From: Candidatus Polarisedimenticolaceae bacterium
Lineage (GTDB): Bacteria > Acidobacteriota > Polarisedimenticolia > Polarisedimenticolales > DASRJG01
DNA length: 64,000 nt
NCBI GenBank assembly: GCA_036275915.1
Contig: DASUCV010000004.1
Location: 265,238-329,237 of the forward strand
Reading direction: 5' to 3'
The translations under genes and the position numbers were made by a program. The notes beneath the pieces are model-generated. The model worked only from the letters and a program-made list of their open reading frames with translations. It ran no database searches and was not told where the DNA came from. The number at the start of each line of letters is the position of its first letter. Position 1 is the first letter of the stretch. This document shows positions 1 through 64,000 of this stretch, piece after piece.

Positions 1-599
1 GTCGCCAGGACCGACTTCACACGCTCGCGCCGCCGCGCGCACCTCGCCCGCTCCGCCCTGACGATGGAGACCAGCTCCCCCGTCGCCTCCTCCAGATCGG
101 CATTGAGGACGACGTAGTCGAAGTGATCGTACTCCATCGCCTCGCGTCTCGCCTCGTGGAGGCGAAGGGCCAGCTCCTTCGGGTCCTCGCTCCCGCGGTG
201 CCGGAGACGGTCTTCCAGGGTGGTGAAATCCGGCGGAAGGACGAAGATCGAGACCGCCGGAAGCCCGGAATCGCGGACCTGGGCGGCTCCTTGCACGTCG
301 ATGTCGAGGAGCAGGTCGAGGCCCTTGCCGAGCGCCTCCTCGGTGGCCCGGCGCCCGGTCCCGTACTTCCGTCCGAAGACCGGGGCCCACTCGAGAAGCT
401 CTCCGGCCGCGACCATCGCCTCGAACCGCGGCTCGTCGACGAAGTGATAGTCGCGTCCGCTCTCCTCCCCCGCGCGGCGAGGCCGCGTGGTGTAGGAGAT
501 CGAGAAGGCGAGCCCGGGGACCGACTCGAGCAGGCGCCGCGCGAGCGTGCTCTTCCCGGTTCCCGACGGGGCGGAGATGACGAAGAGGGTGCCGCTCAT
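1..599 (-). CDS. gmk: Guanylate kinase (partial, 3' end beyond window)
   Basis: Cytosolic enzyme that phosphorylates GMP to GDP with ATP. The reading frame begins ATG at 599 with MSGTLFVISAPSGTGKSTLA, the P-loop of guanylate kinases at residues 9-17, followed by the SxSxTTRxxRxxE GMP-binding region (SYTTRPRRGEE). About 199 codons are visible with no stop before base 1, close to the family's usual ~200 residues, so only the extreme C-terminus is missing. The start overlaps the yicC stop by 4 nt (ATGA), the conserved yicC-gmk order of many bacteria, implying translational coupling at the end of the lpxB-yicC-gmk operon. High confidence from motif and context. Confidence 0.95.
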   Translation of the reverse strand, partial: MSGTLFVISAPSGTGKSTLARRLLESVPGLAFSISYTTRPRRAGEESGRDYHFVDEPRFEAMVAAGELLEWAPVFGRKYGTGRRATEEALGKGLDLLLDIDVQGAAQVRDSGLPAVSIFVLPPDFTTLEDRLRHRGSEDPKELALRLHEARREAMEYDHFDYVVLNADLEEATGELVSIVRAERARCARRRERVKSVLA

Positions 600-1480
600 T
601 CGATGTTCTGGATCTGCTCGCGGAACTTCTCGCACTCCGATTTCAGCTCGAGCGCCAGGCGGCTGATGGCGAGGTCGCCCGACTTGCTCGCGATCGTGTT
701 CGTCTCGCGGTTGATCTCCTGGAGGAGAAAGTCGAGGCGCTTGCCGACCGGCTCGTCGCCGCCGGCGAGGAGCGCACGCGCCTGGGCGAGATGACCGGTG
801 AGACGGACCAGCTCCTCCGTGACGTCGGCCCGGTCGGCGAGGAACGCCGCCTCTTGCGCGACGCGAGCGGGGTCGAGCGGCACCTGCGCCACGAGCGGAG
901 CGACGCGCTCGAGGATGCGCTTGTGCACGGCGGCGGGAAAGACTTCCGCCTTCGCGCGCACCGCGCCGACGTGCGCCTCCATGCGATCGACGCGGGCGCG
1001 CAGGTCCGCGGCGAGCGACTCGCCTTCGCGCACCCGCTCGCGGTCGAGGGCGGCGAGCGCGCCGTCGAGCGCGCGCTCGATCGCGGCGCGGGAGGCGTCG
1101 TCGATCTCGCGCGGGCGCCCCGCCGGCACGAGAATGCCCGGCACGCGAAGGAGCGTGGCGAGGTCCCACTCGCCGCGGACCCCGTAGCCGTCCCTGAGCT
1201 CCGCGGCCGCCGCGAGCGCCGCCTCGACGACCGCCTTGTCGAGGACGACCGGTGCCCCGACGGCGCCGGCCCGGTCGAAGCGGAGGTCGAGCTCGAGCCG
1301 TCCGCGCTTCACGGTGGCGAGCACCCGTCGCCGGAGCTCGGGCTCGAACGGCAGCAGCTCGTCCGGAAGCCGGAGCTTGAGGTCCGCGAACCGGTTGTTC
1401 ACCGTGCGAAGCTCGATCGTGACCTTGAGGCCGCCCATCTCCGCGGTCCCCAGGCCGTATCCGGTCATCGAGCGGATCAT
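596..1480 (-). CDS. yicC: YicC-family endoribonuclease
   Basis: 294-residue YicC/YloC-family protein; family members are stress-linked endoribonucleases. The N-terminus carries the signature IRSMTGYG, followed by a short helical region and the C-terminal DUF1732 segment ending in FLLQEINRETNTIASKSGD. Length matches the family. It overlaps lpxB upstream by 4 nt and gmk downstream by 4 nt, so it is expressed from the LPS-biosynthesis operon. Nothing is unusual beyond the close coupling. Confidence 0.93.
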   Translation of the reverse strand: MIRSMTGYGLGTAEMGGLKVTIELRTVNNRFADLKLRLPDELLPFEPELRRRVLATVKRGRLELDLRFDRAGAVGAPVVLDKAVVEAALAAAAELRDGYGVRGEWDLATLLRVPGILVPAGRPREIDDASRAAIERALDGALAALDRERVREGESLAADLRARVDRMEAHVGAVRAKAEVFPAAVHKRILERVAPLVAQVPLDPARVAQEAAFLADRADVTEELVRLTGHLAQARALLAGGDEPVGKRLDFLLQEINRETNTIASKSGDLAISRLALELKSECEKFREQIQNIE

Positions 1481-2637
1481 CGGGGGGCGGATTGGACCAT
1501 AGCCGCTTCCGCCTCCGCAAGGACCGCCTCCGCGGCGCGCGCGAACGCTCCGTCGCCGTGGAGCGCTTCCTCGAGGCCGGCCAGGCCGCGCCGCAGGGCG
1601 GAAGAAGCGGCGGGATCGTCGAGGAGCCGGGCGACCTCCCGGGCGATCGCGTCGGGGGTGCAGTCTCCCTGGACCAGCTCCGTGACGAGGCGTCGCCCCG
1701 CGACCAGGTTGGGCAGCGCGATGTGGTCGACCCGGACGAGGCTGCGCGCGATCGCGTAGGTGAGCGGCTGCATGCGATAGAAGGCGACGAACGGGAGCCC
1801 CGCGAGCGCCGCGTCGAGGGTCGCGGTGCCCGAGGCGACGGCACCGGCGTCCGCGACCTCGAGGATCCCCGGATAAGCGCCCGCTGCGATCGTGACACGA
1901 GGCCCCTCCGTCCCGGCGATCCCCTCGAGGAACCCGTCGGGCAACGTGCTCGCGCGGGGAACGACGAACTGTGCGTCGGGGTGGCCGGTCGCGATACGGC
2001 GTGCCGCCGCGAGGAGGATCGGGAACAGCCGGGCCACCTCGCCGCGCCGGCTGCCCGGGAGGAGCGCTACGACCGGCCGCGACGGGTCGAGCCCGAGGCG
2101 CGGGAGGAGATCGGCTCTCGAGGCGCGGTCGCGGGACGCCGCCGCGGGGTGGCCGACGAACGTCGCCGGCACCCCGGCGGCGTCGTAGAACCCGCGCTCG
2201 AACGGGAAAAGAACGAGCACGCGCCGCACGAGGCGCTTGATGAGCTCGACGCGCCGGCGACGCCAGGCCCAGACCTGCGGGCTCACGTAGTAGACGATCG
2301 GAACGCGCGCGTCGTGCGCGCGCGCCGCGAGGCGCAGGTTGAAATCGGGGAAATCGATCGGCACGAGGAGATCCGCGCCTTCGCGGCAGACCGACGTGAG
2401 ATGCGTCATGGCCCGCCGGATCGTCGGAAGGTGGCGGACCACCTCCGTGAAGCCGACGACCGCGACGTCGCGGGCATGCTCGACGAGCGTCACGCCAGCG
2501 GCCTCCATCTCGTCCCCTCCCATGCCGATCAGCTCGACGTCGGGCCGGAGCGCGCGGAGCGCCCTGGCGAGGCCCGCGCCGAGGCGATCCCCCGACGCCT
2601 CGCCCGCGGAGAGCACGATGCGCAGGCGCCGGCTCAC
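1477..2637 (-). CDS. lpxB: Lipid-A-disaccharide synthase
   Basis: Peripheral membrane GT19 glycosyltransferase that joins lipid X and UDP-2,3-diacylglucosamine to form the lipid A disaccharide. 386 residues from GTG at 2637. Visible motifs are the N-terminal LSAGEASGDRLGA, VSPQVWAWRRRRV, LLPGSRRGEV and the C-terminal donor-site region VASGTATLDAALAGLPFVAFYR, all standard LpxB landmarks. The open frame continues far upstream to 4479, but the GTG start is chosen because it overlaps the preceding acyltransferase stop by 4 nt and places the conserved SAGEASGD motif at residue 10. It shows that the organism makes lipid A. Confidence 0.95.
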   Translation of the reverse strand: MSRRLRIVLSAGEASGDRLGAGLARALRALRPDVELIGMGGDEMEAAGVTLVEHARDVAVVGFTEVVRHLPTIRRAMTHLTSVCREGADLLVPIDFPDFNLRLAARAHDARVPIVYYVSPQVWAWRRRRVELIKRLVRRVLVLFPFERGFYDAAGVPATFVGHPAAASRDRASRADLLPRLGLDPSRPVVALLPGSRRGEVARLFPILLAAARRIATGHPDAQFVVPRASTLPDGFLEGIAGTEGPRVTIAAGAYPGILEVADAGAVASGTATLDAALAGLPFVAFYRMQPLTYAIARSLVRVDHIALPNLVAGRRLVTELVQGDCTPDAIAREVARLLDDPAASSALRRGLAGLEEALHGDGAFARAAEAVLAEAEAAMVQSAPR

Positions 2638-3329
2638 GCGGGGACCACCTCGGGGCGGGGCTCCTCGCGCGGCTCGCCGATCGCGTCGTCGGCGGCGTCG
2701 GTGATTCGGTCGAGCTCGGCCTCGAGCGCCAGGCGCTTCCGCTCCTGCTCGGCCTCGTCCGCGTCGCGAGGGACGACGATCGGCGTCCCGTAAATGAAGA
2801 GCCCGCGCGAGAAGAGCTTCGGCATCATCGTGCGGTCCCACGAGCGCAAGCGGCGGACGGGGGTCGCCGAGAACGTCACGGGGATGATCGGAAGGCCGGT
2901 GAAGCGCGCGACCGCGACGACCCCCGGCTGCACGCGGCGGCGCGGGCCCTTCGGGCCGTCGGGGGTCATGCCCACGTCGCAGCCGTCCTCGACCTTGCGG
3001 AGGATCTGGCGCATGCCGCTCATGCCTCCCCGCGTCGACGATCCGCGCGCCTGCTCGATGCCGAACTTCCGCAGGATCCGGACGAGCGCCTCGGCGTCGC
3101 GGTGGAGGCTGGAGAGCACGACGATGCGCGGGCCCGGATAGCTGTACGGCATGAGCAGGAAGCGCGAGTGCCAGAAGCAGAGGATGTACTTCCCCGGGTC
3201 GCGCCTCGCCGCGGCGAGCGCCTCCGCCCCGCGGACCTCGATCTTCATCGTGGCGTGGAGGAGGCGGATGTAGGCGTACGCGATCGTCGGAGCCACGCGG
3301 AGGAGGAGCCAGCTGGCGGCCGGATTCAT
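2634..3329 (-). CDS. DUF374 lysophospholipid-acyltransferase-like protein
   Basis: 231-residue protein of the DUF374 family, which sits next to lpxB in many bacteria and is thought to acylate lipid A or a lipid precursor at the inner membrane. Visible features: N-terminal hydrophobic stretch, CFWHSRF at 51-57 replacing the usual NHxxxxD acyltransferase motif, and TPDGPKGPR at 122-130 (the EGTRS-equivalent). ATG at 3329 is preferred over upstream starts because those would run into the divergent glycosyltransferase at 3379. First gene of the DUF374-lpxB-yicC-gmk operon. The acyl substrate cannot be told from sequence. Confidence 0.88.
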   Translation of the reverse strand: MNPAASWLLLRVAPTIAYAYIRLLHATMKIEVRGAEALAAARRDPGKYILCFWHSRFLLMPYSYPGPRIVVLSSLHRDAEALVRILRKFGIEQARGSSTRGGMSGMRQILRKVEDGCDVGMTPDGPKGPRRRVQPGVVAVARFTGLPIIPVTFSATPVRRLRSWDRTMMPKLFSRGLFIYGTPIVVPRDADEAEQERKRLALEAELDRITDAADDAIGEPREEPRPEVVPA

Positions 3330-3353
3330 CGGTGCGCGGAGTGTAGCAAGTCC

Positions 3354-3359
3354 TATATT
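3354..3359 (+). promoter_or_regulatory. Putative -10 box for the ExoA-like glycosyltransferase
   Basis: TATATT in a GC-rich 49-bp divergent intergenic region, ending 19 nt before the TTG start at 3379. No matching TTGACA-like -35 is evident at the usual spacing, so this is an AT-rich -10 candidate only. Confidence 0.35.
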
Positions 3360-3378
3360 CTCTCCCGCCGGTGCCCCC

Positions 3379-4380
3379 TTGAACCCCTTCATCTCCATCG
3401 TCGTCCCGATCCGGAACGAAGAGGCCACGATCGAGCGCCTCACCCGCTCGCTGCTCGACCAGGACTATCCGCACGACCGGTACGAGATCCTGATGTGCGA
3501 CGGCGGCTCGACCGACCGGACGCGCGCGATCTTGAGCGCGATCGATCCCACGGGGCGCATCCGGATCCTGGAGAACCCCGGACGCACGGCACCCGCCGCC
3601 CTGAACGTCGCGATCGGAGCGTCTCGCGGGGAGATCGTGACGCGCGTCGACGGTCATTCCTACGTCGCCCCGGACTACCTGACCCGCATCGTCGCGGTCA
3701 TGGAAGAGACCGGTGAATCGGTCGTCGGCGGCCCCGTGCGGATGCTCGCCGACACGCCGTTCCGCCGCGCCCTCGTCGAGGCGCTCTACGCGAAGATCGC
3801 CGTGGGCGCGGTCCCCTACCGTACGCTCGCCGCGCGCACGCACGTCGAGTCGCTCCAGACCGGCTCGTTCAAGCGCGCGGTCCTCGATCGCGTCGGTCCG
3901 TTCGACGAGTCGCTCGCCGTCGTCGAGGACCTCGACATGAACACGCGCATCCGCAAGGCGGGGTTCACGCTGCTCCTCGATCCTTCGATCCGCTTCTGGT
4001 ACCTGCCGCGCCCGAGCCTCGGCGCGCTCTGGCGGCAGATCACGACCGTCGGGCTCGTCAAGGCGCGCATCTTGCGAAAGCATCCCGACATCTTCAAGTG
4101 GAAGTACGTGCTGCCGTCGGTGTTCGTCGTCGCGGCGATCGTGTTCGCGGGAGCGCTCGCCGGGTCCCGTGCCGCCCGCCTCGCCGGAGCGTCCTTCTTC
4201 GCCTCGTACGCCGCGGTCATCGTCGCGTTCGCGCTGTCGAAGATCCCCCGCGCGGGGGCGCAGGCCTGGCGCCTCCTCTTCATCCTCCCGACGCTCCACT
4301 TCGGCTATGGGATCGGCTTCCTGTCCGGCGCGACGGAGAAGCTCCTCGGCCGGACGGTGAAGCCGCCGGGCGCGCCGTGA
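3379..4380 (+). CDS. ExoA-like family 2 glycosyltransferase
   Basis: 333-residue inner-membrane glycosyltransferase of the GT2/ExoA (succinoglycan) type, predicted to transfer a sugar onto a lipid-linked intermediate on the cytoplasmic face. The GT-A domain starts ISIVVPIRNEEATIERL, with CDGGSTDRT (residues ~37-45) for nucleotide binding, a metal-binding RVDGHS motif, and VEDLDMN in the acceptor-site region. After residue ~235 there are three hydrophobic helices (FVVAAIVFAGALAG and following). Start is TTG at 3379; no in-frame ATG precedes the conserved first strand. It overlaps the next gene by 4 nt. Acceptor and donor sugar unknown. Confidence 0.88.
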   Translation: MNPFISIVVPIRNEEATIERLTRSLLDQDYPHDRYEILMCDGGSTDRTRAILSAIDPTGRIRILENPGRTAPAALNVAIGASRGEIVTRVDGHSYVAPDYLTRIVAVMEETGESVVGGPVRMLADTPFRRALVEALYAKIAVGAVPYRTLAARTHVESLQTGSFKRAVLDRVGPFDESLAVVEDLDMNTRIRKAGFTLLLDPSIRFWYLPRPSLGALWRQITTVGLVKARILRKHPDIFKWKYVLPSVFVVAAIVFAGALAGSRAARLAGASFFASYAAVIVAFALSKIPRAGAQAWRLLFILPTLHFGYGIGFLSGATEKLLGRTVKPPGAP

Positions 4381-5393
4381 GCGACCGCCGCGAGGCGCTC
4401 GCCCTCCTCGCGGTGTTGCGCGAGCGGTGGGACGAGGTCGATCCCGCGTTGCGACCGGCGGTCTTCGTGGCGCTCGCACGCGAGGCCGACGTCGCGCCGG
4501 CGGTGCACGCGCTGCTCGTTTCGGCTTCGCGTCTGGGCGATGCCGCCGCGCAGCTCGCTCCGATCCGCGCGAAGACCCGCGTCGACAACCTGCTGCTGCT
4601 CGCGCGCCTCGAGCAGGCCTTGGACCTTCTCGCGGCGCGCGGTATCCGGCCGATCGCGCTCAAGGGCGTCGACGTCCTCCCGCGCCTCTACGCCTCGTTC
4701 GACGAGCGCACGCTCGACGACATCGATCTCCTCGTGCGCCGTGACGAGCGCGACGCCGCGTTCGCGGCGCTGACCGATGCCGGTTGGGCACTGCCGCCCG
4801 AACCGGAGCGCACGCACTGGCTGAAGAGCAGCTTCGAGATGCCGCTCACCGCACCCGGCCCGGTCGGCGTGGCGCTCGAGATCCACTGGAGCCTCGGCCA
4901 GGACGTGCGCTACCGGATCGACGACGAGGGGTTGTTCGCGCGTGCGATCGCGCACGAGATCGACGGCCGCAAGGTACTTCGGCTGGACGAGCACGACGCG
5001 GTCGCGCATCTGCTCCTCCATCACGTGCAGCATTACTTCGACCGGCGCCTCAAGTGGGTGATCGAGCTCGGGCGTCGCGCGGCGACGCCGGGATTCTCAT
5101 GGACGACCGTCGCCGAGCGGCTCCGCGCATGGGGCGGGCTCGGCGGCGCGGGGCTCGCGCTCGCCCACGTGCGGAAGCTCTTCCCGGACCTTCTGCCGGA
5201 GGCGGCCTTCGTCGCGGTTCCTGCCGACGCGTGGCGTCTCGCGCTCACGCTGCCGCTGCGCTCCGGACACCCCTTGGACTTCTACCGCGGCACGAGGCGC
5301 CGCAACGTGCAGCTCCTCATCGCGGCGGCGTGCCTGGAGAGGCCGCGCGATCTTCCGGGCTACCTGCGGCACCGCGCCGTGAGGAATCGTTAG
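4377..5393 (+). CDS. Nucleotidyltransferase-fold family protein (NTP_transf_5-like)
   Basis: 338 residues from GTG at 4377, overlapping the glycosyltransferase stop by 4 nt. The sequence IRPIALKGVDVLPRLY followed by RTLDDIDLLVRR is the signature of the uncharacterised nucleotidyltransferase family often found inside exopolysaccharide clusters; the DDIDLLV aspartates would bind metal. A HLLLHHVQHYF segment and helical C-terminus follow. Co-expression with an ExoA-like transferase suggests a role in polysaccharide assembly or its regulation, but no substrate has been assigned to the family. It ends convergently with, and overlaps by 4 nt, the DUF362 gene. Confidence 0.8.
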   Translation: MSDRREALALLAVLRERWDEVDPALRPAVFVALAREADVAPAVHALLVSASRLGDAAAQLAPIRAKTRVDNLLLLARLEQALDLLAARGIRPIALKGVDVLPRLYASFDERTLDDIDLLVRRDERDAAFAALTDAGWALPPEPERTHWLKSSFEMPLTAPGPVGVALEIHWSLGQDVRYRIDDEGLFARAIAHEIDGRKVLRLDEHDAVAHLLLHHVQHYFDRRLKWVIELGRRAATPGFSWTTVAERLRAWGGLGGAGLALAHVRKLFPDLLPEAAFVAVPADAWRLALTLPLRSGHPLDFYRGTRRRNVQLLIAAACLERPRDLPGYLRHRAVRNR

Positions 5394-6868
5394 CGCTCGA
5401 CCGGCGAGCGCTCGGCCTCGATGTGACCAGCCCATCCGAAGTGGGGCCGGAAGCGGAAGAGGCTCTCCGGGTCCAGGTCGGCGAGCGCGCGGCTCCACGC
5501 CGCTTCGTCCGAGACGACGCGAATCGCCTCGACGGGCACGTCGGTGATCGCGAGGCCGCGGGCGCCGAACGCCTCGCGCACGATCGGGATCTTCGCCGGA
5601 TCGAACCCCATGAAGACGGCGCAGGCCGCATCGACGACGGCGGGATCGGCGCCGAACAGCACGACGCCGGCCTCGACCGGATCCGGATTCATCGGCCCAC
5701 GACCGTCGCCGGCGACGATGCCGTCGACCAGCGTGAGATAGCGCTTGCTGCGCTCCCCGGCGAGCGTCCCGTCGGGACGGCCGTAGAGCAGCGCCTTGTT
5801 GAGATCGAGGCACATCCGCCACGTCGTGTCGTTGCCGAACCAGTTGCCGCTCCTGACGACGGACTCCGTGTCGCCGAAAGCGACCTTCCCTGCGCTCTTC
5901 ACGCGGGAGAAGACGCGCGGGCCCACGACGGGAACCGCGAGCGCCGTCTTGCGCATGAGGCTCACACCTCGGCGCTCGAGCCGCCGGCGCCAGGTCAGGT
6001 GCGGCACCTCGTCGCCGCCCTCCCCCGGCGCGCCGAGCGTGTGGTGGGGCAGCCAGTTCTTGTCGCCGTTGATCCCGACGAGATTCTTGAGCGAGCAGGT
6101 GATCCCGGCCTTCTTGTGCGTCTTCAGCTTCGGAAGGTTGATGAAGACGTCGGCTTGGATCGCGCTGCCGCTGATCAGGTACTCGTGACGCCGCCCGGAG
6201 TGGTGCGCGTTGACCTCGGAGGTCACGTAGTCGGCGCCGTAGTACCGGCCTTCGCCGCGGTGGCCGAAGAACTCGCTTCGCTCGCCGAGATCGAAGGCGA
6301 CGTAGCCGCGCGGATCGCCCGCAAGAGGCCGGCGCGCGAGGACGACGCCGTCCCGGTGCGTCCACTCCTCACGGCGCAGATCGACGAGCTCGAACGGCAC
6401 GCCGCGGCGCGCGAAATGCTCGACGAGCGCCGGAAGATCGAGCACCTCGACGATCTTGGTCCACGACGAATCGGTCTGCGGCGCGTCGGCGAGCCAGATG
6501 CGTCCGCGGCCCTGGAGAGCGATCGCGACGTAGTCGGCGACGGCGCGGATCACGCTGCCGTGCGTGAGGACGTACCGCCAGCCTTCCGGATCGCGCGGGT
6601 GGCTCTCCTTGACGAGGTTCGGCTTCAGGAGGACCGTGTCGCCGGGACGAACGTAACCGCCGAGCGGATTCCACGATGGGGTGCCGAACCGCGCGGTGTC
6701 GAGGCCGGCGGTCGCGAAGACTCTCCGCACCGCCTCGTACGCGGCGTTTCCCTCGGGATCGACTTCCGGGCTCGTGGCCTCGGGATAGCGCTCGCCCGGG
6801 TGGAACGGAGCGGTTCGCGGGTACGCCGCGCGAAGCGCGCGGCAGACGGTCACATGGGAGGATTCCAT
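5390..6868 (-). CDS. DUF362 domain-containing protein
   Basis: 492 residues from ATG at 6868, preceded by a GAGGAG ribosome site. Typical DUF362 blocks are visible: VLLKPNLV at ~98-105, INLPKLKTHKKAGITCSLKN followed by LVGINGDKNWLPHH in the middle, and VDGIVAGDGRGPMNPDP with DPAVVDAACAVFMGF near the C-terminus. No 4Fe-4S ferredoxin cysteine cluster is present, unlike some relatives. DUF362 proteins are frequent in polysaccharide loci of delta-proteobacteria and Acidobacteria, but their reaction is unknown. Divergent from the CapK-like ligase with only 45 bp between starts. The open frame extends upstream to 8080, but that part is only the antisense of the ligase. Confidence 0.85.
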   Translation of the reverse strand: MESSHVTVCRALRAAYPRTAPFHPGERYPEATSPEVDPEGNAAYEAVRRVFATAGLDTARFGTPSWNPLGGYVRPGDTVLLKPNLVKESHPRDPEGWRYVLTHGSVIRAVADYVAIALQGRGRIWLADAPQTDSSWTKIVEVLDLPALVEHFARRGVPFELVDLRREEWTHRDGVVLARRPLAGDPRGYVAFDLGERSEFFGHRGEGRYYGADYVTSEVNAHHSGRRHEYLISGSAIQADVFINLPKLKTHKKAGITCSLKNLVGINGDKNWLPHHTLGAPGEGGDEVPHLTWRRRLERRGVSLMRKTALAVPVVGPRVFSRVKSAGKVAFGDTESVVRSGNWFGNDTTWRMCLDLNKALLYGRPDGTLAGERSKRYLTLVDGIVAGDGRGPMNPDPVEAGVVLFGADPAVVDAACAVFMGFDPAKIPIVREAFGARGLAITDVPVEAIRVVSDEAAWSRALADLDPESLFRFRPHFGWAGHIEAERSPVER

Positions 6869-6882
6869 CGGTCTCTCCTCGC

Positions 6883-6889
6883 TATTATA
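6883..6889. promoter_or_regulatory. Shared AT box in the DUF362 / CapK-like divergent promoter
   Basis: TATTATA in a 45-bp divergent intergenic region. Read on plus it gives TATTAT 25 nt before the TTG start at 6914; read on minus it gives a perfect TATAAT (6889..6884) 15 nt before the ATG at 6868. No clear -35 on either strand. It could serve one or both genes. Confidence 0.35.
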
Positions 6890-6913
6890 GGCGGCGCCCG
6901 ATCGAGGAGCCCG

Positions 6914-8320
6914 TTGAGCCGTCCCGCGACACCTCCCAGCCTCGCGCCGCACGTCTCTCTCAAGGAGCGGCTTTACCCGCATCTCCCGCGCGGCCTTCAA
7001 TCGATGGCTTTGGGCCTCGAAGGTTGGCTCCAGCGCCGCGAGCGCTACGGCGGCGATTTCGCGCGGCGCCTGGCCGCTTACGAACAGGCCGACCGCCTCT
7101 CCCCAGATGAGATCCACGACCTCCGCCGCCGGAAGCTGCGCACGATCGCGACCCACGCTGCGCGAGAGATCCCGTTCTGGGGCTCGCGGTTCCGAGAAGC
7201 CGGTCTCGACCCGGAGCGCATCGAGGGCCCCGACGATCTCGCCGCGCTGCCCGTGCTCACCAAGGCCGAGATCCTCGCGGCGGGGCCGGCGCTCATCGCC
7301 AGTGGTAGCGACAGGAAGACGCTCCGCAAGGTGCACACGAGCGGGACGACCGGCGCCGGGCTCGTCTTCTTCACGACGGTCGACGCGATCCGTGACCAGT
7401 GGGCGGTCTGGTGGCGTTACCGGCGGCGGCACGCGCTCGATCTCACGACCTGGGCGGCGACCTTCGCGGGACGATCGATCGTGCCCGGCGGCAAGGACGA
7501 CCCGAGGCCGTGGCGCACGAACCGGCCCGGGCGCCAGGTCCTCTTCAGCCAGTACCACCTCCGCGCGGACAACGCGCATCTCTACGCTCGCGCGATCGCC
7601 GAGCGGGGCCTCCCCTGGCTCCACGGCTATCCGTCGTTCGTCGCCTACTTCGCACAGCTCCTCGCCGCCGGCGGAATCGAAGCGCCCCGGCCTTCCGTCA
7701 TCACGCTTGGCGCGGAAAACGTCTTCGGCACGCAGGCGCGGCTCATCGAGGAGGTGTTCGGCGTTCGTCCCAAGCAGCACTACGGGCTGGCGGAGATGGT
7801 GGCGAACGCCTCGGAGTGCGCCCTGGGGCGACTCCACGTCGACGAAGACTTTGCGGCGGTCGAGCTCGCGCCGGCCGGCGACGGCATGGTCCGCATCCTC
7901 GGAACCTCGCTCGGCAACTTCGCCATGCCCTTCTTCCGTTACGACACGGGCGATCTCGCCCGGCCGCTCGGCACCCCCTGTGGGTGTGGTCTGCCGGGGC
8001 GCGTGCTCGAGGCGATCGACGGCCGGAGCGAGGACCTGCTCGAGCTGGCCGACGGGACGCGCGTCGGCCGTCTCGACCATCTCTTCAAGGACGCGGTGCG
8101 CGTCGCGGAAGCACAGATCCGCCAGTCCGGCCCAGGCCGGTGCACGATCGCCGTCGTCCCGCGTCCCGGGTTCACCTCGGCCGATCGCGACGCGCTGCTC
8201 CAGGAATGCCGCGCGCGCTTCGGCGACCGGCTCGAGGTCGGCTTCGAGCTGGTGGAGGCGATCCCGAGAACGGCGCGCGGAAAGCTACGCCTGGTCGTTC
8301 GCGACGAAGCCCTGCGCTAG
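6914..8320 (+). CDS. CapK/PaaK-like adenylate-forming ligase
   Basis: 468-residue member of the phenylacetate-CoA ligase/CapK (coenzyme F390 synthetase) family. The ATP-binding motif is HTSGTTGAG (~140-148), followed by [22 protein letters not shown] and a FRYDTGD motif; a CGCG pair near the end may bind metal. A C-terminal GKLR motif (ARGKLRLVV) carries the catalytic lysine region. CapK homologues in capsule loci are thought to activate a carboxylic acid for polymer modification. TTG at 6914 is chosen because GAGGAG lies 4 nt upstream; an in-frame ATG occurs about 90 nt later. The acid substrate is unknown. Confidence 0.85.
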
Positions 8321-8323
8321 AAT
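8318..8323 (+). promoter_or_regulatory. Putative leaderless -10 box for UDP-xylose synthase
   Basis: TAGAAT, overlapping the stop codon of the preceding gene, ends 9 nt before the ATG at 8333. No Shine-Dalgarno sequence is visible between them, so a transcript starting at about the A of the ATG is plausible. No convincing -35 seen. Confidence 0.35.
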
Positions 8324-8332
8324 CCATGCCCG

Positions 8333-9283
8333 ATGAAGAAGCGCGCTCTCGTCACCGGAGGTGCAGGGTTCCTCGGGTCGCACCTGTGCGACCGGCTGCT
8401 CGCCGAGGGATACCGCGTGGTCGCGATGGACAATCTCGTCACGGGGTCCACCGACAACATCGCGCACCTCGCCGGCCACCCGGACTTCAGGTTCGTCCAC
8501 CACGACGTGACGAACTACATCTTCCTCGACGGCCCACTCCATGCGGTGCTCCATTTCGCAAGCCCGGCGAGCCCCCGCGACTACCACGAGCTGCCGATCC
8601 AGACGCTCAAGGTGGGGTCCCTCGGCACCCACAACGCCCTCGGGCTCGCGAAGGCCAAGGACGCGCGGTTCCTACTCGCCTCGACGTCGGAGGTCTACGG
8701 CGACCCGCTCGTCCACCCCCAGCCCGAGTCGTACTGGGGCAACGTCAATCCGGTCGGCCCTCGCGGCGTGTACGACGAGGCGAAGCGTTTCGCCGAGGCG
8801 ATGACGATGGCCTACCATCGGGTCCACGGCGTCAAAACGTCGATCGTCCGGATCTTCAACACGTTCGGCCCGCGCATGCGCCTCGAGGACGGCCGCGCCA
8901 TCCCGAACTTCCTGCTCCAGGCACTCCATGGACGGCCGCTCACCGTCTACGGCGACGGCTCCCAGACGCGCTCCTTCTGCTACGTCGACGATCTCGTCGA
9001 CGGCATCGTGCGCCTCCTCCACTCGAACCTCACGGACCCGGTGAACATCGGCAATCCGGAGGAGTGGACCGTGCTGCGCATGGCGGAGGAGATCAAGGCG
9101 CTCGCCGGGGTCGCGGCGCCGATCGTCCACGAGGCCCTCCCCGTCGACGATCCCAAGGTGCGCCAGCCCGACATCACGCGCGCGAGATCGAAGCTCGGTT
9201 GGGAGCCGAAGACCTCGATCACGGACGGCCTTGCGGCGACGTTCGCCGACTTCAAGAAGCGCGTCCGGGCCGTTACGGCCTGA
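8333..9283 (+). CDS. UDP-glucuronate decarboxylase (UDP-xylose synthase)
   Basis: 316-residue extended short-chain dehydrogenase that converts UDP-glucuronate to UDP-xylose via a 4-keto intermediate. NAD-binding [10 protein letters not shown] at 8-17, [11 protein letters not shown] at 115-125, and YDEAKR at 147-152 with catalytic Tyr147/Lys151. The stretch [18 protein letters not shown] is diagnostic of UXS rather than other epimerases. It needs UDP-GlcA, which Ugd at 30803-32110 would supply. It lies 12 nt after the CapK-like gene and ends 3 nt from the convergent wzc-like gene. Confidence 0.92.
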
Positions 9284-9286
9284 CCG

Positions 9287-11413
9287 TCAGAGAGCGATCT
9301 TCCGGTCGCCCGGCTCGGCGCTCCGCGAGCGGCGCGAGCGCTTCTGCGACTTCTCGTCGTCCCTGATGTAGTCGTAGCCCAGCGCGTAGTAACCCTTGTT
9401 CGCCGCCTTGTCGAGATCGACCGCGTTCAAGACCGCGCCGATGACGTTGGCGCGGACGTCGCGCAGCTGCTTGATCGAGCGGCGGATCAGATCGCGGTCG
9501 CTCTCGTTGTGCCGGATGACGAAGGCGACCATCTCGGCGAGCGAGGCGAGGACGATCGTGTCGGTCAAGTTCGCGATCGGCGGGCTGTCGATGACGACCC
9601 AATCGAAGTCGGCGCGCAGCGCTTGGATGAGGCTCCGGAACTTCTGGCTCCCGATGAGGTCGGGAGGGCTCGGGGGGATGGCGCCGCAGGGGAGGAGCTG
9701 CAAGGTCGCGAGGTCGGTCGCCACGAGGTACGGCCGGTAGTCGTCGTCTTTGCTCTCGAAGATGTAGTTCGAAATGCCCGGCTCGCGAGCGACGTTCATG
9801 TGCACGTGCTGCGTGGGGCGCCTCAGGTCGCAATCGAGCAAGACGACCCGGTCGCCCGTGGTCGCGAGCGTGCGCGCGAGCGCCGCCGTCGTCGAGGACT
9901 TGCCTTCCTGCGGGCCCGCGCTCGTGAGCAGGACGACCCTCTTCTCCCGATTGTGGCTCGAGAAGAGGACGCTGGTGCGCAGGCTCTGGTACGCCTCGCG
10001 GGCGAAGTGGGAGATCTCGCCGCGCACGCGGGGCACGATCGCGAGCACACCGATCCCAAGGTAGTGCTCGATGTCGTCGGGGGTGCGGATCGTGTTGTCG
10101 AGGTAATTCAGAAAGAGGACCAGCACGACGCCGATCATGAGGCCGAGGGCACCTCCGATGACGAGCGCCGTGAGCTTCTGCGGCTCGATCGGGTACCTCG
10201 GCTCGATGGCCTTGTCGAGAATCGCGACGTTGTTGTTGAGCGCGATGAGCTGCGCCCCCATTGAGATCCGTTCCATCGTTTCGTGGACCAGGTCGTAGAC
10301 CTTTCGCTTGCTCTCGGCGTCATTCTTCGCGAGATCGTAGCTCGAGGTCGCCTGCTGGACGCGGAATGATTCTTCCTGGGTCTGGCGAATTTGTTTTTCG
10401 AGGTAGGTCTTATTGCTCGCGGCGAGGTCGTACTGCGTCTGGAGCTTCTCGGCGATGACCTGGATCTGTGCGTCGAGCCGCTGGTTCAGTTTTTCAACAT
10501 CCTTCGACTTCGCGACGTACTCGGGATGCTGTGGCTTCTTCTCGAGCGAGAGGCGCTGGAGCTCACGCTCCGCGACGAGCTTCTGCGAGGTGAGGTCGAT
10601 GACGACCGGATCCTGACCGATGCGCGGGAGCGAGGTGTAGTCGCCGTGGGAGGCCCGGACGTCGGCGAGGCTCTTGAGCTCGGAGGAGAGCGACCCGATC
10701 TCGACGCTCACCTTGGTCAGCTCGTCGTTGTACGCCTGGAGGTTGTGCTTGAGGACGTCGGATTGGTTCTCGGGCACGTAGAGATCGCGCGACGCGGCGA
10801 GCTGCAGGCGCTCGACATCGGCCTGTCCGATGCTCGCGCGGGACGTCACGAGGCCGCGGTTGATCTCGTCGAGGATCGCCTGGAAGCTCGAGACGGCCTG
10901 ATCGACGTTGCGGCGGACGTAGACGTCGGCCAGCGTATTCACCCATTCCGCGACCTCTTTGGGGTCCGGGCCGGTCATGCTGACGGCGACGAGCCGTGTC
11001 TCGATGCGCGGCTTGATCTCGATTCGGCGCTGGAACGCCCCGATCGGATCGGCGGCCTTCGCGAACAGCGGGTGCTTCTCCAGGTGCAAGCGGCGAAACG
11101 TCTTCTCGGCGACGTCGCGGCTCTTGATCACCTCGATCTGCGTATTGAAGTATTTCTCTTCGGCGATCCAGTTGCCGCCCTCCGCGCCGACGTACTGCTC
11201 CTGGCCGGGGAGGATGCGCTTCGCCTCGGGCTTGATCTCGACGACCGCCGTGGCCTGATAGACCGGGGTCGCAAGAAGCACGCGCATGAGGGTGACGCCG
11301 ATGACGACGGCGAGCACCGACAGGATCGTGTACCGCCCCTGCGAGATCGTCTTCCAGTAGTCGCGGAGGTGGAGGCTGCCTTCCGCCGTGCGCCGATCGC
11401 CGATCGTGTCCAA
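9287..11413 (-). CDS. Wzc-type polysaccharide co-polymerase and tyrosine autokinase
   Basis: 708-residue inner-membrane protein that controls chain length and export in Wzy-dependent systems. Wzz domain with membrane helices at ~29-48 and ~414-437 around a periplasmic region containing coiled coil (~275-385). The cytoplasmic BY-kinase has Walker A AGPQEGKSS (499-507), Walker A' LLDCDLRRP (525-533) and Walker B VVIDSPP (606-612). The C-terminal tyrosine cluster is small (GYYALGYDYI, 674-683) and followed by a basic tail. Start is TTG at 11413 with GGGAGT upstream. Its own promoter with -35 and -10 lies at 11448-11477. Likely partners are the Wza-like protein and barrel just upstream. Confidence 0.93.
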   Translation of the reverse strand: MDTIGDRRTAEGSLHLRDYWKTISQGRYTILSVLAVVIGVTLMRVLLATPVYQATAVVEIKPEAKRILPGQEQYVGAEGGNWIAEEKYFNTQIEVIKSRDVAEKTFRRLHLEKHPLFAKAADPIGAFQRRIEIKPRIETRLVAVSMTGPDPKEVAEWVNTLADVYVRRNVDQAVSSFQAILDEINRGLVTSRASIGQADVERLQLAASRDLYVPENQSDVLKHNLQAYNDELTKVSVEIGSLSSELKSLADVRASHGDYTSLPRIGQDPVVIDLTSQKLVAERELQRLSLEKKPQHPEYVAKSKDVEKLNQRLDAQIQVIAEKLQTQYDLAASNKTYLEKQIRQTQEESFRVQQATSSYDLAKNDAESKRKVYDLVHETMERISMGAQLIALNNNVAILDKAIEPRYPIEPQKLTALVIGGALGLMIGVVLVLFLNYLDNTIRTPDDIEHYLGIGVLAIVPRVRGEISHFAREAYQSLRTSVLFSSHNREKRVVLLTSAGPQEGKSSTTAALARTLATTGDRVVLLDCDLRRPTQHVHMNVAREPGISNYIFESKDDDYRPYLVATDLATLQLLPCGAIPPSPPDLIGSQKFRSLIQALRADFDWVVIDSPPIANLTDTIVLASLAEMVAFVIRHNESDRDLIRRSIKQLRDVRANVIGAVLNAVDLDKAANKGYYALGYDYIRDDEKSQKRSRRSRSAEPGDRKIAL

Positions 11414-11447
11414 CTCGTACTCCCGTTCCCGTGCCGACGTCCGCCCG

Positions 11448-11477
11448 AATATACGGAACGCGCGCGGGTTTTGACAA
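11448..11477 (-). promoter_or_regulatory. Sigma70-like promoter of the wzc-like gene
   Basis: On the minus strand TTGTCA (11477..11472) and TATATT (11453..11448) are separated by 18 nt; the -35 matches the consensus at five of six positions. The -10 ends 34 nt before the TTG start at 11413, leaving room for the GGGAGT ribosome site. One of the best-formed promoters in the window. Confidence 0.6.
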
Positions 11478-11482
11478 CTCGC

Positions 11483-12574
11483 CTAGAGGATCCGCCGCTT
11501 GACCAGGATGTAATCTCCGGCCTCGAGCTTGGGATCCTCGGCCTTTCGGCCTTCGACCTTGTTGAGATTCACCTCGATTTCACGTTTCTGTCCGCCGGTC
11601 GAGCGGAGGATCCGGACATCCTTCTTGCTCGCCCAGTCGGTCAGCCCCTCGGCCACGGCGAGCGCCTCGAGCAGCGTCACGCCGCCCGTGAGGGGGAAGC
11701 GTCCTTGGTGGCGCACCTCGCCCTGCACGTAGAAATACTTCGGCTCCTCCACCGAGATGACGTCGCCGTCCTTCAGCGCCGCGGTCCGGTCCGCTTCGTT
11801 CGTCGACGACTCGTAGGAGGCGAACGGCTGCGCCTCGCCACGGTGCGACAGCGTGAACCGCTGACCGGGCAGGAGCGTCACGCCGGCCTCGCTGAGGATG
11901 TCGTTCAGCGTCATCGCGGGGCGGAGCGCGACGCGGGAGGCGCGCGGCACGGAGCCGGTCACGTAGACGTACTGGCTCTGATACGTCTTCACCATCACCG
12001 ACACCTGCGGATCGACGAGGAAATCGGAAAGCTTCTCGCGCACCTTGTCCGCGAGCTGGTTCTCGTCGAGGCCGGACGCGGACAGCGCTCCCACGAGGGG
12101 CAGGGCGATCGTGCCGTCGGGGCTCACCGAGTAGTCGCCCGAGATGTCCGCGTTCTTGTAGACCAGGATATTCACGAGATCGGCCGGCCCGATCTTGTAC
12201 CCGGCTTGAGCCGCGGGATCCGCGTCGGCCGGCGCCAAGCGTACGTCGAGCCGATCACCCTGCGACTTGACTCCCACGACCCGCGCCGCCGCGGTCCCGA
12301 GATCGAATCGCGCGTGGCCGCCCGTGACCTGGAGGGCGGAGCCGAGGGAGGAGCCTTCGGCGGGCAACGCGTCGACGATGACGAACCGGTGCTCGCCGGC
12401 GATGGAGATCTCGAACGGTGGAATCGCCGGAGCGAATTGAAAAGAGACGATGCGGTCGCCGGTCGTCCCGTCGCGGGTCTCGGTCAACGAGGTGAGCACG
12501 GTCGCCGCCCACGTGGAGCCGGCGAGACAGAGGACGCATCCCCACGCGAGCCGTCGAATCCCGTTCCGCACCAT
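11483..12574 (-). CDS. Wza-like polysaccharide export protein
   Basis: 363 residues. Signal peptide (1-23, cleavage after STWA likely), then a beta-rich region at ~24-115 resembling an AMIN domain, a Poly_export domain starting GYKIGPADLVNILVY (~125-200), and two SLBB-type domains (~202-270 and ~281-350). It would form the periplasmic/outer-membrane channel for the polymer. No lipobox cysteine is seen after the signal, unlike classical Wza lipoproteins, so anchoring may depend on the neighbouring barrel at 12594-13805. Strong ribosome site (GGAAGGGAG) before ATG at 12574. Confidence 0.9.
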   Translation of the reverse strand: MVRNGIRRLAWGCVLCLAGSTWAATVLTSLTETRDGTTGDRIVSFQFAPAIPPFEISIAGEHRFVIVDALPAEGSSLGSALQVTGGHARFDLGTAAARVVGVKSQGDRLDVRLAPADADPAAQAGYKIGPADLVNILVYKNADISGDYSVSPDGTIALPLVGALSASGLDENQLADKVREKLSDFLVDPQVSVMVKTYQSQYVYVTGSVPRASRVALRPAMTLNDILSEAGVTLLPGQRFTLSHRGEAQPFASYESSTNEADRTAALKDGDVISVEEPKYFYVQGEVRHQGRFPLTGGVTLLEALAVAEGLTDWASKKDVRILRSTGGQKREIEVNLNKVEGRKAEDPKLEAGDYILVKRRIL

Positions 12575-12593
12575 CGGTCTCCCTTCCGCCGCT

Positions 12594-13805
12594 CTAGCGG
12601 CCCACCACCAGCGCGACCCCGTAGGTCAGAGCGGTGTAGTCCGCCCCAGGCAGCGTGCTCGACCGGACATCGTACCGCACGGTCGCGCGCCACTCGACCC
12701 AGACCCCTTGACGCACTCCCATCCACGCATAGGTCCACCAGCTGCGATCGAGGCGGTGCTCGGGATCCGTCGGATAGTCGTTGCGGTAGTAGGCGGTCGA
12801 ACCGCCGAATCGCAGCAACGTCCCGCGCGGGGACTCCCCGCGCACGGTGATCTGATTGCTGACGAAGTAGTTGTTGTCCCCGAAAATCGACGGATAGGCG
12901 TCGCGGTCGAGGTCGACCGACCAATGTGGTCCGGAGACGCTCGTATTCTGGAGCGCGAAGCTCCCCACAATCCCACGAAAGTTCGACGGTGCCGTGCCCG
13001 TGTATTCCTGCCGGTCGGGGCCGACCTCGAACTGCAGGGTCGCATGACGGGCGAGCTCGAACCGCGCTCCCAGCCGTACCCCCTGCTCGACCTCCGTGCG
13101 ATGGTCGGGAGTAAACAGAAGCGACGCCGGCCGGTCGAAGGTGACACGGCCGCCGACCGCGGAACCGACGATCCAGGTCCTCGGTCCGGTCCGCCACTCG
13201 ACGTCGGGCGCCAGCCACCATCCCGACTCGTCGAAGTACGGCGCCAGGAGCGGCGGCTGGTACGTCGTGTCGAGAATGCGGCCGGTGAGACCGATCCTGT
13301 GCTGCTGCTCGCGCTGGTGCCCGACGTCGATCACGCCGAGGTTCGTGCGGTACTCCTGATTCCGGAACGGCACCTCCGCGCCGGGATCGCCCACCTGGAC
13401 GTCAAGGATCCCCTGGCGGTAGTCGTCCCTCATCCGGACGTACGTGCCGTTGCTGAACTCGAGGTCGAGCGCCGCGAACGCCGCGTGGGTGTCGATCCAC
13501 TTGGCCCGGTCGATGCTGTAGTTGCGCGTCGAGAGGTCGTAGCCGATCTGGGCGAGGCTGTGCGAGAAGCGCCACTCGAGGAGCATTCCCGGCGAGATCG
13601 ACTTGATCCAGGTGCCGGCGGGGTTCAGCTCGTTCGAGAGAGAGAGAAGATTGTCGGTGTACTCGATCGCCGCCTGGAAGGACGGGTAGAGAACGACGGG
13701 ACCGACAGCCCATGCCGGTCCGCCGTCCGTTCCCACGATGGTCTCGGCGTGAGCTGCCGAGGCCGCCAGCAGCGCGACCACCGTCAGGACGACCCAGCGC
13801 CGCAT
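12594..13805 (-). CDS. Outer-membrane beta-barrel protein of the polysaccharide export locus
   Basis: 403 residues from ATG at 13805 with GGAGG 7 nt upstream. A clear signal peptide MRRWVVLTVVALLAASAAHA is followed by ~380 residues of alternating polar/aromatic segments (for example LAQIGYDLSTRNYSIDRAKW and ATVRYDVRSS) typical of amphipathic barrel strands. It resembles the OMP_b-brl_2 family that travels with Wza/Wzc-like genes in exopolysaccharide loci. Its place directly upstream of the Wza-like gene suggests it provides or stabilises the outer-membrane pore. Function inferred from topology and context only. Confidence 0.8.
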   Translation of the reverse strand: MRRWVVLTVVALLAASAAHAETIVGTDGGPAWAVGPVVLYPSFQAAIEYTDNLLSLSNELNPAGTWIKSISPGMLLEWRFSHSLAQIGYDLSTRNYSIDRAKWIDTHAAFAALDLEFSNGTYVRMRDDYRQGILDVQVGDPGAEVPFRNQEYRTNLGVIDVGHQREQQHRIGLTGRILDTTYQPPLLAPYFDESGWWLAPDVEWRTGPRTWIVGSAVGGRVTFDRPASLLFTPDHRTEVEQGVRLGARFELARHATLQFEVGPDRQEYTGTAPSNFRGIVGSFALQNTSVSGPHWSVDLDRDAYPSIFGDNNYFVSNQITVRGESPRGTLLRFGGSTAYYRNDYPTDPEHRLDRSWWTYAWMGVRQGVWVEWRATVRYDVRSSTLPGADYTALTYGVALVVGR

Positions 13806-13863
13806 TGCGGCGCCTCCGGCGAGCGCGCTCATCGAAGGGATGGTCCGGGTGGGCGAGCCCGGC

Positions 13864-15042
13864 TCAGCGCCCCGGCTGCACGGGCGTGCCGGCAGCCGTC
13901 TCCGACCGGTCGGGGGTGCCCTGGCCCAGCAGCACGTCGCTCGGCCGGTCCTTCGCGTGCGACGCTCCGCCCGCATAGAACCGCCCGATCGATTTGATGA
14001 GGAAGACCGATCCGATCGAAACCGCCAGCACGATCCCGGCGACGGGAAGACTGTTCAGCGCGAGGGCGAGATAGCCCGACAGCGCGAACAGCGAGGCCAC
14101 GAGGTACATCGCGAGGACCGCGGCCCGAGGGGAGATGCCGAGATCGAGCAGGTTGTGATGCAGATGCTCGCGGTCCGCTCGGGAGACCGAGCGCAGGATG
14201 GCGATCGGATTCCGCGTCGTGGGAAGCGCGCGACGCGTCCGCCGCGCGATCGTCGTCGCGACGTCGAGGATCGGCAAGCCGAGGATCAGGACGGGGACCA
14301 GGATCGCGACCGCCGTCGGGCCTTTCTGCGAGCCGCGGATCGAGATCACCGCGAGGACGTAGCCGAGAAACTGACTGCCGCCGTCGCCCATGAAGATTCT
14401 CGCCGGCGCGAAGTTGTGGCGCAGGAATCCGATGAGGGCGCCGGCCAGCGCGACCGCGGAGATCACGACGCCGAACTGTTCCAAGCGCACGGCGATCGAT
14501 GCGACCGTCGCCGTCACGATGAGCGCGAGACCGCCCGCGAGGCCGTCGAGGCCGTCGATGAGATTGACCGCGTTCATGATGAGCAGGATCCACGCCCCCG
14601 TGATGAACGGGCTGAGCACGCCCAGATTGATGACGCCCCCGAACGGCGAGGTCACCGAGCGGATCGTGAATCCGGACATGACCGCGATGGTCGTCGCCGC
14701 CAACTGGAGCAGGAGCTTCGTGGAGGGCTTGAGCTGGAAGAGGTCGTCGAGGATGCCGGAGGCGAAGATCAGCGACATGCCGACCGCGAGCCATTTCCAG
14801 GAGAACTCGGTCGGATCGCCGAGGCTCGAGGCGCGTCCCGCGGCGAGCGTCGCGCATCCCGTCCCCGCCACGAACCCGAGAAAGATCCCGATTCCACCGA
14901 GCCGCGGCACCGCATGCTGGTGCGCACGTCGCCCGCCCGGCTGGTCCACCACGCCGAACTTGTTGGCGAATCGAATGACCGCCGGGAGGATCCCAGCGCT
15001 GACGAGGAAGCCCACGACCAGGCTGAGGGCGTACGGGAGCAA
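13864..15042 (-). CDS. WecA/MraY-like undecaprenyl-phosphate sugar-1-phosphate transferase
   Basis: Polytopic inner-membrane enzyme that starts the lipid-linked repeat by moving a HexNAc-1-phosphate onto undecaprenyl phosphate. About ten hydrophobic helices; family motifs include GILDDLFQLKPSTKLLLQ, NLIDGLDGLAGG, MGDGGSQFLGY and a terminal REHLHHNLLDLG histidine motif. All upstream starts are non-ATG: TTG 15117, GTG 15087 or TTG 15042. I prefer TTG 15042 because the first helix begins immediately and an AT-rich TATATT box (15076..15071) lies upstream, but this is uncertain; 392 residues result. The C-terminus is a ~40-residue polar tail. Confidence 0.9.
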   Translation of the reverse strand: MLPYALSLVVGFLVSAGILPAVIRFANKFGVVDQPGGRRAHQHAVPRLGGIGIFLGFVAGTGCATLAAGRASSLGDPTEFSWKWLAVGMSLIFASGILDDLFQLKPSTKLLLQLAATTIAVMSGFTIRSVTSPFGGVINLGVLSPFITGAWILLIMNAVNLIDGLDGLAGGLALIVTATVASIAVRLEQFGVVISAVALAGALIGFLRHNFAPARIFMGDGGSQFLGYVLAVISIRGSQKGPTAVAILVPVLILGLPILDVATTIARRTRRALPTTRNPIAILRSVSRADREHLHHNLLDLGISPRAAVLAMYLVASLFALSGYLALALNSLPVAGIVLAVSIGSVFLIKSIGRFYAGGASHAKDRPSDVLLGQGTPDRSETAAGTPVQPGR

Positions 15043-15143
15043 GGCGGTCCGATCTCCGTGTGAAGCCCTTAATATACGTCGTTTCACGCGGATCGCCGGA
15101 ATCGCGCCGGGTCGCAAAAGGTAGCGAAATCAAGGACTTTCCG

Positions 15144-15971
15144 TCACGTTCGGCGGCCGTTATCCATCGACCGCTGCCGAAGATCGAGAAATCCGTAGCC
15201 CCCCGCCATGCGGACCGCGAGCTGGCGCGTCCCCTCACCCGGCTCCTGCAGCCAACGCCGGAGGAGAAACGGATCGTCACCCTGTCGATTGAACGCGCAG
15301 CGTCCCGAACATGCGCCGGCGAACCCCGACTCCGCGACGATCGCCCGCGACGCCGGATCGTAGCGTCCGTAAGGAAAGCAGAAGTAACGGGGAGCGACGC
15401 CGAGGACGTCCTCGAGGACCGAAGAGCATGTGCGAACCTCTTCCCGGAGCGCCGCCCCCGAGAGTGTCGAGACGTCGGGGTGCGAGTGCGTGTGATTGCC
15501 GACCTCGAACCCCATCGCCACCACTTCGCGCAGCTCGTCGCGAGTCATGAACGGCCGCCTGTCGAGGAACGCCGACGGCACGAACACGGTCGCCGGCCAT
15601 CCACGGCGGTGCAAGAGCGGGAACGCGACGTCGAGGTTGTTGCTCCATCCGTCGTCGAACGTGAGTGCCACGGTCCGCGGCGGAAGCGTGGCCGCACCCG
15701 ACACGTGCGCGACGACGTCGCCGAGGCCGACGACGCGGTAGTCGTGATCGTCGAGCCAGGACATCTGTCCGGCGAAGTCGTGCCACCACAGGTGGCCGCG
15801 ATCGCGGGGGGTGCCGTGGTAGTTCAGGATCGCGACGCCGCGAGGCCCGCCGACGAGCGATCGCGCGGCCGCGACTCCGGAGGCGAGCAGAAACTTGATC
15901 TCGGCCTTCGCGCGCGAAGGAACCGGGGGTCCCCAGGGTCCCCACTCGTCGCTCCAGGCCCCCGTCATCAT
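15144..15971 (-). CDS. Polysaccharide deacetylase (NodB-domain) protein
   Basis: 275-residue carbohydrate esterase 4-like protein. Motif 1 LTFDDGWSNN supplies the catalytic base and a metal aspartate; motif 2 NHTHSHPDV supplies the histidines; FCFPYGRYD is motif 3. It would remove N-acetyl groups from the polymer or its lipid-linked precursor. No signal peptide or membrane anchor is visible at the N-terminus, so its compartment is unclear. Start ATG at 15971 overlaps the PHP gene stop (ATGATGA, so ATG 15968 is equally possible). Last gene of the coupled block 15144-21561. Confidence 0.88.
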   Translation of the reverse strand: MMTGAWSDEWGPWGPPVPSRAKAEIKFLLASGVAAARSLVGGPRGVAILNYHGTPRDRGHLWWHDFAGQMSWLDDHDYRVVGLGDVVAHVSGAATLPPRTVALTFDDGWSNNLDVAFPLLHRRGWPATVFVPSAFLDRRPFMTRDELREVVAMGFEVGNHTHSHPDVSTLSGAALREEVRTCSSVLEDVLGVAPRYFCFPYGRYDPASRAIVAESGFAGACSGRCAFNRQGDDPFLLRRWLQEPGEGTRQLAVRMAGGYGFLDLRQRSMDNGRRT

Positions 15972-16744
15972 CGACCGCCTCGCGCCACGGCGGCTCGCGC
16001 CTTGGCCTTGAGATAACGAGCCCGCCTCAGAAGCCATCGCGACGACCGCGCGAGCGCCCGGGACCCCGCCCCGGCCCGGTGCGGATCCCAACGCAGGCGC
16101 CCGAAGAAGATCTCGAAGCGCCGCGCGCGGAGCAGGGCGACGAGCGAGGCTGCGTCACATGGCGCTTCCGGAAGCTCCAGGCCGACGCGACGGTAATCGC
16201 TCAGCCGATGCTGGTCGAGGCCGGCAGTCGCGAAGGCGGGTCGGGCGGAGCGCGACGCGGCGAGCGCCGTGAGAGCGCGCGGCGACGGACCCCACCGATC
16301 GGTCTTTCCGTTCCACACTTCGATGCCGTCGAAGCGGCTCAGCGTTCCGGCGGGGATCTTGTCGATCGCGTGGGCCCGCTCGGGATGGGCGAGGATCGAC
16401 GCCCCGCCCCGCCGCGCAAGGCGCTCGAGCAGGTCGTCGAGCCGGGAGAGATCGAAGCGCGCGAGATCGTCGAAGTACTCATCGATGCCGACCGCGAGCA
16501 CATGGACCGCGTTGTCCGAGCTCGCGTACTCCACGGCGGGGACCACGAGCAGATCCGGGCCGGAGAGGTCGGCCGTCTCCCTCCGGTACTCTGCGTGGGC
16601 CGCCGCGGTCAGCTCGTTCGAGTGCTCCGTCTGCACGACGAAGCGCAGCCCTTCGCGCCGGGCCAAGGCGGCGATCTCCGCGAGCGGTGTCGTCGAGTCG
16701 TAGGAATACGACGAGTGCACGTGCACGATGCCCCGGGCGCTCAC
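15968..16744 (-). CDS. PHP-domain metal-dependent phosphoesterase
   Basis: 258 residues from GTG at 16744, overlapping the ATP-grasp stop by 4 nt. PHP-fold motifs are visible in order: HVHSSYSYDS near the N-terminus, TEHSNEL, AHPERAHAI, and AGLDQHRLSD, giving the expected metal-binding His/Asp/Glu set. The C-terminal ~50 residues are rich in Arg/Ala. PHP proteins hydrolyse phosphoesters; in polysaccharide loci they can act as phosphatases for lipid-linked or kinase substrates. Substrate here is unknown. Confidence 0.85.
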   Translation of the reverse strand: MSARGIVHVHSSYSYDSTTPLAEIAALARREGLRFVVQTEHSNELTAAAHAEYRRETADLSGPDLLVVPAVEYASSDNAVHVLAVGIDEYFDDLARFDLSRLDDLLERLARRGGASILAHPERAHAIDKIPAGTLSRFDGIEVWNGKTDRWGPSPRALTALAASRSARPAFATAGLDQHRLSDYRRVGLELPEAPCDAASLVALLRARRFEIFFGRLRWDPHRAGAGSRALARSSRWLLRRARYLKAKARAAVARGGR

Positions 16745-17940
16745 ACGGCCGCCTTGCGGAGGCCGGCGACGAGATTTGCGATCGGCTCGACGACGCCGGG
16801 CAGTGGATCTTCGGCGCTCTGGTGGTAGAAGCGCAGCCCTTCGCGGAAGCCGTCGACGAAGTCGCGCAGCGCGTCTCGAAACGTGGGGTACCCGCGCTCC
16901 CAGCCCGCGGGGGGACCCTGCCACGCGTGGAGAAGGTGGATCAGCTCCGCCGAGAGCTGCCGGGCCCCGATCGCGGGGACGGTCTTCGGCATCGAGGGGC
17001 GGCGCCCCTCGGTGAAATAGAGCACCTGATGCAGAGGGAACTCGACGCCGGCGTGCACCGCGAGCGGCAGCGAGCCCCAGAGGCGGGGGTTCACCTCGAC
17101 GAGCCACTCCCGTCCCGTCGCTTCGTCGCGCCGGAACTCGACCATCGCGGCGCCCTCGAACCCCCAGGAGGCCAGGAGCGAACGGCAGCGCTCGACCATC
17201 GCGGGGGAAGGCGGCAGGCTGCGCGCGGCGCAGGCGGGCCCCCCGCGCGGGTCGGTCTCGCGGATCCGGTCGTGACCGAACCACAGCCGCGCCTCGCCGT
17301 CGCAGAGGAAGAGGTAGACGCCGCGCCCACGTCCTTCGACGTACGCCGACACGACCATCTCCTCCCCCCGACCGAGGCGCTCGTTCACGTCGCCGGCGGC
17401 ATCGTCCATACGAAAGTGCACGCGGCTCGAAGGCTTGATCAGCCCGGAGCTGCCGCGCAGGAAGCTCGTTCGCGAGCGGACGACGCAGGGAACCCCCACG
17501 CGACCAGACGCCGCTTCCCAATCTCCGGGGCGCGCGATGAGCGCGGAGTCGGGCACGTCGAGACCGTGACGACGGCCGTGCTCCGCGACGATCCACTTGT
17601 CGGAGGCGAGGGTCAGCGCGGTCTCTGAGGCGGCGCAATAGGAGGCGACCGTTTCGATCTCCTCCCGGGTCTCGGCCAGCGCAAGCAGCGATTGATCCGT
17701 CACCGGAAGGAGAGCGTCGCATTCGTAACGGCGCAGCGCGTCGCCGACGGCGTCCGCGTAGGCGCGGGGCGAGCGGGCGGGGCTCGGCAGCGGAACCATC
17801 GCCGCGCAGTACCGGGATAGACCGGCGAGGGGCACGTCGCCCGGGCTTCGGCCGATGACGACCTCGTGCCCGTGCCGCCCGAGGCAACGCGTCGCGGCCA
17901 CCGCCGCGGCGGCGCCCGCTTCCGGCACGAGCACTCTCAT
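16741..17940 (-). CDS. ATP-grasp domain carboxylate-amine ligase-like protein
   Basis: 399 residues. An N-terminal Rossmann-like preATP-grasp region (MRVLVPEAGAAAAVAATRCL) is followed by an ATP-grasp fold with VVRSRTSFLRGSSG, MVEFRRDEATGREWLVEVNPRLWGS supplying the Mg-binding Glu/Asn. Such enzymes form an acyl-phosphate and condense it with an amine. Placed between a PHP phosphoesterase and a polymerase, it may add an amino acid or other amine to a uronic acid of the polymer; that is inference. It overlaps both neighbours by 4 nt. Confidence 0.85.
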   Translation of the reverse strand: MRVLVPEAGAAAAVAATRCLGRHGHEVVIGRSPGDVPLAGLSRYCAAMVPLPSPARSPRAYADAVGDALRRYECDALLPVTDQSLLALAETREEIETVASYCAASETALTLASDKWIVAEHGRRHGLDVPDSALIARPGDWEAASGRVGVPCVVRSRTSFLRGSSGLIKPSSRVHFRMDDAAGDVNERLGRGEEMVVSAYVEGRGRGVYLFLCDGEARLWFGHDRIRETDPRGGPACAARSLPPSPAMVERCRSLLASWGFEGAAMVEFRRDEATGREWLVEVNPRLWGSLPLAVHAGVEFPLHQVLYFTEGRRPSMPKTVPAIGARQLSAELIHLLHAWQGPPAGWERGYPTFRDALRDFVDGFREGLRFYHQSAEDPLPGVVEPIANLVAGLRKAAV

Positions 17941-19355
17941 TCCGACAGCCGGGACAACCCGCAGCAGAGCGAGATCGGCGTCAACACCATGATGTAGAAG
18001 GCGAGCAGGAAGGCGCTCTCGCCGCGGACCTCGGCAAGGCCGGCCACGAACACGGCGGGAATGATGACGCGTGCGGCCGTGAGCTGGACCCCCGCGACGA
18101 GCCCCATGGAGGCGTACGCGGCGATCGCGCGGCAGGCGACCCCGAACGCCAACCCTCCGAACACCACTCCGATCAAGCCGAAGCTCGCGTAGAAATCCCC
18201 GACGAGAGTCGGCGCGATGCTGTGACCGGCGGCGGCCTGGAAGAGGTAGCCGTCCGTATAGCGCGTGAGGCTCTTACCCAATCCCACCGGCTTGTCCGGC
18301 CACACGGACCGGGGAATGAACCCGAGAACGGTGACGAGCATCGGGCGTCCGTGCTCGTAGGGCTGCTGCGCGGGGTAGATGTCGACGACGAGAGACGCCA
18401 CCTCGAACGGCTCCGACACGCTCTTGAAGTACCCCATGTAGAAGGGCTCGCGCCCGACGACGCGCGCATCGGTCGCCTGGGCACCGACGAGCTCGGTGAG
18501 CGGCCGCGTTCTCACGGCGCCCCACACCGAGAAGAAGAGAACGAGGGCGGCCAGAATCAACGCCACGCGCAGCTTCGGAATCGCGCGCGTCCCACGGCGG
18601 AGGAGCCGCATCGCGAGGAGACCGAAGAAAAGATAGAAGAGCCATTTGCGCGCGCCCGAGAGGACTCCGAAAAACAGGATCTCGAACGCCAACACGCCCA
18701 TGAGCGGTGCCCACGCCCACCGGTGCGTCGTCTCCCCCGCGATGACGCGCCACGCCATGAGGAGCGTGCCGGCGAAGAGCATGTGATACGCGAGCTGATA
18801 GATCGGCTGGCTGTCCCCCATGCCGTATCCCGTCCTCAGGAGCGCCATGAGACCGCCCTGCGAGAGCACGAACGCGACGCAGCCGGCGAGTCCCACGCCG
18901 GTCACGAGCGTCTCGATCCAGATCCACGGCATGCGCGGTCGCGTTCCCTCGAAGTCGGGAAGGAATCCGGCGATGACCTGGCCGAGGCGGAGCTGGTAGC
19001 CCGCGAAGAACGCCACCGTGAAGATGGCGAACAACCCGAGGATGAGGAGACCTCGCTCGGGCGACAGTTGCCTGAAGATGTGGAAATCGAGGACGAAGAG
19101 CGCGGGCGCTCCGATCACGAAGAATTGCGCCATGAACACGTAGACGATGACAAGCGGGTCGCACAGGAGCGGAAGGCGCGTTTCGGCGCGAAAGACGACG
19201 GCGAGCGCCATGAACACGATGATGCACAGATCCAAGAAGAGGAGCTGCCCGAGCGGGCTCGTGAGCAGACGCTGCATGACGAGCGTGACCGCCACGGCGA
19301 GCACGAGGAGAAGCGCCCGCGGGACACCCAGCGATGCGACGTCGAGATTCTTCAC
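17937..19355 (-). CDS. Wzy-like oligosaccharide repeat-unit polymerase
   Basis: 472-residue polytopic inner-membrane protein from GTG at 19355 (4-nt overlap with the flippase). About eleven to twelve hydrophobic helices, with a large polar region around 300-400 containing VVGREPFYMGYFKSV and GFIPRSVWPDKPVGLG, reminiscent of the O-antigen polymerase/oligosaccharide repeat-unit polymerase family (also close to WzyE-like proteins), where this loop is periplasmic. Function is inferred from topology and from its position beside the flippase. A second polymerase/ligase-like protein occurs at 27314-28816. Confidence 0.8.
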   Translation of the reverse strand: MKNLDVASLGVPRALLLVLAVAVTLVMQRLLTSPLGQLLFLDLCIIVFMALAVVFRAETRLPLLCDPLVIVYVFMAQFFVIGAPALFVLDFHIFRQLSPERGLLILGLFAIFTVAFFAGYQLRLGQVIAGFLPDFEGTRPRMPWIWIETLVTGVGLAGCVAFVLSQGGLMALLRTGYGMGDSQPIYQLAYHMLFAGTLLMAWRVIAGETTHRWAWAPLMGVLAFEILFFGVLSGARKWLFYLFFGLLAMRLLRRGTRAIPKLRVALILAALVLFFSVWGAVRTRPLTELVGAQATDARVVGREPFYMGYFKSVSEPFEVASLVVDIYPAQQPYEHGRPMLVTVLGFIPRSVWPDKPVGLGKSLTRYTDGYLFQAAAGHSIAPTLVGDFYASFGLIGVVFGGLAFGVACRAIAAYASMGLVAGVQLTAARVIIPAVFVAGLAEVRGESAFLLAFYIMVLTPISLCCGLSRLSE

Positions 19356-20815
19356 GACGCGCCCAGGGCACGCGCGGCGAGGCTGCGGACCTCGGCCACC
19401 GGCACGGAGCCCAAGAGCGCGAACAAGAGGAGGGCGGCGACCCAACCTGCGGCCGCCGCGACGGGGCCGGGACGAACGAGCTCGGCGTACGCCAGCGTCA
19501 GGAGCGCCACGATCCACGCCGCCGAGGCGCGGAACGGCACTCGGAACCCGAGCTTGCGCCGGATCACCTGCGCCATCGCCGCCTGCTGCACGTACGCCCC
19601 CACGGTCCCCGCAGCCGCGGCACCCAGGAGGCCCCAACGCGGGATCACGAGGCAGGCCAGAACCGTGCTCGCGGCGACGAAAACCATCGAAACCCAAAGA
19701 TAGCCGCGAAAGGCACCGAAGGCGACCGCCATGCCTCCGCCGATGTAGACCACCGGGCCCGCCAGCGCCATCGGCGCGACGAAGCGGAGAACGCGCGCGT
19801 AATCGCCGAAATCGTGGCCGAAGATCCCCATCGCCGCCGGAGCGAAGAGGATCAGCGCATAGACGCACGGCGCGAGGAAGACGATGCACCCCCGCAGGGC
19901 CGCGGCCGCCTGTCGGAGCGCTTGCTCGCGCAGGCCGCTCGCCTCGAGCTTCGCCAAGCCGGGGGCCAAGACCGACGTGAGCATGACCGGGACGAGGGCG
20001 AGAAGGCTCACGAAGCGCAAAGCCGCGTGGAGCCGGCTGAGCGCCAGCACGTCGACCCAGACCAAGACGAGCGCCGGATAGAGCTGACCGAACGTGAACT
20101 CAACGATCGTGCCGACGTGCGTATAACCGACGACCGGCCAGAACCCGGCGGGAAGGGCGAAGCGCGCGCGCACCGTTCCGGAGAACTCGGCGGTCTCCTT
20201 CAACCACAACACGCTCACGAGCGCCGCCCCGAGATAGACGAGCGCGGTCGCGCGCCACATGTAGCCGGCGGGATCGTGGGTCAACGCGTCACGAAGCACC
20301 GTCGCCGCGAGAAGCGCCGCGATGAAGTACCCGACGATCACCAGCTTGAGCGCCGTCGCCGCACGCGGCCCTTTACCGACCGCGTAGAGAAAGTGCGTCG
20401 CGAAAGCGTTCACCAGCGCCATCGCGCACACGCCGTACGCGAGCGCCCAGGACGGCCCGCCGAACCGGGACAGCACAGCCTCGCGCGCCCCCGGGACGAC
20501 GAGCGCGACCAGCGTGACGAGACTGAGGATGCCGAGGACGAGAGTGAAGTACGAGAGCAGGAACGACGGACGCTCATCCGAAGGCATGGCGGGAACCATG
20601 CGGCTGAACACGGGCGCCCCCCCGAGGATCACGAAGGTGTTGAACGCGGCGACGAAGATCTGGACCGCACCGTACCAGCCGAGGGCCTCCGCCGAGATCC
20701 GCCCGAGGATGAGATTCGTGGCGAGCGAGAGCGGGATCGTCAGCACGTTGACGAGGAGGACGAGCCGGATGTCGCGCACCGCCCGGGCCGGGGCGTCGGC
20801 GGCCGCCGAGCTCAT
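19352..20815 (-). CDS. Wzx-like polysaccharide flippase
   Basis: 487-residue membrane protein with about fourteen hydrophobic segments, starting LVLLVNVLTIPLSLATNLILGRI, the usual first helix of the Polysacc_synt/MurJ-like MOP superfamily. It would flip undecaprenyl-linked repeat units to the periplasm. The start ATG at 20815 overlaps the methyltransferase stop by 4 nt; the stop overlaps the polymerase start by 4 nt. Residues are typical of flippases (GTVGAYVQQAAMAQVI near the C-terminus). Confidence 0.88.
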   Translation of the reverse strand: MSSAAADAPARAVRDIRLVLLVNVLTIPLSLATNLILGRISAEALGWYGAVQIFVAAFNTFVILGGAPVFSRMVPAMPSDERPSFLLSYFTLVLGILSLVTLVALVVPGAREAVLSRFGGPSWALAYGVCAMALVNAFATHFLYAVGKGPRAATALKLVIVGYFIAALLAATVLRDALTHDPAGYMWRATALVYLGAALVSVLWLKETAEFSGTVRARFALPAGFWPVVGYTHVGTIVEFTFGQLYPALVLVWVDVLALSRLHAALRFVSLLALVPVMLTSVLAPGLAKLEASGLREQALRQAAAALRGCIVFLAPCVYALILFAPAAMGIFGHDFGDYARVLRFVAPMALAGPVVYIGGGMAVAFGAFRGYLWVSMVFVAASTVLACLVIPRWGLLGAAAAGTVGAYVQQAAMAQVIRRKLGFRVPFRASAAWIVALLTLAYAELVRPGPVAAAAGWVAALLLFALLGSVPVAEVRSLAARALGAS

Positions 20816-21561
20816 GCGCGCTTGATGCCGACGACGGCGATGCTGAAGTACGGGTACGAGAGGAGCTTGGTGAGCGGCTCGTCGATCAGCGTGAGCACAC
20901 GGAGCGGGAAGACGGCCGCCCATGCGAAGCGTGGATCGACACGCGAGAGAAGCCGCGTCAGATTCGTGAGCTGCTGCGAGATGATGCCGCTGTTCCAGCT
21001 CTCCTCCACGACGTCGATGCCGGCTCCGTCGAGCAGCGCGCGGATCTCGCCGTGGGAATAGCCCCAGCGCACGTGGCCGCCGTCCTCCACCGTCGAAAGA
21101 ACGTCGCCGACCAGCGGTCGGTAGTCTTTGTTCGGGGTCGTGAGCAGAAGGCGCCCGCCGGGCTTCAGAAGCGCCGCGAGGTCCCGGACGAGCTTGCGGT
21201 CGTCCATGATGTGCTCGATGACCTCGGTGCAGAGGACTTCGTCGAACGTCCCCAACGCCGGGGCCAGGCTGTCCAGCCGGCGTAGGTCGGCGGTCTCGAA
21301 CCGCACGTTCGTGAGGCCAAGCGTGCGGGCGCGCTCCGCGGCGATCGCGTTGTTGCGCTCGTCGAACGACAGCCCCAACGCGTCGTTGCCCCGTCGCGCG
21401 GCGGCCATCGTGAACGCGCCGCTGCCGCAACCGGCGTCCAGGACCTTGATCGGCCCAGGCTGCAGCCGCCGGCGACACCAGGTCCAGCGTGCGTAGACCT
21501 GAGGGTCCCCATGGAGGACCGTAGCGGGCCACCCGAGAACACGAACGAGAAGGTCGCTCAT
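20812..21561 (-). CDS. Class I SAM-dependent methyltransferase
   Basis: 249 residues. SAM-binding motif I VLDAGCGSGAFTMAA at ~40-54, an acidic motif II region, TEVIEHIMDD (motif post-II) and LKPGGRLLLTTPN. This is the Methyltransf_11/UbiE-type fold. First gene of the six-gene minus-strand block that continues with the flippase and polymerase, so it likely methylates a sugar or the repeat-unit intermediate. A TACTAT box (21578..21573) 11 nt before the start is a possible -10. Target not determinable. Confidence 0.85.
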   Translation of the reverse strand: MSDLLVRVLGWPATVLHGDPQVYARWTWCRRRLQPGPIKVLDAGCGSGAFTMAAARRGNDALGLSFDERNNAIAAERARTLGLTNVRFETADLRRLDSLAPALGTFDEVLCTEVIEHIMDDRKLVRDLAALLKPGGRLLLTTPNKDYRPLVGDVLSTVEDGGHVRWGYSHGEIRALLDGAGIDVVEESWNSGIISQQLTNLTRLLSRVDPRFAWAAVFPLRVLTLIDEPLTKLLSYPYFSIAVVGIKRA

Positions 21562-21645
21562 CGGCAGCCGATCATAGTACGTCGAACATCGCTAAAAGCA
21601 CGGATGACGCCTTCGTAACGACCCCGCGCAGTTTCCGGCGTGCGC

Positions 21646-21651
21646 TATAGT
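21646..21651 (+). promoter_or_regulatory. Putative leaderless -10 box for the bi-domain oxidoreductase
   Basis: TATAGT ends 9 nt before the ATG at 21661 in a GC-rich stretch with no purine-rich ribosome site. The spacing puts the transcription start at or beside the start codon. No -35 resembling TTGACA at 16-18 nt. Confidence 0.4.
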
Positions 21652-21660
21652 CCCGCCGCG

Positions 21661-23793
21661 ATGAGGCAGTTGATCCAGGACCCCAAGGCGGGGACCGTGC
21701 TCGTCGTCGACGTCCCGCCTCCGGCGATTCGACCCGGCACGCTTCTGGTCCGGACGGAGGCGTCGGTGATCTCTCCGGGGACCGAGCGGAACGCCGTCGC
21801 CGCGGTCCGCGACTCCTACATCCGCACCGCTCGCGCCCGGCCGGATCTCGTCCGTCGCGTGCTCGATTCCGTCCGCCGCGACGGTCTCCTCGCCGCGTAC
21901 CGCAAGGTGCAGGCGAAGCTCTCGGAGCCGCAGGCTCTCGGCTATGCGTGCGCGGGGAAAGTCGTCGCGATCGGCGAAGGCGCGGGCGACCACTTCCGGA
22001 TCGGCGATCGCGTGGCGTGCGCGGGCGTCGGACACGCCAGCCATGCGGAGATGGTCTGCGTCCCCGTCAATCTCGCCGCACGCATCCCCGACGGGGTCCC
22101 GCTCGCGGACGCCGCCTTCGCGACGCTGGGCGCGATCGCCCTCCACGGCGTCCGCCAAGCGGAGCCTCGGCTCGGCGATCGCGTCGCGGTCATCGGAACG
22201 GGGATCCTTGGCCTGCTGACGGTCCAGCTCCTCCGTGCGCACGGCGCACGCGCCGCCGCGTTCGACCTGAGCGAGGATCTCGTCGAGCGGGCGCGGGCGC
22301 TCGGCGCCGAAACGGGCAGCAGCGGAGGTGTCGACGACCAGGTCGCGACGGCGCTCGCTTGGACCGATGGGCTCGGTGTCGATGCGGTGATCGTCACGGC
22401 GGCGAGTGCCTCCGACGGCCCGATGACGGCGGCGGCCGGGATGACGCGCGACCGAGGCCGTGTCGTGGCGGTCGGGTTCGTTCCGTTCGGTCTGCCGAGG
22501 GAGATCGCCTACGTGAAGGAGCTCGAGCTCCGCATCTCGCGCTCCTACGGGCCGGGGCGTTACGACTTGGGCTACGAAGAGACCGGCGTCGACTACCCCA
22601 TCGGCTACGTGAGGTGGACCGAGACTCGGAATCTCGAGGCGTTCCTCGCCCTGCTCGCGGACGGCCGGGTGACGGTGGCCGATCTCGTCACCCATCGGTA
22701 CGCGCTCGCCGACGCCCCCGCCGCCTACGACGAGCTGGTCGCGAAGAACGGCCGACGCCCGCTCGGGATGGTGATCGATTACCCGGTGCGCACCTCCGCG
22801 GACGCAGCGGAGGCCGCGCGGATGGGCGGATCCACTCCGGCCACCGCGGTCCCCGGACGTTCCCAGCTCGCCGTCGTCGGTGCGGGCGCCTTCGCCCGCG
22901 CCGTGCTGCTCCCTGCCCTCGCGCGGCTCGACGTGCCGCTCGTCCGGGTGGCGACGAGCCACGGGCTCACCGCCTTGGACGCCCAGAAGAAGTTCGGGTT
23001 TCGGACGATCGGCACCGATCCGGAGGAGGTCTTCCGCGATCCCGACGTGGATGCCGTCGTCATCGCGACGCGCCACGATGCCCATGCCGATCTCGCCGCA
23101 CGGGCGCTCGCGGCCGGCAAGCACGTGTTCGTCGAGAAGCCGCTCGCCCTGACGCTCGAGGAGCTCGACCGCGTGATGGCCGAGGTCCGCCGAGCGCCGG
23201 GCATCCTCCTCGTCGGCTTCAACCGGCGTTTCGCCGCGATGTCGGTCGCCATCCGGGACCACCTCCGCGGCAAAGGACCGTTCCTCGCGACCTACCGCAT
23301 CAACGCCGGCGCCCTTCCCGCGGGCCACTGGACGCTCGATCGGAAGATGGGCGGCGGCCGCATCATCGGCGAGTGCTGCCACTTCGTCGACCTCCTCTCG
23401 TTCCTCGCGGGTGACGCGCCGATCGTCGGCGTTCAAGCGCGGGCCGCGGGACGCCCGGCGGGCCTGGCCCAAGACGTCGCGGTCCAGGTGGAGTTCGGCG
23501 ACGGCAGCGTGGGCCAGATCCTCTACACGAGCCGCGGCTCGGGATCGCTCTCGAAGGAGCGCCTCGAGGTCCACGCCGGCGGCTCCTCCGCGGTCCTCGA
23601 CGATTTTCGTACGTGCACGGTGCACGCGGGCAGGAGCTCGCGTCGAGCCGGAGCGCCGGGGAAGGGCCATGTCGAAGAGCTGCGCGCGTTCGTCGACGCG
23701 GTGCGCGCAGGGGGCCCCTCGCCGATCGCCCCGGCGACGCTCGAAGGCGTCTCGCGCGCGACGATCGAGATCCACCGGGCCCTGACGGTGTGA
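21661..23793 (+). CDS. Bi-domain oxidoreductase (MDR-type plus Gfo/Idh/MocA)
   Basis: 710-residue fusion. Residues 1-~380 form a zinc-type alcohol dehydrogenase-like (MDR) half with TERNAVAAVR, GYACAGKVVAIG and nucleotide-binding GTGILGLL (179-186). Residues ~401-710 are a Gfo/Idh/MocA half starting LAVVGAGAFARAVLLPAL, with the diagnostic EKPLALTLEEL. This two-enzyme fusion is known from exopolysaccharide/heparinase loci, where it is thought to oxidise and reduce sugar nucleotides or uronate derivatives. ATG 21661 is chosen because the conserved N-terminus begins there and a -10 box sits 9 nt upstream. It overlaps the next gene by 4 nt. Confidence 0.88.
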   Translation: MRQLIQDPKAGTVLVVDVPPPAIRPGTLLVRTEASVISPGTERNAVAAVRDSYIRTARARPDLVRRVLDSVRRDGLLAAYRKVQAKLSEPQALGYACAGKVVAIGEGAGDHFRIGDRVACAGVGHASHAEMVCVPVNLAARIPDGVPLADAAFATLGAIALHGVRQAEPRLGDRVAVIGTGILGLLTVQLLRAHGARAAAFDLSEDLVERARALGAETGSSGGVDDQVATALAWTDGLGVDAVIVTAASASDGPMTAAAGMTRDRGRVVAVGFVPFGLPREIAYVKELELRISRSYGPGRYDLGYEETGVDYPIGYVRWTETRNLEAFLALLADGRVTVADLVTHRYALADAPAAYDELVAKNGRRPLGMVIDYPVRTSADAAEAARMGGSTPATAVPGRSQLAVVGAGAFARAVLLPALARLDVPLVRVATSHGLTALDAQKKFGFRTIGTDPEEVFRDPDVDAVVIATRHDAHADLAARALAAGKHVFVEKPLALTLEELDRVMAEVRRAPGILLVGFNRRFAAMSVAIRDHLRGKGPFLATYRINAGALPAGHWTLDRKMGGGRIIGECCHFVDLLSFLAGDAPIVGVQARAAGRPAGLAQDVAVQVEFGDGSVGQILYTSRGSGSLSKERLEVHAGGSSAVLDDFRTCTVHAGRSSRRAGAPGKGHVEELRAFVDAVRAGGPSPIAPATLEGVSRATIEIHRALTV

Positions 23794-24950
23794 ACCTGCG
23801 CATCGCCGTCAATGCGTTCAGCAACCCCGTCGGCGGCGGACGGACCGTTCTGCGACGCATCCTTCCCCGGATGGCGGACTTCGCACCTCGCTCGTCGTTC
23901 ACGGTGTTCGGCCCCTCGGGTGACGAGGCCCTCCGCGGGGACGTGGCGCGGCCCAACGTCGTCTGGCAGGACGTCCCGGCGGGACTCCGGGGAACCGGGT
24001 CGAAGCTCCTCTGGGAGAACCTGTCGTTCCCGCGCGAGCTGGTACGCGGCGGCTTCGACGTCGTGCTCTGCCCCGCCAACGTGAGCCACTTCCGAGGCAC
24101 CACGCCGAAGGTCGTCATGATTCAGAACTCGCTCCCGTTCTACAGGGACCTCTATCGCTTCGAGAGCGCCCGCACGCGGGCTCGCCTGCACCTGCTCGCG
24201 TGGGCGTCGCATCACTTCATCGCGCGGGCGGAGGGTGCCGTTTTCCTGACCCGGACGGCGCGTGAGGACGCGCTGCGCGGAACCTCCGTCGAGCCGAAGC
24301 GCGACACCGTCGCCTACCTGGGCGTCGACGAGGATTTCGGACGTGAGCCCCACGAAGCCGCGCGTGCGGACGCCGCGCGTCGTTACGACCTTCCCGGCCG
24401 CTACGTGCTCTCGGCGTCCCACCTCTATCGTTACAAGCGCTTCGAGGCATTGATCGAAGCGTGGGGCCTCATTCCCCCGGCGACGCGCGACGGCCGCACG
24501 CTCGTCATCGCCGGAGAGCCGCACGATCGCGCCTATGCGGACGCGCTCGCCGAGCGCGTATCGCGTCTCGCCGATCCGTCCTCCGTGCGGTTCATCGGCG
24601 GCGTGACCACGGCGACGCTCTCGACGCTGCACGCCGGAGCCGACGCCGTCGCGTTCCTCTCGGCCTGCGAGGCCGGCAGCATCACGGTCCTGGAAGCGCT
24701 GGCGTCGGGCCGCCCGCTCCTCCTCTCCAATCGCTCCGCGCTGCCGGAGCTCGGAAGCGATGCGGCGCTCTACGCGGACCCCGACAGGCCCGAAGAGGTC
24801 GCGAGACAGCTCGCGCGTCTCCTCTCGGACCCAGCGCTGGCCCGGGACCTCGGCGCGCGCGCGCGTCGACGCGCCGCGGAGTTCACGTGGGATCGGACGG
24901 CGCGAACCGTCCTCGCGGTCCTCGAGAGCGTGGCGTCAGCGCGTCGTTGA
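23790..24950 (+). CDS. Family 4 glycosyltransferase
   Basis: 386 residues from GTG at 23790. GT-B fold with N-terminal VNAFSNPVGGGRTVLRR, a LSASHLYRYKRFEALIEAW motif at the start of the donor-binding half, and FLSACEAGSITVLEALASGRP, the GPGTF/EX7E region binding the sugar nucleotide. It would add one sugar to the lipid-linked repeat. It is co-transcribed with the bi-domain oxidoreductase and overlaps the convergent tetratricopeptide-like gene by 15 nt. Donor sugar unknown. Confidence 0.87.
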   Translation: MNLRIAVNAFSNPVGGGRTVLRRILPRMADFAPRSSFTVFGPSGDEALRGDVARPNVVWQDVPAGLRGTGSKLLWENLSFPRELVRGGFDVVLCPANVSHFRGTTPKVVMIQNSLPFYRDLYRFESARTRARLHLLAWASHHFIARAEGAVFLTRTAREDALRGTSVEPKRDTVAYLGVDEDFGREPHEAARADAARRYDLPGRYVLSASHLYRYKRFEALIEAWGLIPPATRDGRTLVIAGEPHDRAYADALAERVSRLADPSSVRFIGGVTTATLSTLHAGADAVAFLSACEAGSITVLEALASGRPLLLSNRSALPELGSDAALYADPDRPEEVARQLARLLSDPALARDLGARARRRAAEFTWDRTARTVLAVLESVASARR

Positions 24951-26219
24951 GGCCGCCGCGGCCTCGCTGTCGGCGATCTCCTGCAGCCAGCCTCGAAATT
25001 CGGTGTTGGCCGGATCGTCGTCGATCCAAGCGGAGACGTCGGCGCGCGCCGTATGGAACCGGTGCGACCGCTCGAGGAAGGCGACGAGCTCACGGGCGAG
25101 CGGCATCGCCTTCGACGGGACGCTGATCCCTTCCCGGAGGAGTTTCTCCGCCGTCTCCAGCTCGCCGGCCTGCTCGCACGTCTGGGCCGCTGCGATTCTG
25201 AGCGTGGAGTCCGTCGACATTTCTCTCACCGCGTCGCCGTAGTGCGCGCAGGCGTCGCCGCCCTTCCCGAGCCCCCGCTCGAGCACCGCCATGTTGAGCG
25301 CGACGATCGCGGGGTCGTAGCCGGTGCGGGACGCGCGCCGCCAAGCCTCCAGCGCCTCCTTCGGATCCGTCGCCGCCAGCGCGGTGCCCAGCATCATGGC
25401 CGATTGATGCCGCTCGTACGTGTTCCTCGCATCGCGCTCCGAGAGGCGTGCTTCGGCGATCGCGGTCGTGCCGTCACCCTGCTCACGGGCGAAGCGCGCG
25501 CACTCGAGGTGCAGGAGGCTCCGCTCGTACGGGGGGCTCGCCTCGATGCCGGCCAAGAGCGCATCCTTGAGGCGCGAGTAGATGGCGTCGGGGAAGCGTC
25601 GGTCGGATCCCCAAACGTGGAACGACGGCGCCGGCATGACGCGCGCCGACTTCACGTAGGTATCGGCGGCTCGCTCGACGTCGCCGGTCGCCTCGAGGAC
25701 CGAGGCGAGCACGTCCATCTCCTGGTATCCGCTCGGCTTCAGGTCGACGGCAAGCTCGGCGGCGCCGAGCGCGACGAGGCGCCCCGGGTCGAGGACGCCG
25801 CGCGCGCGCGTCTCGATCGTCTCGATCGAGACCCCGGCGCCTTCGTCGTCGAGCTGCGCGCGCTTGAGGGCGATCTCGGCGAGCCCGCTCCACGACCAAG
25901 CGTCGAGCGGCGCCAGCGTCACCGCGCCTGCGTAGCCCGCCCATGACCGGTCGAGGAGGTCGCGCGCCGACACGGGGGGCACGCTCCCGCGCCACTCGAA
26001 CGTATGTTGCGCGATGTCGCCGACCCACGCGCGGAGGTTCGGATCGTCGCCGCGCAGCCTCGCGGCCGTTTCCATTTGCGCGAGCGCGTCGCCGTAGCCG
26101 CCGGACGCGTCGAGGCGGCGCGCGGCGAGATACGCCAGGGACGACCCGACCTCGCGCCAGAGAGAGAATGCCTGGAGCGCGGCGGCGATGACGAGAATCG
26201 CGAGAAGGAGACGGCGCAT
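24936..26219 (-). CDS. Membrane-anchored tetratricopeptide-like protein
   Basis: 427 residues. An N-terminal hydrophobic segment (residues 2-19, LLLAILVIAAALQAFSLW) is an uncleaved anchor or signal, followed by helical Ala/Leu-rich repeats of about 34 residues (for example GGYGDALAQMETAARLRGDDPN and GKGGDACAHYGDAVREM). Topology suggests a periplasmic TPR scaffold. It precedes wecB by 3 nt on the same strand and sits with the O-antigen ligase-like gene, a common neighbour pairing in polysaccharide loci. No enzymatic motif seen; role likely in assembly or export. Confidence 0.75.
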   Translation of the reverse strand: MRRLLLAILVIAAALQAFSLWREVGSSLAYLAARRLDASGGYGDALAQMETAARLRGDDPNLRAWVGDIAQHTFEWRGSVPPVSARDLLDRSWAGYAGAVTLAPLDAWSWSGLAEIALKRAQLDDEGAGVSIETIETRARGVLDPGRLVALGAAELAVDLKPSGYQEMDVLASVLEATGDVERAADTYVKSARVMPAPSFHVWGSDRRFPDAIYSRLKDALLAGIEASPPYERSLLHLECARFAREQGDGTTAIAEARLSERDARNTYERHQSAMMLGTALAATDPKEALEAWRRASRTGYDPAIVALNMAVLERGLGKGGDACAHYGDAVREMSTDSTLRIAAAQTCEQAGELETAEKLLREGISVPSKAMPLARELVAFLERSHRFHTARADVSAWIDDDPANTEFRGWLQEIADSEAAAASTTR

Positions 26220-26222
26220 CGC

Positions 26223-27317
26223 TCAGTCCGCCAAGGAGCGCTCGAGCACGGCGACGATGCGCTCCGCCGCACGGCCGTCCCAGAGCTGCGGGACCTTCCC
26301 CTCGCGCGGGTGGTCGAGCGTCTCGGAGATCGCGGCGCGCACCCCGGCGCTCGTCGTCCCTGCGAGCCGATTCGTCCCCTCGGTCAGTGTGCTGGGGCGC
26401 TCGGTGTTGTCCCTGAGCGTGACGCACGGCACGCCGAGGACCGTCGTCTCCTCCTGGATCCCTCCGGAATCCGTGAGCACGAGGCGCGCCGCGCTCATCG
26501 CGCCGAGGAACTCGAGGTAACCCATCGGGTCGACGAGGCGGAAGCCCGGGCGATCGCCCGCGCCCAGTGCGAGGAGTCCGGCCCGCGTCCGCGGGTGGAC
26601 CGGGAAGAGCACCGGCACCGAGTCGGACAGCTCGAGGATCGGGTCGAGGAGCGCGCGCAGCGCATCCGGCGCGTCGACGTTCGCGGGCCGGTGGAGGGTG
26701 AGGACCGCGTACCCCTTCGCCGGGAGGCCCAAGCGGTCCGGCATGTCGAGGCGTGCCGCCGCGTCGCGGAAACGCAGGAGAGTGTCGATCATGACGTTGC
26801 CGACGAAATGGACCTTCGTTTCGGGCGTCCCCTCCTGCGCGAGGTTTGCGAGGCCGCTCGGCTCGCTGACGAACAGGAGGTCGGAGAGCGCGTCGGTGAC
26901 GATCCGGTTGAGCTCCTCCGGCATGGCGCGATCGCGGCTCCTGAGCCCCGCCTCGACGTGCGCGACCGGGATGCCGAGCTTCGACGCGACGAGCGCCGCG
27001 GCCACCGTGGAGTTGACGTCCCCGACGACGAGGACGAGCGCCGGGCGGCGGGAGACGAGCACCGGCTCGAGGCGGAGCATCACCTCCGCGGTCTGGGCCG
27101 CGTGCGTTCCCGAGCCGACCCCGAGCTTGATCTCCGGCTCGGGGATGCCGAGCTGCTCGAAGAACAGGTCCGACATCTGCCGGTCGTAGTGCTGGCCGGT
27201 GTGCACGATCGTTCCGGTGAGCGTCGCGCTCTTCGCGAGCGCCCGCGCGATCGGCGCCACCTTCATGAAGTTGGGCCGTGCTCCGGCGACGAGGACCACC
27301 TCACGGCGCGCCGTCAT
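26223..27317 (-). CDS. wecB: UDP-N-acetylglucosamine 2-epimerase (non-hydrolysing)
   Basis: 364-residue cytosolic enzyme interconverting UDP-GlcNAc and UDP-ManNAc. Family motifs: GARPNFMKVAPI near the N-terminus, GDVNSTVAAALVASKLGIPVAHVEAGLRS, TLHRPANVD, and TDSGGIQEETTVLGVPCVTLRDNTERP. Length fits WecB/WbpI. It starts ATG at 27317 with 4-nt overlap with the ligase-like gene upstream. Whether UDP-ManNAc feeds the polymer directly or the WbpA-like dehydrogenase is open. Confidence 0.93.
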   Translation of the reverse strand: MTARREVVLVAGARPNFMKVAPIARALAKSATLTGTIVHTGQHYDRQMSDLFFEQLGIPEPEIKLGVGSGTHAAQTAEVMLRLEPVLVSRRPALVLVVGDVNSTVAAALVASKLGIPVAHVEAGLRSRDRAMPEELNRIVTDALSDLLFVSEPSGLANLAQEGTPETKVHFVGNVMIDTLLRFRDAAARLDMPDRLGLPAKGYAVLTLHRPANVDAPDALRALLDPILELSDSVPVLFPVHPRTRAGLLALGAGDRPGFRLVDPMGYLEFLGAMSAARLVLTDSGGIQEETTVLGVPCVTLRDNTERPSTLTEGTNRLAGTTSAGVRAAISETLDHPREGKVPQLWDGRAAERIVAVLERSLAD

Positions 27318-28816
27318 GCGGCCTCCGGACCGGCGTCGGCGCCGCCGTCGCTCGCGACGGCGGTGAGGATGCCGAGGGTGACCGCGAACTCGACCGCCAC
27401 GGCGGGGATCTGCAGCCCGAACTCGAAGATCGCATGGAGCGCGATGGCGAAGACCGCGCTGACGCAGGCCGCGCTCGTCCACCTGAAGCCGGAGCGGTGC
27501 CGGACCGCGGGACGGAGGACGCGCCGCGTGAGGACGACGAGAGCCCAGAGGAGGAGGACGGCCCCCGCGAGTCCGGTCTCCGCGACGATCTGGAGGTAAT
27601 CGTTGTGAGCCTGGTCGGTCTCGAGCCACTCGCCCGGGCGGTCGTAGATCGCGTAGACGTACCCGAACGTACCGAGCCCGCTTCCGGTCACCGGAAAGTC
27701 GCGGATGATGGTGAGCGTCCGTCCCCAGATGTCCCATCGCATCGCGAACGACGGATCGAGCGAGCCGGACTTGTACGGGCTCGGCTTCAGGGCGCGGCCC
27801 TCGCCGCCGGCCCAGCTCGCGACGCCGACCGCGAGCCCGAGACAGACCGCGAGGACGATCCCGACCACGAGCCAACCTTTGAGCCGCCGTGCGGCAAGAA
27901 GCGCGGCGAGGCCGACAGCGAACGCGAGGATGCCCGCACGCGACCCGGAGAGAACGAGGCCGATGGCGCCGAGAACGGCGCACCCGCCGAGGACGAGGAG
28001 GCGCGGAAACGCCCACGAGCGATCGACGACGGCCTTGCGGATCGAGCTCCGGCTGACCGTTCCCTCCGGTCCTCCGAGGAGGGCGAGGAGCAGCCCGAGC
28101 GCCACGAGCGTTCCGATCTCGACGAACGCGGCGAAGTGGTTCGGGTTGACGAACGGGCCGAGCACCTCTGCATCGAGCGGCGCCTCGCGGATCCAGAGGA
28201 GCCGCGTGGTCCCGGAGAGGCGTGCGAAGAGCGCGATCGCGCCGAGGGCTCCGGTCCACAGCGCGAGCCCCCAGAGGAGCCGGTAGCGCTCGACGGGATG
28301 GATCGCGAGCGTGGCGGCGCACGCAAGGGCGAGTCCTGCGGTGATCCAGGCGAGAACGGCGCGCCGCGTGGTCGTGGACGCGACCGAGAGCGCGTGCTCG
28401 CCGCTCCCGACGCCGGCAGGCACCGGCGCCGTCAGCGGCGCCGCGCCCGGGGCGGCGGTCGCGCCGCCGGCCTTCGCGCGCTCCTCGAGCAGAGCCGGCA
28501 GGCCGGACGGCCCACCTGAAGGAACGAGCGTGGGACGAAGCGACGCCCAGCGCGGCGACGCGAGGCGCGCCACGGCGTCGGGAATCGGGACGGTCTGCAG
28601 GAGCGCGAGAACGCACAGCGCCGCGAGCGGCAAGAGGAGGGCGCGCGCCGCGGCCGGCGGCCCGCTGGGTCTCCGGTCGAGGACGAGCGCGATCGCGACG
28701 ACGATCAGCCCCAGCCGGAGCGCGGCCGACGCCCAGCCTTCGACGGAGCCGAAGGCGAGCGCCCCGAGACCGACGAGCGCGACGAGGAGCCCGGTCGCAA
28801 ACCCGCGCAGGCTCAC
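27314..28816 (-). CDS. O-antigen ligase/polymerase-like membrane protein
   Basis: 500 residues from GTG at 28816, overlapping manC by 4 nt. Around ten hydrophobic helices with the Wzy_C/WaaL signature region GSRAGILAFAVGLAALL and, in the large periplasmic loop, PVTGSGLGTFGYVYAIY and ETDQAHNDYLQIVAETG, whose AHNDYLQ motif is diagnostic of the O-antigen ligase/polymerase family. Loop residues at ~110-150 are unusually Ala/Gly/Pro rich. It might be a second polymerase or a ligase that attaches the polymer to lipid A core; sequence alone cannot separate these. Confidence 0.87.
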   Translation of the reverse strand: MSLRGFATGLLVALVGLGALAFGSVEGWASAALRLGLIVVAIALVLDRRPSGPPAAARALLLPLAALCVLALLQTVPIPDAVARLASPRWASLRPTLVPSGGPSGLPALLEERAKAGGATAAPGAAPLTAPVPAGVGSGEHALSVASTTTRRAVLAWITAGLALACAATLAIHPVERYRLLWGLALWTGALGAIALFARLSGTTRLLWIREAPLDAEVLGPFVNPNHFAAFVEIGTLVALGLLLALLGGPEGTVSRSSIRKAVVDRSWAFPRLLVLGGCAVLGAIGLVLSGSRAGILAFAVGLAALLAARRLKGWLVVGIVLAVCLGLAVGVASWAGGEGRALKPSPYKSGSLDPSFAMRWDIWGRTLTIIRDFPVTGSGLGTFGYVYAIYDRPGEWLETDQAHNDYLQIVAETGLAGAVLLLWALVVLTRRVLRPAVRHRSGFRWTSAACVSAVFAIALHAIFEFGLQIPAVAVEFAVTLGILTAVASDGGADAGPEAA

Positions 28817-29859
28817 GCCAGGTCTCCGCGCCCGGCCTTGCGGACCGCGGCGACGACGGAGCGCATCGCCTCGCCGCCGTCCCGCGCCGCGACGAGGAGC
28901 GCATCCGGCGTATCGACGACGATGATGCCGGGGACCCCGACGAGCGCGACGAAGCGATCGCGGCCGATGACGACGCTGCCGTCGCTCGCGACCGCGACGT
29001 GCTGCGGGCGAAGCGGCGACGACGGCGGGATGAGGCGTGCGGCGGCTTCCCACGATCCCACGTCGTCCCAACCGGCCTCGAAGGCGACGACCATGACGCC
29101 GCGCGCACGCTCCATCACCGCGTAGTCGACGGAGACCGGCGTCAGCGCGCGCCACGCGCGGTGCTTGCCGTCGAGCGCCGTCTCGGCGGCCGTGCGCACA
29201 CCCGGCGCACAGCGGTCGAGCTCGTCGAGGAAGCGGCCGGCCTTCCACACGAAGATTCCCGCGTTCCAGAGATGGCGGCCCGAGCGGAGGAACCGCCGCG
29301 CCTTCGCGAGCTGCGGCTTCTCGACGAACGCCTTCACCGGCGACGCGGTGCCCCGACGCACCGGCCCGCGTGTCTCGAGGTAGCCGAATCCGGTCGCCGG
29401 CCGCGTCGGCCTCACGCCCAGGCAGACCAGATCGTCTCGCGAGGCGGCCGCGGCCGCGACGCGGATCGCCCGGACGAAGGCGCGCGCATCGCCGATCACA
29501 TGATCGGTGGGCAGCACCGCGACGATCGCCTCGGGGTCGAGACGGGCGACGGCGGCGCACGCCAGCGCGAGGGCGGGTGCCGTGTCGCGCGGCGCGGGCT
29601 CGACGACGATGCGGTCGCGCCGGAGCGCGGGCAGGTCGCGACGCACCGCGGTGCTCAGCGATGCCGGCGCCACGACCCAGATCCGTGAGGCCGGGGCGAG
29701 CGCGCGGGCGCGATCCCACGTCGCCCGCAGCAGCGAGCGATCACCGAGAAGGTGGAGGAACTGTTTCGGCCGGCCGGCTCGGCTGAGCGGCCAGAATCGT
29801 GTGCCGCTGCCGCCCGCGAGAAGGACCACGTTGAGATCGGGGCGCGGACGTCGCGTCAC
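28813..29859 (-). CDS. manC: Mannose-1-phosphate guanylyltransferase
   Basis: 348 residues from GTG at 29859 (GTGA overlap with the epimerase). Makes GDP-mannose from GTP and mannose-1-P. The nucleotide-binding motif LLAGGSGTRFWPLSRAGRPKQ is at ~11-30, with VLPTDHVI and VKAFVEKP further on. Only the pyrophosphorylase domain is present; the fused type II isomerase domain of some ManC proteins is absent. It indicates a mannose or mannose-derived residue in the polymer or in LPS. Confidence 0.92.
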   Translation of the reverse strand: MTRRPRPDLNVVLLAGGSGTRFWPLSRAGRPKQFLHLLGDRSLLRATWDRARALAPASRIWVVAPASLSTAVRRDLPALRRDRIVVEPAPRDTAPALALACAAVARLDPEAIVAVLPTDHVIGDARAFVRAIRVAAAAASRDDLVCLGVRPTRPATGFGYLETRGPVRRGTASPVKAFVEKPQLAKARRFLRSGRHLWNAGIFVWKAGRFLDELDRCAPGVRTAAETALDGKHRAWRALTPVSVDYAVMERARGVMVVAFEAGWDDVGSWEAAARLIPPSSPLRPQHVAVASDGSVVIGRDRFVALVGVPGIIVVDTPDALLVAARDGGEAMRSVVAAVRKAGRGDLA

Positions 29860-30803
29860 GAAGCGTCCCACGTCAAGCGCAGCCCCTCGTGGACGGACAC
29901 GGTCGGCCGGTAACCGAGCGCCTGCTCCGCCTTTCCGATCGCGGCGAGCGAGTGCTTGATGTCGCCCTGACGCTCCGGCGCGTAGACCGGCCGGACCTCC
30001 CGGCCCCCGAATTCGGCCACGATCGCCACGAGCTCGTTCAAGCTGATGCGCTCCCCGCAGGCGATGTTGTAGGCCGCTCCGAGCGCCGATTCCGGCGCGG
30101 CGCAGGCCTTGAGGTTCGCCTGGACGATGTTCGCGATGTGGCTGAAGTCGCGCGTCTGTTCACCGTCGCCGTAGATCGTGGGAGCGCTCCCCGCGCGGAT
30201 GGACGCCATGAACCTCGGAATCACCGCGGAGTACTCGCTGCCCGGATCCTGCCGCGGGCCGAACACGTTGAAGTACCTGAGGGCCACCGTCGGAACCCCG
30301 TAGAGCCGATGGAACAGGCCCAGGTAGGTTTCGCCGGCGAGCTTCTGCAAGCCGTAGGGCGAGATCGGCGCCGGCGCCATCGTCTCGACCTTGGGCAACG
30401 TTTCGCTGTCGCCGTAGAGCGACGACGACGACGCCATGACGACACGCTTCACCTTCGCGTCGCGCGCCGCCAGCAGCACGTTCAAGGTTCCCGTGACGTT
30501 GACCTCGTTCGACGAGATCGGATCCTGGATCGACCGCTGCACCGAAGGGATCGCCGCCTGGTGAAGCACGTAGTCGGCGCCCTCGACGGCGCGCCGGCAG
30601 AGCGCGAGGTCGCGAATGTCGCCCTCGATGAGCGTGTAAGTGGTTCGGCCCGCCGCCGCCCAAGCGGGCGCGTCGGCGAGGTTGACGCGACGGCCGGTCT
30701 CGAAGTTGTCGAGCACGCGGACCGCATCGCCCCCTTTCAGGATCGTCTCCGCGAGATTCGAGCCGATGAACCCGCCGCCGCCCGTCACGACGAACGTGGC
30801 CAT
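29856..30803 (-). CDS. UDP-N-acetylglucosamine C4-epimerase-like (WbpP type)
   Basis: 315-residue extended SDR. TGGGGFIGSNLAE binds NAD; VLDNFETGRRVNL, ASSSSLYGDSETLPK and SPYGLQKLAGE (catalytic Tyr/Lys) are the combination seen in WbpP/WbgU-type UDP-GlcNAc/UDP-GalNAc 4-epimerases and UDP-GlcNAcA epimerases. Start ATG 30803 shares one base with the ugd stop (TGATG). With the WbpA-like dehydrogenase next but two genes upstream, it may make UDP-GalNAcA. Substrate specificity is inference from motif similarity. Confidence 0.87.
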   Translation of the reverse strand: MATFVVTGGGGFIGSNLAETILKGGDAVRVLDNFETGRRVNLADAPAWAAAGRTTYTLIEGDIRDLALCRRAVEGADYVLHQAAIPSVQRSIQDPISSNEVNVTGTLNVLLAARDAKVKRVVMASSSSLYGDSETLPKVETMAPAPISPYGLQKLAGETYLGLFHRLYGVPTVALRYFNVFGPRQDPGSEYSAVIPRFMASIRAGSAPTIYGDGEQTRDFSHIANIVQANLKACAAPESALGAAYNIACGERISLNELVAIVAEFGGREVRPVYAPERQGDIKHSLAAIGKAEQALGYRPTVSVHEGLRLTWDAS

Positions 30804-32110
30804 CACGCCCTCCCGACGCAGGTGTAGGTGAACCCCTTCGTCCGCATCGTCTCGGGCTCGTAAACGTTCCGGAGGTCGACGACGACCGGCGCTTTCATCG
30901 CGCCCTTCAGGCGGTCGGTGTCGAGGGCCCGGAACTGATTCCACTCGGTCGCGACGACGAGGAGGTCGGCGCCTTCCGCGGCCTCGTACTCGTCCTTCGC
31001 GTAGACGACGCCCCGGCGCTCGGTCTCGGCGGCGATGGCCATCGCGACCGGGTCGAAGGCCTTGACCTTGGCGCCTTCGGCGAGGAGCGCGTCCAGGACG
31101 GCGATCGCCGGCGACTCGCGGAGGTCGTCGGTGTTCGGCTTGAACGTGAGCCCCAGGAGCGCGACGGTCTTCCCCGCGAGCGAGCCCGAGGCCGCGACGC
31201 GGATCTTCTCGAGCGCGGTCGGGATCCGTCCCGCGTTCACCTCGACGACGGCGGAGACGATCTTGAGCGGGACGCCGGCTTCCCGGGCGACCTCGAGGAT
31301 CGCGCGCGTGTCCTTCGGGAAGCACGAGCCGCCGTAGCCGGGACCCGGGTGCAGGAACTTGTTCCCGATCCGATGGTCGAGCCCCATGCCCTTCGCGACG
31401 GCGTGCACGTCCGCGCCGAGCTTCTCGCAGAGGTCGGCCATCTCGTTGATGAACGAGATCTTCGTCGCGAGGAAGGCGTTCGACGCGTACTTGATGACCT
31501 CGGCCGTCACGACGTCGGTGATGACGATCGGCGTCTCGATGAGGTAGAGCGGGCGGTAGAGGTCGCGCAGGATCGCGGCGGCCATCTCGTCCTCGCACCC
31601 GATCACGATCCGGTTCGGGCGGAGGCAATCCTCGATCGCCGATCCTTCGCGGAGGAACTCGGGGTTCGACGCGACGCTGAACGCGTGGCTCGCCTTGCGG
31701 TGCTTCTCGATGATCTCGCGGATCATCTTGCCGGTGCCTGCGGGGACGGTGCTCTTGGTGACGACGACCTTGTACGAGTTCAGGTTCTCGGCGACGGCCT
31801 GCGCGACCTCGCGGACGAACGAGAGATCCGCGCTGCCGTCGTTCCCCTGCGGCGTCCCGACGGCGATCACGACGACGAGCGACCTCTCGACGGCGCTGGC
31901 GAGATCGGTCGTGAAGACGAGCCGGCCGGCCTTGACGTTCCGCTCGACGAGCGCCTCGAGACCCGGCTCGTAGATCGGCATCTCTCCGCGCTCGAGCATC
32001 GCGATCTTCTCGGCGTTCTTGTCGACGCAGGTGACGTGCGTCCCGAACTCGGAGAAGCACGCGCCGGTCACGAGGCCGACGTATCCGGTGCCGACCACGG
32101 TGATGTTCAA
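30803..32110 (-). CDS. ugd: UDP-glucose 6-dehydrogenase
   Basis: 435-residue enzyme oxidising UDP-glucose to UDP-glucuronate with two NAD+. N-terminal GTGYVGLVTGACFSEFG binds NAD; IPTALEKIR and GLTFKPNTDDLRESP are C-terminal landmarks; active-site cysteine 263 sits in GYGGSCFPKDT (259-268 region). TTG at 32110 is the start because it precedes NITVVGTG directly and overlaps the upstream epimerase stop by 4 nt. Supplies UDP-GlcA for UDP-xylose synthase at 8333 and the 4-epimerase at 32107. Confidence 0.94.
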   Translation of the reverse strand: MNITVVGTGYVGLVTGACFSEFGTHVTCVDKNAEKIAMLERGEMPIYEPGLEALVERNVKAGRLVFTTDLASAVERSLVVVIAVGTPQGNDGSADLSFVREVAQAVAENLNSYKVVVTKSTVPAGTGKMIREIIEKHRKASHAFSVASNPEFLREGSAIEDCLRPNRIVIGCEDEMAAAILRDLYRPLYLIETPIVITDVVTAEVIKYASNAFLATKISFINEMADLCEKLGADVHAVAKGMGLDHRIGNKFLHPGPGYGGSCFPKDTRAILEVAREAGVPLKIVSAVVEVNAGRIPTALEKIRVAASGSLAGKTVALLGLTFKPNTDDLRESPAIAVLDALLAEGAKVKAFDPVAMAIAAETERRGVVYAKDEYEAAEGADLLVVATEWNQFRALDTDRLKGAMKAPVVVDLRNVYEPETMRTKGFTYTCVGRA

Positions 32111-33072
32111 CGCCGCACCCCGGCCGCGGGACGCGCGGCGCGGAACCACGAGAGGAACCGGGACATGCCGTCGTCGAACGTCACGCGCGGCTGCCAGTCG
32201 AGATCGCGCCGCACCGCGCCGATGTCCGCCCACGTGCGGAGGACGTCGCCGGGCTGCATCGGCAGCCGGCGGATCCTGGGCGCGACGTCGAGGCCGCGTG
32301 CGATCCGCTCGACGAGCTCGTTCAGCAGGATGGGGCTCGATCCGCCGAGGTTCCAGACGTGAAAGCCGCGCGTCCGCTCGATCGCGCGGACGATCCCTTC
32401 GACGATGTCGTCGACGTAGGTGTAGTCGCGCCCGGAACTGCCGTCGCCGAAGACGGGGACCTCCTCGCCGCGGCTCATGAGGTCCGCGAACTTCCGGATC
32501 GCGAGGTCGGGCCGCTGCCGCGGGCCGTAGACGGTGAAGAAGCGTAGGCACGCGACCTCCATCCCGTGGAGGTGATGGAAGGTGTACGCGAGCAGCTCGC
32601 CGCCGCGTTTCGTCGCCGCGTACGGGGAGATCGGATCGTCGACCGGGTCGCCCTCAGAAAAGGGCACCTTCGCGTTGTTCCCGTATACCGACGACGACGA
32701 GCCGAAGAGGAAGCGCCGGACGCCGTGCCGCCTGGCCGCCTCGAGCAGCACGGCCGTGCCCGTGAGGTTCACCGAGGCGTAGTCGACCGGATCGGCGATC
32801 GAGGGGCGCACCCCCGCGCGAGCGGCGAGATGCACGACGGCCTCGATCGTTCCCGCGAACGCCGCTCGGACCGCGGCCTCGTCGCGGATGTCGCCGCGAA
32901 CGAGACGGCAGCCCGGATGTGCCGTGGCGCGCGCGAGATTCTGCTCCTTCTCGGCCGGATCGTAGAAATCGTGGAACGCGTCGAGGACCACCACCTCGCG
33001 GTCGTCCGCGAGGAGGCGCTCGACGAGATGCGATCCGATGAAGCCCGCCCCGCCGGTGACGAGGATCGGCAT
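32107..33072 (-). CDS. UDP-glucuronate 4-epimerase-like SDR
   Basis: 321-residue extended SDR. TGGAGFIGSHLVERLL, FDAFHDFYDP-like LDAFHDFYDPAEKEQNL, SSSSVYGNNAKVPFSE, SPYAATKRGGELLAY and LRFFTVYGPRQRPDLAI are those of UDP-GlcA 4-epimerases (GalA-forming), notably the FYDPxxKxxN and NAKVPF elements. Start ATG 33072 shares one base with the upstream gene's stop. Lies between the two nucleotide-sugar dehydrogenases, so UDP-GalA is a likely polymer precursor. Confidence 0.9.
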   Translation of the reverse strand: MPILVTGGAGFIGSHLVERLLADDREVVVLDAFHDFYDPAEKEQNLARATAHPGCRLVRGDIRDEAAVRAAFAGTIEAVVHLAARAGVRPSIADPVDYASVNLTGTAVLLEAARRHGVRRFLFGSSSSVYGNNAKVPFSEGDPVDDPISPYAATKRGGELLAYTFHHLHGMEVACLRFFTVYGPRQRPDLAIRKFADLMSRGEEVPVFGDGSSGRDYTYVDDIVEGIVRAIERTRGFHVWNLGGSSPILLNELVERIARGLDVAPRIRRLPMQPGDVLRTWADIGAVRRDLDWQPRVTFDDGMSRFLSWFRAARPAAGVRR

Positions 33073-34397
33073 CAGAGCTTTTCGATCTTCGCGCGGCCCG
33101 AGGTGACCGCGCGGGTCGCGTTCCTGGTATCCAGCACGCGCTTCGCGCTCTTGACGATCGAGGCGTAGTCGTAGACCGAGTGGTCGGTCACGATGACGAC
33201 CAGGTCGGCGGCCGCCAGGTTCTTCGGCGTGAGCTCCACGCCCTTCTCGATGCGGCCGTCCTCGCCTCGGAACGAGTTCGAGTACGGATCGTGGAAGGAG
33301 ACGTTCGCGCCTTCCTCTTGGAGGAGGCGGATCACGTCGAGCGCCGGCGATTCCCGGACGTCGCCGGTGTCCTTTTTGTAGGCGACACCGAGGACGAAGA
33401 TTTTCGACCCCTTCACGGACTTCTTGACGCGGTTCAGGATCGCCGCCGTGCGGCGCACGACGACCTCGGGCATGTGTCCGTTGATCTCGGACGCCAGCTC
33501 GATGAAGCGGGCGGAGTAGTTGAGCGTCTTGAGCTTCCAGGCGAGGTAGTGCGGGTCGAGCGGGATGCAGTGGCCGCCGATCCCCGGGCCGGGGTAGAAC
33601 CGCATGAAGCCGAACGGCTTCGTCGCGGCTCCGTCGATGACCTCCCAGACGTCGAGGCCGAGCTTCTCGCACATGAGCGCGATCTCGTTGACGAGGCCGA
33701 TGTTCACCGCGCGGAAGGTGTTCTCGAGGAGCTTGATCATCTCGGCCGCCTGGGTCGAGCTGACCGGATGCACGTGCTCGATCGCCTGGCCGTAGAGGAG
33801 CGCGGCGGCCTTCGTGCACGCCGGCGTGACGCCGCCCACGACCTTGGGGGTGTTCTTCGTTTGATACACGGGGTTGCCGGGATCGACGCGCTCGGGCGAG
33901 AAGGCGACGAAGACGTCCCGGCCGACCTCGAGACCTCCCGCCGTCAGCTCCGGCAAGAGGACCTCCTCGGTCGTGCCCGGGTACGTGGTCGACTCGAGAA
34001 TGATGAGCTGGCCGGCACGCACCTGGGGCGCGATCGCCGTGAGCGCCGAGACGATGTAGGAGATGTCCGGGTCCTTCGTCTTGCGGAGAGGGGTCGGAAC
34101 CGCGATCAGGATGGCGTCGAGCTTGTCGCACCCCTTGTAGTTCGACTGCGCGCGGATGAGCTTCTTCGCGACGAGGGGCCTCAGCGTCGCGGTCGAGACG
34201 TCCTCGATGTGCGACGTGCCGGCGTTGACCGTCTTCACCTTCCGTTCGTCGATGTCGATCCCGACGACGCGGAAGCCGGCCTGGGCGAACTCGACGGCGA
34301 GCGGCAGGCCGACGTACCCGAGCCCGACGATCCCAAGCTGGGCGCTGCGGTCGACGATCCGGCGCGTGAGCGCGGAGAGGTGGTCGTTCGGGGCCAT
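33072..34397 (-). CDS. WbpA-like UDP-N-acetylglucosamine 6-dehydrogenase
   Basis: 441 residues. NAD-binding LGIVGLGYVGLPLAVEFA, then IAVPTPLRKTKDPDISYI, LESTTYPGTTEEVL, FSPERVDPGN and the catalytic Cys277 in GIGGHCIPLDPHYL. These favour the WbpA/WbpO group (UDP-GlcNAc to UDP-GlcNAcA) over WecC. It heads the seven-gene sugar-nucleotide block, with GAGGAG ahead of ATG 34397 and a promoter at 34433-34461. With WecB present, oxidation of UDP-ManNAc is an alternative. Confidence 0.88.
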   Translation of the reverse strand: MAPNDHLSALTRRIVDRSAQLGIVGLGYVGLPLAVEFAQAGFRVVGIDIDERKVKTVNAGTSHIEDVSTATLRPLVAKKLIRAQSNYKGCDKLDAILIAVPTPLRKTKDPDISYIVSALTAIAPQVRAGQLIILESTTYPGTTEEVLLPELTAGGLEVGRDVFVAFSPERVDPGNPVYQTKNTPKVVGGVTPACTKAAALLYGQAIEHVHPVSSTQAAEMIKLLENTFRAVNIGLVNEIALMCEKLGLDVWEVIDGAATKPFGFMRFYPGPGIGGHCIPLDPHYLAWKLKTLNYSARFIELASEINGHMPEVVVRRTAAILNRVKKSVKGSKIFVLGVAYKKDTGDVRESPALDVIRLLQEEGANVSFHDPYSNSFRGEDGRIEKGVELTPKNLAAADLVVIVTDHSVYDYASIVKSAKRVLDTRNATRAVTSGRAKIEKL

Positions 34398-34432
34398 GGG
34401 GAGTTCTCCTCGTGTGGAGTGCGGGCGGCGAC

Positions 34433-34461
34433 AATATAGAAGATGAAGAGCGGCGCGCCAA
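34433..34461 (-). promoter_or_regulatory. Sigma70-like promoter of the sugar-nucleotide operon
   Basis: On minus, TTGGCG (34461..34456) and TATATT (34438..34433) are 17 nt apart; -10 lies 35 nt before the ATG at 34397. Only four of six -35 bases match the consensus. It would drive the seven-gene block down to 26223. Confidence 0.5.
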
Positions 34462-34466
34462 CGCGC

Positions 34467-35615
34467 CTATTTGGGCTCCTGGGGTTTCTCCGCGGGAGCC
34501 GCCGGCGGCGTCGTCGACTCCGTCTCGATTCCCTTCTTCTGATAGTGCCGGAGCATCCAGCGCGCGAACTTGCTGTCGTTGACGCCGGCGATGACGTCCT
34601 CGGCGCTGTCGTAGAGGGTGCGATCGGTGATGAGCGCGCCGAGCGTGCCCTGCCCGGCGTCGATCTTCTTCATGATCGAGGACAGATGGTCGAGCGTCTC
34701 CTGGAGGCGCGCCGCGACTTGGTTGCCGTAGGCGTCGTCGTTCAGGAGCTTGCCCACGACCCCGTCCTTGGATTCGAGGCGCGCGGCGGTGCGCTTCATC
34801 GAGGCGGCGGCCTCCCTGAGGTCGGCGATCGCGAGCTCCGCGTCGCCCCCCTTCTTCGTGATCGATCCGAGGGCGCCCTCGCCCCGAACCGTCTGGTCGA
34901 GGATCGTCGAGAGATCCTTGACCGCGTTCCCGAGATCGTCGAGGCGTGTCGCGAGCGGGCGATCGGTCAGGAGCCGGCCGACAGTCCCCTCGCCGTTCTT
35001 CATCTTGGTCGTGAGGTCCTCGATGTTCGAGAGCGTGACCTCGATCTTCCGCATCCCCTCCTTGCCGAAGTCCGGGTTCTGGATCACCTGGCCCAGCAGC
35101 CCCTCGCCGCGCTGGAGCGGCTCCAGGATCTGCTTGAGGGAGATCGTGATCGCGTTGAGGTTGTCCGCGATGTCCTCCCCTTGCTCGAAGATCCTGCTGC
35201 CGGGGGCGGTCGGAAGGAGGTCGCCGGGAGGGATCGCCGGCTGGTTCGGGTCGCCGGGGGTGAGCTCCACGTACTTCTCGCCGGAGAGGTACTGGAGGAA
35301 CCTGAGCGAGGCCTCCGACCCCTGACGCACGCGCGAGGCGTAGACGCGGCGGACGCTCAAGGAGACCTCGACCCCGGCGGCGCCGGGGTCGGTCGGGAGC
35401 TTCAGCTCCGTGACCGTGCCGATGTGGACGCCGCCCATCTTGACCGGCGAGCCCTGGAGCAACCCGTCGGTGTCCGGGAAGACCGCACGGTAGGTCGCCT
35501 GCCGTGAGAAGAGGCGCGATTCGCCGCCGACGGCGAGGACGCCGGCCGCGAAGACGATGAGCGCGAGCGCCACGAACGTTCCCACCGTGGCCTCGCGGGA
35601 GCCGACCCTAGGCAT
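34467..35615 (-). CDS. MlaD-like MCE-domain lipid transport protein
   Basis: 382-residue periplasmic protein anchored by one helix (~12-30, VGTFVALALIVFAAGVLAVG). The MCE domain spans ~38-120 (YRAVFPDTDGLLQGSPVKMGGVHIGTV). A long C-terminal region has five GxGxxGxLL-type repeats every 37-38 residues (see repeat entry), then a Pro/Glu-rich tail. It would form the substrate-carrying ring of an Mla-type ABC importer. ATG 35615 is preferred for its strong GGGAGGGGG ribosome site. It overlaps the ATPase gene by 8 nt. Confidence 0.9.
   Translation of the reverse strand: MPRVGSREATVGTFVALALIVFAAGVLAVGGESRLFSRQATYRAVFPDTDGLLQGSPVKMGGVHIGTVTELKLPTDPGAAGVEVSLSVRRVYASRVRQGSEASLRFLQYLSGEKYVELTPGDPNQPAIPPGDLLPTAPGSRIFEQGEDIADNLNAITISLKQILEPLQRGEGLLGQVIQNPDFGKEGMRKIEVTLSNIEDLTTKMKNGEGTVGRLLTDRPLATRLDDLGNAVKDLSTILDQTVRGEGALGSITKKGGDAELAIADLREAAASMKRTAARLESKDGVVGKLLNDDAYGNQVAARLQETLDHLSSIMKKIDAGQGTLGALITDRTLYDSAEDVIAGVNDSKFARWMLRHYQKKGIETESTTPPAAPAEKPQEPK
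34611..35114 (-). repeat. Five tandem ~38-residue repeats within the MCE protein
   Basis: At residues ~168, 206, 243, 281 and 318 the pattern [x]xGxGxxGxLLxD recurs: RGEGLLGQVIQNP, NGEGTVGRLLTDRP, RGEGALGSITKKG, SKDGVVGKLLNDD and AGQGTLGALITDR. Period is 37-38 residues. Such repeats are known in MCE proteins of other phyla and build a helical tube; here they account for most of the C-terminus. Confidence 0.8.
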
Positions 35616-36366
35616 ATCCCCCTCCCTGCAGGAAGTTCTGAAGGAGCGGCACCGGGGCGTGACGCGCCTCCTCCGTCGTCCCGTGGAACAGGATGCGCCC
35701 CTCATGGAGGAATGCGATCCGGTCGCCGACGGTGAACGCCGAGTGAATGTCGTGGGTGACGACGATCGAGGTCACCCCGAGCCGCTTCTGGAGGCTGCGG
35801 ATGAGGTGGTTGATCGTGTTCGCCGTGATCGGATCGAGGCCGGTCGTCGGCTCGTCGTAGAGGATCGCCGCGGGGGCGAGCGCGATCGCGCGCGCCAGGG
35901 CGACGCGCTTGCGCATGCCCCCCGACAGGCTCGCTGGCATGAGGTCGAGGACGTCGCCCAGCTCCACCAGACCGAGGACCTCCTCGACGCGGGCGAGGAT
36001 GCGCGCGTCGTCCCAGTCCGTGTGCTCGACGAGCGCGAAGGCGACGTTCTCGAACACGGTCATCGAATCGAAGAGGGCCCCCGACTGGAAGAGCATCCCG
36101 ACCTTCTTCCGTGTCTCGAGCAGCCCGTCCTCCCCCAAGTGCGAGATCTCGACGCCGTCGACCCAGACCTCGCCGGAGTCGGGCTGCATCAGGCCGACCG
36201 CGTGACGCAGGAGGACCGACTTCCCGGATCCGCTGCCGCCGAGCACCACGACCGTTTCGCCCCTCTCGACGACGAGATCGACGCCTCGTAGAACGCGGTT
36301 CTGATCGAACGCCTTCTCGATGCGGACGAAGCGGAGGAAACCGTCGGGCATCGCCATCTCGCTCAC
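35608..36366 (-). CDS. MlaF-like ABC transporter ATPase
   Basis: 252 residues. Walker A GGSGSGKSVLLRH, Q-loop LFQSGALFD, ABC signature SLSGGMRKRVALARA, Walker B AILYDEPTTGLDP, H-loop VTHD. This is the MlaF family that powers retrograde/anterograde phospholipid transport with MlaE and MlaD. GTG 36366 is chosen because it overlaps the permease stop by 4 nt; an in-frame ATG at 36357 is an alternative. Confidence 0.92.
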   Translation of the reverse strand: MSEMAMPDGFLRFVRIEKAFDQNRVLRGVDLVVERGETVVVLGGSGSGKSVLLRHAVGLMQPDSGEVWVDGVEISHLGEDGLLETRKKVGMLFQSGALFDSMTVFENVAFALVEHTDWDDARILARVEEVLGLVELGDVLDLMPASLSGGMRKRVALARAIALAPAAILYDEPTTGLDPITANTINHLIRSLQKRLGVTSIVVTHDIHSAFTVGDRIAFLHEGRILFHGTTEEARHAPVPLLQNFLQGGGYA

Positions 36367-37118
36367 ACCGCCAGGAAGATCTTCGTGAGGAAGAAATCCG
36401 ACACGATGATCGAGATCGAGGCGGAGACGACGGTGTTCGTCGTCGCCTTGCCGACGCCGTCCGCGCCGCCGGTCGCGTTCAAGCCGTTGTGGCACGCGAT
36501 GATCCCGATGAAGAACGCGAAGAAGAAGGTCTTGCAAACGCCGCTCATGACGTCTTGCATCGTGAGCGCGAGGAGCACGTGATTGATGAAGTAGGCGCGA
36601 CTCTGGCCGGCCTCGCTGACCGCCATCGTCATCCCGCCGAAGAGGCCGACGACGTCGGCGAGGACGGTCAGCAGCGGAAGGGCGACGATGAGCGCGCCGA
36701 CGCGGGGAACCACCAGTTTCTTGACCGGGCTCGCCGCGAGGACGCGGAGGGCGTCGACCTGCTCGGTGACGGTCATCGAGCCGATCTCCGCCGTGATGCC
36801 GGCGCCGACCCGGCCCGCGACCATGAGGGCCGTCAGGACCGGCCCCAGCTCGCGGACGATCGAGAGGCCGAGCAGGTTGCCCATGAACGACTGGCCGCCG
36901 TAGGAGGCGAGCGCGTAGGCGGTCTGGACGGCGAGGACCATCCCGGTGAAAAGGAGCGTCACATTCGCGATCGTCAGCGAGTGGACGCCGAGCTTCTCGA
37001 TCTGCTCGAGCCAGAGCGACCCCTCGAACGGTCGCCGCCATCCCTGCCGGATCGTCTGTCCCGAGAGGATCGCGAGCCCCCCCAGCTCGGCAATCCAGGC
37101 TTTCAGGAGAGCCATCAT
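36363..37118 (-). CDS. MlaE-like ABC transporter permease
   Basis: 251-residue inner-membrane permease with six hydrophobic helices and MlaE signature segments LGPVLTALMVAGRVGAGITAEIGSM and VTEQVDALRVLAASP. It is first in the mlaE-mlaF-mlaD operon. No Shine-Dalgarno is evident before ATGATGG at 37118/37115; the promoter at 37130-37158 places transcription start next to the start codon, suggesting leaderless translation. Confidence 0.92.
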   Translation of the reverse strand: MMALLKAWIAELGGLAILSGQTIRQGWRRPFEGSLWLEQIEKLGVHSLTIANVTLLFTGMVLAVQTAYALASYGGQSFMGNLLGLSIVRELGPVLTALMVAGRVGAGITAEIGSMTVTEQVDALRVLAASPVKKLVVPRVGALIVALPLLTVLADVVGLFGGMTMAVSEAGQSRAYFINHVLLALTMQDVMSGVCKTFFFAFFIGIIACHNGLNATGGADGVGKATTNTVVSASISIIVSDFFLTKIFLAV

Positions 37119-37129
37119 CGTCGGGCGGA

Positions 37130-37158
37130 AGGATAGGTGCCGTGTCTATTTGGGTCAA
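37130..37158 (-). promoter_or_regulatory. Sigma70-like leaderless promoter of the mla operon
   Basis: Minus strand TTGACC (37158..37153) and TATCCT (37135..37130) are 17 nt apart, with five and four consensus matches. The -10 ends 11 nt before ATG 37118 with no ribosome site between, so transcription should begin within a few bases of the start codon. Confidence 0.6.
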
Positions 37159-37170
37159 GATATAGCAATT

Positions 37171-37548
37171 TCAAGCACTTAAGCGGTGCTCGCGCCACCA
37201 CGCGGCCGCGGTGGCGACGGCGAGGACGAGATCGGCGATGCCGAGGATCAAAAACGCGCGAGGATGCCCGGTGGCCCAGGCGCGGGTCAGAAGGGCGCAG
37301 CCGAAGAGGCGACCCGCCGCGGAGACCGGGGCGACGGCCGGGTAGCGGCCGGGGGCTCGGGAGGCCGCCGCGTAGATTCCCGCGAGGATGAGCAGGAGCA
37401 CGCCGACGAGGTCGAGATAGATCGGATCCGGTGGCAATTCGATGCCCAGGAGAGAAGCGGAGAGCCCCGGAACGGCCAGAATCGCGACGGCGAAGAGCGC
37501 GTCGAAAGCCGCTCCCGCCAGGAGCGCACGCGAAAGTGGCGTCGGCAC
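37171..37548 (-). CDS. Small four-helix membrane protein, unknown function
   Basis: 125 residues from GTG 37548; four hydrophobic segments (LLAGAAFDALFAVAILAVPG, LDLVGVLLLILAGIYAA, AAGRLFGCALLTRAW, ILGIADLVLAVATAAAWW). ATG 37584 would also be in frame but overlaps the divergent plsC start. It follows no obvious partner. It resembles small DUF-type membrane proteins with a GIELP loop, but no family can be named. Confidence 0.65.
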   Translation of the reverse strand: MPTPLSRALLAGAAFDALFAVAILAVPGLSASLLGIELPPDPIYLDLVGVLLLILAGIYAAASRAPGRYPAVAPVSAAGRLFGCALLTRAWATGHPRAFLILGIADLVLAVATAAAWWREHRLSA

Positions 37549-37566
37549 GGTCCGCAGTCTAATGCG

Positions 37567-37572
37567 TATACT
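37567..37572 (+). promoter_or_regulatory. Putative leaderless -10 box for plsC
   Basis: TATACT ends 10 nt before ATG 37583, with only GC-rich bases and no ribosome site in between. No -35 at the usual distance. Confidence 0.4.
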
Positions 37573-37582
37573 CCCGCGGCCC

Positions 37583-38344
37583 ATGCTCCGCGGACTCCTC
37601 ACGCTCGCCACGTTCGCCGTCTCGACGACCATCCTCGGCGTGATCGCGATCGCCGCAGGTCTCGCGACCGGAAAGCGCGAGATCGTCTTCCGGCTCGGGC
37701 GATTCTGGTCGCGCCTGCACCTCTCGGCGATGGGGATCCACCCGCAGTACGAAGGGCTCGATCACGCTTCCGGAACGGCACCGAGGGTCTTTCTCGCCAA
37801 TCACTTTTCCACGCTCGACATCTGGGTGCTCGTCCCGGCGCTGCCCGACACCACGCGCTTCGTCGCGAAGAAGTCCATCTTCTGGATCCCGGTCCTCGGC
37901 CAGGCGATGCGGGTCGCGGGATTCATCCCGATCGACCGTGCGGATCGCACTCGGGCCATCCGCAGCCTCGGGCGAGCCGGAGCGCGCATCGCGAGCGGCG
38001 AGTCGGTGATCCTCTTCCCGGAGGGCACCCGCAGCCGCGACGGCAAGCTCGGGCGGTTCAAACGCGGCTCCTTCCATCTCGCCCTCGAGACCGGCGTGCC
38101 GATCGTCCCCGTCGCCATCTCGGGAACGGGACGAGTCGTCGCGCCCCGCTCGATCGTCGTCCGTCCCGGGCCGGTCCGGGTGACGTTCCTGCCTCCCATC
38201 GACACGAGCGCGTACACGACGGACACCTTGGACGAGCTCCTCGAGCGGACGCGCGACGCGATCTCGCGGCATCTCGACGCGGACGAGCGTGGGACGGACG
38301 AGGCCCCGATGTCCGCACCGGTCAGGCGCGCTCGCGCCTGGTGA
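37583..38344 (+). CDS. plsC: 1-acyl-sn-glycerol-3-phosphate acyltransferase
   Basis: 253-residue inner-membrane enzyme that makes phosphatidic acid. The N-terminal helix (~3-24) precedes the catalytic NHFSTLD (73-79, NHxxxxD) and substrate-binding LFPEGTRSR (144-152). The next motif VPIVPVAISGTGRV completes the family. The tail after ~240 is short and basic. It precedes gmhA by 9 nt and may be co-transcribed with the heptose genes; no independent evidence of LPS acylation. Confidence 0.9.
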   Translation: MLRGLLTLATFAVSTTILGVIAIAAGLATGKREIVFRLGRFWSRLHLSAMGIHPQYEGLDHASGTAPRVFLANHFSTLDIWVLVPALPDTTRFVAKKSIFWIPVLGQAMRVAGFIPIDRADRTRAIRSLGRAGARIASGESVILFPEGTRSRDGKLGRFKRGSFHLALETGVPIVPVAISGTGRVVAPRSIVVRPGPVRVTFLPPIDTSAYTTDTLDELLERTRDAISRHLDADERGTDEAPMSAPVRRARAW

Positions 38345-38353
38345 CGCCTTATC

Positions 38354-38938
38354 ATGGCGTCGATGCGGGCGAGGATCACGGCGGCCCTGGACGAGCATCG
38401 CCGCACGGCCGAAGCGATGGCCACGGCGCTCGCGGCGGACATCGAGACCGTTGCCTCGGCGATCATCGCGTCCTACCGCCGCGGCGGAAAGCTGCTCGTC
38501 ATGGGCAACGGTGGGAGCGCGGCCGACGCGCAGCACTTCGCCGCGGAGCTCGTCGGACGCTACCGCCGCGAGCGGCGCGCGCTTCCCGCGCTCGCGCTGA
38601 CCGTCGATCCGTCGGCCGTCACGTCGATCGCGAACGACTACGGCTACGACGAGGTCTTCGCCCGGCAGGTGCGGGCCCACGCGCGCGCCGGCGACGTCGC
38701 CGTCGGCATCTCCACGAGCGGCAACTCCGAGAACGTCTGCCGCGGCCTGCAAGCAGCCCGCGCGGCCGGTGCGGTGACCGTGGTCCTCGGCGGCGGCGAG
38801 GGCGGGCGGATGCGGGCGCTCGCCGACCACGCGATCCTGGCGCCGACCGAATCGACGCCGCGCATCCAGGAATGCCACATCGCGATCATCCACGTCCTCT
38901 GCGACCTCGTGGAAGAGGAGCTCGCGCATGACGCCTGA
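38354..38938 (+). CDS. gmhA: Phosphoheptose isomerase
   Basis: 194-residue SIS-domain enzyme converting sedoheptulose-7-P to D-glycero-D-manno-heptose-7-P for LPS core. Motifs GNGGSAADAQHFAAELVGR and STSGNSENV are diagnostic. Start may be ATG 38354 or ATG 38363; a TATCAT (38350-38355) ends 7 nt before the latter, so a leaderless start is possible. It overlaps hldE by 11 nt. Confidence 0.93.
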   Translation: MASMRARITAALDEHRRTAEAMATALAADIETVASAIIASYRRGGKLLVMGNGGSAADAQHFAAELVGRYRRERRALPALALTVDPSAVTSIANDYGYDEVFARQVRAHARAGDVAVGISTSGNSENVCRGLQAARAAGAVTVVLGGGEGGRMRALADHAILAPTESTPRIQECHIAIIHVLCDLVEEELAHDA

Positions 38939-40379
38939 GCGGGTGCGCGCGCTCCTCGCGGCGATGTCCGGCCGCCGGATCCTCGTCGTCGGCGACCTCA
39001 TGCTCGACGAGTACGTGTGGGGCGATGTGTCGCGCGTCTCCCCCGACGCGCCGGTCCAGGTCGTCGACATCCGCCGCCGCTCCTCCGCGATCGGAGGCGC
39101 GGGAAACGTCGCCCACAACCTGAGGGCTGCGGGTGCGGTGGTCTCGCTCGCCGGGGCCGTCGGCGCGGACGGCGCGGGCGACGCCGTCGTCCGGATGGCG
39201 CGCGACGCCGGAATCGAGGCTGGAGGCGTCGTCCGCGACGCCGAGCGCCCCACGACCGTCAAGACGCGCGTCATCGCGCGCGGCCAGCAGATCGTGCGCC
39301 TCGACGAGGAGCGCCGGGCGCCGCTCGGGGCGGCCGCCCGCTCCTCGCTCGCGGCGGCGGTGCGGCGCGCGGCGAAAGGCGTCGATGCCGTGCTCGTCTC
39401 CGACTATGCCAAGGGCGTCGTCGACGCCGCGCTCGTCGCCGAGCTCGCGGCGACCGGCGCGCCGGTCGTCGTCGACCCGAAGGTCCCCGATTTCTCGGCG
39501 TACGCCGGCTGCCGCGCGATCACGCCGAACCGCAAGGAGGCGGAGGCGGCGACCGGGCTTACGCTCGCGAGCGAGGCCGATGTCCGGGAGGCCGCGCGCC
39601 GGATTCGTGCCGCGACCGGTGCCCAGCACGTGCTCGTCACGCTCGGCGAGCGCGGGATGGCGGTCGTGAGCGGGGACGAGGAGCTCGTGGTCGTCCCGGC
39701 GTCCGCGCGGGAGGTCTACGACGTGACCGGTGCCGGGGACACGGTCCTCGCCTACTTCGGTCTCGCGCTCGCCTCGGGGGCGGCGGCGGTCGATGCGGCG
39801 CGCCTGGCGAACACCGCGGCCGGCGTCGCCGTGGCGCGCGTCGGAACGAGCGCGGTGAATCCCGCGGACGTCGTCGCCGCCATCGAAGGCGGCTCAGGCG
39901 CCGGCGTGAAGGCGGTCGGTCCCCAGGAGGCGCTGGCGCGCGTCGAGCGCGAGCGCTCGCTCGGACGGAGGATCGTCTTCACGAACGGATGCTTCGACCT
40001 CCTCCACGCCGGGCACGTGCATCTCCTCGAGCGGGCGCGCGCGCTCGGGGACTTCCTGGTCGTCGGCCTCAACAGCGACGCCTCGGTGCGGCGCCTCAAG
40101 GGCCCCGAGCGGCCGGTCGTCGGCGAAGGCGATCGCGTCAAGGTCCTCGCCGCGCTCGACGCGGTCGGGCTCGTCACCGTCTTCGACGAGGACACGCCGC
40201 TCGAGCTGATCCGCCGGCTCCGGCCCGACGTGCTCGCGAAGGGAGGCGATTACGAGGTCGCGACGATCATCGGCGCGCCCGACGTGCTCTCGTGGGGTGG
40301 ACGCGTCGAGACGATCGCGCTCATGCCCGGGCGCTCGACGACCTCGCTCGTCGACGCGCTCAAGAAGAGCGACGTCTAG
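38928..40379 (+). CDS. hldE: Bifunctional heptose kinase / ADP-heptose synthase
   Basis: 483 residues. The N-terminal PfkB-like kinase (~1-320) has VGDLMLDEYVWG, GGAGNVAHNL and the GAGD anion hole (268-271). The C-terminal nucleotidyltransferase (~345-483) has TNGCFDLLHAGH (352-363). It phosphorylates heptose-7-P at C1 and adds AMP to give ADP-heptose. Overlap with gmhA and a shared pathway show a coupled operon; the bisphosphatase gmhB is not in the window. The stop abuts the convergent 40380 gene with no intervening base. Confidence 0.95.
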   Translation: MTPERVRALLAAMSGRRILVVGDLMLDEYVWGDVSRVSPDAPVQVVDIRRRSSAIGGAGNVAHNLRAAGAVVSLAGAVGADGAGDAVVRMARDAGIEAGGVVRDAERPTTVKTRVIARGQQIVRLDEERRAPLGAAARSSLAAAVRRAAKGVDAVLVSDYAKGVVDAALVAELAATGAPVVVDPKVPDFSAYAGCRAITPNRKEAEAATGLTLASEADVREAARRIRAATGAQHVLVTLGERGMAVVSGDEELVVVPASAREVYDVTGAGDTVLAYFGLALASGAAAVDAARLANTAAGVAVARVGTSAVNPADVVAAIEGGSGAGVKAVGPQEALARVERERSLGRRIVFTNGCFDLLHAGHVHLLERARALGDFLVVGLNSDASVRRLKGPERPVVGEGDRVKVLAALDAVGLVTVFDEDTPLELIRRLRPDVLAKGGDYEVATIIGAPDVLSWGGRVETIALMPGRSTTSLVDALKKSDV

Positions 40380-43300
40380 CTACTTGAACAGCTTCAGGAT
40401 GACGAGCAGGAACTCCTGCTTGCCCTCGAGCTCCGGGATGTCCGACCACATCGCGCGGCCGTAGCTCGCCTGCCAGATCGTCATCCAGGGGCCGACCACG
40501 TTGAACGACAGTCCCATGCCCGTGTGGTTCCTGAACGGCTCGTCCAGCACGCCGTCCCGCACGTGGGCCGACTCCAGCGAAAGATCGAACCGGATGACGT
40601 TGAAGAGATTGAACGCCCACGCGAGGCGGCCGATGTACCCTTCGTCGAACCGCACGCCCGTGCCCGAGTAGCCGTCGAGCTTCGTGTCGCCGAAGAAGTC
40701 GAACTGGTACTCGCTGAACCGGTCGAGGTTGTTGCCGCCGAGGTAGTCGACCTCGCCGCGGATCTTCTGGAAGTGCGGGAGGTACCACTCCTTGAACGCG
40801 GTCGCGCCCCACGTCGTGAAATTCGCCTGGCCCGGATCGAACGTCGAGCCGACGAACTGCTGGGTCGCCGGATCGTAGAGCCCCCACGGCTGCCAGTCCG
40901 ACCGGTGCGAGTACGAGCCCCGCCCCGTGATCGAGTACCCCTTCTTGTTGAACTCGACCTGGAAGGTGCCGGTGTAGAGCTCGTGGTTCGACGGGAGCAC
41001 GAACGCGAGGTTCGACGCGGCGAGCGCGTCGTCGGCGTCGGAGCTGTCGGTGTACTGGTTCCAGGCGATGTCGGCGATCGCCGTGAGCTTGACGAAGGTG
41101 CCGAGCGGGTGGCCGAGACGGCCGGTGAGGTACTGGCTGCGCCGGCGGACCCGTTGCTTCACGTCCTCGACGCCCGCGACGTAATACTTCTCGTCGAGCT
41201 TGAGCGCGACGAGCGACGCTTCCGCCCCGAGGTCGAACTTCGATTTGCCGATCGCAGGATCGGTGAGGTTCGCGAACGTGTAGACCCCCGCAAAGAAGAT
41301 ATTGAACTGCACGTTCTTCTTGAGGAAGTCGTAGTCGAACCAGTTCACCCCGGCGAGCGGCACGACGCCGTTGATCGCGTTGTCCTTGAACGCGCCGCCC
41401 GCGAGGAAGAGCTGGCTCGTGTCCATCGTCGCCTTGACCGCGCGTCCACCGGTCTGGTCTTTCTCGAGGTAGCGGAACCCTTCGTTCGTATCGCGCAGCA
41501 TCTGGTGCTCGGAGGCATAGGCGGCCTTGACCGCGGCGTCGAAGTCGTCTTGCGACGGGTTGATCTGGAACCCATCGAACCGGACCTCGCGGCGGACGAC
41601 GAAGTTGCGCCCGCCGGCGGTCCAGAGCTGCTGCCCGTCCGCCTTCGCGAGCATCCGGTAGACGAATCCGTCCGGTGCCGTGATCGGCAGGTAATCGTCG
41701 CTCTCGTCGTTCGAGACGACCGGCGGCTCGAGGTTCGTCTGGACGACGGACACCTTGAGGCGGACGAACGTCTCCTTGTCGATCCAGACGCGCCCGCGGT
41801 AGAGGCTCTTGCCGGTCTTTCCCGACGCCGGCTCGAACGCGAGGACGTAGGCCGCGCGCCCCTGGGCCGTGTCCTCTCCGGCCAGCTTGTAGTCGTAGGT
41901 CTTGTCGAGCGTGAGGTCGAGCGGAAGGGTGACGACCTTCTCGGGCTGGATGAGCGGCAGCTCCGGGATCTTCTTCCACGTGACGAGGTTGCCGTTCACG
42001 TAGTACTTCGTCTGCTCCCATTCGAGATCGCCGCCGCGGTGCCAGAAGTAGTTGCTCTCGATCGAGACGTCGAGCGACGAGCCGCCCTGCGCGAACTTGA
42101 AGTGGAAATCGATGTGGCCCTTCGCCATCCACCGGTCGAGCTTGTCGTCCTGGACCTTCTGCACCTGCTGGTGGTGGGCGATGATCTCCGCCGCCGTCAG
42201 GCCGCGTGTCCCCGCGACGCGGACGTCCGTCGGCGCGGCCTCGATGCCGGTCTCCCCCGCCGCGGCGCGGTCCCATGCGACGACCATCGGATGATCGGCG
42301 AGCACGATGCGTAGCGCCTTCGCCTTCTCGTTCGGCACCGCGGCCGGCCCGGTCTTGAGGGTTCCACCCGTCACGAGATCGACGACACGCGGGTCCTTGA
42401 CGTCGATCGTATCGAGGAGCAGTCGCGCCTGAGCTTCCGGCGCTCCCGTGAGCGGCGCTTCATACACGACGGTGGTCGCGAGATCCTTCGTGTGCAGGAA
42501 TCGGCCGAGGATCGCCGCACCCGGCGACTCTCCTCCTTCGGGTGCCCGAAGCCCCAGCCGACCGGGCGGCGCCGGCGTGTAGCCGGGCGCGAGCATCGCC
42601 TGCAGAGCGGTCGCCGCCGTGACGAGATGATCGCTCTCGGGCGACGGCGGCGGGAGCACGACGAGAGCCGTTCCGACCGACGCGGCGAGCGCTCGGACGG
42701 CGTCGTCGAACGCGCTCCACGGCGCGCCTTCCCGCGGCGCCACGTACACCGCGAGCGCCACCGCCGGCGGGTGCTCGACGACGAGCGCGACGAACGGCGC
42801 CACGGCGGAGGCGGCGTCGCCCCCGGCATCGAGGAGCACTGGAAGGGACTCGATGTACGGGGCCGCATCGTTGTCGAGGAGCGACTTCTCCCAAGCCGCC
42901 GCATCGGAGCCGACGGCACCCTGCGCGACGCGCACCTCGGCGCCGTGGGCTTTGCCCTCGGCCTTGACCGCGAGGGCGGACGACTTGAGGACGAAGGCGT
43001 AGGCCGCGGGATCGAAGGCGCGATCCGGCCGCTCGCCGATCTCGACCGCGAAGAGCTTGCCGCCGAACGTCGCGACCGCCGAGCGCAGGAGCGCCGTCCA
43101 GGCCTGCATCCAGGCGCCGTCGGGAACGGCCTCCGGCCCCGACTCGCGCGGGTGGAGCGTGGTCTCGCCGCGGACGCATAGCGTGATGCGAACGCCGCGG
43201 CCGGCGAGCGCGTCGATCGGGGCCGCGACCGTCGACCAATCGTAAGTCCCGGCGGAGGTCTCGACGCTCGACCAATCCGCCGCGAGGCGCACGTCGATTG

Positions 43301-43463
43301 GGTAGCGGGGATCGCGCGCGGCGAGCGCGGCCGGGACCTCGCCGCCGTCGAGAACGAGCCCGAGCGAGGGGCCGCGCGCTTCGATCTCTTCGTCTTGTTG
43401 GGCCGCCGCGATCGGGGCGCCGAGAATCGCGATCGCGACGAGGACGCCCGCGAGGGCACGCAT
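40380..43463 (-). CDS. Secreted fusion: glycosidase-like barrel, LolA-like region and C-terminal beta-barrel
   Basis: 1027 residues, signal peptide 1-21 ([20 protein letters not shown]). Residues ~30-400 look like a TIM-barrel of the GH clan-A type: [19 protein letters not shown] with [15 protein letters not shown], and EIGERPD (141-147) at the position of the WNEP acid/base motif. Residues ~420-630 resemble LolA/outer-membrane lipoprotein-sorting regions ([41 protein letters not shown]). Residues ~690-1027 are alternating aromatic strands consistent with an outer-membrane barrel (for example [33 protein letters not shown]). ATG 43463 has AGGAGAT 7 nt upstream. Domain boundaries are estimates; no enzymatic activity is proven and a pseudo-glycosidase is possible. 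Confidence 0.75.
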
Positions 43464-43565
43464 CGAGGATCTCCTGCCGCGGCGAGCCCTCATCCAGCGC
43501 AGCGGTCGCACGATTGTTCGTCAGCACGGCGAGCGTGTCAATCCGACGATGCCGGCCACGCATGC

Positions 43566-43571
43566 TATAAC
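43566..43571 (+). promoter_or_regulatory. Putative -10 box for the thiolase operon
   Basis: TATAAC lies 19 nt upstream of GTG 43591 in the divergent region with the fusion gene; GAGG at 43580-43583 is a weak ribosome site. No convincing -35. Confidence 0.35.
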
Positions 43572-43590
43572 GACCGGCCGAGGTTTTCGT

Positions 43591-44745
43591 GTGAGAGACG
43601 ATGTGGTGATCGCGGCGCCCGTACGGACGCCGATCGGACGTTTCGGCGGTGCCCTCGCGTCGCTCTCGGCCGTCGATCTCGGTGTCGCTGCCGCGAAAGC
43701 GGCGCTCGAGCGCGCGGGCATCGCCGGTGAGCGCGTCGGACAAGCGATCTTCGGACACGCGCGTCAGGCGGGGTGCGGCCCGAACCCTGCGCGCCAGGTC
43801 GCGGTGCGCGCCGGCATTCCCGTCGAGAAGCCGGCGTTCACGATCAATCAAGCCTGCCTGTCGGGGATGCAGGCGATCCTCGCCGCGGTGCGCGCGATCC
43901 GCACCGAAGAGGCAAAGGTCGTCCTCGCCGGCGGCTTCGAGTCGATGAGCCGCGTTCCTTACGTTCTCGACGCCCGCTTCGGGTACCGCATGGGCCACAA
44001 GGAGGCGGTCGACCTCATGGCGCGCGACGGATTCCTCGACCCGCTCTCCGGAAAGATCATGGGCGAGACCGCCGAGACGCTCGCCCGGCAGTACGGGATC
44101 ACGCGTGAGGAGCAAGATGCGTACGCGGCGCTCTCGCAGCAGCGGTGCGAGGCCGCGCGCAAGGCGGGCGCCTTCGATGCGGAGATCGTTCCCGTGAAGG
44201 ATGTCCTCGCGGACGAGCACCCGCGGGACGGCGTCACCGCGTCGTCGCTCGCCGGGCTGAAGCCGGTCTTCGAGAAAGACGGCACCGTGACCGCAGGCAA
44301 CTCGAGCGGGATCACCGACGGCGCTGCCGCCATGATCGTCCTCACCGCCGAAGCCGCCGAGCGCCTCCACGTCGAGCCGCTCGCGCGCATCGCCGGCTGG
44401 CGCGTCGACGGCGTCGCGCCCGAGATCATGGGGATCGGACCGGTACCGGCGGTCCGGAATCTCCTCGAAGCGAAGGGCCTCGCGCAGGGCGCGATCGATC
44501 TCGTCGAGCTGAACGAGGCGTTCGCAGCTCAGGTGCTCGCCGTCGATCGCGATCTCGGCTTCGATCGCGACACGCTCAACGTGAACGGTGGCGCGATCGC
44601 GCTCGGTCATCCGATCGGGTGCTCCGGGGCGCGGATCGTCGTGACGCTGCTCCACGAGATGGCGAAGCGGAAGGCGCGACGCGGGCTCGCGACGCTTTGC
44701 GTGTCGGGTGGGATGGGCGGCGCGCTGCTCCTGGAGCGCCCATGA
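43591..44745 (+). CDS. Acetyl-CoA C-acetyltransferase (thiolase)
   Basis: 384 residues from GTG 43591; an in-frame ATG at 43549 would add 14 residues and cross the -10 box. Condensing/cleaving thiolase with nucleophilic Cys89 ([10 protein letters not shown]), His340 ([10 protein letters not shown]) and Cys370 (CVSGGMGG). [11 protein letters not shown] at the N-terminus is typical of AtoB/PhaA-like enzymes. Overlaps the enoyl-CoA hydratase start by 4 nt. Direction (synthesis or degradation) is not decided by sequence. Confidence 0.93.
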
Positions 44746-45503
44746 GCGGCGTGCGCACCGCGTCGGCCGACGGCCTCTTTCGCATCACCCTCGACCGGCC
44801 ACCGGTGAACGTTCTCTCGACGGCGATGATGGACGCGATCGCCGCCGCGCTCGACGAGGCGGCGGCCGACCGCTCGGTCCGCGTCGTCCGCCTCGACGCG
44901 GCCGGGAAGACGTTCTGCGCCGGAGTCGACGTCGCCGACCACCTCGGCGACAAGCTGCCCGGGATGATGGACGCGCTCCTCCGGCTCTTCGCGGCGTTCG
45001 ACGCCGTGCCGCAGCCGGTCCTGGCGGTCGTTCAAGGGGCGGCGCTCGGCGGCGGGCTCGAGCTGCTGCTCGGCTGCGACCTCGTCCTCGCCTCGGAGGC
45101 GGCGACGTTCGGGCAGCCCGAGATCAAGCTCGGCGTCTTCGCGCCGCCGGCGACCGTCCTCCTCCCCCGTCTGATCGGCGAGCGGGCGGCCGCGCGTCTG
45201 CTGTTGACGGGCGAGACCTTGGATGCGCGCGCGGCGGAGCGCCTCGGCCTCGTCCACGAGGTCGTCCCGGCGGTGGCGCTCGGGGACGCGGCGACCCTCC
45301 GCCTCGGCTCGCTGCTCGCGCTCTCGGGCGCGGCGCTGCGGCATGCGAAGCGCGCCATCCGCGAGTCGCGCGGTCTCGCCGTCTCGGACGCGCACGCGCG
45401 TCTCCACGCGCTGTACCTCGGTCCTTTGATGAGCACGGAGGACGCGCACGAAGGCCTGCGCTCCTTCATGGAGAAACGGCCGCCGGCGTGGAAGCACCGG
45501 TAG
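44742..45503 (+). CDS. Enoyl-CoA hydratase/isomerase family protein
   Basis: 253 residues. Crotonase-fold oxyanion hole region CAGVDVADH and [19 protein letters not shown], with [12 protein letters not shown]. The second catalytic Glu position is occupied by an E in FGQPEIKLG as in other hydratases. It may hydrate crotonyl-CoA made by the neighbouring dehydrogenase. The 3-hydroxyacyl-CoA dehydrogenase step is not encoded here. Confidence 0.88.
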
Positions 45504-45519
45504 GACGTCGAGGAGCACC

Positions 45520-46695
45520 ATGGGTCTGGGCGCATCTTTCAAGGGTCTCGACTACGTCAACATCGAAGCGCTGCTCGACGACGAAGAGCGCATGATCCGC
45601 GACACCGTCCGCGAATGGGTCACGGCCGAGGTGCTCCCGGTCATCGAGCACCACTTCCGCGAGGGAACGTTCCCGAGCCATCTCATCCCCGCGATCGGGG
45701 CGATGGGACTCCTCGGCGCGAATCTCCACGGCTACGGGTGCGCCGGCCTCGGCCCGGTCGCCTATGGCCTGATCATGCAAGAGCTCGAGCGCGGCGATTC
45801 GGGCCTCCGCTCGTTCGTGTCGGTCCAGGGCGGCCTCGTCATGTACCCGATTCACGCGTTCGGCTCCGAGGCGCAGAAGCAGCACTGGCTCCCGCGTCTC
45901 GCGGCGGGCACCGCGATCGGCTGCTTCGGCCTCACCGAGCCCGACCACGGATCCGACCCGGCGCGCATGGCGACGAAGGCGGTGAAGCGCGGTGACCGCT
46001 GGGTCCTGAACGGCGCGAAGGCGTGGATCACCAACGGCTCGGTCGCCGACGTCGCAGTCGTCTGGGCGAGGACGCAGGACGGGATCCGCGGCTTCCTCGT
46101 GGAGAAGGGAACGCCGGGCTTCTCGACCAAGGATCACACCGGCAAGTTCTCGCTGCGCGCGTCGGTCACCTCCGAGCTGATCTTCCAGGACGTCGAGATC
46201 CCCGGCGACGCAATCCTTCCGGAGGCCTCGGGCCTGAAGGCGCCGCTCATGTGCCTGACGCAGGCGCGCTACGGGATCGCTTGGGGCGCCGTCGGCCTGG
46301 CGCTCGCGGTGTTCGACGAGGCGCTCCAGTACAGCAAGCAGCGGATCATGTTCGAGCGGCCGATCGCGGGGTTCCAGCTCACGCAGCGCAAGCTCACGTG
46401 GATGGCGACCGAGATCACGAAGAGCCAGCTCCTCAACTTCCACCTCGGGCGCATGAAGCAATCGGGGACCGTGACGCCCCAGCAGGTCTCGATGGCGAAG
46501 ATGAACGGCTGCCGCGTTGCTCGCGAGTGCACGCACCTGGCGCGTGAGATCCTCGGCGCGAACGGCGTGGCCGACGAATACCAGACCGGCCGGCACTTCT
46601 GCAACATCGAGTCGGTCTTCACCTACGAGGGGACCGATGACATCCACACGCTCATCGTGGGCCAGGAGCTGACGGGCATCCCGGCGTTCGAATAG
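45520..46695 (+). CDS. Acyl-CoA dehydrogenase, glutaryl-CoA dehydrogenase-like
   Basis: 391-residue FAD enzyme. FGLTEPDHGSDPARMAT binds FAD/substrate, and catalytic Glu370 lies in FTYEGTDDIHTLIVGQEL, matching glutaryl-CoA dehydrogenase numbering. ARYGIAWGAVG and ERPIAGFQLTQRKL also match GcdH. It follows the hydratase by 16 nt after TAGGACGTCGAGGAG-type ribosome site. It suggests a lysine/tryptophan or glutarate degradation step to crotonyl-CoA, but other short-branched substrates cannot be excluded. Confidence 0.88.
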   Translation: MGLGASFKGLDYVNIEALLDDEERMIRDTVREWVTAEVLPVIEHHFREGTFPSHLIPAIGAMGLLGANLHGYGCAGLGPVAYGLIMQELERGDSGLRSFVSVQGGLVMYPIHAFGSEAQKQHWLPRLAAGTAIGCFGLTEPDHGSDPARMATKAVKRGDRWVLNGAKAWITNGSVADVAVVWARTQDGIRGFLVEKGTPGFSTKDHTGKFSLRASVTSELIFQDVEIPGDAILPEASGLKAPLMCLTQARYGIAWGAVGLALAVFDEALQYSKQRIMFERPIAGFQLTQRKLTWMATEITKSQLLNFHLGRMKQSGTVTPQQVSMAKMNGCRVARECTHLAREILGANGVADEYQTGRHFCNIESVFTYEGTDDIHTLIVGQELTGIPAFE

Positions 46696-46698
46696 CGA

Positions 46699-47178
46699 TC
46701 AGGAGGCTCCGGACCCGCTCTCGGCGCTCCGCGCGACGACGACGAACCGTCGTTGCACGAGCGTCACGGCCCCTTCGCCGAATACCGGGAGAAAGCGCCC
46801 CGCGGCGTTCAGGTAGTCGAGCACGCGGCTCCGCTCGGGAGGCATCACGATCGAGAGTACGCCCACGAGGCTGATGCCGCCGGTCAGCGACAACCGCACG
46901 GGGACGCGCCGGCCTCCTTCGGCGTCGAGCGCGATCTCTTCCGCGGCCTCGCCGACGAACTGCGCCCAGACGATCCCGGCCTTGTTGATGAGGATGTTCT
47001 CGCGCCCGCTCGCGAGCGGCACGAACTCGGTGTCGGGGTCGTTCAAGTGGTGGAGCAGATGTTCGGGCCGGCCGGCCGGCCCGGTATCGGCCGTGTAGAG
47101 CTGGCCGTCCAAGGACCTGCCGTCGTCGAGCAGGAGCTTGACGGCCGTCTCGCGCGTCGGAATGCGGTAAATCTCCAT
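46699..47178 (-). CDS. Small beta-rich protein, unknown function
   Basis: 159 residues from ATG 47178. Hydrophobic beta-type segments such as VKLLLDDGRSLDGQLYT, HLLHHLNDPDTEFVPLASG, NILINKAGIVWAQF and RVPVRLSLTGGISLVGVLSIV. It recalls small proteins neighbouring DUF4388 genes, which have an RxSDxLN-like stretch, but I cannot name a family firmly. It is divergent from the DUF4388 gene, with 99 bp between, and ends 3 nt from the dehydrogenase. Confidence 0.65.
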   Translation of the reverse strand: MEIYRIPTRETAVKLLLDDGRSLDGQLYTADTGPAGRPEHLLHHLNDPDTEFVPLASGRENILINKAGIVWAQFVGEAAEEIALDAEGGRRVPVRLSLTGGISLVGVLSIVMPPERSRVLDYLNAAGRFLPVFGEGAVTLVQRRFVVVARSAESGSGAS

Positions 47179-47188
47179 GTTCGAGTGA

Positions 47189-47217
47189 AATTTAGGGTCC
47201 GGCCGGGCCCGCGTCCA
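47189..47217 (-). promoter_or_regulatory. Leaderless sigma70-like promoter of the 159-residue gene
   Basis: Minus strand TGGACG (47217..47212) and TAAATT (47194..47189), 17 nt apart; the -10 ends 10 nt before ATG 47178 with no ribosome site. Confidence 0.5.
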
Positions 47218-47277
47218 TCGCCGCCCGGTTCTTGCGAAACGGGCTTCGGCGCCTACATTTTTCGTCGGAGGAGTGTC

Positions 47278-48489
47278 ATGCCGGTTCAGGGGAATTTGGC
47301 CACGATGTCGCTGGCCGAAATCCTTCAATGGCTGGGGAATGCCCGCAAGACCGGCACCCTCGCCATCGAGCGCAACAAGGTCGAGAAGCGGATCCTCGTT
47401 CAGGAGGGCCGCGTCGTCGCGTGCGCGTCTCAGGAGCCGGCGGACATGCTGGGCCACTACCTCGTCTCGCGGGGCCGGATCTCGGAGATCGACCTGAGGA
47501 CCGCGCTCGCCGCGCAAGAGAAGACGAAGACCCACCTCGGACGCATCCTCGTCGCCCAGGGCGCCCTCGCCGAGGACGAGCTCCTACGCTGCCTCGAGGA
47601 CAAGGCACAGGAGGCGATCTTCGGACTCTTCGAGTGGAGCGACGCCGAGTTCCGCTTCACCGACGGCGAGGCGAGCGGCGACGACTACGGCGTCAACATG
47701 CGCGTCGAGGACATCCTGCTCCGCGGCGCGCAGCGCTGGGACGAGCTTCAGCGCATCCGCGCCGTCTTCAACGACCCTGGAATCGTTCTCCGCCGCACGT
47801 CGCGCGTGCCGCCGCCGGAGGTGCTCCGCAACCGCATGGCGCGACGGATCGTCGAATCGGTCAACGGCGACCGCACGGTCGCCGAGATCCTGCTCCACGC
47901 CCACGGGTCCGAGTACATCGTCACGAAGTTCCTCCACGAGCTGTTCCGCGCGGGGGTGTTCGAGATCTCGGAAGTGCGGAAGGTCGAGGAGCGTCCCACA
48001 GCGGAGACCGAGGGAAACGTGTTCGCGCGCGAGCGCGCCATCGCCGCGGCGACCGCCGCCGTGGCGGCACCCCCGGTCCCGTCGGTCAAGGTCGACGCGG
48101 ACGATCTCGAAGTCGCGCGGCGCCTGTTGACCCGCGGGGAATACGACGCCGCGCTCGACATCCTCGATCGCGCCTACAAGATCCAGTCGGGCGACGACGC
48201 GTTGCGGCGTCTCCTCGCCGAAGCGGAAGCCGCGTTCATCGAGAAGGCGTACCGGCATTTCCTCCCTCCGAACAAGATCGTGGTGCTCGCTCGCGATGTC
48301 GGGACGCTCACGGCGGAGCACCTGTCGCCGGCCGAGTTCTTCCTCCTCAGCCGCATCGACGGGAGCTGGGACGTGAAATCGATCATCCAGATCACGCCGC
48401 TGCGCGAGGTCGACGTCCTCCGGACGCTCAAAAAGATGCGGGAAAAGGGGATAATCGACCTCAAAGACCCCCCTCCGGCCGCGTTCTGA
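47278..48489 (+). CDS. DUF4388 domain-containing protein
   Basis: 403 residues, ATG 47278 with GGAGGAG 7 nt upstream. Residues 1-~150 form a DUF4388 domain: GNLATMSLAEILQWLGNARKTGTLAI, then ILVQEGRVVACAS and GHYLVSRGRISEIDLRTAL. Residues ~175-230 form a winged-helix-like repeat (RIVESVNGDRTVAEILLHAHG), and ~265-390 a helical region with EYDAALDILDRAYKIQSGD. DUF4388 proteins occur in gliding/predatory and Acidobacterial lineages as regulatory or signalling partners. No DNA-binding helix or enzyme motif is obvious. Confidence 0.8.
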   Translation: MPVQGNLATMSLAEILQWLGNARKTGTLAIERNKVEKRILVQEGRVVACASQEPADMLGHYLVSRGRISEIDLRTALAAQEKTKTHLGRILVAQGALAEDELLRCLEDKAQEAIFGLFEWSDAEFRFTDGEASGDDYGVNMRVEDILLRGAQRWDELQRIRAVFNDPGIVLRRTSRVPPPEVLRNRMARRIVESVNGDRTVAEILLHAHGSEYIVTKFLHELFRAGVFEISEVRKVEERPTAETEGNVFARERAIAAATAAVAAPPVPSVKVDADDLEVARRLLTRGEYDAALDILDRAYKIQSGDDALRRLLAEAEAAFIEKAYRHFLPPNKIVVLARDVGTLTAEHLSPAEFFLLSRIDGSWDVKSIIQITPLREVDVLRTLKKMREKGIIDLKDPPPAAF

Positions 48490-48495
48490 CGATGC

Positions 48496-48501
48496 TATAA
48501 T
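48496..48501 (+). promoter_or_regulatory. Consensus -10 box for the NYN-domain gene
   Basis: TATAAT, a perfect consensus hexamer, follows 6 nt after the DUF4388 stop codon and is 65 nt before GTG 48567. The leader has a strong CGGAGGA ribosome site at 48555-48561. No -35 seen. Confidence 0.45.
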
Positions 48502-48566
48502 CCGCGCTCCACGACGGCCCCGGACCACGCACTCCCACATTTGACGATGATCGACGGAGGACTCCG

Positions 48567-50116
48567 GTGCCTCGAACGGATCGCGAAGTCGTCGCACGTC
48601 TCGGCGCAGCCGGCATGGCGCGGGTGCTGAGCGACGTCCTCGACCAAGCGCGCTTGATCCGTCTTGCGAACGCCGTCGGCCTCTCCTACCCCGGCATGCG
48701 CACCCAGTCCCAGAAGCGGGGCCGCCTCGTCGCCGATCTCGCCGACAAGGCCGGCCGCGAAGAGGCCGCTGCGCTCGCCGTCGTCCGGACCCTCCGCAAG
48801 GAGACCGGCGCGCTCGGCAAGGAGTGGGCCGGTCTGTCGTTGGACGACCGGGCCGGCCGATTGAGCGATCCGCAGCTCGGAACGATGAACGGCCGCCTCG
48901 GGCCCTACCTCTTCGTCGCGGCGTCCGCCGCACCGGAGCTGCTGGTCGAGGAATCGCTGGGCCAGCTCCTCTCGCGCATGACCGGCGACGAGAACGGCGC
49001 GGCCGATGACGCAGCCGCGCCGCCCGGCGAGTCCCCCGCCAAGGAGGCTCAGCGGCTCAGGAAGAAGTGCGCCGAGCTGCAGCGCAAGGTTCGCTACCTC
49101 GAAGGCCAGATCACCAAGACGAAGGACGTCGAGAAGTCGAACAAGCGCGACCTCCTCCTCCGCAAGGGAGAGCTGGCCGAGGCGCGAATGCTCGCCGAGC
49201 GCCTGCGCCGCGATCTCGACGAGGTGCGCGGCAAGCACCCCGAACCGCCCGCCGGAGCGCCGGCCCCGCAGGCCGTCGGCTTCGAGGAGCTCGATCGCTC
49301 GATGAAGCGCCTGAGCACCGAGCAGCGGCGTCTGACGCACCGCATCGAATCCTTGGCCGACACGAAGGCGGCGGCGCCGGCGCCTTCGCTCGAGGCGGTC
49401 GAGGCGCTGGGAGCGGCCCTCGCCGAGATTCAGAAGGATCTCGGTGCGCTCAGGCGTGAGCGGCGGAAGGACCTGCAGGATCAGGCCAAGCGCCTGGACG
49501 AGCTCGCCGCTGGGCTCGCCGCCGCCCGCTCCGCGCTCGAGGCTTCGCCGAAGGCGGCGCGTGCCCACGCCCGGAAGAAGGGCGAGCCGGATCGCGTCGG
49601 CGTCTTCATCGACGTGCAGAACATGTACTACGCGGCGCGGCAGCTCAAGGGGAAGCTCGACTTCGACGCGCTGCTCCAGGCCTGCGTCCTCGATCGCCGT
49701 CTCATCCAGGCGACGGCGTACGTCGTCGAGTCGAAGGAGATCGACCAGTCCGGCTTCATCGCCATGCTCCAGCAGCGCGCGATCGAGGTGAGACGCAAGA
49801 CGCTCAAGGTCCGCTCGGACGGATCGATGAAGGGCGATTGGGACATGGAGATGGCGCTCGACATCCTCGACATGGCGCCCAAGCTCGACGTCGTCGTGCT
49901 CGTGTCGGGTGACGGCGATTTCACCTCGCTCGTCAAGCGCGTCAAAGGGATCGGGCCACGGGTCGAGGTCGTCGCGTTCCCGCGGAACACGGCGAAGTCG
50001 CTCCTCGAGGCGGCGGACCGGTTCCACGCGCTCGACCGCCGCGCGATGATCCGTGTCGAGGTCCCGCCCGAGGACGTCCCCACCGCCGAGCCCGTTCCTG
50101 CCCCGAAGAACGCGCC

Positions 50117-50120
<4 letters not shown>
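48567..50120 (+). CDS. Coiled-coil NYN-domain (LabA/DUF88-type) protein
   Basis: 517 residues from GTG 48567. Residues ~155-225 and ~240-325 are predicted coiled coil. The NYN domain (~343-490) has DVQNMYY (D349), KGDWDMEMALD (D424, D426) and VSGDGDFTSLV (D449, D451), the PIN-like acidic set of predicted ribonucleases. The N-terminal 150 residues are helical and unlike known domains. Combination suggests an RNA-processing enzyme tethered to a partner or scaffold. No nearby target is evident. Confidence 0.83.
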
Positions 50121-52971
<2,851 letters not shown>

Positions 52972-52975
<4 letters not shown>

Positions 52976-53829
52976 CGGCCGACGAGCGACCTCAGAACGC
53001 CCAGGTTCATCCGATCCTCCGCGAGGTCGTCGTCCTTCGGCGTCTCGAGCACCATCGGGACGCTCGCGAAACGCGGATCGTTGAGGATGAGACGGAATCC
53101 CTCGAGGCCGATCTTGCCCTGCCCGATGTGCTCGTGACGGTCGCGGCGGCTCCCGAGATCGCCCTGAGAGTCGTTCAAGTGGATGCCGCGGATCCGGCCG
53201 AGTCCGACCGTGGTTCCGAACGCGTCCATCGTGCGCTCGTAGCCGTCTTTGGCGCGGAGGTCGAAGCCGGAGGCGAGCGCGTGGCAGGTGTCGAAACAGA
53301 CGCCGAGCCGGTCGTCGTCCCCCGCACCGCGCAGGATCTCGGCCAGCTCCTCGGGCCGCGCGCCGAGCGTGTTCCCCTGCCCTGCGGTGTTCTCGAGCAG
53401 AACGCCGGCGCCTCCCGTCCGGCCGCCCAAGATCCGGCGCAGAGCCAGCGCGACGCGCGCGCAGCCCGCGGACGTGCCCGAGCCGACGTGGGACCCGGGG
53501 TGGACGACGAGCCACGGGATGCCGAGGGCGTCGCACCGGGCCAGCTCGTCCTCGAACGACGCGATCGACTTCTCCCAGAGCGTCGCGTCGGGCGTGCCGA
53601 GATTGATGAGATAGGACGCGTGCGCGAGCGTGTGCTCGGCGAGACCGGCTCCGCCGGCGGCGCGCCGGTAATCGGCCGCCTCGGTCGGTCCGAACGGCCG
53701 GGCGGCCCATTGATTGGGCGTCTTCACGAACACCTGGAGCGCCGTCGCCTCGACGGCCAGCGCGTGCTCGACGGCGCGGGCCATCCCGCCGGCGACCGAC
53801 ATGTGCGCGCCGAGCCGCGGGGCGCTCAT
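52972..53829 (-). CDS. nfo: Deoxyribonuclease IV (AP endonuclease)
   Basis: 285-residue zinc-dependent AP endonuclease. The metal residues fall in LGAHMSVAGGMARAV, LVVHPGSHVGSG, LLENTAGQGNTLG, VCFDTCHALASGFDL and GIHLNDSQGDLGSRRDRHEHIGQG. Cleaves abasic sites in base excision repair. Start overlaps the DUF2400 gene by 4 nt. Confidence 0.94.
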
Positions 53830-54704
53830 GGAATGCCCGCGACGGCGAACGCCTCGCGCACGTCACGCACGGTGAGCCGGCCGCCTGGACGGCGCAGGAG
53901 ACCGAGGATGCCGAGGCGCGAGAGCGCGAAGTCGTAACGGATCGGATCGTCGGGATCGATCCTCCGGAGATGCCCCGTGGCTTCGAGCGCCATCGCCCAT
54001 CCCGGCGTTTTGCGGCGTGTCCACCCGAGGGCGCCGACGACGCGCTGCAGATGAACGTCGAGCGGCAAGACGAGATGGCGCCGCGGGACGCGCGTCCACA
54101 CGCCGCAATCGACGCCGTCGTCGGGCCGCACCATCCAGCGCAGGAAGAGGCACGATCGCTTGCATGCGGAGCCCGCGGAAGGGAGGGGCAGCAGCCACCT
54201 CGCGCCGTCGCGCCGGCCGACGCGGCCCGAAGCGACGAACGGGCGCGCGTCGCCGGCGAAGAGCGCTTCACCGAAGGCGTTCAGCGCCGGACCGATCGTC
54301 TCGTGCCCGGCATCGAGCCCGGCGAGAAACGTCGCCTCGAGGCCTCGTTCGGCGGCGAGCCCGCGGACGAGGTGAAGGAAGAGCGCGACGTCGCGGCCTC
54401 GCGTGAAGCGGTGGACGAAGCCGTCGAACCGCCGCGCGTCGCGCCGGGGATCGAGCTCGAGAACGAACTTCGACGGCCGCGGCCCGAGGATCGCGAGCAG
54501 GCGGTCGAGGCTTCCCCGGATCGAGGCGACGCGGCCGTAGGCCAGCCCTGCGGCGAGGAGGCCGACGATCTCGCGGTCGCGCGGATCGTCGTACCGTCTC
54601 ACGATCCCGACCGGGTCGGAGTCGAGGTACCGGCCGTCGTAGAGCCGCGAGAGCTCGTCGAGTGCGCTCTTCAGCTCGGACGGAGCGATCGCGGCGCGCG
54701 CCAT
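53826..54704 (-). CDS. DUF2400 (TIGR02757) family protein
   Basis: 292 residues. LLAAGLAYGRVASIRGSLDRLLAILGPRPS and KRSCLFLRWMVRPDDGVDCGVW followed by VLPLDVHLQRVVGALGW are the family's conserved blocks; the family contains a helix-hairpin-helix/GPD-like fold of unknown role. No catalytic motif confirms a repair glycosylase, but placement beside nfo is suggestive. A TATCCT (54716..54711) 6 nt before the start suggests a leaderless transcript. Confidence 0.85.
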   Translation of the reverse strand: MARAAIAPSELKSALDELSRLYDGRYLDSDPVGIVRRYDDPRDREIVGLLAAGLAYGRVASIRGSLDRLLAILGPRPSKFVLELDPRRDARRFDGFVHRFTRGRDVALFLHLVRGLAAERGLEATFLAGLDAGHETIGPALNAFGEALFAGDARPFVASGRVGRRDGARWLLPLPSAGSACKRSCLFLRWMVRPDDGVDCGVWTRVPRRHLVLPLDVHLQRVVGALGWTRRKTPGWAMALEATGHLRRIDPDDPIRYDFALSRLGILGLLRRPGGRLTVRDVREAFAVAGIP

Positions 54705-54710
54705 TCGGTC

Positions 54711-54716
54711 AGGATA
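54711..54716 (-). promoter_or_regulatory. Putative leaderless -10 box for the DUF2400-nfo-queA-tgt operon
   Basis: TATCCT on minus ends 6 nt before ATG 54704, leaving no space for a ribosome site. No matching -35. Confidence 0.4.
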
Positions 54717-54729
54717 GCAACGCTTCGTC

Positions 54730-55890
54730 TCAGCGCGTGATCCAGGTCGTCAGCGCGACGATCGCCGCCGCCGCGAGCGCCAGCCACAGGACGACGCGGC
54801 CGGTCAGGATGCGCGGCGGCGTGTCGATGAGCCCGCTCATCCCCCATGCCGCCGCCGGCGCGTCGAGCTCGGTCTTGACGAGCCGCCCCGCGAGCTGCTT
54901 CTCGCCCATGGCCCGCCGGAAGACCTCGCGGTTGACGCGCGGCGCCTCCGGCCCGGCGACGCGGCCGTAGAGCGACCGCTCCAGGCGTCGCACCCGGTCC
55001 GAGGCGATCGGATGCGCGACGGCCAGCTCGGCGACGTTGGGATCGCGCCGCTCGACGGCATCGGCGGTCCTCTGCAGGTAGCGGATGGCGGAGGTCGGGT
55101 CGTATTCGAGCGCGATCATCGCTTGGAGGGCCCGCGCGTCGGCGTCCCGCTCGCGCTTTCGCCCGTAGCCGAGGCGGACGAGGTCGACGGCCGCGTCGCT
55201 CCAGCAGAGGCCGTCGGAGTCGCCGCGCTCGCGCGCCGTGGCGTTGAAGCCGAGCCGGACCAGCCGCACCGCGACCTCGCCCGAGGCCGCATGCGCCAGC
55301 TCGTGGCCGAGCACGAACGCCAGCTCCGCTTCGTCCTGGAGGAACCGGACGAGGCCGACGCTCATGAGCAGCGTCCCCGAGGGAAGCGCGAGCACACGAT
55401 GCTCCGGCGAGTCGACGAAGACGACGCGAGGCTTCCGCGGCGCGCTCTCGATGCGCTCGGCGAGCTGGCGCGCCATGCGGTCGGCGTAGGCCTGCGCCGA
55501 CGGTTCCGTGACGAAGCGCCAGCGCGTCGCGAGCGCCGCGCGCACCTCGTTCTCGGCTGCGGCGGAGATCTCCTGATCGGGGAGATCGGGCGGCACGCGT
55601 CCCGAGCGGCAGTCGTCGCACCGCTGCTCGGCATGCGGGAGAAGCGAGTCGGTCAAGAAAGGGAGGCCGCACGTCTCGCACGTGAGGACGAGCCTGAGGC
55701 CGGGAGGGCCCGCCGCGACGCGCGTTCCGCATCGCCCGCAGCGGAGGAGCGAGCGGCCGCCGAACGACGGCGCCGTCACCACCGGCCCGGGCGGGAATCG
55801 GTCCCCGCAGCGCGGACATCCATCCGCGTCGTCGGATCGGGACGGGCGCGCGCCGGACGGCGCTACCGCGGTGACATCCACCGCAACCAT
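54730..55890 (-). CDS. M48-family zinc metalloprotease with N-terminal zinc ribbons
   Basis: 386 residues. Four CxxC pairs in the first 95 residues (Cys25/28, Cys51/54, Cys71/74, Cys91/94) make two zinc ribbons. The protease has HELAH (196-200) as the HExxH motif, third ligand E247 in ERDAD, and a membrane helix at the C-terminus (VVLWLALAAAAIVALTTWITR). The chain resembles HtpX/Ste24-like peptidases acting at the inner membrane. It overlaps the zinc-ribbon gene by 28 nt. ATG 55890 is preferred over GTG 55881, but this is not certain. Confidence 0.82.
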   Translation of the reverse strand: MVAVDVTAVAPSGARPSRSDDADGCPRCGDRFPPGPVVTAPSFGGRSLLRCGRCGTRVAAGPPGLRLVLTCETCGLPFLTDSLLPHAEQRCDDCRSGRVPPDLPDQEISAAAENEVRAALATRWRFVTEPSAQAYADRMARQLAERIESAPRKPRVVFVDSPEHRVLALPSGTLLMSVGLVRFLQDEAELAFVLGHELAHAASGEVAVRLVRLGFNATARERGDSDGLCWSDAAVDLVRLGYGRKRERDADARALQAMIALEYDPTSAIRYLQRTADAVERRDPNVAELAVAHPIASDRVRRLERSLYGRVAGPEAPRVNREVFRRAMGEKQLAGRLVKTELDAPAAAWGMSGLIDTPPRILTGRVVLWLALAAAAIVALTTWITR

Positions 55891-56444
55891 CCCCAGCCGA
55901 AGGCCGCGCCGGCAAGCGTGCCGGGCGCGATCCCCGCGAGCGTCGTGCCGCCGACGGTCCAGCTGATGCCCGTTCCCGCGATCGCACCGGCGGCGACCCA
56001 GAGCAGCCACGTCGTGGCCCGCCCATCGGCCGTCGCGAGCGTCCCTTCCGTTCGCGAAGGTGCGCCGGCGGGAGCGATGGGAGCTTGCACGTCCGTCATC
56101 GCCGGAAGGTCGATCGCCGTCGTCGCCATCTCGGGGATCGGCGGCAGCGGATCCTCGTTCTCCCACGAAGGACCTTGGTCGACCGGCGCCGGCGCAAGCG
56201 GCACGGCGAGAGGAACCGAGACGGGTTCGGGGGCGACGAACTCGACGGGCGCGAGCGCTTGTGCGACCACCTCGACCGGTGCCGCGACGGCGACGGCGTC
56301 GCCGCCGAGCGTCGCGACCAGGCGGTACGGACGGAGGCGGTGGAGATCGATCGCGGCGTCGCAACGGCCGCAACGGCCGCGCATCGGCATCGCGAGGATG
56401 TCGTGCCGGTAGTGCGTCCCGCAGGCCGGACAATGCGCGATCAC
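55863..56444 (-). CDS. Zinc-ribbon membrane protein
   Basis: 193 residues from GTG 56444. N-terminal HCPACGTHYRHDI...CGRC is a single zinc ribbon (MJ0042-like), followed by a long Pro/Val/Ala-rich linker, and two hydrophobic segments near the C-terminus (TTWLLWVAAGAIAGTGISW and LAGIAPGTLAGAAFGWGWL). Likely an inner-membrane protein with a cytosolic zinc head. It precedes and overlaps the M48 gene, suggesting the two act together. Confidence 0.75.
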   Translation of the reverse strand: MIAHCPACGTHYRHDILAMPMRGRCGRCDAAIDLHRLRPYRLVATLGGDAVAVAAPVEVVAQALAPVEFVAPEPVSVPLAVPLAPAPVDQGPSWENEDPLPPIPEMATTAIDLPAMTDVQAPIAPAGAPSRTEGTLATADGRATTWLLWVAAGAIAGTGISWTVGGTTLAGIAPGTLAGAAFGWGWLRWMSPR

Positions 56445-56561
56445 GTGGGCGGCCCCCCGATGACGAATTCGAATCGACGGGAAAGCTAATGCCCGCCGCG
56501 GCCGGGGTCAAGGAAAGCGCCGGAATGCGGCCCGAATCAACGCGTTTTCCGCTCGCCGTGC

Positions 56562-56567
56562 TATCCT
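56562..56567 (+). promoter_or_regulatory. Putative -10 box for the EF-G2-like gene
   Basis: TATCCT 26 nt upstream of ATG 56594, within a divergent region of about 150 bp shared with the zinc-ribbon gene. A CGGGGG stretch before the start may be the ribosome site. No -35 of note. Confidence 0.35.
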
Positions 56568-56593
56568 GGCGCCTTTCGCCTCGGGGGTCGCCC

Positions 56594-58693
56594 ATGAAGG
56601 TGTACGACACGCCGGACATCCGCAATATTGCGCTCGTCGGGCACGGAGATTGTGGAAAGACGTCGCTCGCCTCGGCGATGCTCTTCGTGGCCGGCGCGGT
56701 CAACCGGCTCGGGCGGGTCGACGACGGAACGGCGACGACCGACTTCGACGAAGAGGAGATCGAGAGGAAGATCTCGCTCCAGACGGCGCTCGCCCACCTC
56801 GAGTGGCGGAGCACCAAGATCAACGTCATCGACACGCCGGGCTACGCCGCCTTCGTCGCCGACGCGAAGGCCGGCCTCGCCGTCGCCGACGCCGCGCTCC
56901 TCCTCGTCGAGGCGGTCGCGGGCGTGCAGGTCATCACCGAGCGCGTCTTCAAGTACTGCCAGGAATTTCAGGTCCCGCGCATCTTCGTGATCAACAAGCT
57001 CGATCGCGAGAACGCGTCGTTCGAGCGGACGATGGACTCCATCTCCGAGCGGTTCGACCGCCGCGCGGCGCCGATCCAGATCCCGATCGGCTCCGAGTCG
57101 GGGTTCGAGGGGGTCGTCGACCTCATCACGATGAAGGCCCACCGCTACGCGAAGGACGCCTCCGGCATGGCCACGGCCGAAGGCGTCCCGGCCGATCTCG
57201 CCGACATGGCGAAGGAGTACCACGCGAAGCTCGTCGAGATGGTCGCCGAGAGCGACGACGCGCTCATGGAGGCGTTCTTCGACTCCGGCGACCTGCCTCA
57301 CGACAAGGTGGTGGCCGGTCTCCACAAGGCCTTCCTCGAACGCAAGATCTTCCCGGTGGTACTCGCCTCGGCGACGAAGGCGATCGGCATCCGCAATATC
57401 CTCGACGCCGCGGTCGACCTCGTGCCGTCTCCCGCCGAGCGCGGAGCGAAGCTGGGCGTCAACTCGTCGTCGGGATCTGAAGACTCGCGTCCGCCGTCTC
57501 AGACCGCGCCGGTTTCCGCGTTCGTGTTCAAGACGATCGCCGACCCCTACGCCGGACGCCTCTCGCTCTTCCGCGTGATCTCCGGCACGCTCAAGGGCGA
57601 CACGCCGGTCGTCAACGTGAACCGCGGGACCCCGGAGCGGCTCGGCACCGTCAACGTCCTCCAAGGCAAGCAGCTCGTCGCCGTTTCCGAGCTGCACGCC
57701 GGCGATCTCGGATGCGTCGCGAAGCTGAAGGAGACGCGGACCTCGGAGACGCTCTCGGATCCCACGAAGCCGATCCAGTACCCCCCGATCTCCTTCCCCG
57801 AGCCCGCGATCTCGTTCGCGATCGAGCCGAAGTCGAAGGGAGACGAGGACAAGATCTCGACGGCGCTCGCGCGGCTCATGGAGGAAGACCCGGTCCTCCG
57901 CGTCAACCGCGACGCGCGCACCCACGAGCTCCTCGTCTCGGGGAACGGCCAGGTGCACGTCGAGGTCGCGATCGCGAAGATGAAGAAGAAGTTCGGCGTC
58001 GAGGCGATCCTCAAGCAGCCGAAGGTGCCCTACCTCGAGACGATCAAGCGCAAGGTGCCCGCCGTGCAGGGCCGCCACAAGAAGCAGACGGGCGGACGCG
58101 GACAGTTCGGCGACTGCTGGCTCGAGATGGAGCCGCTGCCGCGCGGCGCGGGGTTCGAGTTCGTGGACAAGATCTTCGGCGGGTCGATCCCGCAGAACTT
58201 CCGGCCGGCGGTGGAGAAGGGCGTCCGTGAATCCGCCGAGCGCGGCTGGCTCTCGGGCAACCCCGTCGTCGACTTCCGCGTCATCCTGACCGACGGCTCG
58301 TACCACGACGTCGACTCGTCGGAGATGGCGTTCAAGATCGCGGGATCGCTCGCCTTCAAGGCCGCGATCGAGCAGGCCCGCCCGACGATCCTCGAGCCGA
58401 TCTACGCCGTCGAGATCTCGGCCCCCGAGGAGTACATGGGCGACATCATGGGCGATCTCTCCTCCCGCCGCGGCAAGCCGCAGGGGATGGAGACCCAGGG
58501 CCACTACCAGATCATCAAGGCCTCGGTGCCGCTCGCCGAGATGCTGACCTACGCCTCGACCTTGAAGTCGATCACGTCGGACCGCGGGACGTACCACATG
58601 GAGTTCGATCACTACGACGAGGTCCCCGCCGGAGTCCAAGAGAAAATCGTCTCCGAGTACGCCCGCCACAAGCAGGCCGAGGCGGAAAAGTAG
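56594..58693 (+). CDS. Elongation factor G2-like GTPase
   Basis: 699 residues with the EF-G domain order. G1 GHGDCGKTS (16-24), G3 DTPGY (80-84), G4 NKLD (134-137). The canonical DTPGHVDF catalytic His is Tyr, and G1 differs from AHIDAGKTT, both hallmarks of the EF-G2 subgroup. C-terminal domain IV/V motifs such as [14 protein letters not shown] and [32 protein letters not shown] are intact. It is unlikely to be the sole EF-G; a role in a subset of translation conditions is inferred. It precedes asnS by 7 nt. Confidence 0.9.
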
Positions 58694-58700
58694 GCTTCCC

Positions 58701-60029
58701 ATGACACGCGACTGGGTTTACGTCTCCGAGCTCGGAGACCACGTCGGGGAGACCGTCACCCTCAAGGGCTGGGTCTACCAGAAGCGCTCGTCGGGGAAGA
58801 TCCGCTTCCTCGTGCTTCGCGACGGAACCGGCTATCTGCAGTGCGTCGCCGGCGTGAAGGACGTCTCGCCCGAGACGTTCGAGTCGCTCGATCGCGTGAC
58901 CGCGGAGTCGTCCGTCGAGATCTCGGGCACGGTGCGCAAGGACGACCGCGCGCCCGGCGGGTTCGAGCTCGGCCTCCAGGCCCTCACGATCCTCCACCTC
59001 GCGGCGGAGTACCCGATCCAGCCGAAGGAGCACGGCGTCGAGTTCCTCTTCGACCACCGGCACCTCTACCTGCGCTCGAAGACCCCGCACGCCGTCCTGC
59101 GCCTGCGCAACGAGATCGTGCAGGGCTGCCGCGACTTCTTCTACGACCGCGACTTCGTCCTCATCGACTCGCCGATCCTGACGCCCAACGCGTGCGAGGG
59201 AACGTCCACGCTCTTCGAGACGCCGTACTTCGACGAGAAGGCTTATCTCACGCAGTCGGGGCAGCTCTACCTCGAGCCGGCGTGCATGGCGTTCGGCCGC
59301 GTCTACTGCTTCGGCCCGACGTTCCGCGCCGAGAAGTCGAAGACACGCCGCCACCTCACCGAGTTCTGGATGATCGAGCCGGAGGTGGCGTTCCTGGAGT
59401 TCCCCGGCCTCCTCGAGCTGGCCGAGGAGTTCATCTCCTACGTCGTCGGCCGCGCGCTCGACCGCTGCAAGGAAGAGCTGAAGGTCTTGGAGCGCGATAC
59501 GCACCTTCTCGAGAAGGTCGTGCCGCCGTTCCCGCGGCTCCGCTACGACGACGCGGCGAAGATCCTGACCACGGACGAGTCGCAGCGGAAGATGGCCGAG
59601 ACCGGTGCGCCGGCGTTCGCGTACGGGAACGATTTCGGCGCCTTCGACGAGACGCTGCTCACGCAACGTTTCGAGACGCCGGTCATGGTCACGCACTGGC
59701 CGGCGGCGATCAAATCGTTCTACATGCAGCCGGCGCCCGACGATCCCACGAAGGCCTTGGGCGTCGACGTCTTGGCACCGGAAGGCTACGGCGAGATCAT
59801 CGGCGGCAGCCAGCGCATTCACGATCACGACCTGCTCCTCGAGCGCATCAAGTCCCACGATCTCCCGGTCGCCGCGTTCCAGTGGTACCTCGACATCCGG
59901 AAGTACGGCACGGTGCCTCACTCAGGGTTCGGGATGGGCATCGAGCGCTGCGTCACCTGGATCACCGGGCTCCAGCATCTGCGCGAGGCGATCCCCTACC
60001 CGCGCCAGATCAACCGCATCTACCCGTGA
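58701..60029 (+). CDS. asnS: Asparaginyl-tRNA synthetase
   Basis: 442-residue class IIb synthetase. N-terminal OB fold ([24 protein letters not shown]), motif 2 [25 protein letters not shown], and motif 3 [13 protein letters not shown]. The segment [19 protein letters not shown] separates it from AspRS. Attaches Asn to its tRNA. Followed by rimO with a 4-nt GTGA overlap. Confidence 0.96.
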
Positions 60030-61429
60030 CGCGCACGAAGGTCGGCGTCGTCAGCCTCGGGTGCTCGAAGAACCTGGTCGACACCGAGGTGATGCTCGGC
60101 CATCTCGACGCCGCCGGCTGCGAGACCGTGCTCACCCCGGACGACGCCGACGTCCTCGTCATCAACACCTGCGGCTTCATCGAGGCCGCGCGCGAGGAAT
60201 CGATCCAGGCGATCCTCGAGGCCGCGCGCCTGAAGAAGGCGGGGAAGGTTCGCCGGGTCGTCGTCGCCGGCTGTATGGTCCAGCGCTACCGCGAAGAATT
60301 GGCGAAGGAGCTTGCGGGGGACGTCGACGCGCTCCTCGGATTGGACGAGCTGCAGGGAATCGTCGAGGCGGTCGGACTCTCGGCGGCGCCTCGCAGCGAC
60401 CTGCCGATCCTCGGCGTCACCACGGTGACCCCGTCGAAGTTCCTGTACTCGGCGGAGACTCCCCGTCGCCGCGCCACACCCCCGTGGACCGCGTTCGTCA
60501 AGATCGCCGAGGGGTGCGATCACACCTGCTCGTTCTGCGCCATCCCGGCGTTCCGCGGCACGTTCCGGTCGCGTCCGATCGACGACGTCGTCGCCGAGGC
60601 GGCGGCGCTCTCCCGCGCCGGCGCGCGCGAGATCAACCTGATCGCGCAGGACTCGAGCCATTACGGCCGCGACCGCGGCGCCGGGCCCGAGCTTCCGGAC
60701 CTGCTGCGGCGTCTCGACGCGGTGCCGGAGCTCCGGTGGATCCGCGTCCACTACCTGTATCCGAACACGGTGACGGACCGCCTCGTCGAAGCGATGGCGA
60801 CCCTTCCGCACGTCGCCCCGTACGTCGATATTCCGCTCCAGCACGCGCATCCCGACACGCTCAAGCGGATGCGCCGCGGAGGATCCTCGGACTCGCACCT
60901 CGAGCTCCTCGCGCGATTCCGCGCCGCGATGCCCGCAGCCGCGCTCCGGAGCACCTTCATCGTCGGCTTCCCGGGCGAGACCGAGGCGGAGTTCGAGGCG
61001 CTCCTCGCGTTCGTCGCGGCGGCGCGGTTCGATCATCTCGGCGTCTTCACGTACTCGCACGAGACCTCGACCTCGGCGTACGCGCTCGCCGACGACGTCC
61101 CGGCCGAGGTGAAGGAGGAGCGGCGCGCGCGCCTCATGGCGCTCCAGCAGTCGATCGCCTTCGAGGTGCTCGCGCGACGGATCGGAGCGACGGCCGAGGT
61201 GCTCGTCGAGGGCGCGCACCCCGACACCGACGATCTCCTCGTCGGCCGCCTCGCGACGCAGGCGCCGGACGTCGATGGACAGGTGATCATCAACGACGGC
61301 TTCGTCGTCGATGCCGACGCCGGGGACATCCGCCTCGCCGCGCACGCGCGCCCAGGCGCGTTCGCACGCGTCCTGCTGACGGAGACCGCCGGGTACGACC
61401 TCGTCGGGAGGATCGTCGGTGCCGCGTGA
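60026..61429 (+). CDS. rimO: Ribosomal protein S12 methylthiotransferase
   Basis: 467-residue radical-SAM enzyme that methylthiolates Asp of ribosomal S12. UPF0004 cysteines at 13, 49 and 83, radical-SAM cluster CDHTCSFC at 164-171, and a TRAM domain near the C-terminus. [10 protein letters not shown] at the N-terminus is RimO-typical. GTG 60026 overlaps asnS by 4 nt; it overlaps pgpA by 11 nt. Confidence 0.95.
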
Positions 61430-61910
61430 GGCACCGGCCCGCGACCGGATCGCTCTCGCGCTCGCGACCGGCCTCGGCATCGGCTATGCGTCGGTCGCTC
61501 CCGGAACGTGGGGCTCGCTCCCCGGCGTCGCCCTCGCGGCGCTCCTCACCCGGTGGGCGGGCGGTTGGGCGGTCCTGGGCGGCGCCACCGTGGTTGCGGC
61601 CGTCGGTCTCTGGGCGGCCGATCGCGCCGCCCGCCGCCTCGGCGAGACCGATCCCGGCCAGGTGGTCGTCGACGAGATCGCGGGCCAGATGGTGACGCTC
61701 GCCTTTCTTCCGTGCACCGCTCGCGTGCTCGTTGCAGGTTTTTTCGTCTTTCGAGCGCTCGACGTCTGGAAGCCGTGGCCCGCGAACCGCCTCGAGGCGC
61801 TCCCCGGCGGCTCGGGTATCATGGCCGACGATCTCATGGCGGGACTCTACGGGAACCTGCTGCTCCACTTGATCGCCCACTGGCAGCCCGGATGGTTGGG
61901 GGCCCTGTGA
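61419..61910 (+). CDS. pgpA: Phosphatidylglycerophosphatase A
   Basis: 163-residue inner-membrane phosphatase making phosphatidylglycerol. Diagnostic VVVDEIAGQMVTL and GIGYASVAPGTWGSLPG, with four hydrophobic helices. GTG at 61419 fits the 11-nt overlap with rimO. It shares a 4-nt junction with ribF. Confidence 0.93.
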   Translation: MPREAPARDRIALALATGLGIGYASVAPGTWGSLPGVALAALLTRWAGGWAVLGGATVVAAVGLWAADRAARRLGETDPGQVVVDEIAGQMVTLAFLPCTARVLVAGFFVFRALDVWKPWPANRLEALPGGSGIMADDLMAGLYGNLLLHLIAHWQPGWLGAL

Positions 61911-62848
61911 ACGTCTGGAACGCGCTCGACGCCTTTCCGACAGGCCGCGAGCCCCTCGTGGCCACGATCGGGAACTTCGACGGCGTGCACCTCGGCCATC
62001 AAGCGATCCTCGTCAGCGTCACGACCGCCGCCCGGGCGCGCTCCGCACCGTCGCTCGTGATCACCTTCGATCCGCATCCGCTCGCCGTCGTCTCCCCCGG
62101 ACGCCGGCCCAAGCTCCTGCAGACGCGCCGGCAGAAGCTCGAGACCCTCGAGAGCTGCGGCGTCGACGGCGTGCTCCTGCTCCCGTTCGACAGGGAGCTC
62201 GCCGCGCTCGACGGAGAGGCGTTCTTCGGGGCGTACCTGTCCGAGCGCCTGCGCTTCGCCGCGATCCACGTCGGCCGCAACTTCCGCTTCGGACGGGCGC
62301 GCGGAGGGGACCTCCACGTGCTCGAGACGATCGGCCGCGAACGCGGCTTCACCGTCGTCGGCGTGCCCCACGTCGAGATCGAGGGCGAGGTCGTGTCGTC
62401 GTCGGCGATCCGCGCCGCGGTCGAGGCGGGAGAGGTCGAGCGCGCGCGCGCCATGCTCGGGCGGCCGTACCCCGTCACCGGTATCGTCGTCCGCGGTGAC
62501 GGACGCGGGCGCCTGCTCGAGTTCCCGACCGCGAATCTCGCCGTCGACAACGAGCTGATCCCCCGCCGAGGCGTCTACGTCACGGAGACCTCGGCGTTCG
62601 CGACGCGGTTCCCGTCGATCACGAACGTCGGTGTCCGGCCCACCTTCGGCGGCAGCACGCTCACGGTGGAGTCCCATCTCCTCGACGTCGACGAGGATCT
62701 CTACGACGAGCGGCTCGAGGTGCGCTTCCTCGCGCGGCTCCGCGACGAGAAGAAATTCGCCGGCGTCGCCGAGCTCGCCGATCAGATCGCCCGCGACCGC
62801 GCCGCCGCGCTCTCGTTCTTCTCCGGCCTCTCCCTCGCCCGGCGGTGA
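61907..62848 (+). CDS. ribF: Bifunctional riboflavin kinase/FAD synthetase
   Basis: 313 residues. N-terminal adenylyltransferase with ATIGNFDGVHLGHQAIL and VGRNFRFGRARGGD, C-terminal riboflavin kinase with GRGRLLEFPTANLAV and NVGVRPTFGG. Makes FMN then FAD, needed by the acyl-CoA dehydrogenase at 45520 among others. GTG 61907 by 4-nt overlap. Confidence 0.95.
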   Translation: MNVWNALDAFPTGREPLVATIGNFDGVHLGHQAILVSVTTAARARSAPSLVITFDPHPLAVVSPGRRPKLLQTRRQKLETLESCGVDGVLLLPFDRELAALDGEAFFGAYLSERLRFAAIHVGRNFRFGRARGGDLHVLETIGRERGFTVVGVPHVEIEGEVVSSSAIRAAVEAGEVERARAMLGRPYPVTGIVVRGDGRGRLLEFPTANLAVDNELIPRRGVYVTETSAFATRFPSITNVGVRPTFGGSTLTVESHLLDVDEDLYDERLEVRFLARLRDEKKFAGVAELADQIARDRAAALSFFSGLSLARR

Positions 62849-63648
62849 ACCGGGTGCCGCCGCACGACGGAATCTTCGACTTCGACGCCGACGACGAGCG
62901 GACAGGCTCGGCGGGCGCCGGCGCCGAGCCGGCGTTCACGCCCGCGACGCAAGCGGACCCGCGTGCCATCGCATCGGCCGGGCGGCGAGGGTTCTTCGTC
63001 ACGTTCGAAGGCATCGAGGGCTCGGGGAAATCCACGCAGATCGAGCGTCTGGCCGAGCGCCTCCGCGCGGCGGGCGAGCCGGTCGTCGTCACGCGGGAGC
63101 CGGGCGGCTCGCCGCTCGGCCGGCGGCTGCGCACGCTCCTGCTTGCCGAGGGGACGGGCACGATCGACGCGCTCGCGGAGCTCCTGCTCTACGTGGCCGA
63201 CCGGGCCCAGCACCTGCGCGAGGTCGTCGAGCCGGCGCTCGCCCAGGGCACGCACGTCCTCTGCGACCGGTTCGCCGACGCGACGCTCGCGTACCAGGGG
63301 TTCGCGCGCGGCATCGACCTCGATCTGATCCGGTTGCTCCACCGCACGCCGCCGCTCGATCGCAAGCCCGACCGCACCGTCCTCCTCGATCTCGATCCGG
63401 ACATCGGCCTCGCCCGCGCGCGGAAGAGGAACGATGATCTCGGCGTCGGAGGCAGCGAGGGACGGTTCGAGAACGAGGCGCTCGCCTTCCACGAGCGCGT
63501 GCGCAACGGCTATCTCTGCCTCGCGGAGGCCGAGCCGTTCCGCTTCCGGATCGTCGCGGCCGAGGGAGCCGCCGATCGAGTGGAAGCGCGCATCGCCGAC
63601 CTGCTCTCCGACCTGTTCCCCGGCCTCGACGAGGAAGAGCCCTCGTGA
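62845..63648 (+). CDS. tmk: Thymidylate kinase with N-terminal extension
   Basis: 267 residues. The P-loop FVTFEGIEGSGKST is at ~51-64, followed by REPGGSPLG and DRFADATLAYQGFARG, all dTMP-kinase landmarks. About 48 residues precede the P-loop strand instead of the usual few; this stretch is acidic and Gly/Ala-rich (FDFDADDERTGSAGAG). GTG 62845 or 62854 are the only plausible starts. Overlaps ribF and holB by 4 nt each. Confidence 0.92.
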   Translation: MNRVPPHDGIFDFDADDERTGSAGAGAEPAFTPATQADPRAIASAGRRGFFVTFEGIEGSGKSTQIERLAERLRAAGEPVVVTREPGGSPLGRRLRTLLLAEGTGTIDALAELLLYVADRAQHLREVVEPALAQGTHVLCDRFADATLAYQGFARGIDLDLIRLLHRTPPLDRKPDRTVLLDLDPDIGLARARKRNDDLGVGGSEGRFENEALAFHERVRNGYLCLAEAEPFRFRIVAAEGAADRVEARIADLLSDLFPGLDEEEPS

Positions 63649-64000
63649 TCTTCCCGGAGATCCTCGGCGCCGCGTCCCCGCGCGAGGTGCTCGCGCGCAT
63701 GCTCCTGTCCGGCCGCGTCCCCCACGCCCTCCTCTTCCACGGCCCCGAGGGTGTCGGCAAACGGACGGTGGCCGAGCGGTTCGCGGTCTCGCTCCTGTGC
63801 GAGTCGCCGGGCGAAGACGGCGCCGCCTGCGGACGCTGCGCCGCTTGCCGGAAGGCCGGGCACGGGAACCACCCGGACCTCCTCGTCACGACGCGCCTCC
63901 CCAAGGCGGCCGCCAAGGAGGCCGCGGCCGACGGCGACGACGAGCCCGAGACCGGCGAGGGGGGCGACCTTCGCGCCTGGATCGTCGTCGAGCAGATCCG
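63645..64000 (+). CDS. holB: DNA polymerase III delta' subunit (partial, 3' end beyond window)
   Basis: About 118 codons are visible from GTG 63645. The AAA+ Walker A GPEGVGKRT follows VPHALLFH, and the clamp-loader zinc module CGRCAACRKAGHGNHPDLL is present. Subunit of the clamp loader that loads the sliding clamp. A Glu/Asp-rich insert after residue ~90 is longer than usual. tmk-holB is a common gene order. Confidence 0.9.
   Translation, partial: MIFPEILGAASPREVLARMLLSGRVPHALLFHGPEGVGKRTVAERFAVSLLCESPGEDGAACGRCAACRKAGHGNHPDLLVTTRLPKAAAKEAAADGDDEPETGEGGDLRAWIVVEQI

Follow-up and report, generated by a model that had tools for sequence, protein, structure and literature searches.

A glycosidase-like, LolA-type, and Omp85-like fusion protein of Acidobacteriota, a candidate for lipid delivery to the outer membrane

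The gene and its product

The window, i.e., the whole 64-kb stretch of DNA analyzed here, contains on its minus strand an open reading frame that runs from an ATG at 43463 to a stop codon at 40380-40382 and encodes a protein of 1027 aa (P0001). The gene, the parts of its product, and the two flanking genes are located as follows.

40380..43463, minus strand: gene of the three-domain protein P0001, supported by its ORF, homologues, and an AlphaFold2 model
43401..43463, minus strand: signal peptide, residues 1-21, with cleavage after AAA-21 inferred by eye
42564..43376, minus strand: PslG/GH39-related TIM barrel, residues 30-300, from a fold search and profile matches to PslG
43023..43037, minus strand: GERPD, residues 143-147, at the end of strand beta-4, with R145 in the acid/base Glu column
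42258..42563, minus strand: beta-sandwich that follows the TIM barrel, residues 301-402, from the model and a fold search
41484..42209, minus strand: LolA/RseB-type domain, residues 419-660, from Pfam, a domain model, and fold searches
40383..41483, minus strand: Omp85-like barrel with its lead-in, residues 661-1027 (16 strands, 683-1025), from the model, a fold search, and hhalign
40644..40730, minus strand: strand 11-12 loop, residues 912-940, at the position of Omp85 loop L6
38928..40379, plus strand: hldE-like gene, convergent with the P0001 gene (context, outside the system)
43549..44745, plus strand: thiolase gene, divergent from the P0001 gene (context, outside the system)

The earlier note on this DNA had described a signal peptide together with GTYDWS and GERPD motifs, all of which can be read directly in the translation (GTYDWS at residues 72-77). 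It had also proposed the order glycosidase-like region, LolA-like region, outer-membrane barrel. From the N to the C terminus, an AlphaFold2 model built with 41 homologues as input (pLDDT 88.6, pTM 0.82) predicts a signal peptide, a TIM barrel, a beta-sandwich, a LolA-like domain, and a barrel of 16 strands. The boundaries are residues 30-402 for the TIM barrel plus sandwich, 419-660 for the LolA-type domain, and 683-1025 for the 16-strand barrel, and there is a low-pLDDT linker at residues 15-28. Structure prediction and fold searches of the segments gave neither one family from end to end nor a last third without a barrel, and the proposed order is upheld by the model, the fold searches, and the profile searches alike. 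P0001 is almost certainly a secreted outer-membrane protein composed of a TIM barrel with its sandwich, a LolA-type domain, and an Omp85-like barrel.

Conservation in the homologue alignment peaks in the LolA and barrel parts (mean top-residue shares of 53% and 47%, respectively) and is lowest in the TIM barrel (33%) and the sandwich (32%). An NCBIfam search and a phmmer search against the PDB with the single P0001 sequence gave nothing useful, and no Rfam family or tRNA was detected in the window.

The domains and their relatives

A GH39-type TIM barrel plus beta-sandwich was recovered at the N terminus both by structure and by sequence. Structures of GH39, GH30, and PslG proteins match residues 27-400 with VIA Z scores of 25-27 (26.7 for the GH39 structure 5jvk and 25 for PslG); Foldseek matched the model to PslG (E = 2e-11), and two profile searches with the N-terminal domain found PslG by sequence with E values of 5e-6 and 4e-10. 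In the profile alignment, the N-E-P of PslG falls on a D-x-P of the P0001 family, and E165, which is one of the two catalytic residues of PslG, the other being E276 (PMC11912335, PMC6813494), aligns with R145. P0001 reads E141-I-G-E144-R145-P146 here. GERPD lies at the end of strand beta-4, but the acid/base column is occupied by R145 and not by E144, and the acid/base Glu of N-E-P is missing from the window protein. The earlier note had proposed to check the conservation of E144 and of any second glutamate. Just 5 of the 41 homologues have Glu in the acid/base column, and the alignments, in which the nucleophile column is not fixed by a residue-level superposition, show no conserved Glu after strand beta-7 (236-241). 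The residues that are conserved in the domain are K160, Y203, and D/E205.

In several lineages the N-terminal part is reduced, so that some 200-330 residues precede the LolA-like domain; such shortened forms were seen at L089:4992-7529, L090, and L138-L144. A strongly divergent member at L092:2033-5380 has an extra N-terminal stretch that appears STN/secretin-like by eye and on which Pfam reports nothing.

Judging from the alignments, the N-terminal domain is a degenerate glycosidase fold and probably a binding module, R145 and the weak conservation agreeing better with binding or scaffolding than with catalysis. Of the sugar-sensing or sugar-releasing device suggested previously, the releasing part is not supported in view of R145, the scarcity of Glu at its column, the lack of a conserved Glu after strand beta-7, and the shrinking of the domain, while sugar sensing or sugar binding is possible.

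Modelled alone, residues 419-660 reach a pLDDT of 90 and adopt the open beta-barrel LolA fold, matching LolA-superfamily structures that include DUF1329 (4z48), 3bk5, MucB/RseB, LolA3, and LolB; the best Z score is 11 (3bk5, 4z48, LolA3). The LolA-superfamily Pfam cut-offs are not reached in the window protein (22.4 bits for PF17131, under the cut-off of 30). At E values up to 0.1, LolA_like (PF17131) matches 34 of the 41 members and MucB_RseB matches 23. DUF5686 gave weak matches in six members, mostly on the LolA-like part where these were inspected.

For the C-terminal barrel, Foldseek returned BamA (E = 1.4e-9) and TamA (E = 8e-8), and in the predicted structure the barrel residues superpose on BamA, CdiB, and FhaC with VIA Z scores of 21-23. 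As an independent test at the sequence level, Omp85 proteins of 17 related genomes were aligned, and the parts of P0001 were compared with the resulting profile by hhalign. The barrel matched Acidobacteriota BamA over 261 colinear columns (probability 91.6%, E = 8e-7); the controls, namely the LolA and TIM parts against the same profile, gave probabilities of about 0. In this alignment, the near-invariant stretch LDRFSxYxFGFFG...GF falls on the L6 region of BamA; within residues 912-940 of P0001, LDRFS is near-invariant. At the VRG[F/Y] site, G931 is invariant or nearly so, residue 932 is F, Y, I, or V, and residue 930 is H, R, S, or D (LDGY in the window), the Arg of the Omp85 motif being mostly replaced in the family. 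Many other barrel residues are invariant as well. None of the 41 members matches Pfam Omp85 (PF01103), and the model contains no POTRA domains, the periplasmic part folding as the TIM barrel, the beta-sandwich, and the LolA-type domain. As modelled, the barrel is Omp85-like in fold, and the profile match indicates that it is probably Omp85 by descent.

To our knowledge, no protein with this domain order has been described. P0001 represents a new architecture with an Omp85-like barrel and is to be classified neither with BamA or TamA nor with the active GH39 enzymes. The Omp85-like identity of the barrel and the lipid-biosynthesis operon described below are additions to the earlier reading of the locus.

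Distribution and gene neighborhoods

The search for homologues with the same order was successful. Full-length relatives (about 950-1050 aa), some of them contig-end fragments, are present in 40 of 60 related genomes, and 52 loci of named genomes, nearly all from Acidobacteriota, carry relatives, the nearest being those of strain Mor1 and “Candidatus Polarisedimenticola.” Because of these relatives, a chance ORF can be dismissed, and an acidobacterium is the most likely source of the window. Some match to the family profile was obtained in 119 of 197 genomes drawn from Acidobacteriota, but in many cases the match is local and short and lies in a LolA-like or glycosidase protein; by our reading of the table, long matches across the LolA and barrel parts occur in roughly 70 of the 197. 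The family is phylum-wide in Acidobacteriota. The genome of the window also encodes two LolA and two Omp85 proteins. On its contig C15 (L181:3046-6611), an FtsX/MacB-type permease frame lies beside or overlaps a LolA_like (PF17131) frame, an arrangement that recalls Borrelia BBJ26-28.

In the window, the P0001 gene is monocistronic and directly abuts the convergent hldE, behind which gmhA and an acyltransferase gene are found. No shared operon and no stable co-directional partner were found among the close relatives in the window's own clade; the recurrent neighbors there, all convergent or divergent, are AcpS-, LpxH-, DUF4388-, and SAM-hydroxide-adenosyltransferase-like genes (by eye) and an acyltransferase gene (by sequence match). 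An MlaE permease gene and the acyltransferase-gmhA-hldE group, both related to envelope lipids or LPS, lie near the P0001 gene (36363-40379) and do not form one operon with it.

A different setting is found in Vicinamibacterales, where the long-type family member is part of a co-directional series, KS1-SDR-ACP-deacetylase-P0001 homologue-PHP-KS2. The operon from KS1 to KS2 is complete or nearly so in all 11 long-type Vicinamibacterales loci taken: KS2 and a polysaccharide deacetylase flank the family member in 11 of 11, ACP is present in 10, and a reductase stands beside the first ketosynthase in 8, some gaps being contig ends. An MMPL/RND gene is close by in 7 of the 11. The same operon occurs at L062, L069, L072, and L078 of the named genomes, so that the operon loci comprise L126-L136 and these four; since L126 duplicates L069 and L128 duplicates L062, there are 13 separate loci. 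The RND/MMPL protein resembles HpnN, and the SDR resembles FabG and the flexirubin protein FlxB. The deacetylase is an XrtA-type polysaccharide deacetylase, and the PHP gene encodes a hydrolase. This aryl-polyene-like cluster of two ketosynthases, FabG, ACP, deacetylase, PHP, and HpnN-like RND protein is apparently undescribed.

In the tree, the operon loci belong to one clade with full support (100/100), to which the operon is confined. None of the operon genes were found in the 3.7 kb available upstream at L068, which lies inside this clade, or at eight other loci of the same order (L137-L144). In a sister group, the genes flanking an Acidobacteriaceae family member (L073:474-12187) encode an MMPL exporter, an SDR, and a radical SAM enzyme. 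The radical SAM enzyme carries an HMPTM-type zinc ribbon and is of a type that includes tetraether-lipid synthases.

Proposed role and comparison with known systems

The family most likely acts in lipid export, at the point where the route reaches the outer membrane. We consider P0001 an outer-membrane acceptor or inserter for an acyl lipid or glycolipid, with a probability of about 0.5. An inner-membrane exporter, such as the HpnN-like RND protein in Vicinamibacterales, would deliver a special acyl lipid or glycolipid, whose acyl chains the LolA-like domain would shield. The pseudo-glycosidase domain would hold the sugar head or a carrier, and the Omp85-like barrel would allow the lipid to enter or cross the outer membrane. 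From the anatomy of the protein and its gene neighborhood we infer lipid as the cargo, glycan binding, and lateral insertion; the glycan part is plausible because a polysaccharide deacetylase neighbors the family member in the operon. By homology, the window's clade may share the same kind of cargo. Weighing against lipid delivery are the restriction of the operon to one clade, its absence from the 3.7 kb upstream at L068, and the monocistronic gene of the window, as well as the mostly replaced Arg of VRG[F/Y] and the unmatched Pfam Omp85 family. Another specialized task is also conceivable, because the genome holds further LolA and Omp85 proteins.

How special lipids such as polyenes, hopanoid-like lipids, and glycolipids travel from the periplasm into the outer membrane is largely unexplained, and nearly all that is known of the Omp85 barrel concerns protein traffic. 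Acidobacteria are abundant in many soils, and their envelope has hardly been studied. Combining a lipid-carrier fold with an Omp85-type barrel and encoded in a lipid-making operon in Vicinamibacterales, the family is a direct candidate for an Omp85-based lipid inserter. It is tempting, if rather speculative, to extend this to a phylum-wide, single-protein glycolipid inserter or translocon in Acidobacteriota, in which the Omp85 fold would serve lipid instead of protein traffic by uniting head-group recognition by a pseudo-glycosidase, LolA-like shielding of acyl chains, and an Omp85-type lateral gate.

The strongest alternative, which we nevertheless regard as unlikely, is an Omp85-type factor for protein assembly or translocation, whose LolA-like domain would replace POTRA and receive a lipoprotein or unfolded outer-membrane protein, the barrel then inserting this client or bringing it to the surface. 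Omp85 barrels of known function act on proteins (PMC4104836), LolA and LolB carry lipoproteins, and the POTRA-less BBJ25, which is found beside a LolA-like protein, has been proposed to handle lipoproteins (PMC13078400). However, what the operon supplies is not a protein substrate but ACP, FAS-like enzymes, and an HpnN-like RND protein, other Omp85 proteins, including BamA-like ones, are encoded in the genome, and the glycosidase-derived domain would have no obvious part.

A device for polysaccharide export or trimming, similar to PgaB-PgaA or the Psl system, seems improbable. Its N-terminal domain would bind or cut a polymer that the barrel releases, in keeping with the deacetylase, encoded immediately before the family member in the operon and nearby at L038 and L039, and with PslG, the closest solved relative of the domain and a participant in exopolysaccharide production (PMC6813494). 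Yet the catalytic Glu is lost, no polymer synthase was recognized among the annotated neighbors, and conservation is strongest in the LolA-like domain. We also know of no Omp85-like barrel that serves as a polysaccharide pore.

More improbable still is a sensor of envelope stress or sugar, with an RseB-like domain reading lipid or sugar signals: the MucB_RseB matches speak for it, but the annotated neighbors include no sigma factor, anti-sigma factor, or kinase, and the many invariant residues of the barrel exceed the needs of a mere anchor. An active glycosidase displayed on the barrel was set aside as highly improbable, since the few members that keep the acid/base-column Glu (for example L038 and L040, with E-P) are outweighed by R145 in the window, the poorly conserved site, and the lack of a conserved Glu after strand beta-7.

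Lipid delivery, our preferred reading, can be set against several known systems. PslG of Pseudomonas aeruginosa, a GH39 endoglycosidase, shares the fold of residues 27-400, and its sequence kinship (E = 4e-10) covers the first half of the TIM barrel. In contrast to PslG, which is a stand-alone active enzyme with E165 and E276 (PMC11912335, PMC6813494), P0001 has Arg in the acid/base column and no visible nucleophile Glu and is fused to LolA-like and barrel parts. The LolA/LolB/RseB superfamily (PF17131, PF03888; 3bk5, 4z48) matches residues 419-660 in fold and locally in sequence; whereas LolA, LolB, and RseB are free or lipid anchored, the domain of P0001 is fused to a TIM barrel on one side and to an outer-membrane barrel on the other.

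With BamA, TamA, and FhaC of the Omp85-TpsB superfamily, P0001 shares the 16-strand barrel and the long loop between strands 11 and 12, the profile match to BamA being colinear, but it differs in lacking POTRA domains, a Pfam Omp85 match, and, mostly, the VRG[F/Y] Arg. Heinz and Lithgow described ten Omp85/TpsB architectures in 2014 (PMC4104836), and a word search of their text found neither LolA nor glycosidase. A literature search for Omp85 fusions with a glycosidase or LolA domain, whose reach excluded most subscription papers and all preprints, led to nothing beyond BBJ25, which is not such a fusion. The closest published parallel found is Borrelia BBJ23-29, in which the POTRA-less Omp85 barrel BBJ25 adjoins a LolA-like protein (PMC13078400); there, unlike in P0001, the genes are separate and include a MacB/LolCDE-type ABC transporter, and there is no TIM barrel.

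The setting in Vicinamibacterales is shared with the aryl-polyene clusters of E. coli, which likewise combine KS, KR, ACP, an RND exporter (ApeM), and LolA-type domains, and in which ApeM together with the LolA-like ApeL and the LolB-like ApeN is proposed to move lipid to the outer membrane (PMC8253772). ApeL and ApeN are separate proteins with neither an Omp85 barrel nor a glycosidase-like domain. In the Vicinamibacterales cluster, by contrast, the sole LolA-type part recognized is that of the P0001 homologue itself, where it is fused to an Omp85-like barrel; an outer-membrane acceptor or inserter for the lipid of the cluster would be the simplest reading.
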